This document shows, piece after piece, positions 1 through 48,919 of a stretch of DNA of 48,919 nucleotides. Under the pieces are notes generated by a model, which saw nothing but the letters and a program-made list of their open reading frames with translations, made no database searches and was not told the DNA's origin. Position 1 is the stretch's first letter; each line of letters starts with the position of its first letter. The stretch is from positions 1-48,919 of the forward strand of contig JAGGVU010000010.1 in NCBI GenBank assembly GCA_021157845.1, given 5' to 3'. The stretch is from Candidatus Aenigmatarchaeota archaeon. Its GTDB lineage: Archaea; Aenigmatarchaeota; Aenigmatarchaeia; GW2011-AR5; JAGGXF01. Position numbers and translations under genes: made by a program.

Positions 1-3000
1 CAACAAGCGATATGTATCAACTTGTTAAGGTTGAATCTGTAAAAAAAATTGGTGGAAAATCGAGCATATATACATTTAATTACGGCTCTAATCTTGATGG
101 AGAAGAGGTTGTTAAGAATATTGATGGATTATCAGCTAATTACAAGAAAGCTACTGCTTCTGGGTTGACAAGAGAAATCAGAAGCAGATGGAATGTTATC
201 CCTGATGAAAATGGTTTAGTCAAGGGAACAGTCACAGACATATCTGACATTGGTGGCGACTGGAATAAGATGACTGAATTTCTTAAAAAAGAAGGTGCGC
301 CAGATGGTGCTTATAATCTATACAGATTCACAAAAACAGAAGATGGATGGAAAGTTGAAAAAGCATCAGGGCCCAGAGGAAAAATTGATAAGTGGGTGGA
401 AACAGATGAGCTAAAGGGCGTTAATTTTGACATCGAAGGTGTAAAAGAAGGAGACCAAGTTCTTTTGTTTAAAATGAATCCAGATGGAAGTAGGATTGCT
501 GCTGAGTTTAGGTCAGACGCAGTAGATTATTATAGCAAATGCATATCGCAGATGAAAAAGGTCGGATATACGGAAGATGATATTCTCAACGAATTTATGA
601 AAAGCAACTTTATGGGCGTGAATGGAGATATTAAATTTTCTAAGCTTGTTGACGATGATGGAAAAATTGCATATGCTTTCTTTGGAACAAAGGCAACAGA
701 AGGAGATTATTATTATGTTTACATATATAAAGATGGTAAAATTGAACTGAAAGATAAATGGACAAGGGGGGGAATTAGAAACCTTCAAAATGATGGATAT
801 AAATTCAGCGGGACCAGTTTAAAGGGCTACGCAGTAAAAGAAACAGGGAAAGTGAAATGGTACGATGGCGCCAAGGTTGATTCTGAACTTGAGGAGGGAT
901 TTGTCGGGTTTGATGACGCTGATATTAATAAAAAATTCTTCCCAGCTGAGACTGTATTCAGTTCAGACGAGCTAAAAATCGAGAGAGCATTTTTTACAGA
1001 AATAAATGGCAAGCCTTTCATCGTTTCTGACGAAGCCATAACTGATACTGTTACAGGTGAAGTCTACAAATTTATAGACGGAAAAGCAACTTTGGACGGA
1101 GGCGATTTGATTGTAGAGAATGTTGATGGCAAATTAAAACTTAACTTTGTCGGAGAGTTAAAAGTAGAAACAGAAGTAAACGGGGTTTTGGGAATTAATA
1201 AGTACGGTCAGGAAAGTTTACAGAACTTCTATCAAAAAGCTTTGAATAGTTTTGTGGAAGAGCAAGGACTGATATTCACAAAAGAAGGAAAAATTGCTTA
1301 TATCAAATATCTAGAAACAGAGGGAGCCACTGATATGGCTGGAGGAAAAATACTCGAAGATGTTAAAGCAATAATAAAAAATTATGAAGATGTTGGATTT
1401 AAGTATTTTGGGAATTTTCATGTTCATTTCTATCAGGAAAAGCCATCTGCTTTGGATTGGATGAGTAAATGTGCAGAAGTACAAAGTGGGTTAGAAAAAC
1501 CGTATATTAACATTCTGTATATAGATAAAGAAACAAAGGAACCAACACTTTACATTTATAAAATGAATATGGGTGAGCAACGGAAAGTTAGTGAAGCGGT
1601 GCGTTATGCGCAAGAAGAAGTTGGTGATCCTGCTCGTGCTATTGCTCCAGAAAGTTCTTTTGAAAAAGTAAATGAAGTTTCTCCTACTAATGGTGAATGC
1701 AAAATTTTATCAGATAATCCGATTTCCGTTAAAATTTCGTATAAGGGTCGTAGTGATCTCTTTACATATTCACCAGAAGAGTTTAAAGCTAAATTTGGTG
1801 TTGAACCGCCCGGAATAGATCAGGTCAAAAATATGAAATTAAATGATGTTTTCGGTATACAGACACCAAAAGAGGTTTCTGTTATAAGGACAGATGACAA
1901 GATTGTGTTCTTTAAAGACGGAAAAGAAGGAATCTATATAAAACCTAGTAAGGAAGTGCGATGGGTAGAACCATCTGAACCAGGCAAAATAAAATTAGAT
2001 GGTGGAAAAATTATCGACCTAACTGATTCATCAAACCCTAAGGTTATAGAGCCAATAAAGCCAGTTACAGAGCCAAAACCAATATCAGAGCCAATAACAG
2101 GCGTGTCAGACCAAAAGCCATTTTTTGAGGGCTGGGGAGACAAGTTCAATCAGTTCAGCGGAAAGATGAAAAGAGGAATTTCATATCTTTTCTCAGGCAC
2201 CAAATCTATAGCAGGAAAGGGCAAAGCAGTTGGCGGAAGTATTGCTAACAAGATTAATTTGGAAACGCTGCGGGGCAATCAGCTAAAAGAGATGGCAGCA
2301 GCACTTGGCATTTCACCATTTGCAAAAGGTGAGATTAAGCCATTTACCTATAAGACAGAAATAACCATAGGTGATACTAAATATAAACTAACCTTTTATC
2401 CAAAGAAAGGGGAGCTGACTTTATATGACAATGTAAAAATAACTGGCAATGTTGAAATAGACGGAAAGGCAACAAAGTTTGAGATTTATGGAGATAAAAT
2501 AAAACTTTCTAATGATATTAAAGACCTTTCTGAAATTGGCAACTTAAATGAATACAAATTTTCTGATGTTCAGATTCATTTAGGAGATGATGGTGTAATA
2601 AATCTTAATAATGGTAAGTTTTCTGACTTGTGGAAAGAACTCCGAAAGCCTGGGAAACGAATATGGAAGACTCCGTCTGATATGGCTGAGAGTATTTCAC
2701 TTAAGAAATTAAAAAATCTGAAGAAATATATAGGAAAGTCAGCTGGTAGCGATGCTCTCACTTCACTTACTCCCTATTTTGATAAATTAAAATCTGCTAT
2801 TAAATCCGGGAATACTGGAAGCGCTGCAAAGATATTATCTTCGATATATAATAAGCTATTAAATATGCCACTGAAGGTTTCTGGTGGAGCTGAGCGTTTT
2901 GCTGGGGTTTCCGTCTCAGGCGCGAGCAAACTGTTCAGTATAAAGACGAGATTAAATTCTATTTTTTCTTATGTCAAAAAGATGAATACGCTTTCAAAGC

Positions 3001-6000
3001 AAAGTTCAAGTTTCGAGGTTGCAACTGACTTATTTTCAAAAGAAAAGGTTTTGTCAAATGAGCTGAAACTAAAATCATCTTTGGTTACGTATGGCTTAGA
3101 AGACAAGTCAATCAAGATTGAATTTACAGGAACCGGCGCTGTGGGTGATATTGACTATAAATTAACAATCAAAGATGGGCAGGTTAGGATCGTTGGAAAA
3201 TCAGGTATTGGCACTATAACTTTTGAAGGCTCTACTGATGAGATCAAACTACCAGAAAATAAATTCATAATCGGAAATGACGAAATCTCTGTCAAAAAAA
3301 TTAGTAATGTTGAAATTAATGGCAAATCTATTGATGTAACTACTGATAACCCGGCTAAATTGTTTGACGAATTAGGAGACATTTACGGGAAAGATATTTC
3401 AAAAGTATTGAAAGAATCCGGACTGGAAGACACTGCTCTTAAGATTACATTCACAGGAGCAGATGGTACGAAATATAAATTATCAATAAGCGACGGACAA
3501 GTTGTTATAAGACATAAAGGCCTTTATGGTACAGAAACTTGGACAGAATCCGCTGATAATGTCAGAATTACGAAAAACAAACTCATAATAGGTGACGAAG
3601 AAATTTCTATTGATAAAATCACAAATGTAGAAGCTGGAGATAGTTTAAGAAATACAAAGCCTGTGGCTGTGGAAGAAAATGATAATCTAGAGGGTGCTGT
3701 CAAAAAATTGCAAGCTGATTACGGTCTGCCAGCATCTGAAACAAAAATACCAACTGATGATAAAATAATATTTTGGAGCAGAAATCAGTTTTGGAATAAT
3801 AAGGGAGAATTCGTAGATGATACTAAGATGCTTTATGTGGACGAAAATGGAAACTTAATCTACAAATATATGGACAACGGTGTTGTAAAAACAGAAATTG
3901 CACAATCTGTCAAAATGGACTACGACGGTGTGAAAATAAAAATAAATGGCGAATGGATATCATTGAAAGATGTTAAAACATTGAATATAAACGGTGTAAA
4001 ATATTCTGTTAAGGACAAGGTCATTGGTATAATCTCACCTATTGATGGTGGGGGAGAAGTTATCATTCCAACAAGCATTAAGGAACTAAAATCAGCAGGA
4101 AACAGTGTGGAAGCTGTATTTGATTCAGAGGAATTTTTCTCTGGCATTTCTGGAACAATGAAGAAAACACTGCACCTAGCATCACATGTGGAGATGACAA
4201 AATTAAGCTCAGGTGATGTAATCGTAGACTTCAAAGGAAGTAATGTCATAGATGCGGATAAAATGATTTTAACAGGCGCTGCTGAAAGTGAAAATTTAGA
4301 AGCTTATGCAAAAAAAATTACTAGCAGTCTTGAGGGTAGTGGCGTTTTAAGGCCAAGAATAGAATTAAGTCCTGATAACATTCAGTCAGCTGTTAAAGCT
4401 TATGAAGCCAACGATATATCTAAGTTTGAAAATACAGACTTTGGAAAATTATTCAAATCTAATTCAGAAGCTTATCTATTGTTAAATGACAATGATATTA
4501 TCAAAGTTGCTAAGGACGACGGTGGCCTGAAATTGCTCGATTCTGATGGTAAATTCCTAGGAAATCTTTTTGTTGATGACGAAGGGTTAAAAATCATAAA
4601 AGAAAATGAAGTATTTGATTTATCAAAACTTATTGGCGGTGCTGATTTAAAAACTATAAAAGCATTTAGTGAGGGAACAGGTCTTGGCACAAAGTTTGTC
4701 AAGAATTTTGGGCCAGGAGATTTCACGACGATGGCACTTTTTGCGTTTATGGCAAAATGGAGTGCTTCAGGAGTTGGTGGGGATTATCAAAAACGATATT
4801 TCTTAAGGCAGGCTGCTTACGAAATCCCAGAGCTTATCCCTGAAAATCTGGCAGCAGCTTTGGCAGGAACAAACCTTGCTGTGCTTCCTGTAGTGGCGTG
4901 TGAAATATATATTGAAGAAGTGGCGGATCAGGTTATACTACAAAATGACTTCAAAAAGCTGACAGGGCATGACTACAGTGAACTTATATATGAGCATAAT
5001 CCAGTTACAGAAGTTGGCAAAAGAATAAAGAGGTTTGTATGGGAGCCAGAAACAAATAATCTCAATGACGAATTTACACAAACTGTGTCTGAAATTTTGT
5101 CAGCAAAGGCACAGTCATGGACAAAGGATAAAATCAACGAAGAATGTCTCTCTGGCAAAGATATAACTGTTGACGATATTTATAATGATATTTTAAGTCA
5201 TGCATACGGTTACAGTGGCTTTGATTTTGATGAGATAACTGACTATATATCTTCTGATGAATTCAAATCTAAATTTAATTTAGGAGATGGAGAAATATGG
5301 GCAAAAGATAAAATTGTGGAAATAAAAGAGCCGGTTAATCTTGAAGGCATTTTCGGAGATAATATAATTAATAATTTTGTTTCTGGCATGGTTACACCAG
5401 TTGCGTCTCTTTTTGATCGTGGTGAAGAAACCACCACAGTTGGAGAAAATTTGGCGAAGTCAAGGTATGCGCTTGGTATTGATACATCTCTGGTTAGCTC
5501 ATCATCTGGAGATGAGGAAAATGTTCAGAATCTCTTGGTTTTCGCAATAGGCGACAACCCAGATAAAATTTGGTCTAAGTATAAGGATGAAGTAGATAAA
5601 ATGTGGTCAGAATATGGCACAACAAAGTATTATGATAAAGATGCGAAAGGCGAATATTGGGAAATTACAATTGATAAAGAAACTGGAAAAATTATTGGCA
5701 TGGACAAATATGAGTTTACAGTAGACCTACCTCAGTATAACCCGACTTCCATAGAATCTAAATTTGGTCAGGGGCTAACGCCTAAAATTGGAAAACCAAA
5801 AATTAAACATGTAAGTTACTATGGCTCGATATTTCAATTGGCAGACGAGGAAAACAAAAAACTCGCAGATACATTGAACGATTTTATGTTCTATGGGCTG
5901 GGCGATTACATAACCTCTCTAAACACAAGGGAAGATGTGGATAATGTGCTTAAAGAGTTCAAAGATTCTGAACAGTACAAAAGTTTTGTAGAAAACCATA

Positions 6001-9000
6001 AAGATATTCTTACGACTATGTTTGGAGAGCCGGATGTTCCAGACTCTTATATAGTTGACCAGATGTTGGAACAAACTAAAATAAAGCTGGAATGTGAAGC
6101 TTTAGGAGCAGGAGAAATTATATTCAGCGACGAAAAAATAGCAGAAGCCTTGAAGAAAGCGGACAAAAATAATAACGGACTACTTGACGCAGATGAGGAG
6201 GAAGAATTTAAGAGTGTGCTGGCTGATAGTATAGGACAAAGATTTACGTATAGTTTTCGTGAGGGATATCATTCTCTTCTTAACACAATAGCAACTTTTG
6301 CTCGTGGCTCAAAATATCATGAGAACCTAAAGAAAAACCAGAGGTTTGGATGGATAACAGATGAGTGGGAAAATTCGGAAGGATTTTCTGCAACAGAAAA
6401 TCTGGAAACACTAGACAGAAACCTTGATGTTCTGGACGCTTATAAGGATGTCATGGAAATTAAAATCCATGAAGCAAAAGATTCTTTGGTGGCTATAGCA
6501 GCTGAAGCATTAATGAACGCTGACACAGACCACAACGGAATAATTGACGAAGATGAATATAATAACTATGTAACTATTTTTAATAATAAATGTGACGAGT
6601 TGCTAAAAGATATAAATGAGAGAGAAGGTGTGAGTGTAACTAGGGGAGATATTAATAATTTGATTTTAAAGTTAACCAGCCGAGAGACCAATCTTGATAA
6701 TTTATTGTTTGCTTCTGTGCGAAAACAATTATTAACTGACAAAGAGCTTATATCTGACCCTGAAAAGTTTAAAGAAGCAGTCGAGAATCAGTTTAGAAAT
6801 AATGAAGAAAAACAGGTGCAGTTGCTGGGCGAATATTATGCTTACTTAAATGTCAACGGTCTCATATCTCCTGCAGAAGAAGATTATGGTATTGATATTA
6901 ACCTACTTGCAACATATATTAGTAAATATATTAGTGAAGGCATTGACAACGGCGATATAAATAATATAAACTTTGAGAAGATAGACAAAATTTTGGCCAA
7001 AGACCCCGCACTTAGCCGTGCTTATCTGGGTGGTGCAGGAGGACTTGCTGAAAAAATTGCGTCCATACTTAGAAAAGCAGATGCGAATAATGACGGAAAG
7101 CTCGATGAGAATGAAAAGATTTATGCCTCTCAGTGTCTCAATGATCTTTTCCAGTTTTTTGACAAAGATTCATTGGAAGGTATAAACAAAGCTGTACAAA
7201 GTGCTGTTACCAAAGCTATGGAGGAGCACCCTCGTGAGGAACAACTTCCTGAATCTGAAAAAGAGTATATAATGAGAGAAAAACAGAAACAGCCAAAAAT
7301 AGGGAAAACTTATGAAACTACCATAACGACTGAAAACGGAAACGAGGTTGTAGGAACTATAACATACACAGGAAAGAATACCTATATTCTAAAATATACG
7401 ATGAATGGAATTCAGGTTATAGATGAAAAAGGTTCAGACTATCGCTCAATTAAATATTCAGAACCGGTTAAGACCACTATCGGCATCCCAACAACGGGTA
7501 GCACTGATGTGACCATATGCAAGATAATTTACAAAGATACAAATGGTGACGGGAATATTAGCATCGGTCCGCAGAAAGGAAAGGTCGGAGACACCGCATA
7601 TTACTTTACAGATTGCGGTGAAACTGATTTGAGCAAGGCCATAAAAATAGACTACCATTACACGAATAGTGGGCTTACTCCGTCTAACAGGTATTATAAG
7701 GCAGGTGACTGGGGTCTGACAGACAAGGATAAAGGGAAATGTTATGGCAATTGTTACTTATGGTCTAATACATCTGGTCAAGGCAAACTGTATATGTATG
7801 GCTCCAAAGGGCAGATAATTGGTTCATGTGTAGATAAAGATGGAGATATGCAATGCGATAAAGACGAGAAAGGAAATATAGATTATAAACCATATAATAC
7901 AGACGGCGATATGGTTCTGGATAGTTCGGATGATGACGATGACGGCGATGGATATCCTGATATAATAGAAGTGGCATGCGGTTCCAGCCCAAATAGTGCG
8001 GGTTCAATACCTTCGCAGGATTGTTTATCCAAAGTTTCGGGAAAAAGAATATCAACAGGAAGCTATGAAGAAGGAAATTATATTATATATGAAAGTGTTA
8101 AAATAGAGGATTGTGATAATGATGGCAAGATGGAAAAGAATATTGTCAAGCAATATTATAATAAAAAGACAGGAGCAAAAGGAAAAACAACCTACACATG
8201 CAGTCCGTTATTAGGCATGAAGTCGTGTTCTGTCGGTGTAACAGTTAATGTAGCTTGTAGAGTAGGCATTTGTAGAGGTGTTATGAAATCAACCTGTGTT
8301 TCAACCCCATATGGCACAGCATGGCAAGATTCTGGAAATTGTATAGTTGATGAAAAATGTTCAGAGAGCCAAGGCATAGAACAAGAGGATGAAAAAGATA
8401 AAGAAGATAAAAAAACCACCACAACAACTCAGAGTTTGAAAGACAAATGTTTGGAAATATGCAAAGCAATGGGAGAGGAAAATTGTGAGGCAATGTGTGC
8501 TGGTATAACTTCTACAACCTTGCCATCAAACTGTAGAAGAAGCTGCGGTGCATGCTCCTCAAAAGGGAAACATTATTGTATAACATATTGTAACGGAAAG
8601 CCTGTTGATGGCTCAGGTAGCTGGGATCCGTGTACACCAACTGCGACACCAAGCACAACGCCCCCAACAACATCAAAATACCCCGACTGTGAATTTGGAG
8701 TTGAGTATAATGGAAAGTGTTATGGAGGTGTTACAGATACGGTAAATGGGAAGTACTATAATTGTAATTGTAAATATAACCCAGACTGTTGTAGAGAATA
8801 TTTTGAGGCAAAAGACTCAGCTCAATCACCACCAACAACTTCATCACCCCCCACCACAGCGTCTCCATCAACCACAACCCCGCCAACTACATCAGCACCA
8901 AGCTGCAGAATAAGTTGCGGGGCGCCAGGCTCTACTGGTAAATGCTATTGCATGACTATATGCGATGGAAAACCTGTTGATGGCTCAGGTCATTGGGTCG

Positions 9001-9014
9001 TTTGTCCAACCTAA
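1..9014 (+). CDS. Giant secreted/surface protein, 5' partial (frame open to window edge); JAMM-like motif, duplicated beta-rich module, EF-hand/TSP3-like Ca-binding loops, Thr/Pro linkers, Cys-rich C-terminal repeats
   Basis: Single ORF of at least 3000 aa; no stop upstream of the ATG at 12; motifs HVHFYQEKPSALD, DKNNNGLLDADEEEEF, DTDHNGIIDEDEY, DANNDGKLDENEK, DTDGDMVLDSSDDDDDGDGYPD; TTTTTQS and PPTTSSPPTT linkers. Confidence 0.9.
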   Translation, partial: TSDMYQLVKVESVKKIGGKSSIYTFNYGSNLDGEEVVKNIDGLSANYKKATASGLTREIRSRWNVIPDENGLVKGTVTDISDIGGDWNKMTEFLKKEGAPDGAYNLYRFTKTEDGWKVEKASGPRGKIDKWVETDELKGVNFDIEGVKEGDQVLLFKMNPDGSRIAAEFRSDAVDYYSKCISQMKKVGYTEDDILNEFMKSNFMGVNGDIKFSKLVDDDGKIAYAFFGTKATEGDYYYVYIYKDGKIELKDKWTRGGIRNLQNDGYKFSGTSLKGYAVKETGKVKWYDGAKVDSELEEGFVGFDDADINKKFFPAETVFSSDELKIERAFFTEINGKPFIVSDEAITDTVTGEVYKFIDGKATLDGGDLIVENVDGKLKLNFVGELKVETEVNGVLGINKYGQESLQNFYQKALNSFVEEQGLIFTKEGKIAYIKYLETEGATDMAGGKILEDVKAIIKNYEDVGFKYFGNFHVHFYQEKPSALDWMSKCAEVQSGLEKPYINILYIDKETKEPTLYIYKMNMGEQRKVSEAVRYAQEEVGDPARAIAPESSFEKVNEVSPTNGECKILSDNPISVKISYKGRSDLFTYSPEEFKAKFGVEPPGIDQVKNMKLNDVFGIQTPKEVSVIRTDDKIVFFKDGKEGIYIKPSKEVRWVEPSEPGKIKLDGGKIIDLTDSSNPKVIEPIKPVTEPKPISEPITGVSDQKPFFEGWGDKFNQFSGKMKRGISYLFSGTKSIAGKGKAVGGSIANKINLETLRGNQLKEMAAALGISPFAKGEIKPFTYKTEITIGDTKYKLTFYPKKGELTLYDNVKITGNVEIDGKATKFEIYGDKIKLSNDIKDLSEIGNLNEYKFSDVQIHLGDDGVINLNNGKFSDLWKELRKPGKRIWKTPSDMAESISLKKLKNLKKYIGKSAGSDALTSLTPYFDKLKSAIKSGNTGSAAKILSSIYNKLLNMPLKVSGGAERFAGVSVSGASKLFSIKTRLNSIFSYVKKMNTLSKQSSSFEVATDLFSKEKVLSNELKLKSSLVTYGLEDKSIKIEFTGTGAVGDIDYKLTIKDGQVRIVGKSGIGTITFEGSTDEIKLPENKFIIGNDEISVKKISNVEINGKSIDVTTDNPAKLFDELGDIYGKDISKVLKESGLEDTALKITFTGADGTKYKLSISDGQVVIRHKGLYGTETWTESADNVRITKNKLIIGDEEISIDKITNVEAGDSLRNTKPVAVEENDNLEGAVKKLQADYGLPASETKIPTDDKIIFWSRNQFWNNKGEFVDDTKMLYVDENGNLIYKYMDNGVVKTEIAQSVKMDYDGVKIKINGEWISLKDVKTLNINGVKYSVKDKVIGIISPIDGGGEVIIPTSIKELKSAGNSVEAVFDSEEFFSGISGTMKKTLHLASHVEMTKLSSGDVIVDFKGSNVIDADKMILTGAAESENLEAYAKKITSSLEGSGVLRPRIELSPDNIQSAVKAYEANDISKFENTDFGKLFKSNSEAYLLLNDNDIIKVAKDDGGLKLLDSDGKFLGNLFVDDEGLKIIKENEVFDLSKLIGGADLKTIKAFSEGTGLGTKFVKNFGPGDFTTMALFAFMAKWSASGVGGDYQKRYFLRQAAYEIPELIPENLAAALAGTNLAVLPVVACEIYIEEVADQVILQNDFKKLTGHDYSELIYEHNPVTEVGKRIKRFVWEPETNNLNDEFTQTVSEILSAKAQSWTKDKINEECLSGKDITVDDIYNDILSHAYGYSGFDFDEITDYISSDEFKSKFNLGDGEIWAKDKIVEIKEPVNLEGIFGDNIINNFVSGMVTPVASLFDRGEETTTVGENLAKSRYALGIDTSLVSSSSGDEENVQNLLVFAIGDNPDKIWSKYKDEVDKMWSEYGTTKYYDKDAKGEYWEITIDKETGKIIGMDKYEFTVDLPQYNPTSIESKFGQGLTPKIGKPKIKHVSYYGSIFQLADEENKKLADTLNDFMFYGLGDYITSLNTREDVDNVLKEFKDSEQYKSFVENHKDILTTMFGEPDVPDSYIVDQMLEQTKIKLECEALGAGEIIFSDEKIAEALKKADKNNNGLLDADEEEEFKSVLADSIGQRFTYSFREGYHSLLNTIATFARGSKYHENLKKNQRFGWITDEWENSEGFSATENLETLDRNLDVLDAYKDVMEIKIHEAKDSLVAIAAEALMNADTDHNGIIDEDEYNNYVTIFNNKCDELLKDINEREGVSVTRGDINNLILKLTSRETNLDNLLFASVRKQLLTDKELISDPEKFKEAVENQFRNNEEKQVQLLGEYYAYLNVNGLISPAEEDYGIDINLLATYISKYISEGIDNGDINNINFEKIDKILAKDPALSRAYLGGAGGLAEKIASILRKADANNDGKLDENEKIYASQCLNDLFQFFDKDSLEGINKAVQSAVTKAMEEHPREEQLPESEKEYIMREKQKQPKIGKTYETTITTENGNEVVGTITYTGKNTYILKYTMNGIQVIDEKGSDYRSIKYSEPVKTTIGIPTTGSTDVTICKIIYKDTNGDGNISIGPQKGKVGDTAYYFTDCGETDLSKAIKIDYHYTNSGLTPSNRYYKAGDWGLTDKDKGKCYGNCYLWSNTSGQGKLYMYGSKGQIIGSCVDKDGDMQCDKDEKGNIDYKPYNTDGDMVLDSSDDDDDGDGYPDIIEVACGSSPNSAGSIPSQDCLSKVSGKRISTGSYEEGNYIIYESVKIEDCDNDGKMEKNIVKQYYNKKTGAKGKTTYTCSPLLGMKSCSVGVTVNVACRVGICRGVMKSTCVSTPYGTAWQDSGNCIVDEKCSESQGIEQEDEKDKEDKKTTTTTQSLKDKCLEICKAMGEENCEAMCAGITSTTLPSNCRRSCGACSSKGKHYCITYCNGKPVDGSGSWDPCTPTATPSTTPPTTSKYPDCEFGVEYNGKCYGGVTDTVNGKYYNCNCKYNPDCCREYFEAKDSAQSPPTTSSPPTTASPSTTTPPTTSAPSCRISCGAPGSTGKCYCMTICDGKPVDGSGHWVVCPT

Positions 9015-9043
9015 GAATCAAATTAATTGCTAATTTTACCTTT

Positions 9044-11308
9044 CTATCTTTTTTCCATTTTTGCAACCATTAATTTAGTTTTGACAGCAACATCTGGATT
9101 AATAGATATAGAATCTATTTTATTTTTTATAAGAAATTTTACAAAATCCGGAAAGTCAGATGGTGCCTGGCCGCATATTCCAACCTTTCTTTTATATTTA
9201 TGTGCAGTTTTTATTAGTTGTTCTATTAGTCTCATGACAGCAGGGTTTCTCTCGTCAGCTGTTTTTGCCAGCTTTTCAGAATCTCTATCAATACCAAGTG
9301 TTAGCTGGGTCAAATCATTTGAACCAATAGAAAAGCCGTCAAAATATTTTGAAAACTTGTCAGCCAAGATTATATTAGAAGGTATTTCGGCCATAACATA
9401 TTTCTTTCCTTTTAATCCTTCTGATTTCATAATCTTTATTGTCTTTTTTGCCTCTTCTATTGTTCTACAGAACGGTACCATTACTATTATATTTGTCAAA
9501 CCCATTTCATCTATACATTTTCTTAACGCCTTGCACTCAAGGCGAAAAGCAGGCTCAAATATATTGTCAACATAACGCGAAGCGCCTCGCCATCCAATCA
9601 TTGGATTGTTTTCCACTGGTTCATATTTTCTACCGCCCCTGAGGTTTGCGTACTCGTTTGATTTGAAATCTGATAATCTTACTACAACTGGTCGCGGATA
9701 GAATGGAGCAGCAAGTTTGGCTATTCCTTCAGCAAGTTTGTCTATAAACTCCTGTCCACGACCCTGCTCTATCATATATAGGGGATGCTCGCGTATATAT
9801 GAGTTGATAATAAACTCCTGACGTGCCAGTCCAACCCCATCTACAGGCAGGCGTGAGGCTTCTAAAGCTTCTTCCGGTATTCCTATATTGACTAATATTT
9901 TTGTCTTTGTTCTGGGTATTTTTTCTATTCTCTTTTTTTCTACTTTATACTTCAATATGCCAGACCATACTTTTCCAGGATCGGATGTGCAGTCTACTGT
10001 TATTGGCTGAAATTGTTTTACCAGTTTCATCGCATTTTCAGCTCCTATGACAGCAGGTATGCCAAGCTCTCGCGACACTATTGCTGCATGAGATGTTCTT
10101 CCTCCTTTCTCTGTCACAATAGCAGAAGCAATTTTCATTATAGGCTCCCAGTCAGGATCTGTCATTTCAGTTACAAGCACTTGACCCTTTTTGAAGTGTT
10201 TAATGCTAGAAACATTCCTTATAATATTTGCTTTTCCTGTCCCTACTTTTCGACCTATTGCCTGTCCTTTAACGAGAACTTTAGACTTTTGTAAAGATTT
10301 TTTTTCTAAACTATAAACTTCCAAAATATTTTTCTTTTTTAATGATTGGACAGTTTCAGGCCTCGCCTGTAATATGTATAATTGTTTGGAATCCTTTGCC
10401 CACTCTATGTCCATAGGCGTTTTATAATGCTTTTCTATTTTTATCGCATATTGAGCGAGCTGTTTTATTTCTTTGTCTGTCAGCACACTTACATTTTGCT
10501 TGTTTTTTGGCACACACGCCTTAGCAACACCAGATTTTGTTCTGACTTCCATTATTTTTTTCTCTGCAATTTTCTTTTCTATTAAGCCAAGAGTTGGTTT
10601 GAATACCCTGAATTCGTCTGGTGTTACAACACCCTGGACTATGTAGTCACCAAGCCCCCAGGAGCCATTTATTACAATTACATCACTCCACCCCGTATCG
10701 GGGTCAAGTGTAAACATAACACCGCTTGCCTTGCTGTTTATTTGTCTTTGTATAGCTACGCTTAGATAAACTTTCAAATTGTCAAATCCCTTATCTTTTC
10801 TGTAAGAAATTGCTCTATCGGTAAATAGCGAGGCAAAACAGTCTTTTATACGTTTTATTAAATTATTTTTAGACACATTCAGGTATGTTTCCTGCTGTCC
10901 TGCAAAGCTGGCACCTTTTAAATCTTCTGCTGTTGCAGATGAACGAACAGCAACAGTTGTTTTTCCATATTTTTTCTCCAGATGTTCAAAATTTTTCAAG
11001 ATTTTTTCTTTCAAGTCTTCTGGCATTTTTCCGTTTTTTATAGCTGTTCTTATTTTTTTCCCGACCTTTCTCAGATTTTTTATGTTATGAATATTCGAGT
11101 TTTTTATTTTATTTTTTATTAGTAAATCCAGTCTATTGTATTGTATGAAATACTTGTATGCATCAGCGGTTATTGCAAATCCGTCTGGGACAGGCATTTT
11201 AACCTTTCCATAAAGCTCTCCCAGATTAGCAGTTTTACCACCAACTTTGGCAACATCGTTTTTAGTTATTTCTTTAAACCAAATAATCATTTTTGTCATA
11301 TCTATCAC
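9044..11308 (-). CDS. ppsA: Phosphoenolpyruvate synthase
   Basis: Full-length; N-terminal KVGGKTANLGEL and catalytic GGRTSHAAIVSRELGIPAV motif. Confidence 0.96.
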   Translation of the reverse strand: MIDMTKMIIWFKEITKNDVAKVGGKTANLGELYGKVKMPVPDGFAITADAYKYFIQYNRLDLLIKNKIKNSNIHNIKNLRKVGKKIRTAIKNGKMPEDLKEKILKNFEHLEKKYGKTTVAVRSSATAEDLKGASFAGQQETYLNVSKNNLIKRIKDCFASLFTDRAISYRKDKGFDNLKVYLSVAIQRQINSKASGVMFTLDPDTGWSDVIVINGSWGLGDYIVQGVVTPDEFRVFKPTLGLIEKKIAEKKIMEVRTKSGVAKACVPKNKQNVSVLTDKEIKQLAQYAIKIEKHYKTPMDIEWAKDSKQLYILQARPETVQSLKKKNILEVYSLEKKSLQKSKVLVKGQAIGRKVGTGKANIIRNVSSIKHFKKGQVLVTEMTDPDWEPIMKIASAIVTEKGGRTSHAAIVSRELGIPAVIGAENAMKLVKQFQPITVDCTSDPGKVWSGILKYKVEKKRIEKIPRTKTKILVNIGIPEEALEASRLPVDGVGLARQEFIINSYIREHPLYMIEQGRGQEFIDKLAEGIAKLAAPFYPRPVVVRLSDFKSNEYANLRGGRKYEPVENNPMIGWRGASRYVDNIFEPAFRLECKALRKCIDEMGLTNIIVMVPFCRTIEEAKKTIKIMKSEGLKGKKYVMAEIPSNIILADKFSKYFDGFSIGSNDLTQLTLGIDRDSEKLAKTADERNPAVMRLIEQLIKTAHKYKRKVGICGQAPSDFPDFVKFLIKNKIDSISINPDVAVKTKLMVAKMEKR

Positions 11309-11352
11309 CTTAGCTACGAATAATTAGTTATATAGCCTGCTTATATAAGTTT

Positions 11353-11802
11353 TCATAAGAATTTACACATCTGTATAACATCTTCTCCATTTCTAAAATG
11401 ATTGTGAAAATGACCTTCCTTAACAAATCCCAGCTTCTTAAACATGTTTATAGCGATTTTATTAGTTGCAATAACTTTTATTATAACTTTTCTTACCTTT
11501 TCTTTTTTCAGTTTTTTCAACATCTCTTTTACTAGCTTTGTTCCGATGCCTTTTTTTCTCCATTCTTCAGCAACTACTATATTCCTGAGTTCTGCCAAGT
11601 CATAATCAATAAGGCACGCCCGTATATTTCCTATTAGCTGATTAGAATCAATAGCTACGAGAAATCTATCGCCCGGATATTTTATCTTCTGGACGACCCA
11701 TCTCTCTTTAAACCTGATTGTCTTATAACCCGGGCCAAATTCTTTTTGCAACAGCTTAGCAACCTGCTTCGCATCTGATTTTTTTATTTTTCGTATTATC
11801 AT
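11353..11802 (-). CDS. GNAT family N-acetyltransferase
   Basis: LRNIVVAEEWRKKGIGTKLVKEML acetyl-CoA binding motif; ATNKIAINMFKKLGFVKEG. Confidence 0.85.
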   Translation of the reverse strand: MIIRKIKKSDAKQVAKLLQKEFGPGYKTIRFKERWVVQKIKYPGDRFLVAIDSNQLIGNIRACLIDYDLAELRNIVVAEEWRKKGIGTKLVKEMLKKLKKEKVRKVIIKVIATNKIAINMFKKLGFVKEGHFHNHFRNGEDVIQMCKFL

Positions 11803-11838
11803 TATAAAATGTCGATGCTTTAATATTTATCATAAAAA

Positions 11839-12064
11839 TGCGGGGGGCCGGATTTTCACAAACCTTTTCTTCGGTTTTAAAGTTGTTTTCGAAAGGGATT
11901 TGGTTTGAACCGACGCATGCACTAAGCAACTAGGTTTCTCATTACTATTCTGGGCATTGCCCTTAGGTCAAAAACCTAAGCCTAGCCCCTTTTTCTGTAA
12001 CCTTTTCCGTCAACGCTTTTGCGACGAAGTCGGAAAAGGGTTGACCAGACTTGGGTACCCCCGC
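11839..12064 (-). tRNA. tRNA-Leu (anticodon TAG) with three insertions: D-loop (~11992-12040), anticodon loop (~11935-11974), T-loop (~11854-11903)
   Basis: Reverse complement GCGGGGGTACCCAAGTCTGGT...CTAGGCTTAGG...CCTAG...GTCGGTTCAAA...TCCGGCCCCCCGCA; acceptor, anticodon and T stems pair; variable arm present. Confidence 0.85.
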
Positions 12065-12068
12065 ATTA

Positions 12069-12776
12069 TTATTTAGGTTTCTGTATGACAGCAAATATAT
12101 TTGGACTAAATGCTTTAAAACCTTTGTAATTTTTGTCCCTGAATATTTTTATTATTTTAAGGCCATTTTTTTCTATTAATTTTTTTAGTTCACCCTCTGT
12201 AAAAAGATGATAATATCTTTTCAATATTTCTGTTCTTCTATGCCACGGAACATAAATGTTAGAAAATAAAATATTGTTTGGAAAAAATCTCATTTGCCAC
12301 CTATTCCAGACAGATATAAGCATATACCCATTTGGCTTGAGGACCCTTTTCATCTCCTCCAGACATTTTTCTCGGTCTCCCTTTTTTAAACACGGTAAAA
12401 GTGCAATACAAATTATCGCATCAAATTTATTGTCATCAAAAGGGATATCAGTGGCAGAAGCTTTGATAGCTTTTATATCAAGAGAAAATTTTTTCGAATA
12501 TCTTTTTGTCTGTTTTATCATTTCTTTTGAGAAATCTATTGCAAAAAGATTATGATCTTTGAAAGGCAAGAGGTTGCGACCGCATCCGGCCCCAACATCT
12601 AAAATATTTTTCTTTAGCGACTTATTTTTTCTGTTCAGTTCAATCGGCTGTCTGGCTACAAAAAACGAAAAGTCCTTAACTTCTGGCAAAGGATAGTGTC
12701 TGAATTCATACCACTGGTCAGCTATTTTGTCCCAGACCAATCTCTGGTTATACTCTCCCATAATTAAGTGATACAA
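12069..12776 (-). CDS. Class I SAM-dependent methyltransferase (Trm9/ABH8-like)
   Basis: VWDKIADQWYEFRH N-terminus, ILDVGAGCGRNLLPF motif I, LKPNGYMLISVWNRWQMRF. Confidence 0.75.
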   Translation of the reverse strand: MYHLIMGEYNQRLVWDKIADQWYEFRHYPLPEVKDFSFFVARQPIELNRKNKSLKKNILDVGAGCGRNLLPFKDHNLFAIDFSKEMIKQTKRYSKKFSLDIKAIKASATDIPFDDNKFDAIICIALLPCLKKGDREKCLEEMKRVLKPNGYMLISVWNRWQMRFFPNNILFSNIYVPWHRRTEILKRYYHLFTEGELKKLIEKNGLKIIKIFRDKNYKGFKAFSPNIFAVIQKPK

Positions 12777-12883
12777 GAATTATTTAAATAATTATTCTGC
12801 TCCTGATTATTCTTGGCTTTCTTCGGGTAAGGAGCCTTATAATTCAAGGTAATGAAGTCAGAACATATGGTATGTCATATCTC

Positions 12884-13090
12884 TTAAATTTTTGGGCGTT
12901 TGTCCAGGCTGGCCATAGTTTCGGCGCATTCCACCCCATCCTCTATTTCTTTAGGGAGTGTCTTACGAATTTCAGAAGGTTGTGGTCCTATATAGTGATT
13001 GACATTGTAGAACCAAAGATCTTCTGTGGAATAAATCTTTTTAAGAGACTTACGCAACCAATCTATAATCTTGGAAAAATATTCTGTCAT
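12884..13090 (-). CDS. Small hypothetical protein
   Basis: 68 aa ORF on the prevailing strand in an otherwise empty interval, protein-like composition. Confidence 0.45.
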   Translation of the reverse strand: MTEYFSKIIDWLRKSLKKIYSTEDLWFYNVNHYIGPQPSEIRKTLPKEIEDGVECAETMASLDKRPKI

Positions 13091-13138
13091 ACCTATAATA
13101 TTTCATAAAAATATTTAAGCATTTATATTTTAATTGAG

Positions 13139-13324
13139 TGCTCCCGCCGGGATTTTCACTACCATTTCTCTTTTACATTCAAGCTTTTCTCTTTTTAAGA
13201 GAAAAGGTTGATTTGAACCCGGGTCCATGGCTTTCCTTGAACCATTTCTTTCTATCGAAGCTTTCTTTTTAAAAGAAAGGTTCGCGAGAGGCCAAGATGC
13301 TTGACCGGACTACACCACAGGAGC
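13139..13324 (-). tRNA. tRNA-Glu (anticodon CTC) with insertions in anticodon loop and T-loop
   Basis: Reverse complement GCTCCTGTGGTGTAGTCCGGTCAAGCATCTTGGCCTCTCG...GCCATGGACCCGGGTTCAAA...TCCCGGCGGGAGCA; acceptor and T stems pair. Confidence 0.85.
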
Positions 13325-13358
13325 ATTGTATTTATTCTGAAGAAAAACTATAAAAAAA

Positions 13359-14294
13359 CTATTTTAGCCTTTTTTTCAAACTTGTGACAATAAAAGGCAA
13401 GACGATTGTTATATCAGCTGTGATACTCACATGTTTTGCGTTATGACCAAGTTTGCCCCACGATATGCCTTCCTTTAGTTTTGCACCGCTTAATCCGCCA
13501 GTTTCTTCTCTATCCATGTTTATCTGGACACCAGATGAATGGTCTTTGGGGGAGAACTGCATCGCTTGTATAATGAAATCTTTTGGAAATCCTCCACCAA
13601 GAATAAATATAGATGACCTGTCAGATGTCCATGCCAGGTCCATCATGTCTTTTATATCTTCAAATGTATCAATATTCAACCTGTTTTTTGAATCTTTCAT
13701 CATCCACGACCAATAATGAAACCCTATCGCGCTGTCTTCGATTCCGGGGCAGAATATTGGTATGTTTTTATCAACTATGGCTTTTAAAAAAGATTCCTCA
13801 TCCTTTACCTGTTTGCCAATTTCATAAATGAAATCCTTTATTGACAATTTTTTATCTCCATATTTTTCTTTTATTTTATCGAAGATTGTATGAAGCCATT
13901 TTTCCAGTTCTTCATATCCCTTGTTTGGCAGGAAAACATCGTATATCCTGTTTATGCCTTTTTTATTTAGCTCGACATCATCTGCTAATTCATTTCCTTG
14001 ATAGTGTTTCTCACCGACTGCTTCTATTAAGTCATGCACTAAGGTCGCACCTGTTACAACAAAGACATCGCCCCAATCTGTTAAATCCTTCAGAAGCAAA
14101 CGCATACCAGCAGGTATTAAGGCACCTGAAACGCCTATGAATAATTTTGTTTCCTCATCTTTTATTGCTTCCTCGAGAATATCAACAGCCTGTGCCAGTT
14201 TTTTCGCGCCAAATCCAGCTGATTTCATATTTTTTATTAATTTATCAACATCGTTATCAGCTAGCACATGTTTTATTGGTTTCATGACATTCAT
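13359..14294 (-). CDS. dys: Deoxyhypusine synthase
   Basis: FIGVSGALIPAGMRLLL, HDLIEAVGEKHYQGN, active-site Lys region EGISWGKLG. Confidence 0.94.
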   Translation of the reverse strand: MNVMKPIKHVLADNDVDKLIKNMKSAGFGAKKLAQAVDILEEAIKDEETKLFIGVSGALIPAGMRLLLKDLTDWGDVFVVTGATLVHDLIEAVGEKHYQGNELADDVELNKKGINRIYDVFLPNKGYEELEKWLHTIFDKIKEKYGDKKLSIKDFIYEIGKQVKDEESFLKAIVDKNIPIFCPGIEDSAIGFHYWSWMMKDSKNRLNIDTFEDIKDMMDLAWTSDRSSIFILGGGFPKDFIIQAMQFSPKDHSSGVQINMDREETGGLSGAKLKEGISWGKLGHNAKHVSITADITIVLPFIVTSLKKRLK

Positions 14295-14368
14295 TTATCC
14301 ATTGTTTTTAAATATTTTTAATTTGACGCAATAAGTTTTTATACATACAAAAAACTAAATAATACATT

Positions 14369-14974
14369 ATGGAGCCTGTTATAAATTTCGTTTTGGTATC
14401 ATTATTTTTGGGCCCAATTGCTGGTGGCTGTATAGGTTTGAATATATTTTCCTTTTACGAGGTTTTGACCTATCAGATTATTATACAGATTGGAACAATT
14501 GCATTTCTTTTTTTATTGTTTTCTCATTCCAATTCTTTCAACAGAACTGCTGAGCTTTTCAACAGCATTATAAATAATGTAGAAAAGGTTGTGAATATTA
14601 AAAAAAAGACAAAAAAGTCAGAAAAGATGTTCAAGAGATTTAAAGCGGAGTTTGAAAATAAAAAAGGATTGAACCAGTTTGGCTTTTATCTTGCTATAAT
14701 ATTTATGACATTTATTTTTGGTATTCCTATTGTTGTATTATCAGTTTATTTCATGCATCTTAATAAAAAGAGGTCTTTTCTAGCAATGTGTTTTGGTGCT
14801 ATTTTTTCGTCTTACGTCTGGACAGCATTTGTTTATGGCGCTTTTCCTTTTCTTTCGGCAAAAGAAATTATAGCTGTCGCTGTTTCATTGGCTGTAACAG
14901 GATTTATTTTCAGCCGGCGGGAAGAGAAAAAATTAATAAACAAGGTAATTAATAAAATTTTAAAACAAAGCTAA
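14369..14974 (+). CDS. Predicted small multi-spanning membrane protein
   Basis: Several hydrophobic segments; 201 aa ORF with upstream AT-rich promoter-like DNA. Confidence 0.65.
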   Translation: MEPVINFVLVSLFLGPIAGGCIGLNIFSFYEVLTYQIIIQIGTIAFLFLLFSHSNSFNRTAELFNSIINNVEKVVNIKKKTKKSEKMFKRFKAEFENKKGLNQFGFYLAIIFMTFIFGIPIVVLSVYFMHLNKKRSFLAMCFGAIFSSYVWTAFVYGAFPFLSAKEIIAVAVSLAVTGFIFSRREEKKLINKVINKILKQS

Positions 14975-15591
14975 TGCGAAGATTCAGTTTTTTTGCAAAT
15001 ATTTTTCAGTGGGCATCTTTCACATATAGGTTTTTTTCTGCAATATTCTTTGGCCAGTTTCACAATAAGTGCGTGATATTCTTTATAAATTTTTACATCC
15101 TTTTTAATCCGTTTCTCAAATAGTAATTTTATTTTGCTGTATTTTTGGGTTTTAATTAAGCCAAATCTGCTGAAAATTCTTTTGGTGTACGCATCTATAA
15201 CAAATTCCGGTTTATTGAAAGCGTATAATAGAATAGAATCAGCTGTTTCTGGTCCAATTCCTTTAATAGCAAGCAGCTCCTCCCTTGTCGGGTCCGGATT
15301 GTCCAAGAAGAACTTTGTGAACCGTTTTATTCTTTTTGCTTTTTGATTAAAAAATCCGGCTGGTTTTATCAGTCTTTTTAATTTTTTTTCAGAAATTCTG
15401 AGGATTTCTTTTGGCTCGAGAAGATTATCCTTTCTTAGGTTGCTCAAGGCCTTTTCAACATTATTCCATGCAGTATTCTGTGTGAGTATGGCCCCTATAC
15501 ATATTTCATATTTTTTATTTTTGCTGTATACAGGCCACCAACCTTGCGGCCCAAACCGATTTAATAAAATTTCATATACTTTCTTTAGCAT
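14971..15591 (-). CDS. Endonuclease III family DNA glycosylase (HhH-GPD, 4Fe-4S)
   Basis: GAILTQNTAWNNVEKAL, LLAIKGIGPETADSILLYA, CRKKPICERCPLKNIC cluster. Confidence 0.93.
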   Translation of the reverse strand: MLKKVYEILLNRFGPQGWWPVYSKNKKYEICIGAILTQNTAWNNVEKALSNLRKDNLLEPKEILRISEKKLKRLIKPAGFFNQKAKRIKRFTKFFLDNPDPTREELLAIKGIGPETADSILLYAFNKPEFVIDAYTKRIFSRFGLIKTQKYSKIKLLFEKRIKKDVKIYKEYHALIVKLAKEYCRKKPICERCPLKNICKKTESSH

Positions 15592-15605
15592 TAGATCATC
15601 AAAAA

Positions 15606-15805
15606 TGAGCCCGGCGCGATTCGAACGCGCGACCTACTGGTTTCTTCCCACTGTCGACGCTTTTTCTAAAAGGGTCATTAGTTTTTTTTGTTTTTCCGTC
15701 GACGCTTTTTCTAAAAGGGTCGTCCGAAGCCAGTCGCTCTATCCATTTCAGACCTTTCCGTTAACGCTTTCGCTTCAGCGAAAGGGTTAGCTGAGCTACG
15801 GGCCC
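15606..15805 (-). tRNA. tRNA-Arg (anticodon TCG) with D-loop insertion (~15745-15789) and long anticodon intron (~15641-15724)
   Basis: Reverse complement GGGCCCGTAGCTCAGCT...TGGATAGAGCGACTGGCTTCGG...ACCAGTAGGTCGCGCGTTCGAATCGCGCCGGGCTCA folds as cloverleaf; CTTC:GAAG central BHB helix at the anticodon intron. Confidence 0.9.
15653..15721. repeat. Two exact 24-nt copies (GTCGACGCTTTTTCTAAAAGGGTC) inside the tRNA-Arg anticodon intron
   Basis: 15653-15676 and 15698-15721 identical by eye. Confidence 0.9.
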
Positions 15806-15868
15806 ATATTTTAATTGTAAATATAATTATAATATATCTTTTTATTCATATTAGTTAAAGATTGGTTT

Positions 15869-16525
15869 ATGAGGATAACGACAATTCTCGTACTTGTCTG
15901 CATTGTCAGTTTCTTGGCAGTTGCCTCTCTTTCTCCAGATAAGCAGAGTTATATAATAAACAGGTACGGATTTTCCGGGCAAAATCTGTTTACGCACCCA
16001 GAAGTTCTTTTGACATCGATATTTTTACATTCGAGCGTAAATCATCTGCTGTCTAATATATTAGTTTTATTTTTCTTTGGTATTGCTCTTGAATCTGAAG
16101 TGGGTAAGAAAAAAACGTTACTAATATTTTTGCTTGGCGCTGCTGTCGGAGATATTTTTTCACTTTCCTTTTATTTTTTGGGTATTTATCCTTGGGCCAT
16201 GCCGTCAATAGGTGCAAGTGCCGGTGTTTTTGCTGTAATAGGCGCTGCCATGCTTATAAAGCCATTTGATTTTTCTTTCTATCCTTACTTTCTTCCAATC
16301 CCTCTTGGCTTGCTTGGACTAATATACGCAGTATATAATGCAATAGGGTTTGTCAGCGGACCCAGTAATATTTCTTATATAGCGCATTTTGGTGGGCTGT
16401 TTCTGGGCCTTTGCTTCGGCTTTCAATATGAAGGGTGGAGAAGAGGATTAAAAATAATTCTTGTAATGTTTGTGGTTATGATACTTATACCGTATATCTG
16501 GACAGCAGCTGGTCAGTTTCTTTAG
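15869..16525 (+). CDS. Rhomboid family intramembrane serine protease
   Basis: HSSVNHLLSNILVLFFFG, catalytic GASAGVFAVIGA, HFGGLFLGLCFG. Confidence 0.93.
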   Translation: MRITTILVLVCIVSFLAVASLSPDKQSYIINRYGFSGQNLFTHPEVLLTSIFLHSSVNHLLSNILVLFFFGIALESEVGKKKTLLIFLLGAAVGDIFSLSFYFLGIYPWAMPSIGASAGVFAVIGAAMLIKPFDFSFYPYFLPIPLGLLGLIYAVYNAIGFVSGPSNISYIAHFGGLFLGLCFGFQYEGWRRGLKIILVMFVVMILIPYIWTAAGQFL

Positions 16526-16575
16526 TCATCAAATATTTAAGGTTGCCTGTATATAGGTTTGTTTTGGTGATAACT

Positions 16576-16884
16576 ATGTCCGAACAAAACCCATTGAGGC
16601 AAAAGCCAAGGCAAAAATCTTTAAAAGAGCTTGGCCGTAATTACGAGAAGATACATAAAGAATGTCCGCAAGTTCTTGATGTCTTGAAAATAATTAACAA
16701 GCTCCAGAAAAAAGAGGACATAAAAAACGATATAGAAGAGTTCAGCAAGAAGTATGAGATTGGGTTTGACACGTATCTCAATGTTGCGAGGGATATTGGT
16801 CTGATTTGTAAAGATATAAAGGAGCTTACAGGCGCCGGAAGATATTATTTAGAACTTTATGGGAAATCTTCTTTGAAAGACTGA
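16576..16884 (+). CDS. Hypothetical protein (conserved-looking, charged)
   Basis: ORF track begins at 16435 but the plausible ATG is 16576 (MSEQNPLRQKPRQKSLKEL), after the rhomboid gene. Confidence 0.6.
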   Translation: MSEQNPLRQKPRQKSLKELGRNYEKIHKECPQVLDVLKIINKLQKKEDIKNDIEEFSKKYEIGFDTYLNVARDIGLICKDIKELTGAGRYYLELYGKSSLKD

Positions 16885-17417
16885 ATATTAAACTTGTATA
16901 ATTTAACACCTTCATTTTTCCAAAAGCCTTTTGGAAGCCCTGCTTTCAGACAAAGATGGTCTAGAAATTCCTCTTTAGCTGGCAGCTCTTTCCACACTTG
17001 TGGAAGAAATAAGCCAGAATAAAATCCATATTTAATTATCAGCCCGTCTTTATTTGGTACTATCTTTTTGAGGTGTTCTTCTGGATTTTTCACTTTGATT
17101 AAAACAGGGTCTGTTAGTATTGATAGCTCTATTTTTATTTTATCAAGTTCCTCCTCTTTAACTGGTTTAAATCTTGTGTCCAAGCACGCTGATTGGGACG
17201 CTTCAATAACAGCATCTATCATCGGTTTTACAGCATAAGGCAGGCCAACACATCCTCTTAATTGGCCGTCTTTTGTGAGGGTGCAAAACACCCCTCTTTT
17301 TTCATTGAGAATTTTGTCATATTTTTCCGGTTTTTTTGTTTTTTCTCCACGAACAAAATTTTCTATAGTTTGTCTGGCCAGTCTAAGAAGAAAATGGCCT
17401 TGTTCCCTTGTTAGCAT
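16857..17417 (-). CDS. AMMECR1 domain protein
   Basis: LRGCVGLPYAVKPMIDAVIEASQSACLDTRF and LSILTDP motifs; start MLTREQG at 17417, since the longer ORF runs into the tRNA gene. Confidence 0.9.
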   Translation of the reverse strand: MLTREQGHFLLRLARQTIENFVRGEKTKKPEKYDKILNEKRGVFCTLTKDGQLRGCVGLPYAVKPMIDAVIEASQSACLDTRFKPVKEEELDKIKIELSILTDPVLIKVKNPEEHLKKIVPNKDGLIIKYGFYSGLFLPQVWKELPAKEEFLDHLCLKAGLPKGFWKNEGVKLYKFNIQSFKEDFP

Positions 17418-17419
17418 AA

Positions 17420-17569
17420 TAGCGAGGAGTGGATTTGAACCACTGACCTCTGGGTAACCTCTTTCCCACCTTGGCAAAATGTTAGCGGAAAGGGAATTAT
17501 GGGCCCAGCGAGCAAATTGTAAACTTTCCGACAAAATGAAAAGTTCACTCCAGGCTGCTCTACCTCGCT
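17420..17569 (-). tRNA. Initiator tRNA-Met (CAT) with D-loop and anticodon-loop insertions
   Basis: Reverse complement AGCGAGGTAGAGCAGCCTGG...TGCTCGCTGGGCCCATAA...CCCAGAGGTCAGTGGTTCAAATCCACTCCTCGCTA; A1:U72 pair and GGG/CCC anticodon stem typical of initiators. Confidence 0.88.
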
Positions 17570-17669
17570 ATGACAGATTATAATTACAAATTATAATTAA
17601 TGAAAAAGCATTTAAATAAGTTATTTAGCTTTCAGATTAACTTAAATATTTTTTTCTCTATAAATAGTT

Positions 17670-18170
17670 ATGCTGGGTAACAAAAAAATAATATATGACA
17701 CCTCCTCATTTTCTTGTTCTGTTCCCTATTTTTTACCGACATTTAAATATGGTTTTTTTGACGAGTCTGGCAGTACAGATATGATTTTGGTGGGTGGTTT
17801 TTCAAATAATGGCGTTCTTGCTGATAAACAATATAAGAAATTATTTTCGCAGGACGATTTTGCACAGATGATGGACCAAGTCTGTTATATGTCAATAGCT
17901 AAAAACACATTTCCAGCTACAAACAACCAGAGAAAAAATGAAGAGAAGGCAATTTCATTAATGGAATCGCTTTTTGGATTAGATAAAATTTATATCGACT
18001 CTTTTAACGGAGAAAAAATTGACAACGATGAGGTTACTATGGTGCCGCATGCTGATTCAACTTATCCTGGCGTTCTGGCTGCAGAATGGTGGGCCAGAAA
18101 AATAAGAAAAAATATAGGAAACCCCAATTATCATCTGGATGAGAGGGTTCTTGAACTAATAATAGAATAG
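17670..18170 (+). CDS. Hypothetical protein; FFDESGS motif faintly reminiscent of DUF3800
   Basis: 166 aa ORF directly upstream of rnhB; motif YGFFDESGSTDMILVGG. Confidence 0.65.
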   Translation: MLGNKKIIYDTSSFSCSVPYFLPTFKYGFFDESGSTDMILVGGFSNNGVLADKQYKKLFSQDDFAQMMDQVCYMSIAKNTFPATNNQRKNEEKAISLMESLFGLDKIYIDSFNGEKIDNDEVTMVPHADSTYPGVLAAEWWARKIRKNIGNPNYHLDERVLELIIE

Positions 18171-18211
18171 TTTCTGAAACCTATAAATATTTCTTTGTTC
18201 AATTTATTTGC

Positions 18212-18877
18212 ATGGCCAGGGTTTTGGGTATTGACGAAGCTGGCAAAGGACCGGTAATAGGACCTTTGGTTATATGCGGCTATTCTTTAGATGAAAAGAA
18301 AGAGCATAAACTCAGGGGTCTGAATGTGAAGGATTCAAAAATGTTAGCTCCGGCAAGGCGTGCATTCTTGGAAAAAAAATTAAAAAAAATCGCAGATGAT
18401 TTCTTGGTGGTTAAAATACCCGCACAAAAAATAGATGTGTTAAGAACAAACACAAATCTCAACAAAATAGAAATAAAACATATGCAACACATAATAGACG
18501 CGATGGGTAATGATAAAGTAATAATAGACGCTATTGAAGCAGACATATCAAAGTTTGCAAGGAAAATTACATCAAAACTAAAAAACAAAAACATAAATAT
18601 AATTGCTGAGAATTACGCTGACAAAAATTATCCAGTTGTCAGTGCTGCTTCGATTCTTGCGAAGGTTGAACGAGATAGGGCAATAGAAAAGCTCCATAAA
18701 ATATATGGTTTTTTTGGAACAGGTTATCCTTCTGATGAAAGAACAATCAACTTTTTAAAGGCTTATCTGGAAAAAAATAATAGGTTTCCAGCTTGCGTCA
18801 GGAAAAGCTGGATAACAGCACAAGTGATTAAAAAAGAAAAGGAGCAGCAAACATTGCTCTCTTTCCAAGGTAGATGA
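18212..18877 (+). CDS. rnhB: Ribonuclease HII
   Basis: VLGIDEAGKGPVIGPLVICG, KDSKML, SAASILAKVERD. Confidence 0.95.
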   Translation: MARVLGIDEAGKGPVIGPLVICGYSLDEKKEHKLRGLNVKDSKMLAPARRAFLEKKLKKIADDFLVVKIPAQKIDVLRTNTNLNKIEIKHMQHIIDAMGNDKVIIDAIEADISKFARKITSKLKNKNINIIAENYADKNYPVVSAASILAKVERDRAIEKLHKIYGFFGTGYPSDERTINFLKAYLEKNNRFPACVRKSWITAQVIKKEKEQQTLLSFQGR

Positions 18878-18878
18878 G

Positions 18879-19139
18879 ATGAATAGAGATAAATTATCAG
18901 CTATAATTTTGTTAGTAGCATCTATTATTTTAGGTTATTTCTCGTTCTTTTTAGCAAGATTTATAAAAAACAGCTTTTGGGTTCTTCTTTTATCTTTACC
19001 ACCGATTTTTGTTGTGCTGTTCCTAAATGCAAGGTTTATTAAAAAGAAAAAATACAAATTAAAGATAGATGGAGATTTCTGGATGCTTATTTTAATGTGG
19101 TTTGTCTCTTGGGCGATATTTTTAAACTTGGCTTTATAA
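18879..19139 (+). CDS. Small membrane protein
   Basis: ORF immediately after rnhB with three hydrophobic segments. Confidence 0.5.
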   Translation: MNRDKLSAIILLVASIILGYFSFFLARFIKNSFWVLLLSLPPIFVVLFLNARFIKKKKYKLKIDGDFWMLILMWFVSWAIFLNLAL

Positions 19140-19160
19140 TAGTTAAAGGGGGTTGGTTTA

Positions 19161-19361
19161 ATGAAAAAGGTTAAAAGGAAAGACACTATATTGAATAAAA
19201 AAACCTTTAAAAAACACGAAGAACATGGCCTACTGCTTTTTGTGACAGGGATAGTATTTGGCCTTGGTCTGACAAACTATCTGTTGCACCAGACTTGGTT
19301 TGCTGTCTTGGCTATGTTAGCGACTTTGATAATCTTCTACTTCATAGAGGTTAGGGACTGA
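19161..19361 (+). CDS. Small membrane protein
   Basis: 66 aa ORF with two hydrophobic segments, colinear with neighbours. Confidence 0.5.
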   Translation: MKKVKRKDTILNKKTFKKHEEHGLLLFVTGIVFGLGLTNYLLHQTWFAVLAMLATLIIFYFIEVRD

Positions 19362-19437
19362 TTTGTCTTGAATTTCAATTTAAACATTTTTCTTTTGTGA
19401 GCAAAATCTTTATTAACGCTGTTGTCAAAAATTAAAT

Positions 19438-20373
19438 ATGACACATATAGAAATAATTTTTTTGGGGACAACAGCGTCTATACCGACAAAATACAGAAAT
19501 CACGCGGCTATTTATCTGAAATATCAGAGCGAGAACGAATATTCTTTTCTCTTTGATTGTGGAGAGGGAACGCAGCGACAGATTTTTTCTTCTGGGATGA
19601 ATTTTATGCGTTTAGATAATATATTTATTACTCATTGGCATGCTGATCATTTTGCAGGTTTACTTGGGCTGCTGGAAACTATGTCTCTTGAAAAGAGGAC
19701 AAAGCCACTATACGTTTACGGTCCAGAAGCGTCAAAGTTTATAGAAGTTTTATCAGAGCTGGGGTATTCTTCAAAAGGATTTAAATTAATCCCGAAAGAC
19801 GTTCCTTTTGATGGTAGAGAAGAAACAATACTAACAGAAACAGATGAATACCAAATAATTTCTGTTCCAGTCAGTCATGGCGTGCCTGCTGTTGCATATG
19901 CTTTTGCGGAAAAAGACAGAATAAAAATAGATAAGAAAAAAGCTGCTAAATACGGGATGCCAAAAAAGGGTCGGCCATACAAAACGCTAAAGGAGAAAGG
20001 TTTTGTTATCTATAAAGGAAGGGAGATAAAGCTAGAAGATGTTTCTTTTGTAGAGAAAGGCAAAAAGGTTGTTTATTCTGGCGATACAAAACCAGTTAAA
20101 AATTTAATAGAGCTTGCAAAAGACGCTGATGTGTTGATACATGATTCAACATACTTTGAGCAGGAATTTGACGAAAGGAAGCATTCCACTGCTGAAGATG
20201 CTATAGATGTCTTTATCAAAGCAGGAGCAAAGCAGCTGGTGCTGACGCACATAAGCAGGAGATATCAGTCTGAAAAAGAATTATATGAGCTGCTGAAAAC
20301 TATAGTGAAGAAAAAAAACTTGGATATGAAAAAAATAAAAATAGCAAGAGATTTTATGCACCTGAAGATATAA
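19438..20373 (+). CDS. rnz: Ribonuclease Z (tRNA 3' processing endonuclease)
   Basis: FLGTTASIPT, FDCGEGTQRQI, FITHWHADHFAGLLGLL, VVYSGDTKPV, HSTAEDA. Confidence 0.95.
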   Translation: MTHIEIIFLGTTASIPTKYRNHAAIYLKYQSENEYSFLFDCGEGTQRQIFSSGMNFMRLDNIFITHWHADHFAGLLGLLETMSLEKRTKPLYVYGPEASKFIEVLSELGYSSKGFKLIPKDVPFDGREETILTETDEYQIISVPVSHGVPAVAYAFAEKDRIKIDKKKAAKYGMPKKGRPYKTLKEKGFVIYKGREIKLEDVSFVEKGKKVVYSGDTKPVKNLIELAKDADVLIHDSTYFEQEFDERKHSTAEDAIDVFIKAGAKQLVLTHISRRYQSEKELYELLKTIVKKKNLDMKKIKIARDFMHLKI

Positions 20374-20381
20374 GTGGTATT

Positions 20382-22253
20382 ATGGTTAGAAAGCTGAAGC
20401 GCGAGCTTAATCTTAAGGAAATTGTCTTTTTGTGCATGGGCGCCATAATAGGAACCGGTATATTTTTAATACCTGCGATAGGTGCCAGAATACTTGGTTT
20501 TTCCTCCCTGCTTGTATGGCTAATAACAGGTTGCTTGGCCATAATCATGTCAATGCTCTTTGCAGAGTTAGCAAGCATGTTTGACGAGTCAGGCGGAATA
20601 TATATATATGTTAAAAAAGCATTCGGGAATAAAATAGCTTTTATTGTTGGCTGGACAGCATGGGTTATAAGCTGGGTAACAATTGCGATGCTTGTTGCAG
20701 GCGGGATAAATTATCTCGGTTTTATATTTAACTTGACAAATTTTTCAAGATTGATTTTATCCATTTCTATGATTTTTCTTTTTACATACATAAATCTAAA
20801 AGGCATAAAATACGGCGCAAGAACACAAATTATTTTTACAGCTTTCACATTTTTAATTTTAGGTGCATTCGTCCTTGTTGGGCTAGGATTTATGGATTTT
20901 GGTTCCATACGGTTTGAACCGTTTTCTATTACTAATTTTCTTTTAGCTGCTGCCATAATCATCGAGCCATATATTGGCTGGCAAGATGCAACCTTTTTAG
21001 CAGAAGAAACAAAGAACGCAAGAAAAATTATACCAAAAGGCATAGTTATAGGAACAATTTTAATAGCAATAATCTATTTTTTAGTTACGCTTGTCGCACT
21101 TGGAAGTCTTGGTGTATTGGAAGGAGGCATGGAAGCGTTTACATTAGCAGAAGCTCCTTTAAGTTTGTTGGCAGAAAGGTTTTTTGCTCATGGGGGAATT
21201 TTATTCTCTTTAGGTGCGGTTATTGTAATTTTCGGGTGTTTGAACAGCTGGATAACAACTTCTCCACGTCTCCCATATGCCATGGCCAAAGAAAATATGC
21301 TTCCAGACTTTTTTAGAGAACTAAACAAAAATTCTGTTCCGGCAAATGCATTAATATTTCAGCTGTTTATCAGCAGCCTGATAGTACTTTCTGGTATTAT
21401 GACAGGGGGTTTTGAGCTCTTCTTAAAGGCAATGATACCTTTAGCGATATTTATTTACGGAATCGTTTTTTTGGCTTTTATCAGGCTGAGAAAGTTGTAT
21501 CCTAAGAGGAAGAGATATTTTTATGTTCCGTTTGGCAAAATTTTTGCAGTCTTTTCAATTGTTTATTTAGTTATACTCTTGGTGCAAACGACACCAGATA
21601 ATTTTTTAAGGGGGGCAACACTTGTAGCCATGGCGATACCATTTTATTTTTTAGTAAAAATGCAGGCCGATAAAGCTTTTCAGGCAAAATTTTTTGATAA
21701 ATTTTCTTGGCTATGGGACAGGTTCTTTCCAATATGGTATTCTGAGAAAGAAGCAAGACGGGTTATGAAATACGCAAAAGTAAAATACGGACAAAAGGTG
21801 TTAGAATTTGGTGCCGGTTCTGGTTTAACAACTCCCTATTTATCAAGAAGGGTTGGAAAAAGTGGTGTAGTTGTTTCTACAGACATATCTGAAAATCAAT
21901 TAAGAAAAGCTAAGGCCAAAATTGAGCAGAAAAACCTGACAAATGTCATCCTGGTCAAAGAAAAAGAATTGAGCCCGTTTGAGCCAGAGATGTTTGACGC
22001 TCTTTTATCAGTCTGCGTCTTAGAGCATTTTAGTGACCCTGTTCCCAGAATAGAAAAATTATTAGAATTTTTAAAGAAAGGAGCCCACTTTTGTTTTCTC
22101 AGTTTTGGAAAAACATTCTTAATCCCGCCACCTCATTTTCTCAAGGATGAAGAGTCAATTAGAAAAATGTTTGAAAGGGCCGGTTACAAAGTGAAGGTAT
22201 ATCAAAAGAAGAGGTTGTTTGCCAAATACTGGTTTATTTACGGGGAAAAATAA
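20382..22253 (+). CDS. Fusion: APC-family amino acid permease (N-term) with class I SAM methyltransferase (C-term, ~21720-22253)
   Basis: LKEIVFLCMGAIIGTGIFLIPA (APC TM1) and GQKVLEFGAGSGLTTPYLSRRVGKSGVVVSTDIS (motif I) in one uninterrupted frame. Confidence 0.9.
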   Translation: MVRKLKRELNLKEIVFLCMGAIIGTGIFLIPAIGARILGFSSLLVWLITGCLAIIMSMLFAELASMFDESGGIYIYVKKAFGNKIAFIVGWTAWVISWVTIAMLVAGGINYLGFIFNLTNFSRLILSISMIFLFTYINLKGIKYGARTQIIFTAFTFLILGAFVLVGLGFMDFGSIRFEPFSITNFLLAAAIIIEPYIGWQDATFLAEETKNARKIIPKGIVIGTILIAIIYFLVTLVALGSLGVLEGGMEAFTLAEAPLSLLAERFFAHGGILFSLGAVIVIFGCLNSWITTSPRLPYAMAKENMLPDFFRELNKNSVPANALIFQLFISSLIVLSGIMTGGFELFLKAMIPLAIFIYGIVFLAFIRLRKLYPKRKRYFYVPFGKIFAVFSIVYLVILLVQTTPDNFLRGATLVAMAIPFYFLVKMQADKAFQAKFFDKFSWLWDRFFPIWYSEKEARRVMKYAKVKYGQKVLEFGAGSGLTTPYLSRRVGKSGVVVSTDISENQLRKAKAKIEQKNLTNVILVKEKELSPFEPEMFDALLSVCVLEHFSDPVPRIEKLLEFLKKGAHFCFLSFGKTFLIPPPHFLKDEESIRKMFERAGYKVKVYQKKRLFAKYWFIYGEK

Positions 22254-22261
22254 TCAACTAG

Positions 22262-22403
22262 TTACATCTCTGTGCCCGACGGATCTTTAAGGTTCAGTCT
22301 GATGCCACCTTTGTTTTTAATTGCGTATATATCTAAAGTACCTTTAGAAGTTTTGAAAAGTTTTATTTTTCAAAATAGTTGGTAATGTCTCGTAGAGTTT
22401 CAT
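22262..22403 (-). pseudogene. Small frameshifted ORF
   Basis: Reverse strand: MKLYETLPTILKNK in one frame then KLFKTSKGTLDIYAIKNKGGIRLNLKDPSGTEM* in another; span 142 nt (3n+1). Confidence 0.5.
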
Positions 22404-22438
22404 ACGCGGTCTTTTTTTTAAAATTAAACAGAACTAGT

Positions 22439-22624
22439 TTATTTTCTTCTTTTTCCCTGTATAGTTTTATTCCGGTTTTTATGGATTTTTAGTTTACTGC
22501 TTTTTCCAAATCCACATGCGGAACATTCCCCCTTTTTTATATGATAACTATGCCTACCGCATCTTCTGCATCTAATGTGTGTAATTTTATTATGTTTCCC
22601 AAAAGAAGGTTTGCCTTTAGACAT
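22439..22624 (-). CDS. rpl37e: Ribosomal protein L37e (eL37)
   Basis: [39 protein letters not shown]. Confidence 0.95.
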
Positions 22625-22660
22625 TTATTTCACCACTGATTAATTATTCTTATCATGAGT

Positions 22661-22885
22661 TTATTCGTTTACCGGAGAAGCTAGGATTATGGTGTCCCCT
22701 CTTACTAAAACCTTCCCAAGCTTTATTTTTTCTTCGCCGTCTGTCAACTCAGCATCGTCAAGCCATATGTTTAGGTGCAGATCAAGAGCCTGCAAAATTC
22801 CTGAAATTTCTGTTTTGTTTTTTAATCTCAACAAAACTCTTTTTCCCTTTGCGTCGTTTAAAACATCTATTGGTCTGTCACTCAT
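22661..22885 (-). CDS. LSm/Sm-like RNA-binding protein
   Basis: Sm1/Sm2 motifs: RPIDVLNDAKGKRVLLRLKNKTEISGILQALDLHLNIWLDDAE; GKVLVRGDTIILASP. Confidence 0.93.
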   Translation of the reverse strand: MSDRPIDVLNDAKGKRVLLRLKNKTEISGILQALDLHLNIWLDDAELTDGEEKIKLGKVLVRGDTIILASPVNE

Positions 22886-22992
22886 AAAATCCCTCCATTA
22901 AAAATTATTTACAAGTATAAACTTTATAAAGATAAGATTTAAATAACCTTTGTTTTAATAATCTTTTGTTTTAAAGCAACAGAGATGGTTAT

Positions 22993-23391
22993 ATGGTTCA
23001 ATGGAATAGAAAATCAAAAAGAAAATTTACTGGCGGCTTATTAAAGAAGCATAGAAAGAAAAAGAAATATGAAAAAGGAAGAGACTTTCTCCCTACCCGT
23101 ATAGATGACTACAAAGTAAAAATGAGCAGGGCTAGGGGTGGCAAAAAAAAGATAATAGCACTTTCATCTAACACAGCAAATGTAGTAGTAGGCGGAAAAT
23201 ATAAGCAGGCAAAAATAATTAGCGTTGAAGAAAATCCAGCTGATTCGCATTTTGTCAGAAGGAACATAATCACAAAGGGCGCTCTAATTCAAACAGACTT
23301 GGGAAAGGCCGTAGTTACAAGTAGGCCTGGCCAGACAGGAGTAATCAACGCAAAATTAATAGAGACCAATGTTAAAGATAAAGAGGCATAA
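22993..23391 (+). CDS. rps8e: Ribosomal protein S8e (eS8)
   Basis: WNRKSKRKFTGGLLKKHRKKKKYEKGRD; RRNIITKGALIQTDLGKAVVTSRPGQTGVINAKL. Confidence 0.93.
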   Translation: MVQWNRKSKRKFTGGLLKKHRKKKKYEKGRDFLPTRIDDYKVKMSRARGGKKKIIALSSNTANVVVGGKYKQAKIISVEENPADSHFVRRNIITKGALIQTDLGKAVVTSRPGQTGVINAKLIETNVKDKEA

Positions 23392-23548
23392 TTTTATTGA
23401 TGATCCGTTCTATACGAGACCGAAAAAAATCATTTCTAAGGCTTCCAGCTGATAGAAATATTGGCTTACTAAAACAGGCATACTCTTTATTTGTATAAAT
23501 TCTATTCCATATAAGAGTAAAGGTTTATAATTAGGTTTATAATTAGAA

Positions 23549-24976
23549 TTAGTAAGGAACCTTCCCAAGATACAAGTAAGTTTTTGATTTTTTTCCGCAA
23601 GCTACACATTTTTCTTCGCACTTTTCTCCGGGGTTTGTGCCAAGAGACGAAATAGCAAGTGTATCTTCGATTTTTTTCGCACATTTTTCGTTATTGCACC
23701 AAGGAACCTTTATTATTCCTCGATTCTTTTTATATGTATTTTTTGCGTCTTTTAGCGTATTTGTAGAATAAATATTTTCTTTCATCCATTGCTTTCCGAT
23801 TCTTGAGAGATTTTTATTTATGTCTTTTTCTAAAGAATGAATATATTTTATCAGATTTTTATTGCTTATTTTTTCCTTTTCATTTTTATCCCTTCTGAAT
23901 ATTGTTAGTTTTTTTTCTTTTAGCTCTTTTAAGCCAATTTCTATCCTTATGGGAACACCTTTAAGTTCCCAATAATTAAATTTAAATCCCGGTCTTTTTG
24001 CAGAATCATCTATTTTTACCCGAAATTTATGTTTCAGGATTTTTTCAAGTTCTTTACATTTATCCATAACTTTTTTTTCATCCCCTATTGGTATTATTAT
24101 GATTTGTATTGGTGCTATCGACATTGGTAGAATTAGACCAGAGTCATCTCCAAACATCGATATCAAAGCACCAAGACTGCGTTCAGATATGCCATAACAT
24201 GTCTGGTAAGGATATTTTTTTCTTCCATCCTGGTCTTCAAACTTTATATCAAAGGACTTTGCAAATTTTTGTCCCAAATTAATAACGCTTGCCAATTCAA
24301 GCACGTTTTTATCAGGCATTATTATAAAAAAATCATAGTTGTATTCAGCTCCAGCAAATGTATCCCACTTGGGGGTTTTTAGTATTATGTATGGAAGACA
24401 AAGCTTGTCATAGAAGTTTTTATAGATTTTTATACCTTCCTCCACTTGCTTGTCAGCTTCTTCTGCTGTTTTATGTACAGTGTGTGCCTCCTTGAATTTG
24501 ACTATTTCTCTCACTCTTAGTAATGGTTTTGTCATTTTTGTTTCATATCTGAATATGTTAACAGTCTGATAAATCTTAAGTGGCAGATCTCTCCACGAAC
24601 GAATCCAGAGATGAAATATTTCATACATTACTGTTTCACTTGTCGGTCTGAGAATAAGTTCTTCTTCTAGTTTTTTTTCACCAGCTTTTGTTATTTTAAA
24701 GCATTCTCCTTTAAAGCCGCGTAGAAAATTTTTTTCTTTTGAGAAGATAGAACCCGGTATTAATGTGGGGAAGTATGTTTCTTCATGGCCATAACTGTCA
24801 AGCTCTTCTTCTACTATCTTAAACATAAGTTTTAGTGCCTTAAATCCATATGGCATCCAGACATGGGCACCCTGCAGAGGATATCTTGTGTCAACTATTT
24901 CGGCCTTTTTAACAACCTCTAAATACCATTTGCTGAAATTTTTCTTTTTTGTAGTCATTCCAAGCTCTTTTGACAT
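23549..24976 (-). CDS. proS: Prolyl-tRNA synthetase
   Basis: RGAHVWMPYGFK-like, LRPTSETVMYEIFHLWIRSWRDLPLKIYQ; C-terminal Cys Zn site. Confidence 0.94.
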   Translation of the reverse strand: MSKELGMTTKKKNFSKWYLEVVKKAEIVDTRYPLQGAHVWMPYGFKALKLMFKIVEEELDSYGHEETYFPTLIPGSIFSKEKNFLRGFKGECFKITKAGEKKLEEELILRPTSETVMYEIFHLWIRSWRDLPLKIYQTVNIFRYETKMTKPLLRVREIVKFKEAHTVHKTAEEADKQVEEGIKIYKNFYDKLCLPYIILKTPKWDTFAGAEYNYDFFIIMPDKNVLELASVINLGQKFAKSFDIKFEDQDGRKKYPYQTCYGISERSLGALISMFGDDSGLILPMSIAPIQIIIIPIGDEKKVMDKCKELEKILKHKFRVKIDDSAKRPGFKFNYWELKGVPIRIEIGLKELKEKKLTIFRRDKNEKEKISNKNLIKYIHSLEKDINKNLSRIGKQWMKENIYSTNTLKDAKNTYKKNRGIIKVPWCNNEKCAKKIEDTLAISSLGTNPGEKCEEKCVACGKKSKTYLYLGKVPY

Positions 24977-25060
24977 TTCTACACCCAATTAATAATAAGT
25001 CTTTATTTTTTCTTATTTAAAACTTTTTTTCAGATGAAATCCATTGTTTTTCTGAAAATA

Positions 25061-25342
25061 TCAAAAGCATAAAAATACAGCAGCAAGAATTAAAGCAGCT
25101 GCCAAGATTATAATAAGCAGTGATATAACTGTCTTTATTGACGCATATCCAAATTTATACAGACCAAATAAAACAAGAGATAAGATGACAATTCCGCATG
25201 CAAGCAAAATAGGTGATGAGGACGAGGAAACTAAATTAAATAAGTCAGCAGTTTGTTTAAAGACAAAAAGAAATGTTGAAATTGTATTTTGTAAAACTAC
25301 TATAACCATTCTGAATATTATTTTTAACGATTCATATATCAT
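25061..25342 (-). CDS. Small membrane protein
   Basis: 93 aa ORF with hydrophobic helices. Confidence 0.5.
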   Translation of the reverse strand: MIYESLKIIFRMVIVVLQNTISTFLFVFKQTADLFNLVSSSSSPILLACGIVILSLVLFGLYKFGYASIKTVISLLIIILAAALILAAVFLCF

Positions 25343-25454
25343 AAATATTAAACTTATTTTATAAGATATTTAAATATGATTTAGAACTAAGATAATTCAG
25401 TGTCAGATAATTTTTAATATTTAGAACAATTATAACATTAGTAAACAGGTCTGG

Positions 25455-26234
25455 GTGGGAAAAATTATAGATGTTCATTGTCATCTTGAATTTATGAAGC
25501 ATCCTGATAAAGTCATAAAAGAAGCCAAAACAAAAATGGATGCAATAGTTACATCTTGCGCTGCTATAAAGCATAGGGAGCTTACACTTTCTTTTGTGAA
25601 GAAAAATCCCGGGTTTGTCTTTGCTACGCTTGGTTTGAGCCCAAGTGAAGTTCCAAATCTGACAATGGGAGAAATAAATGATTATGTAGAATTTATACGA
25701 CTAAATAAAAAAAATATTGTTGGAATAGGCGAGGTTGGCCTGGATTACCATTGGATTAAAAATAAAGAGCAACAGAAAGAAACAAAATTTGTTTTTGAAA
25801 TATTCATAGGCCTTGCAAACGAACTGCACTTGCCTATTGTAATACACTCGCGAAATGCGATGGCAGATGTTTTTAAGTCACTAGAAAATGCAAGAACAGA
25901 TGTGGTTTTGCATTGCTTTTCCGGTTCACCAGCTGATTTAAAAGAGGCAATAGAACGAAAATATTGGATTTCGCTTGCAACTATAGTCTGCAAAAGCCAT
26001 ACGAGACAACGGCTAATAGGTCGCATTCCTTTAGAAAATCTCCTGCTTGAGACAGACTCTCCATGGCTTGACCCGTTTTCCTCTGATTTGGTAAACAGGC
26101 CATGGAACATTTCCTTTACAGCTGACTTGATAGCATCTAGGCTTGGCATGCTTACAGAAGAGGTGCTTTTACAAACTACAAAAAATGCGATAAAGGTTTT
26201 TAACATGGGCCAAGCCATTCGCAAAGACATTTAA
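25455..26234 (+). CDS. TatD family hydrolase (GTG start)
   Basis: IIDVHCHLEF, GIGEVGLDYHW, LPIVIHSRNA, LHCFSGS, LLLETDSPWL. Confidence 0.93.
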   Translation: MGKIIDVHCHLEFMKHPDKVIKEAKTKMDAIVTSCAAIKHRELTLSFVKKNPGFVFATLGLSPSEVPNLTMGEINDYVEFIRLNKKNIVGIGEVGLDYHWIKNKEQQKETKFVFEIFIGLANELHLPIVIHSRNAMADVFKSLENARTDVVLHCFSGSPADLKEAIERKYWISLATIVCKSHTRQRLIGRIPLENLLLETDSPWLDPFSSDLVNRPWNISFTADLIASRLGMLTEEVLLQTTKNAIKVFNMGQAIRKDI

Positions 26235-26316
26235 CCTTAGCCAAAAACTTTAAATTTGGCCAAATATTAGTATTTAACAGGCTGAATATTTAACAAGTTT
26301 ATAACTAAGTGAGATT

Positions 26317-27627
26317 ATGAATACGCAAAAATTTGCAATTTTAGTAATTTTTATACTTCTTTTTTCTATTGGTGTGCAATCTGTAGCTGTCCAGCTACCT
26401 AAATGTTCTTCTAATCAAGACTGTGACGATAGGAATCCGTCCACAATCGATATTTGTACAAATCTTGGCAACTGTGTTCATACCTATAATGTGCATAGAT
26501 ATAATGCACCAAAAACAACACCTACAACGATTCAACACACATATCATGTATGCTTGGCAATATGGGACCCTGTTTGCGGATCAGATGGAAGAACTTATTC
26601 CAATTCATGCTATGCAGAAAACGCGGGTGTTAGTTGGACACCCGGAGCTTGCCAAAACGGAGGAACCTCGTCTCATAAGTGCGTGACTGACAGAGATTGT
26701 GCAACCTTACAGTTGCCAGCTGTATATCCAGGCGGCAGGTGGAAATGTGAAGACGGGAAATGTGTTTTTAGGCAGATAAGAACTAGATTTCCAATAGTTG
26801 CTGCAGGAACTTGCAACGAAGTATGTAAACAAAAAGGTTATGAGTCAGGAACCTGCCGAGGTTATGCTATTACCGCTTCTTTACCAGAGCATGAGCATAT
26901 ATGCGAAGAAGGTGAAGTAGCCATTGGACAGACATCTGATTGTTATATTCCGGGTGGGTTAGTAGGTGGTGGAAGAACGTGCTGCTGCTCAGGTATAGAG
27001 TCAGAATCAGGAGAAACTGAAGATTATGGTGAAGAGACAACAACAACCCAGTCAAGATATGTCCAGCTACCTAAATGTTCTTCTAATCAAGACTGTGATG
27101 ATAGGAATCCGTCCACAATCGATATTTGTACAAATCTTGGCAACTGTGTTCATGCCTATAATGTGCATAGATATAATGCACCAAAAACAACACCTACAGT
27201 AGCACAACAGCCAGAATGTCAAACAGCTGATGACTGCACAGGTACGATATGTCCAGCAGCTGACGAAACACAAGGATGCGTCAATGGAATATGTACATGC
27301 GTCCGACAGCCGACATCGGCCAGTCAGAGAATAGACAGAACAGCACTACTTGATACTGCTTTAAAGCTTGAACAGGTGAAAATAAAGCTCATGATTATAA
27401 GGACAAGGGCAGCGGCCATATCAGATTATTATAATTCAATTAGCTCTGAAGATGCTGGAAAATGGGATGATTTTGTTGCGAAGATTGATCAAATGCTTTC
27501 AAATATAGATGACATAAAAAGTGATATTTCTAATGCTTCAACAGAAAACGATATTAATTTGATTAAACAAAAAATAGACATGCTTTATGATATGATAGAC
27601 CTGTTGATAAATATTATATTATCTTGA
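26317..27627 (+). CDS. Secreted Cys-rich protein with Kazal-type domain and internal duplication
   Basis: N-terminal signal peptide-like segment; CLAIWDPVCGSDGRTYSNSCYAENAGVSWTPGAC matches Kazal pattern; VQLPKCSSNQDCDDRNPSTIDIC repeated. Confidence 0.88.
   Translation: MNTQKFAILVIFILLFSIGVQSVAVQLPKCSSNQDCDDRNPSTIDICTNLGNCVHTYNVHRYNAPKTTPTTIQHTYHVCLAIWDPVCGSDGRTYSNSCYAENAGVSWTPGACQNGGTSSHKCVTDRDCATLQLPAVYPGGRWKCEDGKCVFRQIRTRFPIVAAGTCNEVCKQKGYESGTCRGYAITASLPEHEHICEEGEVAIGQTSDCYIPGGLVGGGRTCCCSGIESESGETEDYGEETTTTQSRYVQLPKCSSNQDCDDRNPSTIDICTNLGNCVHAYNVHRYNAPKTTPTVAQQPECQTADDCTGTICPAADETQGCVNGICTCVRQPTSASQRIDRTALLDTALKLEQVKIKLMIIRTRAAAISDYYNSISSEDAGKWDDFVAKIDQMLSNIDDIKSDISNASTENDINLIKQKIDMLYDMIDLLINIILS
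26389..26526 (+). repeat. Intragenic duplication, copy 1 (138 bp, 2 mismatches to copy 2)
   Basis: Near-identical to 27061-27198, offset 672 nt. Confidence 0.95.
27061..27198 (+). repeat. Intragenic duplication, copy 2
   Basis: Near-identical to 26389-26526. Confidence 0.95.
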
Positions 27628-27679
27628 GCACATCTTAAATATAGAACATTATAAAACATAGGCAAGGAGCGTGAATTAG

Positions 27680-27928
27680 ATGGGATCGAAGTTAGACTGG
27701 GTTGTAATAATTGTTTTAACCTGTATAGTTTTAGTTGGCGGCTATATGCTTATGACCAAGGTTGTATTAGTTTCTCCATCTTCTAGCCAAACTCAAACTA
27801 CAACCACAACTTTACAAAAAATCAATATAAGCACAGAATCCGATGTTCAAAATGTACAGGCAAATATAAGCGAAGACATATCTGACATAAAAAATTTGCT
27901 CGGCGATATAAAAAGCGGATTAAAATAG
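27680..27928 (+). CDS. Small single-TM protein with Thr-rich linker
   Basis: WVVIIVLTCIVLVGGYMLM TM followed by TQTTTTTLQ. Confidence 0.6.
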   Translation: MGSKLDWVVIIVLTCIVLVGGYMLMTKVVLVSPSSSQTQTTTTTLQKINISTESDVQNVQANISEDISDIKNLLGDIKSGLK

Positions 27929-28078
27929 AAGTTCTTTAGAGGCGAATCCGCTAAATCCTGGTAAACTATTTGCATTACTATCAACCGTTAAAATAGAGTT
28001 CTCTTAAAGGCGAAGTTATGCTTAGTGGCAAAAAACCATGTGTGCTAACAGAAGACGTGCTGAATAGTTAAAACAAAC

Positions 28079-28095
28079 ATAAATGCGGCATCATA
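28079..28095. repeat. 17-mer ATAAATGCGGCATCATA, copy 1
   Basis: Exact match to 48510-48526. Confidence 0.85.
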
Positions 28096-28096
28096 A

Positions 28097-29311
28097 TTAT
28101 TCTATTTTATATCTCAGGATTCCACCAATTCCACCCAATTGGTAAAATTGTTCACCTTCTCTTGTATCTGTTGAAACCAATTCTATTTTAGTACCATAAT
28201 CTTTTGCGTGCTCCTCAAAGAATTCTTCTATATCCCTCTGTCCGACGATTTGTTTTAGTTGGTTACATTTTGGGCATATGATTTTTTTCTTTTCACCTTC
28301 TCTTATAATTTTTTTTTCTATTCCGCAACTGCACTCTAATTCAACTTCTATATAGTCTGAGTTTTCTGATATGATAACTGTATCCACGGCCCCCATTTTC
28401 AGCGCGTTTATCGTTTCTTTTATTCCATACACAGCCAAGTTCCCCCTTTCCAGCTCCGAGAAAAATCTCTTTAGCAACTTTTTTTCCTTTGTTACAGAAG
28501 CCTCTTTTAGTATATCCTCACTACGCTCTATCGTTTCTTTTAGTCCATAATCTCCTGTGTAGCTTGTATCAACTATGCCAAGAACCTTTTTCTTTACCTC
28601 TGTTAGCAGGAAATCGCCCTTAAAAAAATGTTCCTTATTTGGGCCAGGCCCGCTTATTATTATCCCTATAACATCCTTCTGTTCTTGAAAAATTTTATTT
28701 GCCGCTTCTCCTACTTGCTTGAACCAGTCGTGCAGCATACCCTCGCGGACACGTGAAAACCGCGCTGAACTTTGTCCGCCTGCACGTGTTTTTCCAGGAA
28801 CAATCGAATCAAAATGAACAACCGGCTGAATTTTTTTGCCTCGTAAGATTGCTATATTTGCTTCTGACCTGTCCAGTAGTATTATTCCATATACTTCTTT
28901 TTCCTTGACCATCTCTTTTAGCGGGTCAAGAACAAAACTTTGGTCGCACCAGTATAGTTTTGTTTTTATTTTTTCAGGTGGCTCAATGGCCCACAATTCT
29001 ATGTCAGCCCAGCCCTCCTTTTCACTGACATTTCCACAGAATACAGCTAATCCGTTTTCCGGCGTTCTTTTGTAGAGTGTAAGATGCCTCTGTATCTTTT
29101 CAAGAGCAGTCAAAACATTTTTTCGTACAGGCTTTGATTTTATATTAGCAGCTGTTGACTGTTCTTGTTTTAACTGGTTGGATACCTCGTGCAACGAGTA
29201 ACCAGCAGGAACATAAACGCTAACTAACTCAGTATGTCTCCCTTTCTTTGACTCTAATAGCTTTATTAGTTTTTTCAATTTATACTGCGTCTTATCTGTC
29301 ATTTTTACCAC
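28097..29311 (-). CDS. prf1: Peptide chain release factor aRF1
   Basis: NIKS motif and GGQ motif (RAGGQSSARF). Confidence 0.96.
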   Translation of the reverse strand: MVKMTDKTQYKLKKLIKLLESKKGRHTELVSVYVPAGYSLHEVSNQLKQEQSTAANIKSKPVRKNVLTALEKIQRHLTLYKRTPENGLAVFCGNVSEKEGWADIELWAIEPPEKIKTKLYWCDQSFVLDPLKEMVKEKEVYGIILLDRSEANIAILRGKKIQPVVHFDSIVPGKTRAGGQSSARFSRVREGMLHDWFKQVGEAANKIFQEQKDVIGIIISGPGPNKEHFFKGDFLLTEVKKKVLGIVDTSYTGDYGLKETIERSEDILKEASVTKEKKLLKRFFSELERGNLAVYGIKETINALKMGAVDTVIISENSDYIEVELECSCGIEKKIIREGEKKKIICPKCNQLKQIVGQRDIEEFFEEHAKDYGTKIELVSTDTREGEQFYQLGGIGGILRYKIE

Positions 29312-29375
29312 TTTTAATATTTTAGCTAATCTTTAAAGCTTATACTTAAATAATTTTTCTCGCCACGTAAACGGT

Positions 29376-29544
29376 AGTAAGTTTTTGATTGATTATGACG
29401 TTATATCCAACACCAAGATTATGACTTTAATTATCCGGAGACATTATTAGAGAAGACGAGATTTGGGCCTGTGGATTTGGTTTAGGAACAAATAAAATTT
29501 CACATAACCCACAGTTCGCGGAGATTGGATTAAACAGATATTGA
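29376..29544 (+). pseudogene. Probable gene remnant (frameshifted)
   Basis: SKFLIDYDVISNTKIMT in one frame then LSGDIIREDEIWACGFGLGTNKISHNPQFAEIGLNRY* in another. Confidence 0.4.
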
Positions 29545-29555
29545 GTTATTTATGA

Positions 29556-31982
29556 CTATTCTATATTCAAAGTCATTCCGAAATTTTCCGTTGTGATTTT
29601 TGATGCAGGGCCAAACTCTATCGAGTTTGCCTTGGCCGTCGTTTTTATATCTTTTACTACCAGTTTTAGCACATCTTCTTCGGTTTTCTTGCAGTTAATT
29701 ATTATTTTGTTCAGCGGGGCGTTCATAGAAATATTATTTTTTGTTTTATATTTTCTGACACTTGAAATTATATCAACAGCCAGGTTTCCTGCCTCCTCTG
29801 CCTCCAGATTTGATAATGTTTCGTCTATGCTAGGCCATCTGCTTATATGTATGCTTTTCTTATTTTCGCGTTCTGAAAAATAGTTGTGATATATTTCTTC
29901 TGTTATATGTGGCATAAATGGTGCCATCATTTTTAGTATTGTTAGAAGTAATTTGTACAGTGTGAAATATGCTGACTGAATTTCCCACTCTTCGTAGTTT
30001 TCTTTATTATAAACCCTGTCTTTTATCATTTCCAGATAATTATCACAGACATCATGCCAAAAGAATTGTACGGTCTCGTGACACGCGCCAGAATAATTAT
30101 AGTTCTTAAACATTTTCGTAATCTTTTTTATTTGTTTATTTAATTTTGTTAATATCCAGCTGTCTATCGGTCTTATTTTTTCAGGTTTTTCTGTTCTTTT
30201 TCCTTTTATATGGGAAAGTATGAATCTTGCAGCGTTCCAAAGCTTTATACTGAACTTCTGCCCTGTTACCAAATCCTTTTCCATAAATGGTAAGTCTTCC
30301 CCAAGTTTTGATTGCGAAGCCCAGAACCTTAAGCAGTCAACAGAATATTTGTTTATCACATCTTCCGGCTTGATAACATTTCCTTTTGATTTTGACATTT
30401 TTTTGCCATAGGTGTCGAGAGCATGACCAGAAATCATTATATTTTTCCATGGGATTTTGTTTTCGTGTAATATACTTTTCACTATGGTGTTGAATGCCCA
30501 TAGCGTTATTATATCATGTGCCTGTGGTCTCAAGCTCATGGGAAAATTTTTATTAAAAAAATCAGAACCCCATTTAAGTGTTATTTGTGGCGTTAGTGAA
30601 GATGTGGCCCATGTGTCAAGCACGTCTTTTTCCGGTATGAATTCATCTGACCCACATTTACATTTCCTGTTTGGTCTATCTCGTAGAGGGTCAACTGGCA
30701 GTTGTTCCTCGTCTGCCAGTATGACTGAACCACACTTTTTACAATACCACAATGGGAATGGAACACCGAAATATCTTTGCCTGGAAATACACCAATCCCA
30801 TTGCAGACCATTAATCCAGTGGTCGTACCTTGCCTTCATGTGTTTTGGATACCAATTTATTTCTTTAGCTCTTTTGATTAGCTCTTTTTTTAGGTCAAGA
30901 TATTTTATAAACCATTGCTTGGTTACCAAAAATTCTATTGGTGTTCCGCACCTTTCATGGACATTTACGCTATGTGTTATTGGGGTTTGTTTTACTAACA
31001 ATTTTTTATTTTTAAGGTCTTCTAGTATTTTCTTTCTCGCTTCTTCTATTTTCAGCCCCTCATATTTTCCACTTATCTTGGTCATTTTTCCAGTTTCTGT
31101 TATTGCAATTCTAAGTGGAAGATTGTGGGCTTGATACCATTCCATATCTGTTTGGTCGCCAAAAGTGCAACACATTACGATGCCGGTCCCTTTTTCTGGA
31201 TCTACGCGCTCGTCTTTCAGTATAGAAACTTTGTGACCAAATAGCGGGACGATAACCTTTTTTCCAACATAATCTTTATATCGTTCGTCTTCTGGGTGGA
31301 CAAAAACGGCAACACATGCTGGCAATAGTTCTGGTCTCGTTGTTGATATTACCAATTTCTCTCCATCTTCTGTCTCAAAAATTATATCATTGAAGAATGT
31401 TGCTTGTTCAACATCTTCTAGTTCTGCCTGTGCAATCGCTGTGTGACACTTAGGACACCACATAAACGGAGTTTCTTTTTGATAGACTCTGCCCATTTTA
31501 TATAATCTGAGAAACGATAGTTGTGAAATTTTTCTGCAGTAATCGGATATTGTTCTATAATTAATTGACCAGTCGACAGAAAGCCCAATAAGCGTGAATT
31601 GTCTTTTCAGCTCTTTTTCAGCTTCTTTTGTTTTTTCAAGACATAATTTAATGAACTCTTCTCTTGTCATGTCTGATGAATTCATATTAATTTTTTTTTC
31701 TACCAGCCTCTCTGTTGCGAGGCCATTATCATCAAAACCAAACGGGTAAAAGACATTATAGCCCATCATTCTCCAGAATCTTGCTATGAAATCTGCATGT
31801 GTATAGGATAATGCATGTCCAAGATGCATGCCGCCAGAAACAGTTGGTGGCGGGGTATCTATTGAGAACACTGGCTTTTCACTTTCTGTATTGAATTTAT
31901 AGATTTGATTATCAGCCCAGAATTTTTGCCATTTTTTTTCTACTAATTTTGGGTCATATTTACTTTCCATCATAATTACCAT
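29556..31982 (-). CDS. valS: Valyl-tRNA synthetase
   Basis: PPPTVSGGMHLGHALSYTHADFIARF; KMSKSKGN; editing domain. Confidence 0.95.
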   Translation of the reverse strand: MVIMMESKYDPKLVEKKWQKFWADNQIYKFNTESEKPVFSIDTPPPTVSGGMHLGHALSYTHADFIARFWRMMGYNVFYPFGFDDNGLATERLVEKKINMNSSDMTREEFIKLCLEKTKEAEKELKRQFTLIGLSVDWSINYRTISDYCRKISQLSFLRLYKMGRVYQKETPFMWCPKCHTAIAQAELEDVEQATFFNDIIFETEDGEKLVISTTRPELLPACVAVFVHPEDERYKDYVGKKVIVPLFGHKVSILKDERVDPEKGTGIVMCCTFGDQTDMEWYQAHNLPLRIAITETGKMTKISGKYEGLKIEEARKKILEDLKNKKLLVKQTPITHSVNVHERCGTPIEFLVTKQWFIKYLDLKKELIKRAKEINWYPKHMKARYDHWINGLQWDWCISRQRYFGVPFPLWYCKKCGSVILADEEQLPVDPLRDRPNRKCKCGSDEFIPEKDVLDTWATSSLTPQITLKWGSDFFNKNFPMSLRPQAHDIITLWAFNTIVKSILHENKIPWKNIMISGHALDTYGKKMSKSKGNVIKPEDVINKYSVDCLRFWASQSKLGEDLPFMEKDLVTGQKFSIKLWNAARFILSHIKGKRTEKPEKIRPIDSWILTKLNKQIKKITKMFKNYNYSGACHETVQFFWHDVCDNYLEMIKDRVYNKENYEEWEIQSAYFTLYKLLLTILKMMAPFMPHITEEIYHNYFSERENKKSIHISRWPSIDETLSNLEAEEAGNLAVDIISSVRKYKTKNNISMNAPLNKIIINCKKTEEDVLKLVVKDIKTTAKANSIEFGPASKITTENFGMTLNIE

Positions 31983-32234
31983 TAAAATTCCGGAGATTTA
32001 AAATTTATTGAAACCTCAAATCCTTTTTTCTTTAGCTTTTCGTATATTTCCATATAAATGCCCTGTATGAACACACATCCTACACATCCGCTGTATGGCG
32101 GCGTTATCGATATACTTACATTTTTTCCATTTAGCTTTATATCTCTAATTATTTTTGAGTCAATTATATCCTTTCCGGTATGCGGGTCTTTTATATCTTT
32201 TAATATTTTTTTGATTTCTTCACTCTTTTCCATA
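31982..32234 (-). CDS. MIP18/DUF59-like Fe-S assembly protein (divergent)
   Basis: IKKILKDIKDPHTGKDIIDSKIIRDIKLNGKNVSISITPPYSGC; likely start MEKSEEIKK. Confidence 0.65.
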
Positions 32235-32480
32235 CTTCTTTTAATAAAAAAACTCTTAAATATGTTTGTTAAAGAAGTCAACAATCCTAAATCATATGTT
32301 ATCGCAAAATTCGTAGTTAATCAAGGTCTATGTCTATCAATCAACAACGATATTTTTTACTACTTTATGCAAATTGTTCGTCAATGCTTTGGTTTTGTAT
32401 GTTTTGACCGTTTTCAGTAATTTTAATTTCTCTCTTAGTAATATACAAATTAATATAAACATTTGACACAAATAATAACT

Positions 32481-33278
32481 ATGAAAATCACAGAATTCAT
32501 AGGAAAAAGAGCTGCAAAGATAGTTGGCGAAGCCAATGCAAAGATACTTTTAATGACAAAGGAGAAGAGTGGGCATATAAAATTAATTTTATTTAGCGAA
32601 GAAAAAGATAAAATTATACGTACAACTTATTCTGTTGACGTTTCAAACCTTCCAGAAGGTTCTATAGCACAGATAAGGGCAATTATGCTAAATGCTGTGA
32701 AAAACGGCATAGTAAAGGAAGGTGAGCACGTTTTCTGTATAACAGACAGATCACTTGGAGAAGAATTTGAAGGGATTTTTTTGCTCGTTAAGATAGATAA
32801 AAACTTTCTTAATATAAGCAACCATGAAATAAAAGAAGTTACAGAAAGCAATGTTTTTCAAACAGTCCTGAACATAGCAAAAGAAATCGGTAAAGAAGGG
32901 AGAGAAGGAAGAAAAATAGGGACAGGATTTATAATAGGGGATGGAAATAATGTTATGAAAAAATCAGTTCAACTAATTCTGAACCCATTCCCATCTAAAA
33001 AATTCAATATAATGAACGCAGGGATCAAAGAAACCATAAAAGAGTTCGCGCAGCTTGATGGTATGTTTATAATAGATGATGATGGAACAATACTCGCAGC
33101 AGGAAGGTATCTAACACCAGATACAACAAGTGTTAAAATGCCCGGGTTTGGCACACGGCACATATCAGCAGCGGCCATAACAAAAGAAACAAATTCTACT
33201 GCTGTTATTGTTTCAGAGTCTGGCGGTATTGTCAGAGTCTTCAGGAAAGGTAAATTGATTATGGAAGAAATGCCATAA
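32481..33278 (+). CDS. dacZ: Diadenylate cyclase (DacZ-like, DisA_N/DAC domain)
   Basis: LDGMFIIDDDGTILAAGRYL (DG motif) and GFGTRHISAAAITKETNSTAVIVSESGGIVRVF (RH motif). Confidence 0.85.
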   Translation: MKITEFIGKRAAKIVGEANAKILLMTKEKSGHIKLILFSEEKDKIIRTTYSVDVSNLPEGSIAQIRAIMLNAVKNGIVKEGEHVFCITDRSLGEEFEGIFLLVKIDKNFLNISNHEIKEVTESNVFQTVLNIAKEIGKEGREGRKIGTGFIIGDGNNVMKKSVQLILNPFPSKKFNIMNAGIKETIKEFAQLDGMFIIDDDGTILAAGRYLTPDTTSVKMPGFGTRHISAAAITKETNSTAVIVSESGGIVRVFRKGKLIMEEMP

Positions 33279-33309
33279 ACTATAAAAAATTTTTCTCCTT
33301 AAATATGGT

Positions 33310-33867
33310 ATGACAACAGTTATTATATCTGGAAAATCCGGAGCAGGCTCTTCAACCATTGGTCAGCTTTTGGCAAAGAAGCTCGGTTTAGATTATTTCT
33401 CACTTGGGAAATGGTATAAGCAGCAATTTAAGATGAAAAGTGAAAACGAAGAAACAGATGCTGCTATTAAAGGCTGGAAAAGTAAGGAAGGCTCTTCAAA
33501 AGAGCTGCACAATAAACTTGACAATATTCAGCTAACACTTGCCAAAAAAGGACATATTGTAATTGATTCGAAGCTCGGAATTCATTTTCTGAAAGGCCTC
33601 GCAGATTTTACAGTTTGGCTTGAAGCGTCTTTGCCAATTCGTGCTGCAAGATATGCAAAAAGGAGCAAGACAGACATTGATACAGCTATCAAGCAGCTGG
33701 AAGAAAAAGAATCAGCAGAACGCAAATCTTGGAAAAAGATTTACGGATTTGACTATTTTGACCAAAGAAATCAGGCTGATCTAGTAGTTGATACAAGTGA
33801 TAAAACACCAGAGGAAATAGTTGACCATATAATCAGGGTTGGTCGAATGAGAGGATTAATTGGCTGA
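33310..33867 (+). CDS. cmk: Cytidylate kinase
   Basis: TTVIISGKSGAGSSTIGQLLAKKLGLDYFSLG P-loop. Confidence 0.88.
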   Translation: MTTVIISGKSGAGSSTIGQLLAKKLGLDYFSLGKWYKQQFKMKSENEETDAAIKGWKSKEGSSKELHNKLDNIQLTLAKKGHIVIDSKLGIHFLKGLADFTVWLEASLPIRAARYAKRSKTDIDTAIKQLEEKESAERKSWKKIYGFDYFDQRNQADLVVDTSDKTPEEIVDHIIRVGRMRGLIG

Positions 33868-34139
33868 TTTTTTTATTTTGTCAATGGGGCATAATCTATA
33901 CTTATCTACAGAGATTAATCCATCAGATTCTCTTCTAAACGTCTCTGTGCCATCAAATTTTATTTTTCCTATTTGCTCCAAATATCCAAAAACTTCCTCA
34001 GCCGTGATCTTATCAATACGTAAGCCTTTATTATCTCAATCGCAAGTATACTTTCATTTGGATGCTCTTCAAAAAATTTTAGTGCATCTTCAGCTTCTTT
34101 TCCTATCCACAAATATTTAATTTTTTTTAGTTTAGACAT
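33856..34139 (-). pseudogene. Frameshifted small gene, convergent with cmk
   Basis: MSKLKKIKYLWIGKEAEDALKFFEEHPNESILAIEIIK in one frame then GLRIDKITAEEVFGYLEQIGKIKFDGTETFRRESDGLISVDKYRLCPIDKIKKSAN*; 284 nt (3n+2). Confidence 0.65.
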
Positions 34140-34225
34140 AAATAATTAAATGATATAAAAACTTATCGTTGAATTTATTTAAATCGAATTAAATTTACGA
34201 TATTTATAAATTCGATTTTGATATG

Positions 34226-34250
34226 TTAAAATCAGCTTCGCTGATTTTAA
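34226..34250. repeat. Perfect 11-bp inverted repeat TTAAAATCAGC-TTC-GCTGATTTTAA
   Basis: Read directly. Confidence 0.85.
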
Positions 34251-34290
34251 ATATATTTAATTGGTATAAAGTCAGTTAGATATTTTATAT

Positions 34291-34461
34291 GGGCCCGTGG
34301 CTCAACTTGGAAGGGCGCTGCCTTCGCATGAACCCTTTTAGAAAGAAGCTTCAATGTAAAAGGTCAGGAAAAGGCAGAGGTTGTGGGTTCAAACGGCCCT
34401 TTTCGCTTCGCGAACAGAAAAAAAAGCGCCGGCGGAAAACCTGAAAATCCCACCGGGTCCA
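34291..34461 (+). tRNA. tRNA-Ala (anticodon CGC) with anticodon-loop (~34327-34369) and T-loop (~34394-34444) insertions
   Basis: GGGCCCGTGGCTCAACTTGGAAGGGCGCTGCCTTCGCA...GGCAGAGGTTGTGGGTTCAAA...TCCCACCGGGTCCA; G3:U70 identity pair. Confidence 0.9.
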
Positions 34462-34547
34462 TTCCAACTTTTTAGAAAAAAGTTGGATCAAAAAGAAAAA
34501 AGAAAATCTAGACGTCCCAAAAGAAAAATGAAAAATAAATCATTTTA
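34462..34547. repeat. tRNA-Ala 3' flank repeat, copy 1, with hairpin CCAACTTTTTAGAAAAAAGTTGG
   Basis: Aligns with 34675-34750. Confidence 0.75.
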
Positions 34548-34575
34548 AACTTTTTCTTTACTAAATTATCTAAAT

Positions 34576-34674
34576 GGGCCGATAGATCAGCCTGGAAGAT
34601 TGATGTCTATCAATCGGGTAAAGATCGCTACCTTGGCATGGTAGAGGCCTCGGGTTCAAATCCCGATCGGTCCA
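34576..34674 (+). tRNA. tRNA-Ala (anticodon GGC) with ~25-nt D-loop insertion
   Basis: GGGCCGATAGATCAGCCTGGAAGAT[...]CGCTACCTTGGCATGGTAGAGGCCTCGGGTTCAAATCCCGATCGGTCCA; G3:U70. Confidence 0.9.
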
Positions 34675-34750
34675 TCCCAATTTTTTAGAAAAAGTTGGAT
34701 CAAAAAACGAAAAAAAAGATAGATTTCCCAAAAAGAAAATGGAAAAATAT
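34675..34750. repeat. tRNA-Ala 3' flank repeat, copy 2
   Basis: TCCCAATTTTTTAGAAAAAGTTGGATCAAAAAACGAAAAAAAAGATAGATTTCCCAAAAAGAAAATGGAAAAAT resembles copy 1. Confidence 0.75.
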
Positions 34751-34852
34751 TAAAAACAGGAAAGTTAACATATCCAGAGAATAAAATCTTTAGAAAATTA
34801 ACTTTATTAATACTTCTCAACTTTATTCTTATTGTGGTTCAGCGGTGTTTAG

Positions 34853-35716
34853 ATGGAGTGGTATGTCTTTGCATTGATATGTGCATTATTATCAGGTCTT
34901 TCTACTGTTGTCAAAAAGAAAGTCCTGATAGACGAGCATACAATTGACTTTTCTGTGACTTTTACCGTACTTATGTTTATTATTTCCTTACCACTTTTGT
35001 TTCTGATAGATATTCATTTTACTACAAGATTTTTACTATTGACATATATAGCTTCCTTATTTGGGACAGTAGCGTTTTTCTTTATATCAAAAGCCATGAG
35101 GCATGCGCCAATTTCTATTGTTTCGCCACTGACAAATATAAATCCAATACTACTCATGGTTGCATCATTTTTTATTTTGGGTGAACGAATAACATTTGTT
35201 CAGGTGTTTGGCATAGTTATTTTTGTCTTTGGCATGTATATGTTAGAATCGCGTAAACATGACAAATTTTTGGCCCCAATAAAACGAATAAAGAAGGAGC
35301 GCGCTTTAACATTTATTTTAATAAGTGGAATATTTTATGCTGTTTCTTCCATGCTTGATAAAGTTATCTTAACATTTACACAACCATTAAAATATCTAAT
35401 AGTAGTCCAGTTTTTTGTTGCGTTAAATTTTATTATTTTGACGATATACAAATACAAGAATCCTATACATATGATTAAAAAAGATATAAGCGGTCCACTC
35501 TTATTAGCTTCTATTTTAACATTGGCGCAGAGACTGGCGCAGTTTCAGGCTGTTTCGTTAACATATGTCAGCTTGGTTATACCGATAAAAAGAACAGGAG
35601 CATTGGTTAGCACGCTGATAGGAGGTGAGCTCTTTCACGAGAAAGATTTGGCAAGAAAACTCGTTGCAACGATTATAATTATTTTTGCAGCGTATTTAAT
35701 TATAGCAGGCGGTTAA
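34853..35716 (+). CDS. EamA/DMT family transporter
   Basis: Ten hydrophobic segments, AMRHAPISIVSPLTNINPILLMVASFFILGERIT. Confidence 0.88.
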   Translation: MEWYVFALICALLSGLSTVVKKKVLIDEHTIDFSVTFTVLMFIISLPLLFLIDIHFTTRFLLLTYIASLFGTVAFFFISKAMRHAPISIVSPLTNINPILLMVASFFILGERITFVQVFGIVIFVFGMYMLESRKHDKFLAPIKRIKKERALTFILISGIFYAVSSMLDKVILTFTQPLKYLIVVQFFVALNFIILTIYKYKNPIHMIKKDISGPLLLASILTLAQRLAQFQAVSLTYVSLVIPIKRTGALVSTLIGGELFHEKDLARKLVATIIIIFAAYLIIAGG

Positions 35717-36511
35717 ATGAAAGTTTTGATAGTTTCCAAAAGAAATGATGAAGGCATTAAAAAAGCAGAAGAGTTGAAAGACATACTATCCAAAAGGGGG
35801 GTAGAAGCTATTTTTGGAGAGATGTGCGATGGAGCAGAGTGCTCATTTATAAGAAAATTTTCAGGCGACTATGTTGTTACTTTAGGCGGAGATGGAACAT
35901 TTCTGTTGACTGCTCAAAACCTTTCCAAAGAGATTCCAATTTTGCCTGTTCGTATAGAAGGAGTCGGATTTCTCTGCGATTTAGATTGGAATGAATTTTT
36001 AGGCAATATAGATAGATTTGTAAATGAAAAATTTTCTTTCAATTATTTCCCGCGCATAGGAATATACAACAAAATTAAGGCAAGGGCGGTGAATGAAATT
36101 GTTATCGCGCGTGCAAGGCTATCAAAAATTCTTAGAATTGAATTTAAAGTAGGTGAAACCAAGTTTAATGTAAAGGGAGATGGCCTAATATTCTCAACTG
36201 CTTTGGGTTCATCTGCTTATAGCCTGTCCTCGGGCGGCTCACTGATAGATCAGAGTTTGGATGTTATTCATATAGTTCCTATTTCACCATTTAACACAAA
36301 AATTAAGCCTTTTGTAGTTTCTGCTGACAAAGAGATAAAAATCAAATTAAAAAACAAGGGCGGTTCGGTTGTTGTTGACGGGCAAAAAGAAGAAAGCCTT
36401 GAAGCAGGGGAAGAAGTTACAATAAAAAAATCAAAACCTTTAAAAGTTATAACTTTTAAGGATAATAATATTTTTAGGAAATATAAAGAAAAGTTTTTAG
36501 AGGGCCGGTAG
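35717..36511 (+). CDS. nadK: NAD kinase
   Basis: VVTLGGDGTFLLTAQ and TALGSSAYSLSSGGSLID. Confidence 0.94.
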   Translation: MKVLIVSKRNDEGIKKAEELKDILSKRGVEAIFGEMCDGAECSFIRKFSGDYVVTLGGDGTFLLTAQNLSKEIPILPVRIEGVGFLCDLDWNEFLGNIDRFVNEKFSFNYFPRIGIYNKIKARAVNEIVIARARLSKILRIEFKVGETKFNVKGDGLIFSTALGSSAYSLSSGGSLIDQSLDVIHIVPISPFNTKIKPFVVSADKEIKIKLKNKGGSVVVDGQKEESLEAGEEVTIKKSKPLKVITFKDNNIFRKYKEKFLEGR

Positions 36512-36676
36512 CTTAGCCTGGTGAACCTTTTCTTTTTTAAAAAAGAAAAGCTTCAATGGAAAAGAAAAATTCGGGCAATTAGAGCGCTACGCTGATAAAT
36601 TTTCCACAAGCGCTTTTTGAGCGTTAGTGAGAAAAGGGCTTCGTAGAGGCCGGGAGTTCAAATCTCCCCCGGCCCA
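36502..36676 (+). tRNA. tRNA-Ile (anticodon GAT) with D-loop (~36523-36578) and anticodon-loop (~36598-36640) insertions
   Basis: GGGCCGGTAGCTTAGCCTGGT...TAGAGCGCTACGCTGATA...CGTAGAGGCCGGGAGTTCAAATCTCCCCCGGCCCA; stems pair. Confidence 0.88.
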
Positions 36677-36690
36677 TTCAAACCAAATAA

Positions 36691-36762
36691 ATTGACGTGC
36701 CTATCCACATCGGTCTGGCAAGTCCTGGCGTAAAACAAATTTTAGAAATGGTTGAAAACTAA
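36691..36762 (+). pseudogene. Possible C-terminal gene remnant
   Basis: IDVPIHIGLASPGVKQILEMVEN* preceded in frame by a stop. Confidence 0.3.
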
Positions 36763-37032
36763 TTTCCGCATAATTATATGTCAGTCTTCATATTTTAATG
36801 GGTTAAAATAAAAAAACCTTTAAATACTTAATACTAAATTTAATTATAGCTCTCATGATTCGAAGAAAACTACGTGTTCTGGTTAGATATCGGCAGGATT
36901 GAAAATATTTAAAAGCTTTTGTCATTACAATATTGTATTGATTTTTGCTATAAAATCATAAATCATGTATCAAACTAAACTTAAACTAAAGATTAAACAA
37001 AATGATAAAAAATACCAAAAGAAGGGATAAAA

Positions 37033-38022
37033 ATGCCTAAACACAGCAAACCAAGATCAGGTTCAAAGCAATTTTGGCCGAGAAAGAGAGCTAAACGTAT
37101 CTATCCTGACATATCTTTTAACCAGTCATTCTTATCTGCTCATGAGGTCAAGCCAATGACATTTGCCGGATGGAAGGTTGGTATGACACATGTGCAATAT
37201 GTTGACAACAATCCCAAATCACCAACATACAACCAGATTATAACAAAACCTGTAACGGTTGTTGAAACTCCTTCTCTTTTTGTTTGTGCTCTTCGCTTCT
37301 ATTCTCATTCTCCATATGGCCTGAAAATTTTGGGCGAAATGTGGTCAGATATAAAATACAAAAACCTGAAAAGAAAGATAAAAAAAGAGAGTGAGAAGAA
37401 ATTTGATATTGAGAAAAGTAAAAAAGACATAACCGATGTACGGTTAGTTGTTCATACAATTCCTGAAAAGTCAGGTGTGGGCAAGAAGAAGCCTGAATTA
37501 TTTGAAGTTTGTTTGGGAGGGTCTGATATTAATGAAAAAATAAAATATGCTCAATCCGTTTTAGGTAAAGAGCTGGATATAAAAGATGTTTTTTCAGATG
37601 GAGAAACTATCGATGTAACGGGAATAACAAAAGGGCATGGGTTTACCGGCCCTGTCAAGAGGTTTGGTATTAAAATACAGACAAGAAAGGATGAGCAGCA
37701 TCACAGACATGCTGGAACAAAAGGTCAGGAAAGACCTGGAAGACAGAGATGGCAAGTTCCAATGCCCGGGCAATATGGGTTTTTTAGAAGAACAGAACTA
37801 AATAAAAAAATTCTGAAAATAGTTGACAAGCCAGATACAGTCATTCCAAAAGGAGGCTTTCTAAATTATGGTATACCAAAATCGAGGCTAATAGTTATTG
37901 AAGGATCTTTACCCGGACCCGCCAAAAGATTAATTATGATTAGAAAGGCAATGCGTGCTAAAAAAAGGCCACAGCCAGTTGAAATAAAGTATATATCAAC
38001 AGAAAGCAAGCAAGGCGTTTAA
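37033..38022 (+). CDS. rpl3: Ribosomal protein L3
   Basis: HSKPRSGSKQFWPRKRAKRIYP; GHGFTGPVKRFGI; first gene of S10-like operon. Confidence 0.96.
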   Translation: MPKHSKPRSGSKQFWPRKRAKRIYPDISFNQSFLSAHEVKPMTFAGWKVGMTHVQYVDNNPKSPTYNQIITKPVTVVETPSLFVCALRFYSHSPYGLKILGEMWSDIKYKNLKRKIKKESEKKFDIEKSKKDITDVRLVVHTIPEKSGVGKKKPELFEVCLGGSDINEKIKYAQSVLGKELDIKDVFSDGETIDVTGITKGHGFTGPVKRFGIKIQTRKDEQHHRHAGTKGQERPGRQRWQVPMPGQYGFFRRTELNKKILKIVDKPDTVIPKGGFLNYGIPKSRLIVIEGSLPGPAKRLIMIRKAMRAKKRPQPVEIKYISTESKQGV

Positions 38023-38024
38023 AA

Positions 38025-38831
38025 ATGAAGACAGATGTATTTGATGCAGAGGGGAGGAAAATTGGAAAGATAGACCTACCTCCTATTTTTGACACACCTG
38101 TTAAGCCCGATGTGATTAAGCGTGCTGTTCTGGCTGAGCATTCATGGTCACGACAACCTTATGGTTCAGACAAGATGGCTGGAAAAAGAACGTCTGCACA
38201 CTACCATGGCAGCAGAAGTGCAAGATACACGATGATGAACAGAGAGATGTCTAGAATGGCAAGGATACATAGCTCAGGGCATTTATTTTTCCGTGCGAGG
38301 TTTGTTCCACAGGCAGTAAAAGGACGCAGAGCCCATCCGCCAAAAGCTGAGAAAAATTGGGCAGAAAAAATAAACAAAAAGGAATACGAACTGGCAATAA
38401 AGTCAGCATTGGCGGCCACAGCTGATTTAACCTTTGTAAAGGCGAGAGGTCATAAAATTGACAACATTGACAGCATGCCAATAGTTTTAGATATTAATAA
38501 TATAAAAAAGACAAAAGAATTTTTTGCTTTGTTGAAGAAAATCGGTTTAGAAGAAGAATTGAAAAGATGCAAAAAAAAGAAAATTCGACCTGGTAAAGGA
38601 AAAAATAGAGGGAGGCCGTATAAAAAGAAGAAAGGACCTCTTATAATTGTTGAGGAAGGGTCAGAAATTTTAAAATGCGGAAAAAATATAGCAGGTGTTG
38701 ACATTTGCACACCAACTAATCTTACAGTTGAAAAGTTGGCTCCTGGCGCGAGCTTAGGTCGGCTTTTAATAATAACCAAGCGTGCTCTTGACGAATTAAA
38801 AAATTCATTTTTATCAGGCGAGGCCTCTTAG
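38025..38831 (+). CDS. rpl4: Ribosomal protein L4
   Basis: Archaeal L4 motifs, operon position after L3. Confidence 0.95.
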   Translation: MKTDVFDAEGRKIGKIDLPPIFDTPVKPDVIKRAVLAEHSWSRQPYGSDKMAGKRTSAHYHGSRSARYTMMNREMSRMARIHSSGHLFFRARFVPQAVKGRRAHPPKAEKNWAEKINKKEYELAIKSALAATADLTFVKARGHKIDNIDSMPIVLDINNIKKTKEFFALLKKIGLEEELKRCKKKKIRPGKGKNRGRPYKKKKGPLIIVEEGSEILKCGKNIAGVDICTPTNLTVEKLAPGASLGRLLIITKRALDELKNSFLSGEAS

Positions 38832-38839
38832 ACATTTAG

Positions 38840-39250
38840 GTGATTTTAATGTCGGAAGAAAAAAAATCAAGTCCATCTGCGGCGATTCATAGAGATACCG
38901 CCAGTGCTGGACTTGAGCAGGCAAATAAAGAATTGAAACCTGATAAAAAGCCGCTTATAGAAAAAAAAACAAATGTGAAAAAAAAGTTTAGCGACCCATG
39001 GAAATATTTAAAATTTGTGCATATGACTGAAAAGTCCATAGGTTTGGTAGAGAAAGAGAACAAACTTATTTTTATGGTCGAAAGGCGCGCAACAAAGAAA
39101 GATATTAAAAATGCCTTTGAGAAAACATTTGACGTAAAAGTTGATGATGTAAATATAATGATAGACCAGAAAGGCAGAAAAAAGGCATTTATTAAACTTT
39201 CAAAGGATTATCCAGCATCTGATATTGCTATGAGGTTGGGTGTAATATAA
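38840..39250 (+). CDS. rpl23: Ribosomal protein L23 with ~50 aa charged N-terminal extension
   Basis: TEKSIGLVEKENKLIFMVERRATKKDIKNAFEKTFDVKV. Confidence 0.93.
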   Translation: MILMSEEKKSSPSAAIHRDTASAGLEQANKELKPDKKPLIEKKTNVKKKFSDPWKYLKFVHMTEKSIGLVEKENKLIFMVERRATKKDIKNAFEKTFDVKVDDVNIMIDQKGRKKAFIKLSKDYPASDIAMRLGVI

Positions 39251-39289
39251 ATACCATGATTGTGGTTAAAAATACAAACGGTGTTTAGT

Positions 39290-39988
39290 ATGGGAAAAAC
39301 ATTAATACAACAGAAAAGAGGAAAATCACCTCGCTACAGAGTGCCTAGCCGTGTCTCTCGTATACAGACAAGACATCCCAAAACGAAAGAAAAAATATTG
39401 GGAGAAGTTGTTGATATTGTTCATGTGCCGGGAAGGGTAGCACCAGTTGCTTTTGTAATGTCAAAAAATAAAAAAATACCTATTATAGCTTCTGAAGGCA
39501 TGTTTGTTGGGCAAAAAATCAGTTTGAATGCGGAAGAAAAAGAAAATATTACAAATGGCAGCCTTATAGCTGTTGGAAATGTGCCAGAAGGTACAAAAAT
39601 TTATAACATTGAACTCAATCCCGGCGATGGTGGAAAGCTTTGCAGGTCAGCTGGAAATTTTGCCGTTGTTGTTTCACACGAAGGTGAAAAAACTGTTTTG
39701 AGATTGCCATCAAGACAAATGAAAAAAATTTCAGCCAAGTGTCGCGCAAATATAGGAATTGTTGCAGGCGGTGGAGTAAAAGAAAAGCCATTTATGAAGG
39801 CAGGCAATAAATTTTATGCTTATAAAGTTAGGAACAAATTATATCCAAAAGTTAGCGCATCTGCTATGAACGCTGTTGACCACCCATTCGGGGGCTCTAA
39901 TCTTGGGAGATCTAAAACAGTTTCAAAAAATGCGCCACCTGGCCAAAAAGTTGGAATTGTATCTCCACGCAGAACAGGAAAGAAGTGA
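39290..39988 (+). CDS. rpl2: Ribosomal protein L2
   Basis: Start [47 protein letters not shown]. Confidence 0.95.
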
Positions 39989-40380
39989 TGATTATGGTAA
40001 ACTTTAGTTATAAGGGGAAAAGCTTGAAAGAGTTGAAAGAGATGACATTGGAAGAGCTGGCAGAATTAATGCCAGCAAGAGAAAGGCGCTCGCTTAAAAG
40101 AGGGCTTACAAAAGTTCAGAAAAGACTTTTAAGGAAAATAAAAAAAGCAAAAGGAGAGGACAAAGTTATCCGAACGCATGCAAGAGATATGATAATTTTG
40201 CCAGAAATGTTTGGAGCCAAACTAGCTGTTTACAATGGTAAAGAGTTTGTCGTTATTGAAATAAAGCCAGAAATGCTTGGGCATCGTTTGGGTGAATTTG
40301 CTCCAAGCAGGAAGGCTGTTAGACATAGCGCACCTGGATTTGGTGCTACAAGATCTAGTAAGTTTGTTCCATTAAAGTGA
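39985..40380 (+). CDS. rps19: Ribosomal protein S19
   Basis: [49 protein letters not shown]. Confidence 0.95.
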
Positions 40381-40925
40381 TGTTTATGCCATACACATTT
40401 AAACCTGAGAAAGCATATGCAAGGGCATATGGAAGAAATATACCAATATCTACAAAAGATGCTATTTTAATATGTAAAAAAATCAGAAAGAAAAGTTTTT
40501 TCAAATCAAAAAAACTGCTCGAAGACCTTAAGATGAAAAAGATAAGCTTAGGAGGAAAATATTATACAAAAGCTGTTACTAATATTTTGAAATTGCTGGA
40601 AAGTGCTGAAAAGAACGCGGAGTTTTCCGAGCTTAATTTGGATAAATGTGTTGTTTATGCAAGTGCATCCCATGGTGCAATAGTTCATAGAAGACGAAGG
40701 GCGTCTAACTTTGGAAGTAAGCTAAAATATACAAATCTGGAAATTATAGTTGTTGACCGCTCTGCTAAAAAAGAAGTTGAGCCACAGCAGAAAAAAGAGA
40801 CAGCTGCTAAGCAAGAAACTGGAAAGCAAGCTGATGCAAAAAAGAAGGATACAGCGAAAGAGAGAAAAAAATCTGAAGAAAATATCGAAAAGGAGAGCAG
40901 TGGAGAGGTCAAAAAATCTGTATAA
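40377..40925 (+). CDS. rpl22: Ribosomal protein L22 with ~55 aa Lys/Glu/Ala-rich C-terminal tail
   Basis: L22 core plus tail [52 protein letters not shown]. Confidence 0.92.
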
Positions 40926-40932
40926 ATGAAGC

Positions 40933-41160
40933 GTGTTAAATATGGCAATAATAAGAAAAAAAGAAATGAGGAATATGGGAAAAACTGAGCTAGAAAAAAA
41001 ATTAGCTGAATTGAATTTAGAGCTCTCAAAAGCAAGGTCTATTTCAGATGTAGGGGGCTCTGTAAAAAGTCCTGGAAAACTAAAGGAAATAAGAAGAACG
41101 ATAGCAAGGATAAAAACTTATATTAATCAAAAACAAAGGAGTGAAAATGACAATCTGTAA
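40933..41160 (+). CDS. rpl29: Ribosomal protein L29
   Basis: LEKKLAELNLELSKARSISDVGGSVKSPGKLKEIRRTIARIKTYINQK. Confidence 0.9.
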   Translation: MLNMAIIRKKEMRNMGKTELEKKLAELNLELSKARSISDVGGSVKSPGKLKEIRRTIARIKTYINQKQRSENDNL

Positions 41161-41452
41161 AAAGTGTGGATTACCAAAAGAGCTTTGTGTTTGTGAAACA
41201 ATAGCCAAAGAGCAGCAGACTGTTAAAGTCTATGAAGAAAAGAAAAGGTTTGGCAAGGTAATGACAATAATAGAAGGCATTGATAGTCAGCGAGTTGATT
41301 GTCGCGCCTTGAAAAAAAAGCTTAAAACAAAGCTTGCCTGTGGCGGTACGTTCAAAAATGGAAAAATAGAGTTGCAGGGAAGCCACAAAAACCAAGTAAA
41401 GGAGCTGCTCAGAGCTGAAGGGTTTCCAGAAGAAATGATAGAAGTTTCGTAA
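41141..41452 (+). CDS. Translation initiation factor aIF1 (SUI1/eIF1)
   Basis: CxxCGLPKELCVC; RFGKVMTIIEGID; LKTKLACGGTFKNGKIELQGSH. Confidence 0.94.
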   Translation: MKMTICKKCGLPKELCVCETIAKEQQTVKVYEEKKRFGKVMTIIEGIDSQRVDCRALKKKLKTKLACGGTFKNGKIELQGSHKNQVKELLRAEGFPEEMIEVS

Positions 41453-41745
41453 TGCACAAAGATGGTATGATGAGAAATGAAAAAAATATTTTTAGACACG
41501 AACTTATAGGATTGCGAGTTGAGATTCGTAAGGCAAAAAACAAGAGTTATAACAAGATAAAAGGAACAATAATTGATGAAACAAAAAATAGCATAATATT
41601 GGAAAAGGATGGTGAAAGGAGGAATATATTAAAGAAGGGAACAATCTTTTTAATACACCTGAACGGAAAAAGAATTGAGATGGCTGGCGACATGCTTTTG
41701 GGAAGGCCAGAAGACAGAATTAAAAACAAGCTAAAGAAGTGGTAA
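41452..41745 (+). CDS. rnp1: RNase P protein subunit p29 (Rnp1)
   Basis: HELIGLRVEIRKAKNKSYNKIKGTIIDETKNSIIL; operon position. Confidence 0.9.
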   Translation: MHKDGMMRNEKNIFRHELIGLRVEIRKAKNKSYNKIKGTIIDETKNSIILEKDGERRNILKKGTIFLIHLNGKRIEMAGDMLLGRPEDRIKNKLKKW

Positions 41746-41746
41746 T

Positions 41747-42079
41747 ATGAAAAACTATAACAATCTTGGACTAGAAGCAAATCCACCGGAAAAAACGTGT
41801 AATGATAAGACATGCCCATGGCATGGGCATTTGAAAGTGCGTGGCAGGGTTTTCATAGCCAAGGTTGTAAGTGATAAAAACCGGGCGTCAATTGTAGTTG
41901 AGTGGCCTTATACAAAGTTCGTTCATAAGTACGAGCGCTATGAAAAGAGAAAAACAAAAATAACTGTTCATAACCCAAAATGTATAGATGCTAAAAAAGG
42001 CGATTATGTAAAAATAGCAGAATGCAGACCTATTTCAAAAACGAAGCATTTTGTTGTTATAGAAAAAATTAAAAAGTGA
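41747..42079 (+). CDS. rps17: Ribosomal protein S17
   Basis: CNDKTCPWHGHLKVRGRVFIAKVVSDK; YERYEKRKTKITVHNP. Confidence 0.95.
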   Translation: MKNYNNLGLEANPPEKTCNDKTCPWHGHLKVRGRVFIAKVVSDKNRASIVVEWPYTKFVHKYERYEKRKTKITVHNPKCIDAKKGDYVKIAECRPISKTKHFVVIEKIKK

Positions 42080-42086
42080 TGGTTAT

Positions 42087-42488
42087 ATGAAACCAGTAAA
42101 AGCAAAGATATCAAAACCAATAACGCTTAGGACAGTTTTAACCTGTATAGATAACAGTGGAGCTAAGAAATTATCTGTTATAGCTGTCAAGACATATAAG
42201 GGCAAACGGCGCCGTTTGCCGCGTGCAGGCATTGGAGATATAGTTATCTGCTCTGTAGTAAATGGAAATGAAAAAATGCGGCATAAAGTCGTATATGCAG
42301 TTATTGTGCGGCAGAAAAAAGAATATAGAAGACTAGATGGCACAAGAATAAAATTTGAGGATAATGCCGCAGTTGTCATAAACCCAAAAAACAATGAGCC
42401 ACAAGGAACTGAGATAAGAGGGATAGTTGCAAAAGAAGTGATACAGCGATTTTCAGCAATAGGCAAAATAGCAACACAGGTTGTCTAG
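42087..42488 (+). CDS. rpl14: Ribosomal protein L14
   Basis: CIDNSGAKKLSVIAVKTYKGKRRRLPRAGIGD. Confidence 0.95.
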   Translation: MKPVKAKISKPITLRTVLTCIDNSGAKKLSVIAVKTYKGKRRRLPRAGIGDIVICSVVNGNEKMRHKVVYAVIVRQKKEYRRLDGTRIKFEDNAAVVINPKNNEPQGTEIRGIVAKEVIQRFSAIGKIATQVV

Positions 42489-42497
42489 GTGTTAAAT

Positions 42498-42887
42498 ATG
42501 GAAAAAAAATGGTCAATATCTTGGAAATCAAGCAAACAAAAAAGAAAACAGCGAAAGTATAGATATAATGCTCCGCTACACATCAAGCAAAAGTTTATTC
42601 ATGCTTTGTTATCTAAACAGCTTAGAAAAGAATTGGGAACAAGGTCTTTTGGCCTTAGGAAGGGTGATGAGGTTAAAATTATGCGTGGTAATTTAAAAGG
42701 AAAGACAGCAAAAATAGCACGCATATCAGTGAAAAAATCCAAGGTTTGGCTGGAAGGAGTTAAGAGAAAAAAGTCAACAGGAGAAGAAGTTTTAATACCA
42801 TTTCAGCCGTCAAATCTTATGATAATCAGTTTAACCAAGGAGGATAAAAAAAGGCAAAAAATAAAAGAGAGAAAAATAAAAAAGTGA
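42498..42887 (+). CDS. rpl24: Ribosomal protein L24
   Basis: KKWSISWKSSKQKRKQRKYRYNAPLH; GDEVKIMRGNLKGKTAKI. Confidence 0.94.
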   Translation: MEKKWSISWKSSKQKRKQRKYRYNAPLHIKQKFIHALLSKQLRKELGTRSFGLRKGDEVKIMRGNLKGKTAKIARISVKKSKVWLEGVKRKKSTGEEVLIPFQPSNLMIISLTKEDKKRQKIKERKIKK

Positions 42888-42893
42888 TAAATT

Positions 42894-43595
42894 ATGGGTA
42901 TTACAAAAAGATATAATGCACCGGTCTTTTGGCCAATTAAAAGAAAGGGAAAGAAATTTACAGTTACACCAAGTCCGGGACCGCATAGCAAAAATTTATG
43001 CGTACCGCTTGCAATTTTAATAAGAGATTATCTTGGGATAGCAAAGAACATAAAAGAAGTTAAAACCATATTGTCAGGGAATAATGTAAAGGTAAATGGA
43101 AAAACCAGAAAAGAATATAAATTTCCTGTTGGGCTGATGGATGTAATTCAGATTGGTGACATGTTCTTTATAACTTTGCCATCAAAAAATGGACTTACTT
43201 TTGTAAAAACAAAGAGCCCATTGAGGCTTGCGAAAGTCCGTAATAAAAAGTTATTGAAGGGGGGCCGGATACAATTAAATTTGCATGATGGAACTAATTT
43301 GCTAACCAAAGACAAAGAAATAAAGACAAATGATGTCCTCGTTTTAGATTTGGAAAATAAAATAAAAGATGTTGTAAAATTTGAGCCAGGGGCACTTATT
43401 ATGATAATAAATGGAAGTAATGCCGGAAAATTTGGTTATATAAAAGACCTTATAAAGAGAAAGGACTGTAAGGAGAATATAGTTGTTATAGAAATAAATG
43501 ACAGTCTTATAGAGGTGCCACTTTCCTACACATTTGTTGTTGGTAGAGATAAGCCGCTAATACCCCTGAAGGCAGATGGTGAATCAGATGAATAA
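42894..43595 (+). CDS. rps4e: Ribosomal protein S4e (eS4)
   Basis: FTVTPSPGPHSKNLCVPLAILIRDYLG; operon position. Confidence 0.94.
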   Translation: MGITKRYNAPVFWPIKRKGKKFTVTPSPGPHSKNLCVPLAILIRDYLGIAKNIKEVKTILSGNNVKVNGKTRKEYKFPVGLMDVIQIGDMFFITLPSKNGLTFVKTKSPLRLAKVRNKKLLKGGRIQLNLHDGTNLLTKDKEIKTNDVLVLDLENKIKDVVKFEPGALIMIINGSNAGKFGYIKDLIKRKDCKENIVVIEINDSLIEVPLSYTFVVGRDKPLIPLKADGESDE

Positions 43596-44094
43596 AGACA
43601 ATATAATGAGAAAAATATATATAGAAAAGATAGTGTTAAATATAGGATGTGGCAAGACTGGTGACATAAAGAAAGCTACCAAAGTCTTATATGATATTAC
43701 AAAACAGAAACCAGTAATAACCAAATCAAAATCAAAATCAACATTTGGGGTTCCAAAAAATAAAGAGATCGGTGTTAAAGTTACTGTCCGAAAAAATGTT
43801 GAGCAATTGCTGAAAACTCTAATAAAGGCGGTTGATAATAAATTGCTGTTCAAAAATTTTGATAACTTCGGAAATTTTTCATTTGGTATTTCCGAGCACA
43901 TATCTGTGCCCGGAGTAGAATATGATCCGAACATAGGAATTTTCGGATTTGATGTATGCGTTAGGTTAGCGCGACCAGGATTTTCAGGTTCAAAAATAGG
44001 AAAGGCACATAGGATAACAAAAAAAGAAGCAATGGAGTTTATTAAACAAAAATTTGGTATAGAGCTTGTTGAGAAGAGGGTTAGCGAATATTAG
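43576..44094 (+). CDS. rpl5: Ribosomal protein L5
   Basis: IEKIVLNIGCGKTGDIKKATKVLYDITKQKPVITKSK. Confidence 0.94.
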   Translation: MVNQMNKDNIMRKIYIEKIVLNIGCGKTGDIKKATKVLYDITKQKPVITKSKSKSTFGVPKNKEIGVKVTVRKNVEQLLKTLIKAVDNKLLFKNFDNFGNFSFGISEHISVPGVEYDPNIGIFGFDVCVRLARPGFSGSKIGKAHRITKKEAMEFIKQKFGIELVEKRVSEY

Positions 44095-44134
44095 ACGATT
44101 AAAAAGATTAATAAATTTTAGTGATGGTGACAAA

Positions 44135-44293
44135 ATGAGAACAAAAAAAATAAAAAGAAAATTTGGTAAAGGTGCGAGACAATGTCAAAATTGCGGAAAC
44201 TTTCACGGAGTTATACGAAGGTATAACCTTTACTATTGTAGGAGATGTATGCGAGAACTCGGAAAAAAACTCGGGTTCAAAAAATTCAACTGA
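44135..44293 (+). CDS. rps14: Ribosomal protein S14 (zinc-binding)
   Basis: CQNCGNFHGVIRRYNLYYCRRCMRELGKKLGF. Confidence 0.95.
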   Translation: MRTKKIKRKFGKGARQCQNCGNFHGVIRRYNLYYCRRCMRELGKKLGFKKFN

Positions 44294-44294
44294 G

Positions 44295-44678
44295 ATGATA
44301 GTTATGAGGGATGACAATTTAGCTATTATGTTTTCAAGTATGAAAAATGCTGAAGCCATTGGCAAGCAGACATGTATAGTTCCACGCTCTAAGCTGATTA
44401 TAAAAATTTTGGAGCTATTAAAAAAGGAGAATTATATAAAGAGCTTTGAAGACGCTGGAAAAAATTTGAAAGTGATTTTAGCCAAGAGAATAACTGATTG
44501 TGGTGTTATAAAGCCACGTTTCTCTGTAAAGAAAGATGAATACGAGAAATGGGAACGAAGATATTTGCCTGCTAAGGGCTTTGGATTATTGATAGTTTCC
44601 ACCAATATCGGCGTGGTTACACAGGAATATGCAAACAAAAAGGGCATTGGAGGAAAACTTTTGGCCTATATATTTTAG
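44295..44678 (+). CDS. rps8: Ribosomal protein S8
   Basis: RDDNLAIMFSSMKNAE..., LPAKGFGLLIVSTNIGVVTQEYANKKGIGGKLLAYIF; longer track ORF overlaps S14. Confidence 0.93.
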   Translation: MIVMRDDNLAIMFSSMKNAEAIGKQTCIVPRSKLIIKILELLKKENYIKSFEDAGKNLKVILAKRITDCGVIKPRFSVKKDEYEKWERRYLPAKGFGLLIVSTNIGVVTQEYANKKGIGGKLLAYIF

Positions 44679-44680
44679 CT

Positions 44681-45244
44681 GTGATGTTTATGATAGAAAA
44701 AATCGTTCAGATTCCTGAGGGCGTTTCTGTTACGATAACGAACAAACAAGTTTTTGTCAAGGGTCCTAAAGGGGAGTTGAATAGGGATTTTTTCAGCCCA
44801 AGATATGAAAATAGTATATTTTTAGAAAAAAAAGATGACAAGATAAAAATTTATTCAAAAACAGATAGAAAAGAATTGAAGTCCATGATTGGAACAATTA
44901 CCGCACATATAAAAAATATGATAAGAGGCGTCTGCGAAGGATTTGAGTATATACTAAAAATCCATTATGTTCATTTTCCAATGTCAGTTGAAATAAAAGA
45001 CAATATTGTTTATATTAAAAATTTTCTTGGAGAGCGCGGGCCAAGAACTGCACGGATAATTGGTGATACAAAAGTAACTGTAAAGAAAGATGAAGTTATT
45101 GTGTCATCTATAGATAGAGAGGCTGCTGGTAAGACCGCTGCTAATATAGAGCAGGCCTGCAGGATTAGCAGGCGAGACAGAAGAGTTTTTCAGGATGGCA
45201 TATACATAGCTAAAAAGCCGGGGAGAAAATTCGGTGATGCTTAA
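44681..45244 (+). CDS. rpl6: Ribosomal protein L6
   Basis: QIPEGVSVTITNKQVFVKGPKGELNRDF; ARIIGDTKVTVKKDEVIVSSIDREAAGKTAANIEQ. Confidence 0.94.
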   Translation: MMFMIEKIVQIPEGVSVTITNKQVFVKGPKGELNRDFFSPRYENSIFLEKKDDKIKIYSKTDRKELKSMIGTITAHIKNMIRGVCEGFEYILKIHYVHFPMSVEIKDNIVYIKNFLGERGPRTARIIGDTKVTVKKDEVIVSSIDREAAGKTAANIEQACRISRRDRRVFQDGIYIAKKPGRKFGDA

Positions 45245-45621
45245 TGCATGATAACAGCTCAAATACAACAAAAAAAATACCAACATTTCACAGGCAGAAC
45301 TATACAAAATTAAAAATTAAGGGCAAAGACAAATGGAAAAGACCAAAGGGGCTTCAGAGCAAACTAAGAAAAGGCAAGCGTGGAAAAGGGTCAATGCCTG
45401 TAATAGGTTTTCGAAAACCAAAGAAAAATAGATACAAAATCAGAAACTATAATATTATTGAAGTTTCAAACGAATCTGACCTAAAAAGAGTTAACCCTAA
45501 GGTCGATGGAGTTTTGATACGTCATGTTGGCTTAAAAAAATATCTTTTATTAGTTGAAAAATGCAAAAAGGCTAAAATAAAAATTTTAAATAAAATGCGG
45601 AAGTTGAAAAAAAGAGGCTAA
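45244..45621 (+). CDS. rpl32e: Ribosomal protein L32e (eL32)
   Basis: FHRQNYTKLKIKGKDKWKRPKGLQSKLRKGKRGKGSMPVIGFRKPKK. Confidence 0.94.
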   Translation: MHDNSSNTTKKIPTFHRQNYTKLKIKGKDKWKRPKGLQSKLRKGKRGKGSMPVIGFRKPKKNRYKIRNYNIIEVSNESDLKRVNPKVDGVLIRHVGLKKYLLLVEKCKKAKIKILNKMRKLKKRG

Positions 45622-45630
45622 GTGATGTGA

Positions 45631-45810
45631 ATGTTTATAAATTTTGGCAAAGGTAAATGCCCGTTATGCGGTGCAAATGGGAAGAAAACTTCCGATCTGG
45701 AAATATTTTTATGTCCAAGGTGCCGAGTACGTTTTCACCCATTTGGCTTGATAGATACAGAACCTGAGAAAATATATGAAAGCTTGTCTCAGGTAGATGA
45801 AATGAATTGA
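45631..45810 (+). CDS. Small zinc-ribbon-like protein (59 aa; below ORF-track cutoff)
   Basis: ATG 45631 to TGA 45808-45810: MFINFGKGKCPLCGANGKKTSDLEIFLCPRCRVRFHPFGLIDTEPEKIYESLSQVDEMN; CPLC...CPRC. Confidence 0.75.
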   Translation: MFINFGKGKCPLCGANGKKTSDLEIFLCPRCRVRFHPFGLIDTEPEKIYESLSQVDEMN

Positions 45811-45821
45811 TGTGAGTTAAA

Positions 45822-46298
45822 ATGAGTTTACAAAGAAAGATTGCTGCTAGAAAATTAAAATGTGGTGTAAACAAGGTTTGGATTGATCCATCTAGGCTTG
45901 CTGATGTAAAAGATGCAATCACTGGTGCTGATATTCAGAAGTTAATTAAAGATAAGGTTATAAAAAAGATTAAAAAGAAAGGGGTTTCTCGCGCAAGAGC
46001 CAAAAAAATCAGAGCTCAGAAGTCAAAGGGGAGAAGAAGGGGCGTGGGCTCGAGGCGCGGAAAGAGAACAGCAAGAAAATCAAAAAAAGAAAAATGGATG
46101 AGACGAATAAGGGCTTTGAGAAAATATTTAGCAGAGCTAAAAGGAAAAAATATGATATCACTTACAACTTATCGTAAGATGTATAGAAAATGCTCTGGTG
46201 GGTTTTTCAGAAATAAGTCACATCTTAAGTTGTACCTTACTCAACATAAGTTGTTAAAGCAGGATGATAAAAATGAAGAGGCTAAAAAGAAGGATTAG
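45822..46298 (+). CDS. rpl19e: Ribosomal protein L19e (eL19)
   Basis: QRKIAARKLKCGVNKVWIDPSRLADVKDAITGADIQKLIKDKVIKKIKKKGVSRARAKK. Confidence 0.95.
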   Translation: MSLQRKIAARKLKCGVNKVWIDPSRLADVKDAITGADIQKLIKDKVIKKIKKKGVSRARAKKIRAQKSKGRRRGVGSRRGKRTARKSKKEKWMRRIRALRKYLAELKGKNMISLTTYRKMYRKCSGGFFRNKSHLKLYLTQHKLLKQDDKNEEAKKKD

Positions 46299-46821
46299 GA
46301 AAAAAACCAACTACCATCGAAGGATAAGGTTGTTGAAGTCAGGATATCCACGATTAGTTGTCAGAAAGAGCAATAATAACATACTTGTTCAGGTTGTAAA
46401 ATATGACGGCAAATCAGATAAGACAATTTTTTCTGTTTTGTCAAAAACACTTGCAAAATATAACTGGTTCCCAAAACCAAATACACCAACAGCTTATTTA
46501 ACAGGATTAAAAGCTGGTCTAGAAGCAAAAAAGAGAGGTATAGACCGTCTTGTTTTGGATCTTGATATGAAAGTTTCATCTAAGAAAACATTACTCTATG
46601 CAGTCGCAAAGGGCGTTAAAGACAGCGGTGTGAATATCGCTTTAGATAAAGATGTTGTGCCACCAGAAGATCGAATACGCGGAAAGCATATTGCAGACTA
46701 TGCAAAAAGCTTGAATAAAAAAGATGAGAAATTTTCTTTATATTCAAATATGGGAGTAAATCCAGAGGAAATTGAAAGTATTTTTGAAAATGCAAAAAAT
46801 AAGATTTTATCCGAAAAATAA
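46273..46821 (+). CDS. rpl18: Ribosomal protein L18
   Basis: KTNYHRRIRLLKSGYPRLVVRKSNNNILVQVVKYD; TPTAYLTGLKAGLEAKKRGIDRLVLDLD. Confidence 0.93.
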   Translation: MKRLKRRIRKKTNYHRRIRLLKSGYPRLVVRKSNNNILVQVVKYDGKSDKTIFSVLSKTLAKYNWFPKPNTPTAYLTGLKAGLEAKKRGIDRLVLDLDMKVSSKKTLLYAVAKGVKDSGVNIALDKDVVPPEDRIRGKHIADYAKSLNKKDEKFSLYSNMGVNPEEIESIFENAKNKILSEK

Positions 46822-46833
46822 ACAGGTGTATAT

Positions 46834-47544
46834 ATGAAAGAAAAAAGCAACTCTTCAGAAGAAAACACAATTGACTGGGTTCCTAAAACAGAACTTGGCA
46901 GACAAGTTATGAATGGGAAAATCAAATCTATTGATGAAATATTTAAACAAGGTATTAAGATAAAGGAGCCAGAAATAGTTGATAAATTATTGCCCAACCT
47001 TGAGACAGAGATAATTCTAATAGGAGGCTCACCCGGCAAAGGCGGCGGAATTAAAAGAACTCCAACAAAGAAAACCGCAAGGATGCACAAGTCTGGTAGG
47101 AGATTTAATGTTTCCGCTGTTGTTGTAGTCGGAAACAAAGATGGCTATGTAGGTATTGGAAAAGGTGAGGCAGCAGAGCATAGGCGTGCAATAGAAAAAG
47201 CTACGCTAAAGGCAAAACTGAATATAATCCCTGTTAAAAGAGGATGCGGGAGCTGGGAATGTAATTGTGGAGAAAACCATTCTATACCGTCTCGGGTTGA
47301 AGGAAGACAGGGAAGTGTAAGGGCTGTCTTAATACCTGCACCAAAGGGTATTGGCTTATGTATACCAGATGAAGCAAAAAAAATATTACGATTGGCAGGT
47401 ATTCGCGATATTTGGTCAAAATCGTTTGGAAATACACACGCCAGAATTAACTTTTCATTCGCAATTTTTAATGCCTTAAAAAACTTAAATAAAATTTATA
47501 TGACTAAAACAAAGAAAAATGAAAAAAGTGAGAATCATGACTGA
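46834..47544 (+). CDS. rps5: Ribosomal protein S5
   Basis: WVPKTELGRQVMNGKIKSIDEIF; FNVSAVVVVGNKDGYVGIGKGEAAEHRRAI. Confidence 0.95.
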   Translation: MKEKSNSSEENTIDWVPKTELGRQVMNGKIKSIDEIFKQGIKIKEPEIVDKLLPNLETEIILIGGSPGKGGGIKRTPTKKTARMHKSGRRFNVSAVVVVGNKDGYVGIGKGEAAEHRRAIEKATLKAKLNIIPVKRGCGSWECNCGENHSIPSRVEGRQGSVRAVLIPAPKGIGLCIPDEAKKILRLAGIRDIWSKSFGNTHARINFSFAIFNALKNLNKIYMTKTKKNEKSENHD

Positions 47545-47884
47545 ATTAGCTGTTATTAGAATAAGAGGGTCAGCTGGAAAGCCGAAAAAAATTTTAGATA
47601 CATTGAACATGCTGGGATTAAAAAAGCCAAATATGCTTAGATTATTTAATAGCGATGATAAGGTTATTTTGGGCATGGTTAGAAAAGTAAAAGATTTTGT
47701 AACTTGGGGCGAGGTTGATGAGGAGACAAAAGAGTTATTGAGCAAAACTAACAAGAAAAAGAAAAATATATTTAATCTTCACCCGCCTGTGAAAGGCTTC
47801 AAATCTATTAAGGTTTCTTATCCTAAAGGAGACCTTGGATACAGGGGAAAAAATATAAACAAACTAATAAAGAGAATGATATGA
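47537..47884 (+). CDS. rpl30: Ribosomal protein L30
   Basis: LAVIRIRGSAGKPKKILDTLNMLGLKKPNMLRLF; start MTELAVIRIRG. Confidence 0.9.
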   Translation: MTELAVIRIRGSAGKPKKILDTLNMLGLKKPNMLRLFNSDDKVILGMVRKVKDFVTWGEVDEETKELLSKTNKKKKNIFNLHPPVKGFKSIKVSYPKGDLGYRGKNINKLIKRMI

Positions 47885-47901
47885 TTTTAGTGTGACGATG
47901 A

Positions 47902-48318
47902 GTGGTTAGGATGGTTATGCGATTCAGAAAAAAAATAACAAGACAAAGGGGTTCTCATACTCATGGGTACGGAGCAAAGAAAAAGCACCGAGGCAAAGGG
48001 AGCAAGGGTGGAAAGGGCTACGCAGGGTCCACAAAACATAAGCTTAACTATATACGTAAATATGAGCCATGGCACTTTAAACATAAAAAAAATAAGCCAA
48101 AGCCAAAAGGAAAGACGATAAATGTTTCAGAGCTGGGAAAACAGCTGAAAAACGCCAAAGATAGGAAGACAATTAACTTGAAAAATCTTGGATATTCAAA
48201 ATTGCTCGGAAAGGGCAAGGCCGATGAAAACCTAACCGGTGTCAAGATAGTAGTTCGGAAAGTTTCCAAAAAGGCCAAAGAAAAATTAGAAAAAGTAGGT
48301 GCAATTGTTTCTGATTAA
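47902..48318 (+). CDS. rpl15: Ribosomal protein L15
   Basis: KKITRQRGSHTHGYGAKKKHRGKGSKGGKGYAGSTKHK. Confidence 0.94.
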   Translation: MVRMVMRFRKKITRQRGSHTHGYGAKKKHRGKGSKGGKGYAGSTKHKLNYIRKYEPWHFKHKKNKPKPKGKTINVSELGKQLKNAKDRKTINLKNLGYSKLLGKGKADENLTGVKIVVRKVSKKAKEKLEKVGAIVSD

Positions 48319-48509
48319 TAAAGAGGCAGAAAAAATTATAGCCTTACTGAATCTATTTTCCTTCAGGATCAATTTTATTACATTCTGTTGCCATCAGCCA
48401 CTATCTGGTTCTTTATGCTCAGTGGAGCTCACGGCATCGCCGCATATTGTTTTGGCTGAAGGAATATCTTTGGCCAAATAGACGTTGAAAAGATTTGCTT
48501 TTTGAATAT

Positions 48510-48526
48510 ATAAATGCGGCATCATA
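48510..48526. repeat. 17-mer ATAAATGCGGCATCATA, copy 2
   Basis: Exact match to 28079-28095. Confidence 0.85.
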
Positions 48527-48749
48527 TATAAATTGAATTATAAGAACTAATACCTTCACAACTATGTGCAGAGGCTTGACATACGACATTAAATGACTTT
48601 GACAATAAATTCCTTTCGTCCAAATTTTTACTAACACAAAAACTTCTATGAACGTCGAATACGCGATTTCACTTGCTTCATTCCATCCAAATTAAATCAA
48701 AGATTTAACTTTATCTATTCGTATAAAACCAACAATAGGTTTATAGAAC

Positions 48750-48785
48750 TAGCGACCGAAAGCTTTATATACATTAATATGCTAA
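48750..48785 (+). promoter_or_regulatory. Candidate archaeal TATA-type promoter
   Basis: GAAAGCTTTATATACATTAATATGC upstream of the structured RNA candidate. Confidence 0.45.
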
Positions 48786-48794
48786 TTTTTATAT

Positions 48795-48919
48795 CTGGCC
48801 AAAGAGCAACTTGGTTTCAGGTCTTCGGGCCTGATTCGATGACCCTTCGGGGTTATTTTGTTGGTGTCTTCGGGCATCAACTTTCAAGCTTTGATTTGGT
48901 CAGAAATCTGATTGGAGAG
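48795..48919 (+). ncRNA. Unidentified structured RNA, running off the window edge
   Basis: Closing stem CTGGCCAAA/TTTGGTCAG encloses three TTCG-capped hairpins: CAGGTC-TTCG-GGCCTG, ATGACCC-TTCG-GGGTTAT, TTGGTGTC-TTCG-GGCATCAA. Confidence 0.65.

Follow-up and report, generated by a model that had tools for sequence, protein, structure and literature searches.

A doubled repeat-family hairpin within the anticodon-loop intron of an archaeal tRNA-Arg gene

The window, the whole 48,919-nt stretch of Aenigmatarchaeota DNA that was analysed, carries a 200-nt tRNA-Arg(UCG) gene on the minus strand (15606-15805). Its exons were first traced by hand, from 15805 down to 15606. They are interrupted by a 43-nt intron in the D-loop (15746-15788, minus strand) and by an 82-nt intron in the anticodon loop at position 37/38 (15642-15723 or, equivalently, 15641-15722, minus strand). 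The unspliced gene was found by neither ARAGORN nor Rfam. Once the exons were joined without both introns, ARAGORN recognised a clean 75-nt tRNA-Arg(tcg), so that removal of the introns restores a normal tRNA, as is the case for archaeal BHB tRNA introns. The anticodon arm of five intronless relatives (G017, G023, G041, G047 and G059) reads CTTCGGACCAG, and the D-loop of most intronless relatives has the form AGCTTGGATA. Because of these sequences, the ends of the D-loop intron are unique and those of the anticodon intron are fixed to within one base.

The anticodon intron holds two exact copies of a 24-mer (15653-15676 and 15698-15721), separated by 21 nt, and the coordinates and spacing given in the original prediction were thus confirmed. 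No other match with three or fewer mismatches occurred in the window, nor in 100 dinucleotide shuffles. In transcript order, copy 1 is a complete head (CGACCCTTTTAGAAAAAGCGTCGACGGAAAAACAA; 15688-15724, minus strand, with the 24-mer at 15698-15721) that matched the family model R1 with 45.6 bits (E 4.7e-12). It is followed by a 21-nt linker (15677-15697, minus strand), which consists of the third strand GGAAAAA and an A-rich tail. Copy 2 (15653-15676, minus strand) is a hairpin only, ending exactly at GTCGAC; it is an exact 24-nt match, covering model positions 3-34 with 19.6 bits. Since copy 2 has no GGAAAA strand, the repeat is a hairpin-linker-hairpin arrangement rather than two full units. 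A further family member (AACCCTTTCGCTGAAGCGAAAGCGTTAACGGAAAGGTCTGAAA), the third in this gene, lies in the D-loop intron, with a model match at 15750-15791 (40.2 bits).

Archaeal BHB introns are spliced by EndA at a 4-bp helix with 3-nt bulges, and occur at position 37/38 and in the D-loop. Both tRNA-Arg introns show this arrangement, with two 3-nt bulges at the splice sites. For the anticodon intron, the 5' strand of the central helix is CTTC (15726-15729, minus strand), followed by the bulge GGA (15723-15725), and the 3' strand is GAAG (15644-15647, minus strand), followed by the bulge AAA (15641-15643). The D-loop intron reads as a TCAG/CTGA helix with bulges CTA and AAT. The optimal fold of the anticodon intron lacks the BHB, but the BHB fold is near-optimal: when forced, it reached -19.5 kcal/mol versus -20.3 kcal/mol without constraint, i.e. 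0.8 above the best fold. In the forced fold, each 24-nt copy forms its own hairpin with a C-C mismatch. The genome has one EndA gene, encoding 191 aa with N- and C-terminal domains. Judging from these sequence features, both tRNA-Arg introns are predicted to be spliced in the cell. The tRNAs of this genome commonly have more than one intron, so two adjacent introns, each spliced separately, might also be imagined at the anticodon site. We consider this very unlikely, as the internal junction between the two copies showed no 4-mer complementary to an exon, and the BHB is formed by the outer ends only.

The 24-mer makes up the hairpin in a family of repeats with the pattern N'N'AC-C-CTTT..hairpin..AAAG-C-GTNN-ACGGAAA. 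Pattern searches and the model agree that this family is real, and the original prediction was right to call each copy a family core. Rfam gave no family match for the element, only matches to host rRNA and tRNA and matches at chance level, and identity with a known RNA was therefore rejected. The strict pattern ACCCTTT..AAAGCG has 12 matches in the 718-kb genome, all within six tRNA genes that were read by eye as Trp, Val, Asn (antisense), Ser, Leu and Arg. A longer pattern was present in 45 of the 148 genomes of the class, with zero matches in the reversed control, and a GTDB scan yielded at least 120 stretches with the family. Among the 80 GTDB matches listed with titles, all but one are archaeal, mostly Aenigmatarchaeota, the phylum of this genome. 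The other archaea among the matches listed are Micrarchaeota, Diapherotrites, Nanoarchaeota, Altiarchaeota, Methanophagales/ANME-1, Syntrophoarchaeum, Methanosarcinales, Thermoplasmata and Nitrososphaeria.

In Aenigmatarchaeota the family is common, chiefly in tRNA and rRNA introns. Its sites include the D-, anticodon and T-loops of tRNAs, 16S rRNA (Rfam confirmed the hosts at L144 and L158) and, by reading, 23S rRNA. Flanks joined by script gave an ARAGORN tRNA in sense for 63 of 210 instances and in antisense for 6 (one with a single marginal call), in a test that is blind to rRNA and to tRNAs with several introns; shuffled flanks gave none. Antisense placement was also noted for the copy at G000:C12:78693-78728 (L344, L173), which lies in a tRNA-Asn anticodon intron with no canonical BHB seen, and likewise for members at L125, L126 and L184. 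At L124 (1500-1720), two units, each made of a 5' tRNA-Lys fragment, the element and a fragment-complementary tail, lie upstream of an intact tRNA-Lys, and captured 5' tRNA fragments were seen in T-loop introns at L154 and L157. In ANME-1 and relatives, copies lie in frame within genes and straight after stop codons. At L191, L208, L218 and L267 (ANME-1 and related MAGs), the element is in frame within genes that read as IS200-type TnpA. The idea that the element marks the end of one gene type outside DPANN was rejected, the neighbouring genes being varied.

Several other members lie in the window. These are found in the D-loop intron of tRNA-Leu (11999-12045, minus strand, 47.1 bits) and the T-loop intron of tRNA-Ala(CGC) (34392-34443, plus strand, 30 bits). 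Members of a variant subfamily occupy the T-loop intron (13167-13213, minus strand, 23.4 bits, sequence read) and the anticodon intron (13244-13286, minus strand, 14.7 bits, E 0.011) of one tRNA-Glu(CUC), as well as the D-loop intron of tRNA-Ile(GAU) (36520-36567, plus strand, 29.7 bits). Rfam found the latter tRNA with both introns in place. A weak antisense match (36596-36643, minus strand, 17.6 bits) falls within the anticodon intron of the plus-strand tRNA-Ile. At least seven tRNA genes between 11840 and 36676 (those for Leu, Glu, Arg, initiator Met and Ile, and two for Ala) are interrupted by introns in the D-, anticodon or T-loop; one of these genes was detected by ARAGORN and another by Rfam. 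Elsewhere in the window, a 3000-aa ORF (12-9014, plus strand) matched nothing in NCBIfam, and in Pfam it gave just an EF-hand match below threshold.

The head of the family has a well-defined structure. The dinucleotide NN after GT is the exact reverse complement of N'N' before ACCC in 205 of 213 unique instances (96%), compared with a mean of 29.7 and a maximum of 49 in shuffles. In an alignment of 50 sequences, 98.2% of cells are paired and covariation scored 0.298 versus 0.068 in shuffled alignments, a value that none of 500 shuffles reached, although such statistics overstate independence because the instances are related to one another. The GGAAA strand that follows AC is a parallel complement of the 5' arm (CCTTT..). 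Matches of this strand beyond the fixed five bases numbered 550, against 368 +/- 15 when shuffled, and the lengths of the T-run and A-run agree between the 5' arm and the GGAAA strand, with C then G in 64 of 81 cases. The variant subfamily, which lay outside the discovery set of this mirror rule, also obeys it (12 of 12 in the tRNA-Ile D-loop and 10 of 12 in the tRNA-Glu T-loop), and the shuffle test on eight hand-read window copies gave 37/5000. The natural reading is that the GGAAA strand would lie on the stem as a third strand, in RNA or DNA. A pseudoknot between loop and downstream sequence was rejected as a general feature, since there was no excess in tRNA cases and a weak one elsewhere. 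Complementarity of tail to exon beyond the need of the BHB was likewise rejected, showing just a modest excess. A second palindromic repeat type (CCAACTTTTT..AAAAAGTTGGATCAAAAAG) lies beside tRNAs in the window (34467-34500 and about 34680) and in relatives, and may obey the same mirror rule.

The original prediction left open whether one element had been duplicated or had landed inside another. The two tRNA-Arg copies follow each other head to tail and enclose no interrupted copy, so that nested insertion in this intron was rejected and the duplication half of the proposal stands. The NN of copy 2 (CG) pairs better with the N'N' of copy 1 than with its own, which identifies copy 2 as derived from copy 1. 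On the same grounds, the independent arrival of a second element, within or next to the first, is unlikely, as neither copy is interrupted and copy 2 matches itself incompletely in a family whose members otherwise do so almost always. It would nonetheless fit a family that is mobile or homogenised within genomes, and one locus elsewhere (G016:C1:53754, ACCCTTTGCACCCTTTTT..) looks nested.

Comparison of the same tRNA-Arg gene in relatives revealed one core in the orthologous intron of G002 and one diverged core in that of G001, both of the same family as the window, and no intron at the anticodon site in the five more distant relatives named above. The doubling thus looks recent, in line with the recent activity that had been proposed, and the two copies are not conserved over long distances, which had been named as the outcome that would count against it. 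Most family members have a single hairpin. Direct repeats of the head within 130 nt were nevertheless found at about 17 distinct loci in the sample, from several independent genomes, implying that the family multiplies in place readily. In the same genome as the window, tRNA-Trp has 2-3 tandem units in each of two introns (anticodon and D-loop), with periods of 50 and 52 nt, and these arrays also end in a truncated copy. Tandem Repeats Finder reported both tRNA-Trp arrays and left the tRNA-Arg array (about 1.5 copies) unreported. The draft state of the genome (20 contigs, 90.9% complete) might raise the suspicion of an assembly artefact. That is the least probable of the explanations and can hardly be credited, given that the entire array spans about 70 nt, which a typical short read exceeds, and that similar arrays occur in several independent genomes.

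Comparison of the loops pointed to movement or homogenisation within genomes. Loops more than 85% alike made up 8.5% of same-genome pairs at different sites, versus 0.35% of pairs between genomes, and the best loop match lay in the own genome for 44 of 109 copies, where 11 were expected. This likeness implies spread or conversion within genomes. Near-identical introns are present at non-orthologous sites of one genome; the loops of G044 and the blocks of G078 are further cases. In G078, the same blocks are found at various sites, among them the T-loops of several tRNAs. The left end of the element is sharp at N'N'ACCC in G078, and the right end is variable. An ACCA repeat flanks the tRNA-Arg intron of G002, and none flanks the D-loop intron of this genome (G000). 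From these sequence comparisons, the hairpin family is apparently mobile, being spread or homogenised within genomes.

The main rival to duplication is that the hairpin-linker-hairpin is itself a mobile two-ended unit, received whole, perhaps from tRNA-Trp. Elements of the IS200/IS605 or REP type have left and right hairpins, a model for such a unit. The Arg and Trp linkers are closely related, a resemblance that would be compatible with the arrival of an already assembled block and counts against duplication. Four G078 loci also share the same composite, their upstream flanks losing similarity immediately ahead of N'N'ACCC, and several tRNAs of that genome carry composite blocks in their T-loops. 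However, the hairpins of this genome are identical within each array and different between arrays, which favours duplication after divergence. The predominance of single hairpins also speaks against a two-ended unit, as does the G078 shared block, which continues past the second hairpin. Overall, we regard transfer of a block as rather improbable, and hold with moderate confidence that the doubling arose when a mobile-intron head was recently duplicated in tandem within one BHB-type intron.

Under tandem duplication, the head, linker and site-specific 3' tail would form a single 37/38 intron closed by the CTTC/GAAG BHB with its 3-nt bulges. EndA would cut this BHB once and a ligase would join the exons, so both copies would leave as one intron. 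The second hairpin would have arisen in place, either because the polymerase slipped or switched template at the hairpin or through unequal exchange, and would be tolerated because extra internal hairpins leave the splice motif untouched. The family as a whole would meanwhile be spread or homogenised within genomes.

Rickettsia palindromic elements are short, palindromic and repeated, and they insert into RNA genes as well as, in frame, into protein genes. The archaeal family resembles them in all these respects, but belongs to another domain, has another sequence and lies mostly where splicing would remove the copies. Mini-elements derived from IS200/IS605 and REP/BIME sequences form imperfect hairpins that are mismatched close to the foot, as does the archaeal head; neither a transposase nor a matching insertion-sequence end has so far been linked to the latter. 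In its 37/38 and D-loop sites, 4-bp helix with 3-nt bulges and accompanying EndA gene, the tRNA-Arg case is like the archaeal BHB introns as reviewed in PMC4033280, whereas its inner part is a conserved repeat hairpin and not an arbitrary intron. In Thermoproteales, tRNA introns transpose between tRNAs (Fujishima et al. 2010, as summarised in PMC4033280). As far as that summary describes them, those introns are likewise similar across the tRNAs of one genome, several per tRNA and at non-canonical positions. The present family differs in having a short head of fixed sequence and fold that is common to many archaeal phyla, in occurring also in rRNA, within protein genes and after stop codons, and in multiplying in tandem inside introns. 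Its hosts among the matches listed are Aenigmatarchaeota and other phyla, not Thermoproteales. Eukaryotic introners, as portrayed in PMC9860276, are repeat families that make introns on insertion; they are spliceosomal and are DNA transposable elements. The archaeal family shares with that description the repeat family and, apparently, the creation of introns on insertion, but no link to a transposase was found.

In the open-access literature, no title or abstract dealt with the shared head, Aenigmatarchaeota introns or tandem copies in introns, which is weak evidence of absence. Against this literature, the hairpin family appears to be a previously unnamed repeat family, whereas intron transposition between tRNAs was already known from Thermoproteales. 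Tentatively, it might be a pan-archaeal, protein-free mobile element, made of a hairpin and a sequence-matched third strand. Such an element would turn itself into a BHB intron on landing in stable-RNA genes and would travel with either one hairpin or two, making it the archaeal equivalent of introners; we think this proposal possible but doubtful. The mirror-matched third strand is an unusual and testable structure. The gain of introns by tRNA and rRNA genes in archaea is a long-standing question. With a recognisable head in tRNA and rRNA introns, and with orthologous sites that are empty or hold one or several copies, intron gain and multiplication become directly traceable.

What the first reader, a model, noticed from the sequence alone, without database searches (positions are those of the whole stretch)
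20382..22253. Amino acid permease fused to a SAM methyltransferase
One uninterrupted 623-aa frame joins a full-length APC transporter to a class I methyltransferase (VLEFGAGSGLTTPYL, DALLSVCVLEHFSDPVPRIEKLLEFL). The pairing suggests uptake coupled to modification of the substrate, or a membrane-tethered lipid/quinone-type methyltransferase. I do not recognise this as a standard architecture.
Basis: partly seen in the sequence, partly recalled or inferred. Interest (0 to 1): 0.7.

Follow-up and report, generated by a model that had tools for sequence, protein, structure and literature searches.

The report
Archaeal permease fused to methyltransferase domain
A single archaeal gene really does make one protein that joins a full membrane transporter to a methyltransferase-type domain; the same fusion turns up in more than ninety small archaeal genomes, has an altered transport site, and looks like an undescribed transporter family whose tail either senses or uses the methyl donor SAM.

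Summary
Window 20382-22253 (+) is one 623-aa frame: a 12-helix APC transporter (Pfam AA_permease_2, residues 9-401, 2.3e-50) followed by a class I methyltransferase domain (Methyltransf_11, 474-572, 5.5e-14). It is not an assembly error or a one-off. Thirty-one of 156 genomes of the same phylum (Ca. Aenigmatarchaeota) hold the full-length fusion without internal stops. So do many of 236 genomes sampled from a second archaeal phylum, and single genomes in two more. I collected 101 full-length copies, 31-58% identical to the window protein in its own phylum. The tails form one family, which points to one old fusion. The transporter half carries an almost invariant Glu (E195; E in 97, D in 3 of 101) where ordinary APC transporters have the bulky TM6 gate residue. 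The SAM motif is intact in 31/32 Aenigmatarchaeota but in only 41/69 other copies, although the fold is kept. Relatives sit beside small CBS proteins and cation exchangers or pumps, and eight carry a voltage-sensor-like domain. My best reading is a SAM-sensing transporter; methylation of the transported substrate is the main rival. Substrate and activity are unknown. I found no description in the papers searched.

The parts
20382..22253 (+). Fusion gene: APC-type transporter + class I SAM-methyltransferase domain, 623 aa
   Evidence: orthologues
20406..21584 (+). APC transporter domain (residues 9-401, AA_permease_2)
   Evidence: Pfam 2.3e-50; closest solved structure BasC 6f2g, 3e-39
20451..20459 (+). 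TM1 G24-T25-G26, counterpart of the G-(S/T/A/V)-G motif whose backbone binds the substrate carboxyl in APC transporters
   Evidence: role from PMC8399266
20847..20849 (+). T156, at the place of BasC Lys154 (TM5 Lys fully conserved in LATs)
   Evidence: alignment; T/S in 83 of 101 fusions; role of Lys154 from PMC6472337
20964..20966 (+). E195, at the place of BasC Phe199 (TM6a thin-gate residue)
   Evidence: alignment; E in 97, D in 3 of 101 fusions; W/F in 7 of 7 ordinary APC paralogues aligned
21075..21077 (+). Y232, at the place of BasC Tyr236 (TM7, contacts substrate carboxyl); kept in the window-side clade (13/13), not in the main clade
   Evidence: alignment; role from PMC6472337/PMC8399266
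21657..21746 (+). Juxtamembrane linker (about residues 426-455), D430 and F433 conserved in the phylum
21747..22250 (+). C-terminal class I methyltransferase-fold domain (about residues 456-623)
   Evidence: Pfam PF08241 474-572, PF13847 470-577; PDB 3dh0 9.4e-14
21798..21827 (+). SAM motif I VLEFGAGSGL (residues 473-482)
21882..21884 (+). D501, acidic residue after strand 2 (SAM ribose ligand in this fold); 32/32 in the phylum, 47/69 elsewhere
19438..20373 (+). Neighbour, probably co-transcribed: RNase Z-like gene ending 8 nt upstream; near the fusion in 10 genomes of the phylum (context, not part of the protein)
   Evidence: name from sequence motifs/own knowledge

Best explanation
The gene makes a polytopic APC (LeuT-fold) transporter with a covalently attached cytosolic class I methyltransferase-fold domain. 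It belongs to an old, undescribed archaeal family that most likely arose by one fusion. SHOWN: the fusion, its spread, its conservation, its altered transport site (Glu for the TM6 gate residue; no TM5 Lys), and intact SAM-binding signatures in this phylum. INFERRED: the protein transports a small solute, in this lineage probably an amino acid or amine with a positive charge that pairs with E195. The tail mainly works as a SAM-binding regulatory module that lets the cell's SAM level set transport activity. In several relatives the tail has lost SAM binding and keeps only a structural or other-ligand role. Within the Aenigmatarchaeota the tail may also still catalyse.
For: Full-length fusions in 31/156 genomes of the phylum and in three other archaeal phyla. 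A tail profile built from only three window-side sequences ranks all 101 fused tails above nearly all unfused methyltransferases held; identities of the two halves covary (r 0.48; 0 of 500 permutations as high). Transporter-site residues are near invariant: E195 97/101 (D 3), R296 100/101, Q327 100/101, E209 100/101. The tail is always retained in these copies, yet the SAM signature is lost in 28/69 copies outside the phylum; in those 28 the best-kept tail columns include F597, G621, P582 and K623, away from motif I, and information content falls only from 2.59 to 2.31 bits per column. A retained fold without its catalytic signature fits a regulatory or structural role. Context of relatives: a two-CBS protein (a class that binds adenosyl ligands; own knowledge) is the next gene in 13 genomes of 5 families, mostly 2-9 nt away; a Na/Ca-exchanger-family gene (PF01699) lies just upstream in 8 Aenigmatarchaeota genomes (gaps -3 to 33 nt) and two positions up in 3 more, replaced by a P-type ATPase in two. 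KimA (PMC6994465) is a precedent for an APC-fold transporter with a cytosolic domain proposed to bind a nucleotide regulator.
Against: In the window's own phylum the SAM motif is intact in 31/32 copies and D501 in 32/32, as expected of a working enzyme. The window itself has no CBS or exchanger gene beside the fusion; the nearest CBS homologue in the genome is unlinked (35% identity). A catalytic histidine is neither shown nor excluded (549 is H in 15, Y in 17 Aenigmatarchaeota). No binding or transport data exist. The structure model failed (pLDDT 39.7), so contacts between the domains are unknown.
Confidence: 0.43

Rival explanations
1. Vectorial modification: the permease delivers a small amine or amino acid and the fused methyltransferase methylates it as it enters (or methylates it before export), trapping or consuming the substrate.
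For: Both domains on one chain; SAM motif I and D501 intact throughout the Aenigmatarchaeota; the tail is as well conserved as the permease there (2.55 vs 2.57 bits per column). Nearest solved matches include small-molecule methyltransferases such as plant phosphoethanolamine and alkaloid N-methyltransferases. An acidic residue in the transport site would suit an amine substrate.
Against: 28/69 fusions elsewhere lack an intact SAM signature but keep the domain. No biosynthetic gene recurs next to the fusion; recurrent neighbours are CBS proteins, cation exchangers or pumps, RNase Z and tRNA synthetases. No enzyme family cut-off is met (NCBIfam demethylmenaquinone methyltransferase 43.9 vs 235 bits).
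Confidence: 0.3
2. The transporter moves an inorganic cation or polyamine rather than an amino acid; the permease part works like a KUP/KimA-type cation symporter under membrane-potential control. (This concerns the substrate and could combine with the best explanation.)
For: Acidic residue at the TM6 gate position, loss of the TM5 Lys, and loss of the TM7 Tyr in the main clade. Neighbouring cation exchangers, P-type ATPases and Kv-type channels. A voltage-sensor-like domain fused N-terminally in eight relatives. KimA uses a TM6 Glu for proton coupling (PMC6994465).
Against: In the window lineage the G-T-G motif and Y232, both carboxyl contacts in amino acid transporters, are kept. KimA's K+-binding Asp36 in TM1 has no clear counterpart. 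Best sequence match is an Ala/Ser/Cys exchanger. The voltage-sensor link is confined to one clade of another phylum.
Confidence: 0.14
3. The tail is an ordinary membrane-located methyltransferase (lipid, quinone or protein acceptor) and the permease half is mainly an anchor or an independent transporter.
For: Weak similarity to UbiE/MenG models; membrane attachment would bring a lipid acceptor close.
Against: Transport-site residues are more conserved than SAM residues across the family; a full 12-helix transporter is a costly anchor; no match above any lipid/quinone methyltransferase equivalog cut-off.
Confidence: 0.08
4. Assembly or prediction artefact: two genes fused by a lost stop codon.
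For: None found.
Against: The same junction in 31 genomes of the phylum and more in three other phyla, all without internal stops.
Confidence: 0.01

Closest known systems
BasC / SLC7 L-type amino acid transporters (PDB 6f2g)
   Same: Best solved match to the permease half (3e-39, residues 16-427); APC fold, TM1 G-x-G motif, TM7 Tyr kept in the window lineage
   Different: TM6a gate Phe199 is Glu195; TM5 Lys154 is Thr156; a methyltransferase domain is attached
Ordinary APC permeases in the same genomes (e.g. G000 C6, 28% identical)
   Same: Same Pfam family and length of transporter domain
   Different: W/F at the gate position (7/7 aligned), mostly K or E at 156, no C-terminal domain
KimA / KUP K+/H+ symporters (PDB 6s3k)
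   Same: APC fold with a cytosolic C-terminal domain; acidic TM6 residue important for transport (PMC6994465)
   Different: KimA's cytosolic domain has a PPAT-like fold, not a methyltransferase fold; its K+ ligand Asp36 has no clear counterpart here
Class I SAM-dependent methyltransferases (Methyltransf_11/25/31; PDB 3dh0, 3mgg)
   Same: Motif I, acidic strand-2 residue, order of motifs
   Different: Always joined to the permease in this family; motif decays in many relatives; ends in a conserved Y-G-x-K-like tail
Fused MFS transporter / spermidine synthase proteins of bacteria (from memory, not tested)
   Same: A transporter joined to a Rossmann-type group-transfer enzyme domain
   Different: MFS not APC; aminopropyltransferase not methyltransferase; no homology tested here

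Membership tests
APC superfamily, AA_permease_2 (PF13520) | Pfam score above gathering cut-off over the full model | tested here: met
   172.2 vs 27 bits, profile 1-406/427
APC superfamily, AA_permease_2 (PF13520) | TM1 G-(S/T/A/V)-G motif | tested here: met
   G24-T25-G26
APC superfamily, AA_permease_2 (PF13520) | Bulky gate residue at start of the TM6 unwound region (described as semi-conserved) | tested here: not met
   E195 aligns with BasC Phe199; E/D in 100/101 fusions. Semi-conserved only, so this does not exclude APC membership
SLC7 LAT (L-type amino acid transporters) | TM5 Lys (BasC Lys154), fully conserved in LATs | tested here: not met
   T156; T/S in 83/101, no K
SLC7 LAT (L-type amino acid transporters) | TM7 Tyr (BasC Tyr236) | tested here: met
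   Y232 in the window and 13/13 window-side fusions; not in the main clade
KUP/KimA potassium symporters | TM1 Asp (KimA Asp36) and TM6 Glu233 | tested here: inconclusive
   Profile match to 6s3k at 3.7e-10 but no residue-level alignment was obtained; TM1 position 26 is Gly here
KUP/KimA potassium symporters | K+ transport | not testable with these tools
   Needs uptake assays
Class I SAM-dependent methyltransferases | Rossmann-type domain with motif I (E/D-x-G-x-G-x-G) and acidic residue after strand 2 | tested here: met
   VLEFGAGSG, D501
Class I SAM-dependent methyltransferases | Methyl transfer activity | not testable with these tools
   No assay; acceptor unknown
UbiE/MenG quinone methyltransferases | Equivalog model score above cut-off | tested here: not met
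   NF001243 43.9 vs 235 bits
APC-MTase fusion family described here | APC + methyltransferase-fold tail on one chain, TM6 Glu | tested here: met

The most novel reading that the evidence does not exclude
The family is a new class of ligand-gated (and, in one clade, voltage-sensing) transporter: an APC-fold carrier for a cationic solute whose activity is set by a cytosolic methyltransferase-fold SAM gauge, helped by a CBS partner protein. In one clade a voltage-sensor domain is added, giving a voltage sensor-carrier-SAM-sensor protein.
Probability: 0.15. Interest if true: 0.82.

Novelty: new variant of a known kind. Interest (0 to 1): 0.57.

Why it matters
Both halves are familiar, but their fixed union is not a described architecture as far as I could find. 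It is widespread in small-genome archaea thought to depend on imported nutrients. It offers a testable link between SAM supply and transport, and its altered transport site points to a substrate or coupling mode unlike ordinary amino acid permeases. The decay of SAM motifs in a retained domain is a natural test of enzyme-to-sensor evolution. The voltage-sensor version would be a rare case of a voltage sensor on a carrier.

Tried and rejected
Artefact or lost stop codon: rejected by orthologues. Structure prediction from the window plus L001/L002 only (other loci were not clearly allowed): unusable, pLDDT 39.7, so no fold search was run. Free-standing orthologue of the tail in the phylum: none close among 59 genomes; fused tails at E<=6.5e-21, best unfused 2.2e-11. 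Known quinone or arsenite methyltransferase identity: scores far below cut-offs. Plasmids: no record covers 80% of the fusion. Viral contigs: only separate permeases or a separate methyltransferase. Phages: no match to the tail. Literature: three searches pairing permease/transporter with methyltransferase, and one for Aenigmatarchaeota permeases, found no relevant paper. Linked CBS gene in the window genome: only an unlinked homologue. Bacterial genomes could not be searched, so absence in bacteria is untested beyond plasmids. KimA residue-level comparison was not possible.

Full report
THE OBSERVATION. The frame at 20382-22253 (+) is open for 623 codons, starts with ATG and has no competing long frame on either strand beyond a 110-aa antisense ORF. 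Pfam finds AA_permease_2 at residues 9-401 (2.3e-50) and Methyltransf_11 at 474-572 (5.5e-14). The upstream gene, an RNase Z-like metallo-hydrolase, ends 8 nt before the start; a short GGTG-like sequence precedes the ATG.

NOT AN ARTEFACT. Two named Ca. Aenigmatarchaeota genomes carry the same protein at 58% identity over the whole length (L001, L002). In a scan of 156 genomes of the phylum, 31 hold a full-length copy with no internal stop, spread over ten families and down to 31% identity; three more have copies cut by contig ends. A model from 29 sequences of this phylum finds full-length copies in other archaeal phyla: many of the 83 hits among 236 sampled genomes of one large phylum (two searches, same genome set), one of 19 in a second, one of 10 in a third. 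I read 101 full-length fusions in all (32 from this phylum, 69 from others). The genomes of the other phyla are unnamed here, so I give no names.

ONE FAMILY. A tail profile built from only the window, L001 and L002 ranks all 101 fused tails above nearly all unfused methyltransferases present in the loci. The exceptions are a contig-truncated fusion and one or two unfused methyltransferases (one from a viral contig) among the weakest fused tails. Pairwise identities of the two halves covary (r=0.48, 0/500 permutations as high; within the phylum r=0.69). In the transporter tree most fusions form a clade of 88 (support 100); the window, L001/L002 and ten others lie outside it, next to a few unfused permeases that share the same TM6 Glu. 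One early fusion with some losses fits; the deep order is not resolved, so two fusions of related tails are not formally excluded.

TRANSPORTER HALF. The nearest solved structure is the Ala/Ser/Cys exchanger BasC (3e-39). In that alignment E195 faces BasC Phe199, T156 faces Lys154 and Y232 faces Tyr236. Published work makes Phe199 part of the external gate, Lys154 fully conserved in LATs and needed for the transport cycle, and Tyr236 a carboxyl contact (PMC6472337, PMC8399266). E195 is Glu in 97 and Asp in 3 of 101 fusions, against Trp or Phe in 7/7 ordinary APC paralogues aligned. Position 156 is Thr/Ser in 83/101 and never Lys. Y232 is kept in 13/13 window-side fusions but not in the main clade. 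So the transport site is altered in a uniform way: it carries an acid where others carry a bulky gate. The window lineage keeps the carboxyl-binding features; the main clade has dropped the Tyr. From this I infer a positively charged substrate or a changed coupling mode; this is not shown.

TAIL. In the Aenigmatarchaeota motif I and D501 are intact (31/32 by my joint criterion; D501 32/32), and the tail is as conserved as the permease (2.55 vs 2.57 bits per column). Elsewhere 28/69 fail the criterion: D501 becomes H, N, S or G in 17, and G477 is lost in 10. The domain is kept in all of them, and columns such as F597, P582, G621 and K623 stay conserved. (These copies were chosen as full-length, so loss of the whole tail would be seen only as unfused permeases, of which a few with the same TM6 Glu exist.) A catalytic-only role does not predict a decayed motif in a conserved fold; a regulatory or structural role does. 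The strongly degenerate copies are all in other phyla, so the argument applies to the window by analogy only.

NEIGHBOURS. In 13 genomes of five families the next gene is a small two-CBS protein, usually 2-9 nt away. In 11 genomes of the phylum a Na/Ca-exchanger-family gene lies upstream, directly so in eight with gaps of -3 to 33 nt; a P-type ATPase takes that place in two. CBS pairs bind adenosyl ligands, SAM among them in some proteins (own knowledge; MJ0100 and MJ1225 are among the PDB matches). The window has neither gene beside it; its best CBS homologue is on another contig. In the other phylum some neighbours are Kv-type channels and single voltage-sensor-like proteins. Eight fusions forming one clade carry an N-terminal four-helix, Arg-rich segment matching the KvAP voltage sensor (3.5e-5; PF00520 in 5/8).

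HOW IT MOST LIKELY WORKS. I rank a transporter with a SAM-binding regulatory tail first (0.43), vectorial methylation of the substrate second (0.30), a cation or polyamine carrier reading third (0.14; it concerns the substrate and could combine with the first), and a tethered lipid/quinone methyltransferase last of the serious options (0.08). The first two differ in one measurable outcome: SAM changes transport without product, or a methylated solute appears.

NOVELTY. Neither Pfam, NCBIfam, the PDB nor the open papers searched describe this architecture. UniProt/InterPro architecture tables and bacterial genomes were not available, so 'undescribed' is provisional. I call it a new variant of a known kind: an APC transporter with a new, conserved domain union and an altered gate.

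Noticed in passing
L139:6619-8952, L170:4645-6972, L171:4540-6852, L173:3949-6231, L178:3992-6349, L180:4054-6411, L190:3944-6283, L194:3663-5963: Eight relatives carry an N-terminal voltage-sensor-like domain (four helices, Arg-rich S4) fused to the APC-methyltransferase protein; they form one clade.
   Followed up: partly
L137, L139, L156, L178, L180, L187 (single voltage-sensor-like genes); L137, L141, L187, L190 (Kv-type channel genes with T-V-G-Y-G-D): Stand-alone voltage-sensor-like proteins and K+ channel genes lie next to APC-methyltransferase genes in another archaeal phylum, sometimes overlapping on the same strand.
   Followed up: partly
L139:4695-12132, L137:4342-10967: Two or three divergent APC-methyltransferase paralogues stand close together in one genome.
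   Followed up: no
L164:4366-6927: A fusion with an additional C-terminal region of about 227 aa matching DUF3108 (3.5e-7).
   Followed up: no
L107:5404-7644: A permease with the same TM6 Glu but, instead of the methyltransferase tail, a long C-terminal region that looks like two helices plus coiled coil.
   Followed up: no
window 26317-27627; L195:44-1297: Archaeal secreted Cys-rich protein with a Kazal-type motif (PF00050, 1.4e-7); an unlinked protein of the same genome shares its C-terminal helical segment and lies just upstream of the CBS homologue.
   Followed up: no
window 12-9014: 3000-aa protein with almost no Pfam match, weak EF-hand-like repeats and a Thr/Pro/Cys-rich C-terminus, probably a giant surface protein.
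   Followed up: no
window 36502-36676: Rfam finds a 175-nt tRNA match (probably intron-containing) that ARAGORN does not list; ARAGORN instead lists tRNA-Ala at 34598-34673, which Rfam at gathering threshold does not.
   Followed up: no
window 17670-18170: 166-aa ORF beginning like a DUF3800-type protein (FFDESGS; from memory) but without Pfam match; may be a truncated remnant.
   Followed up: no
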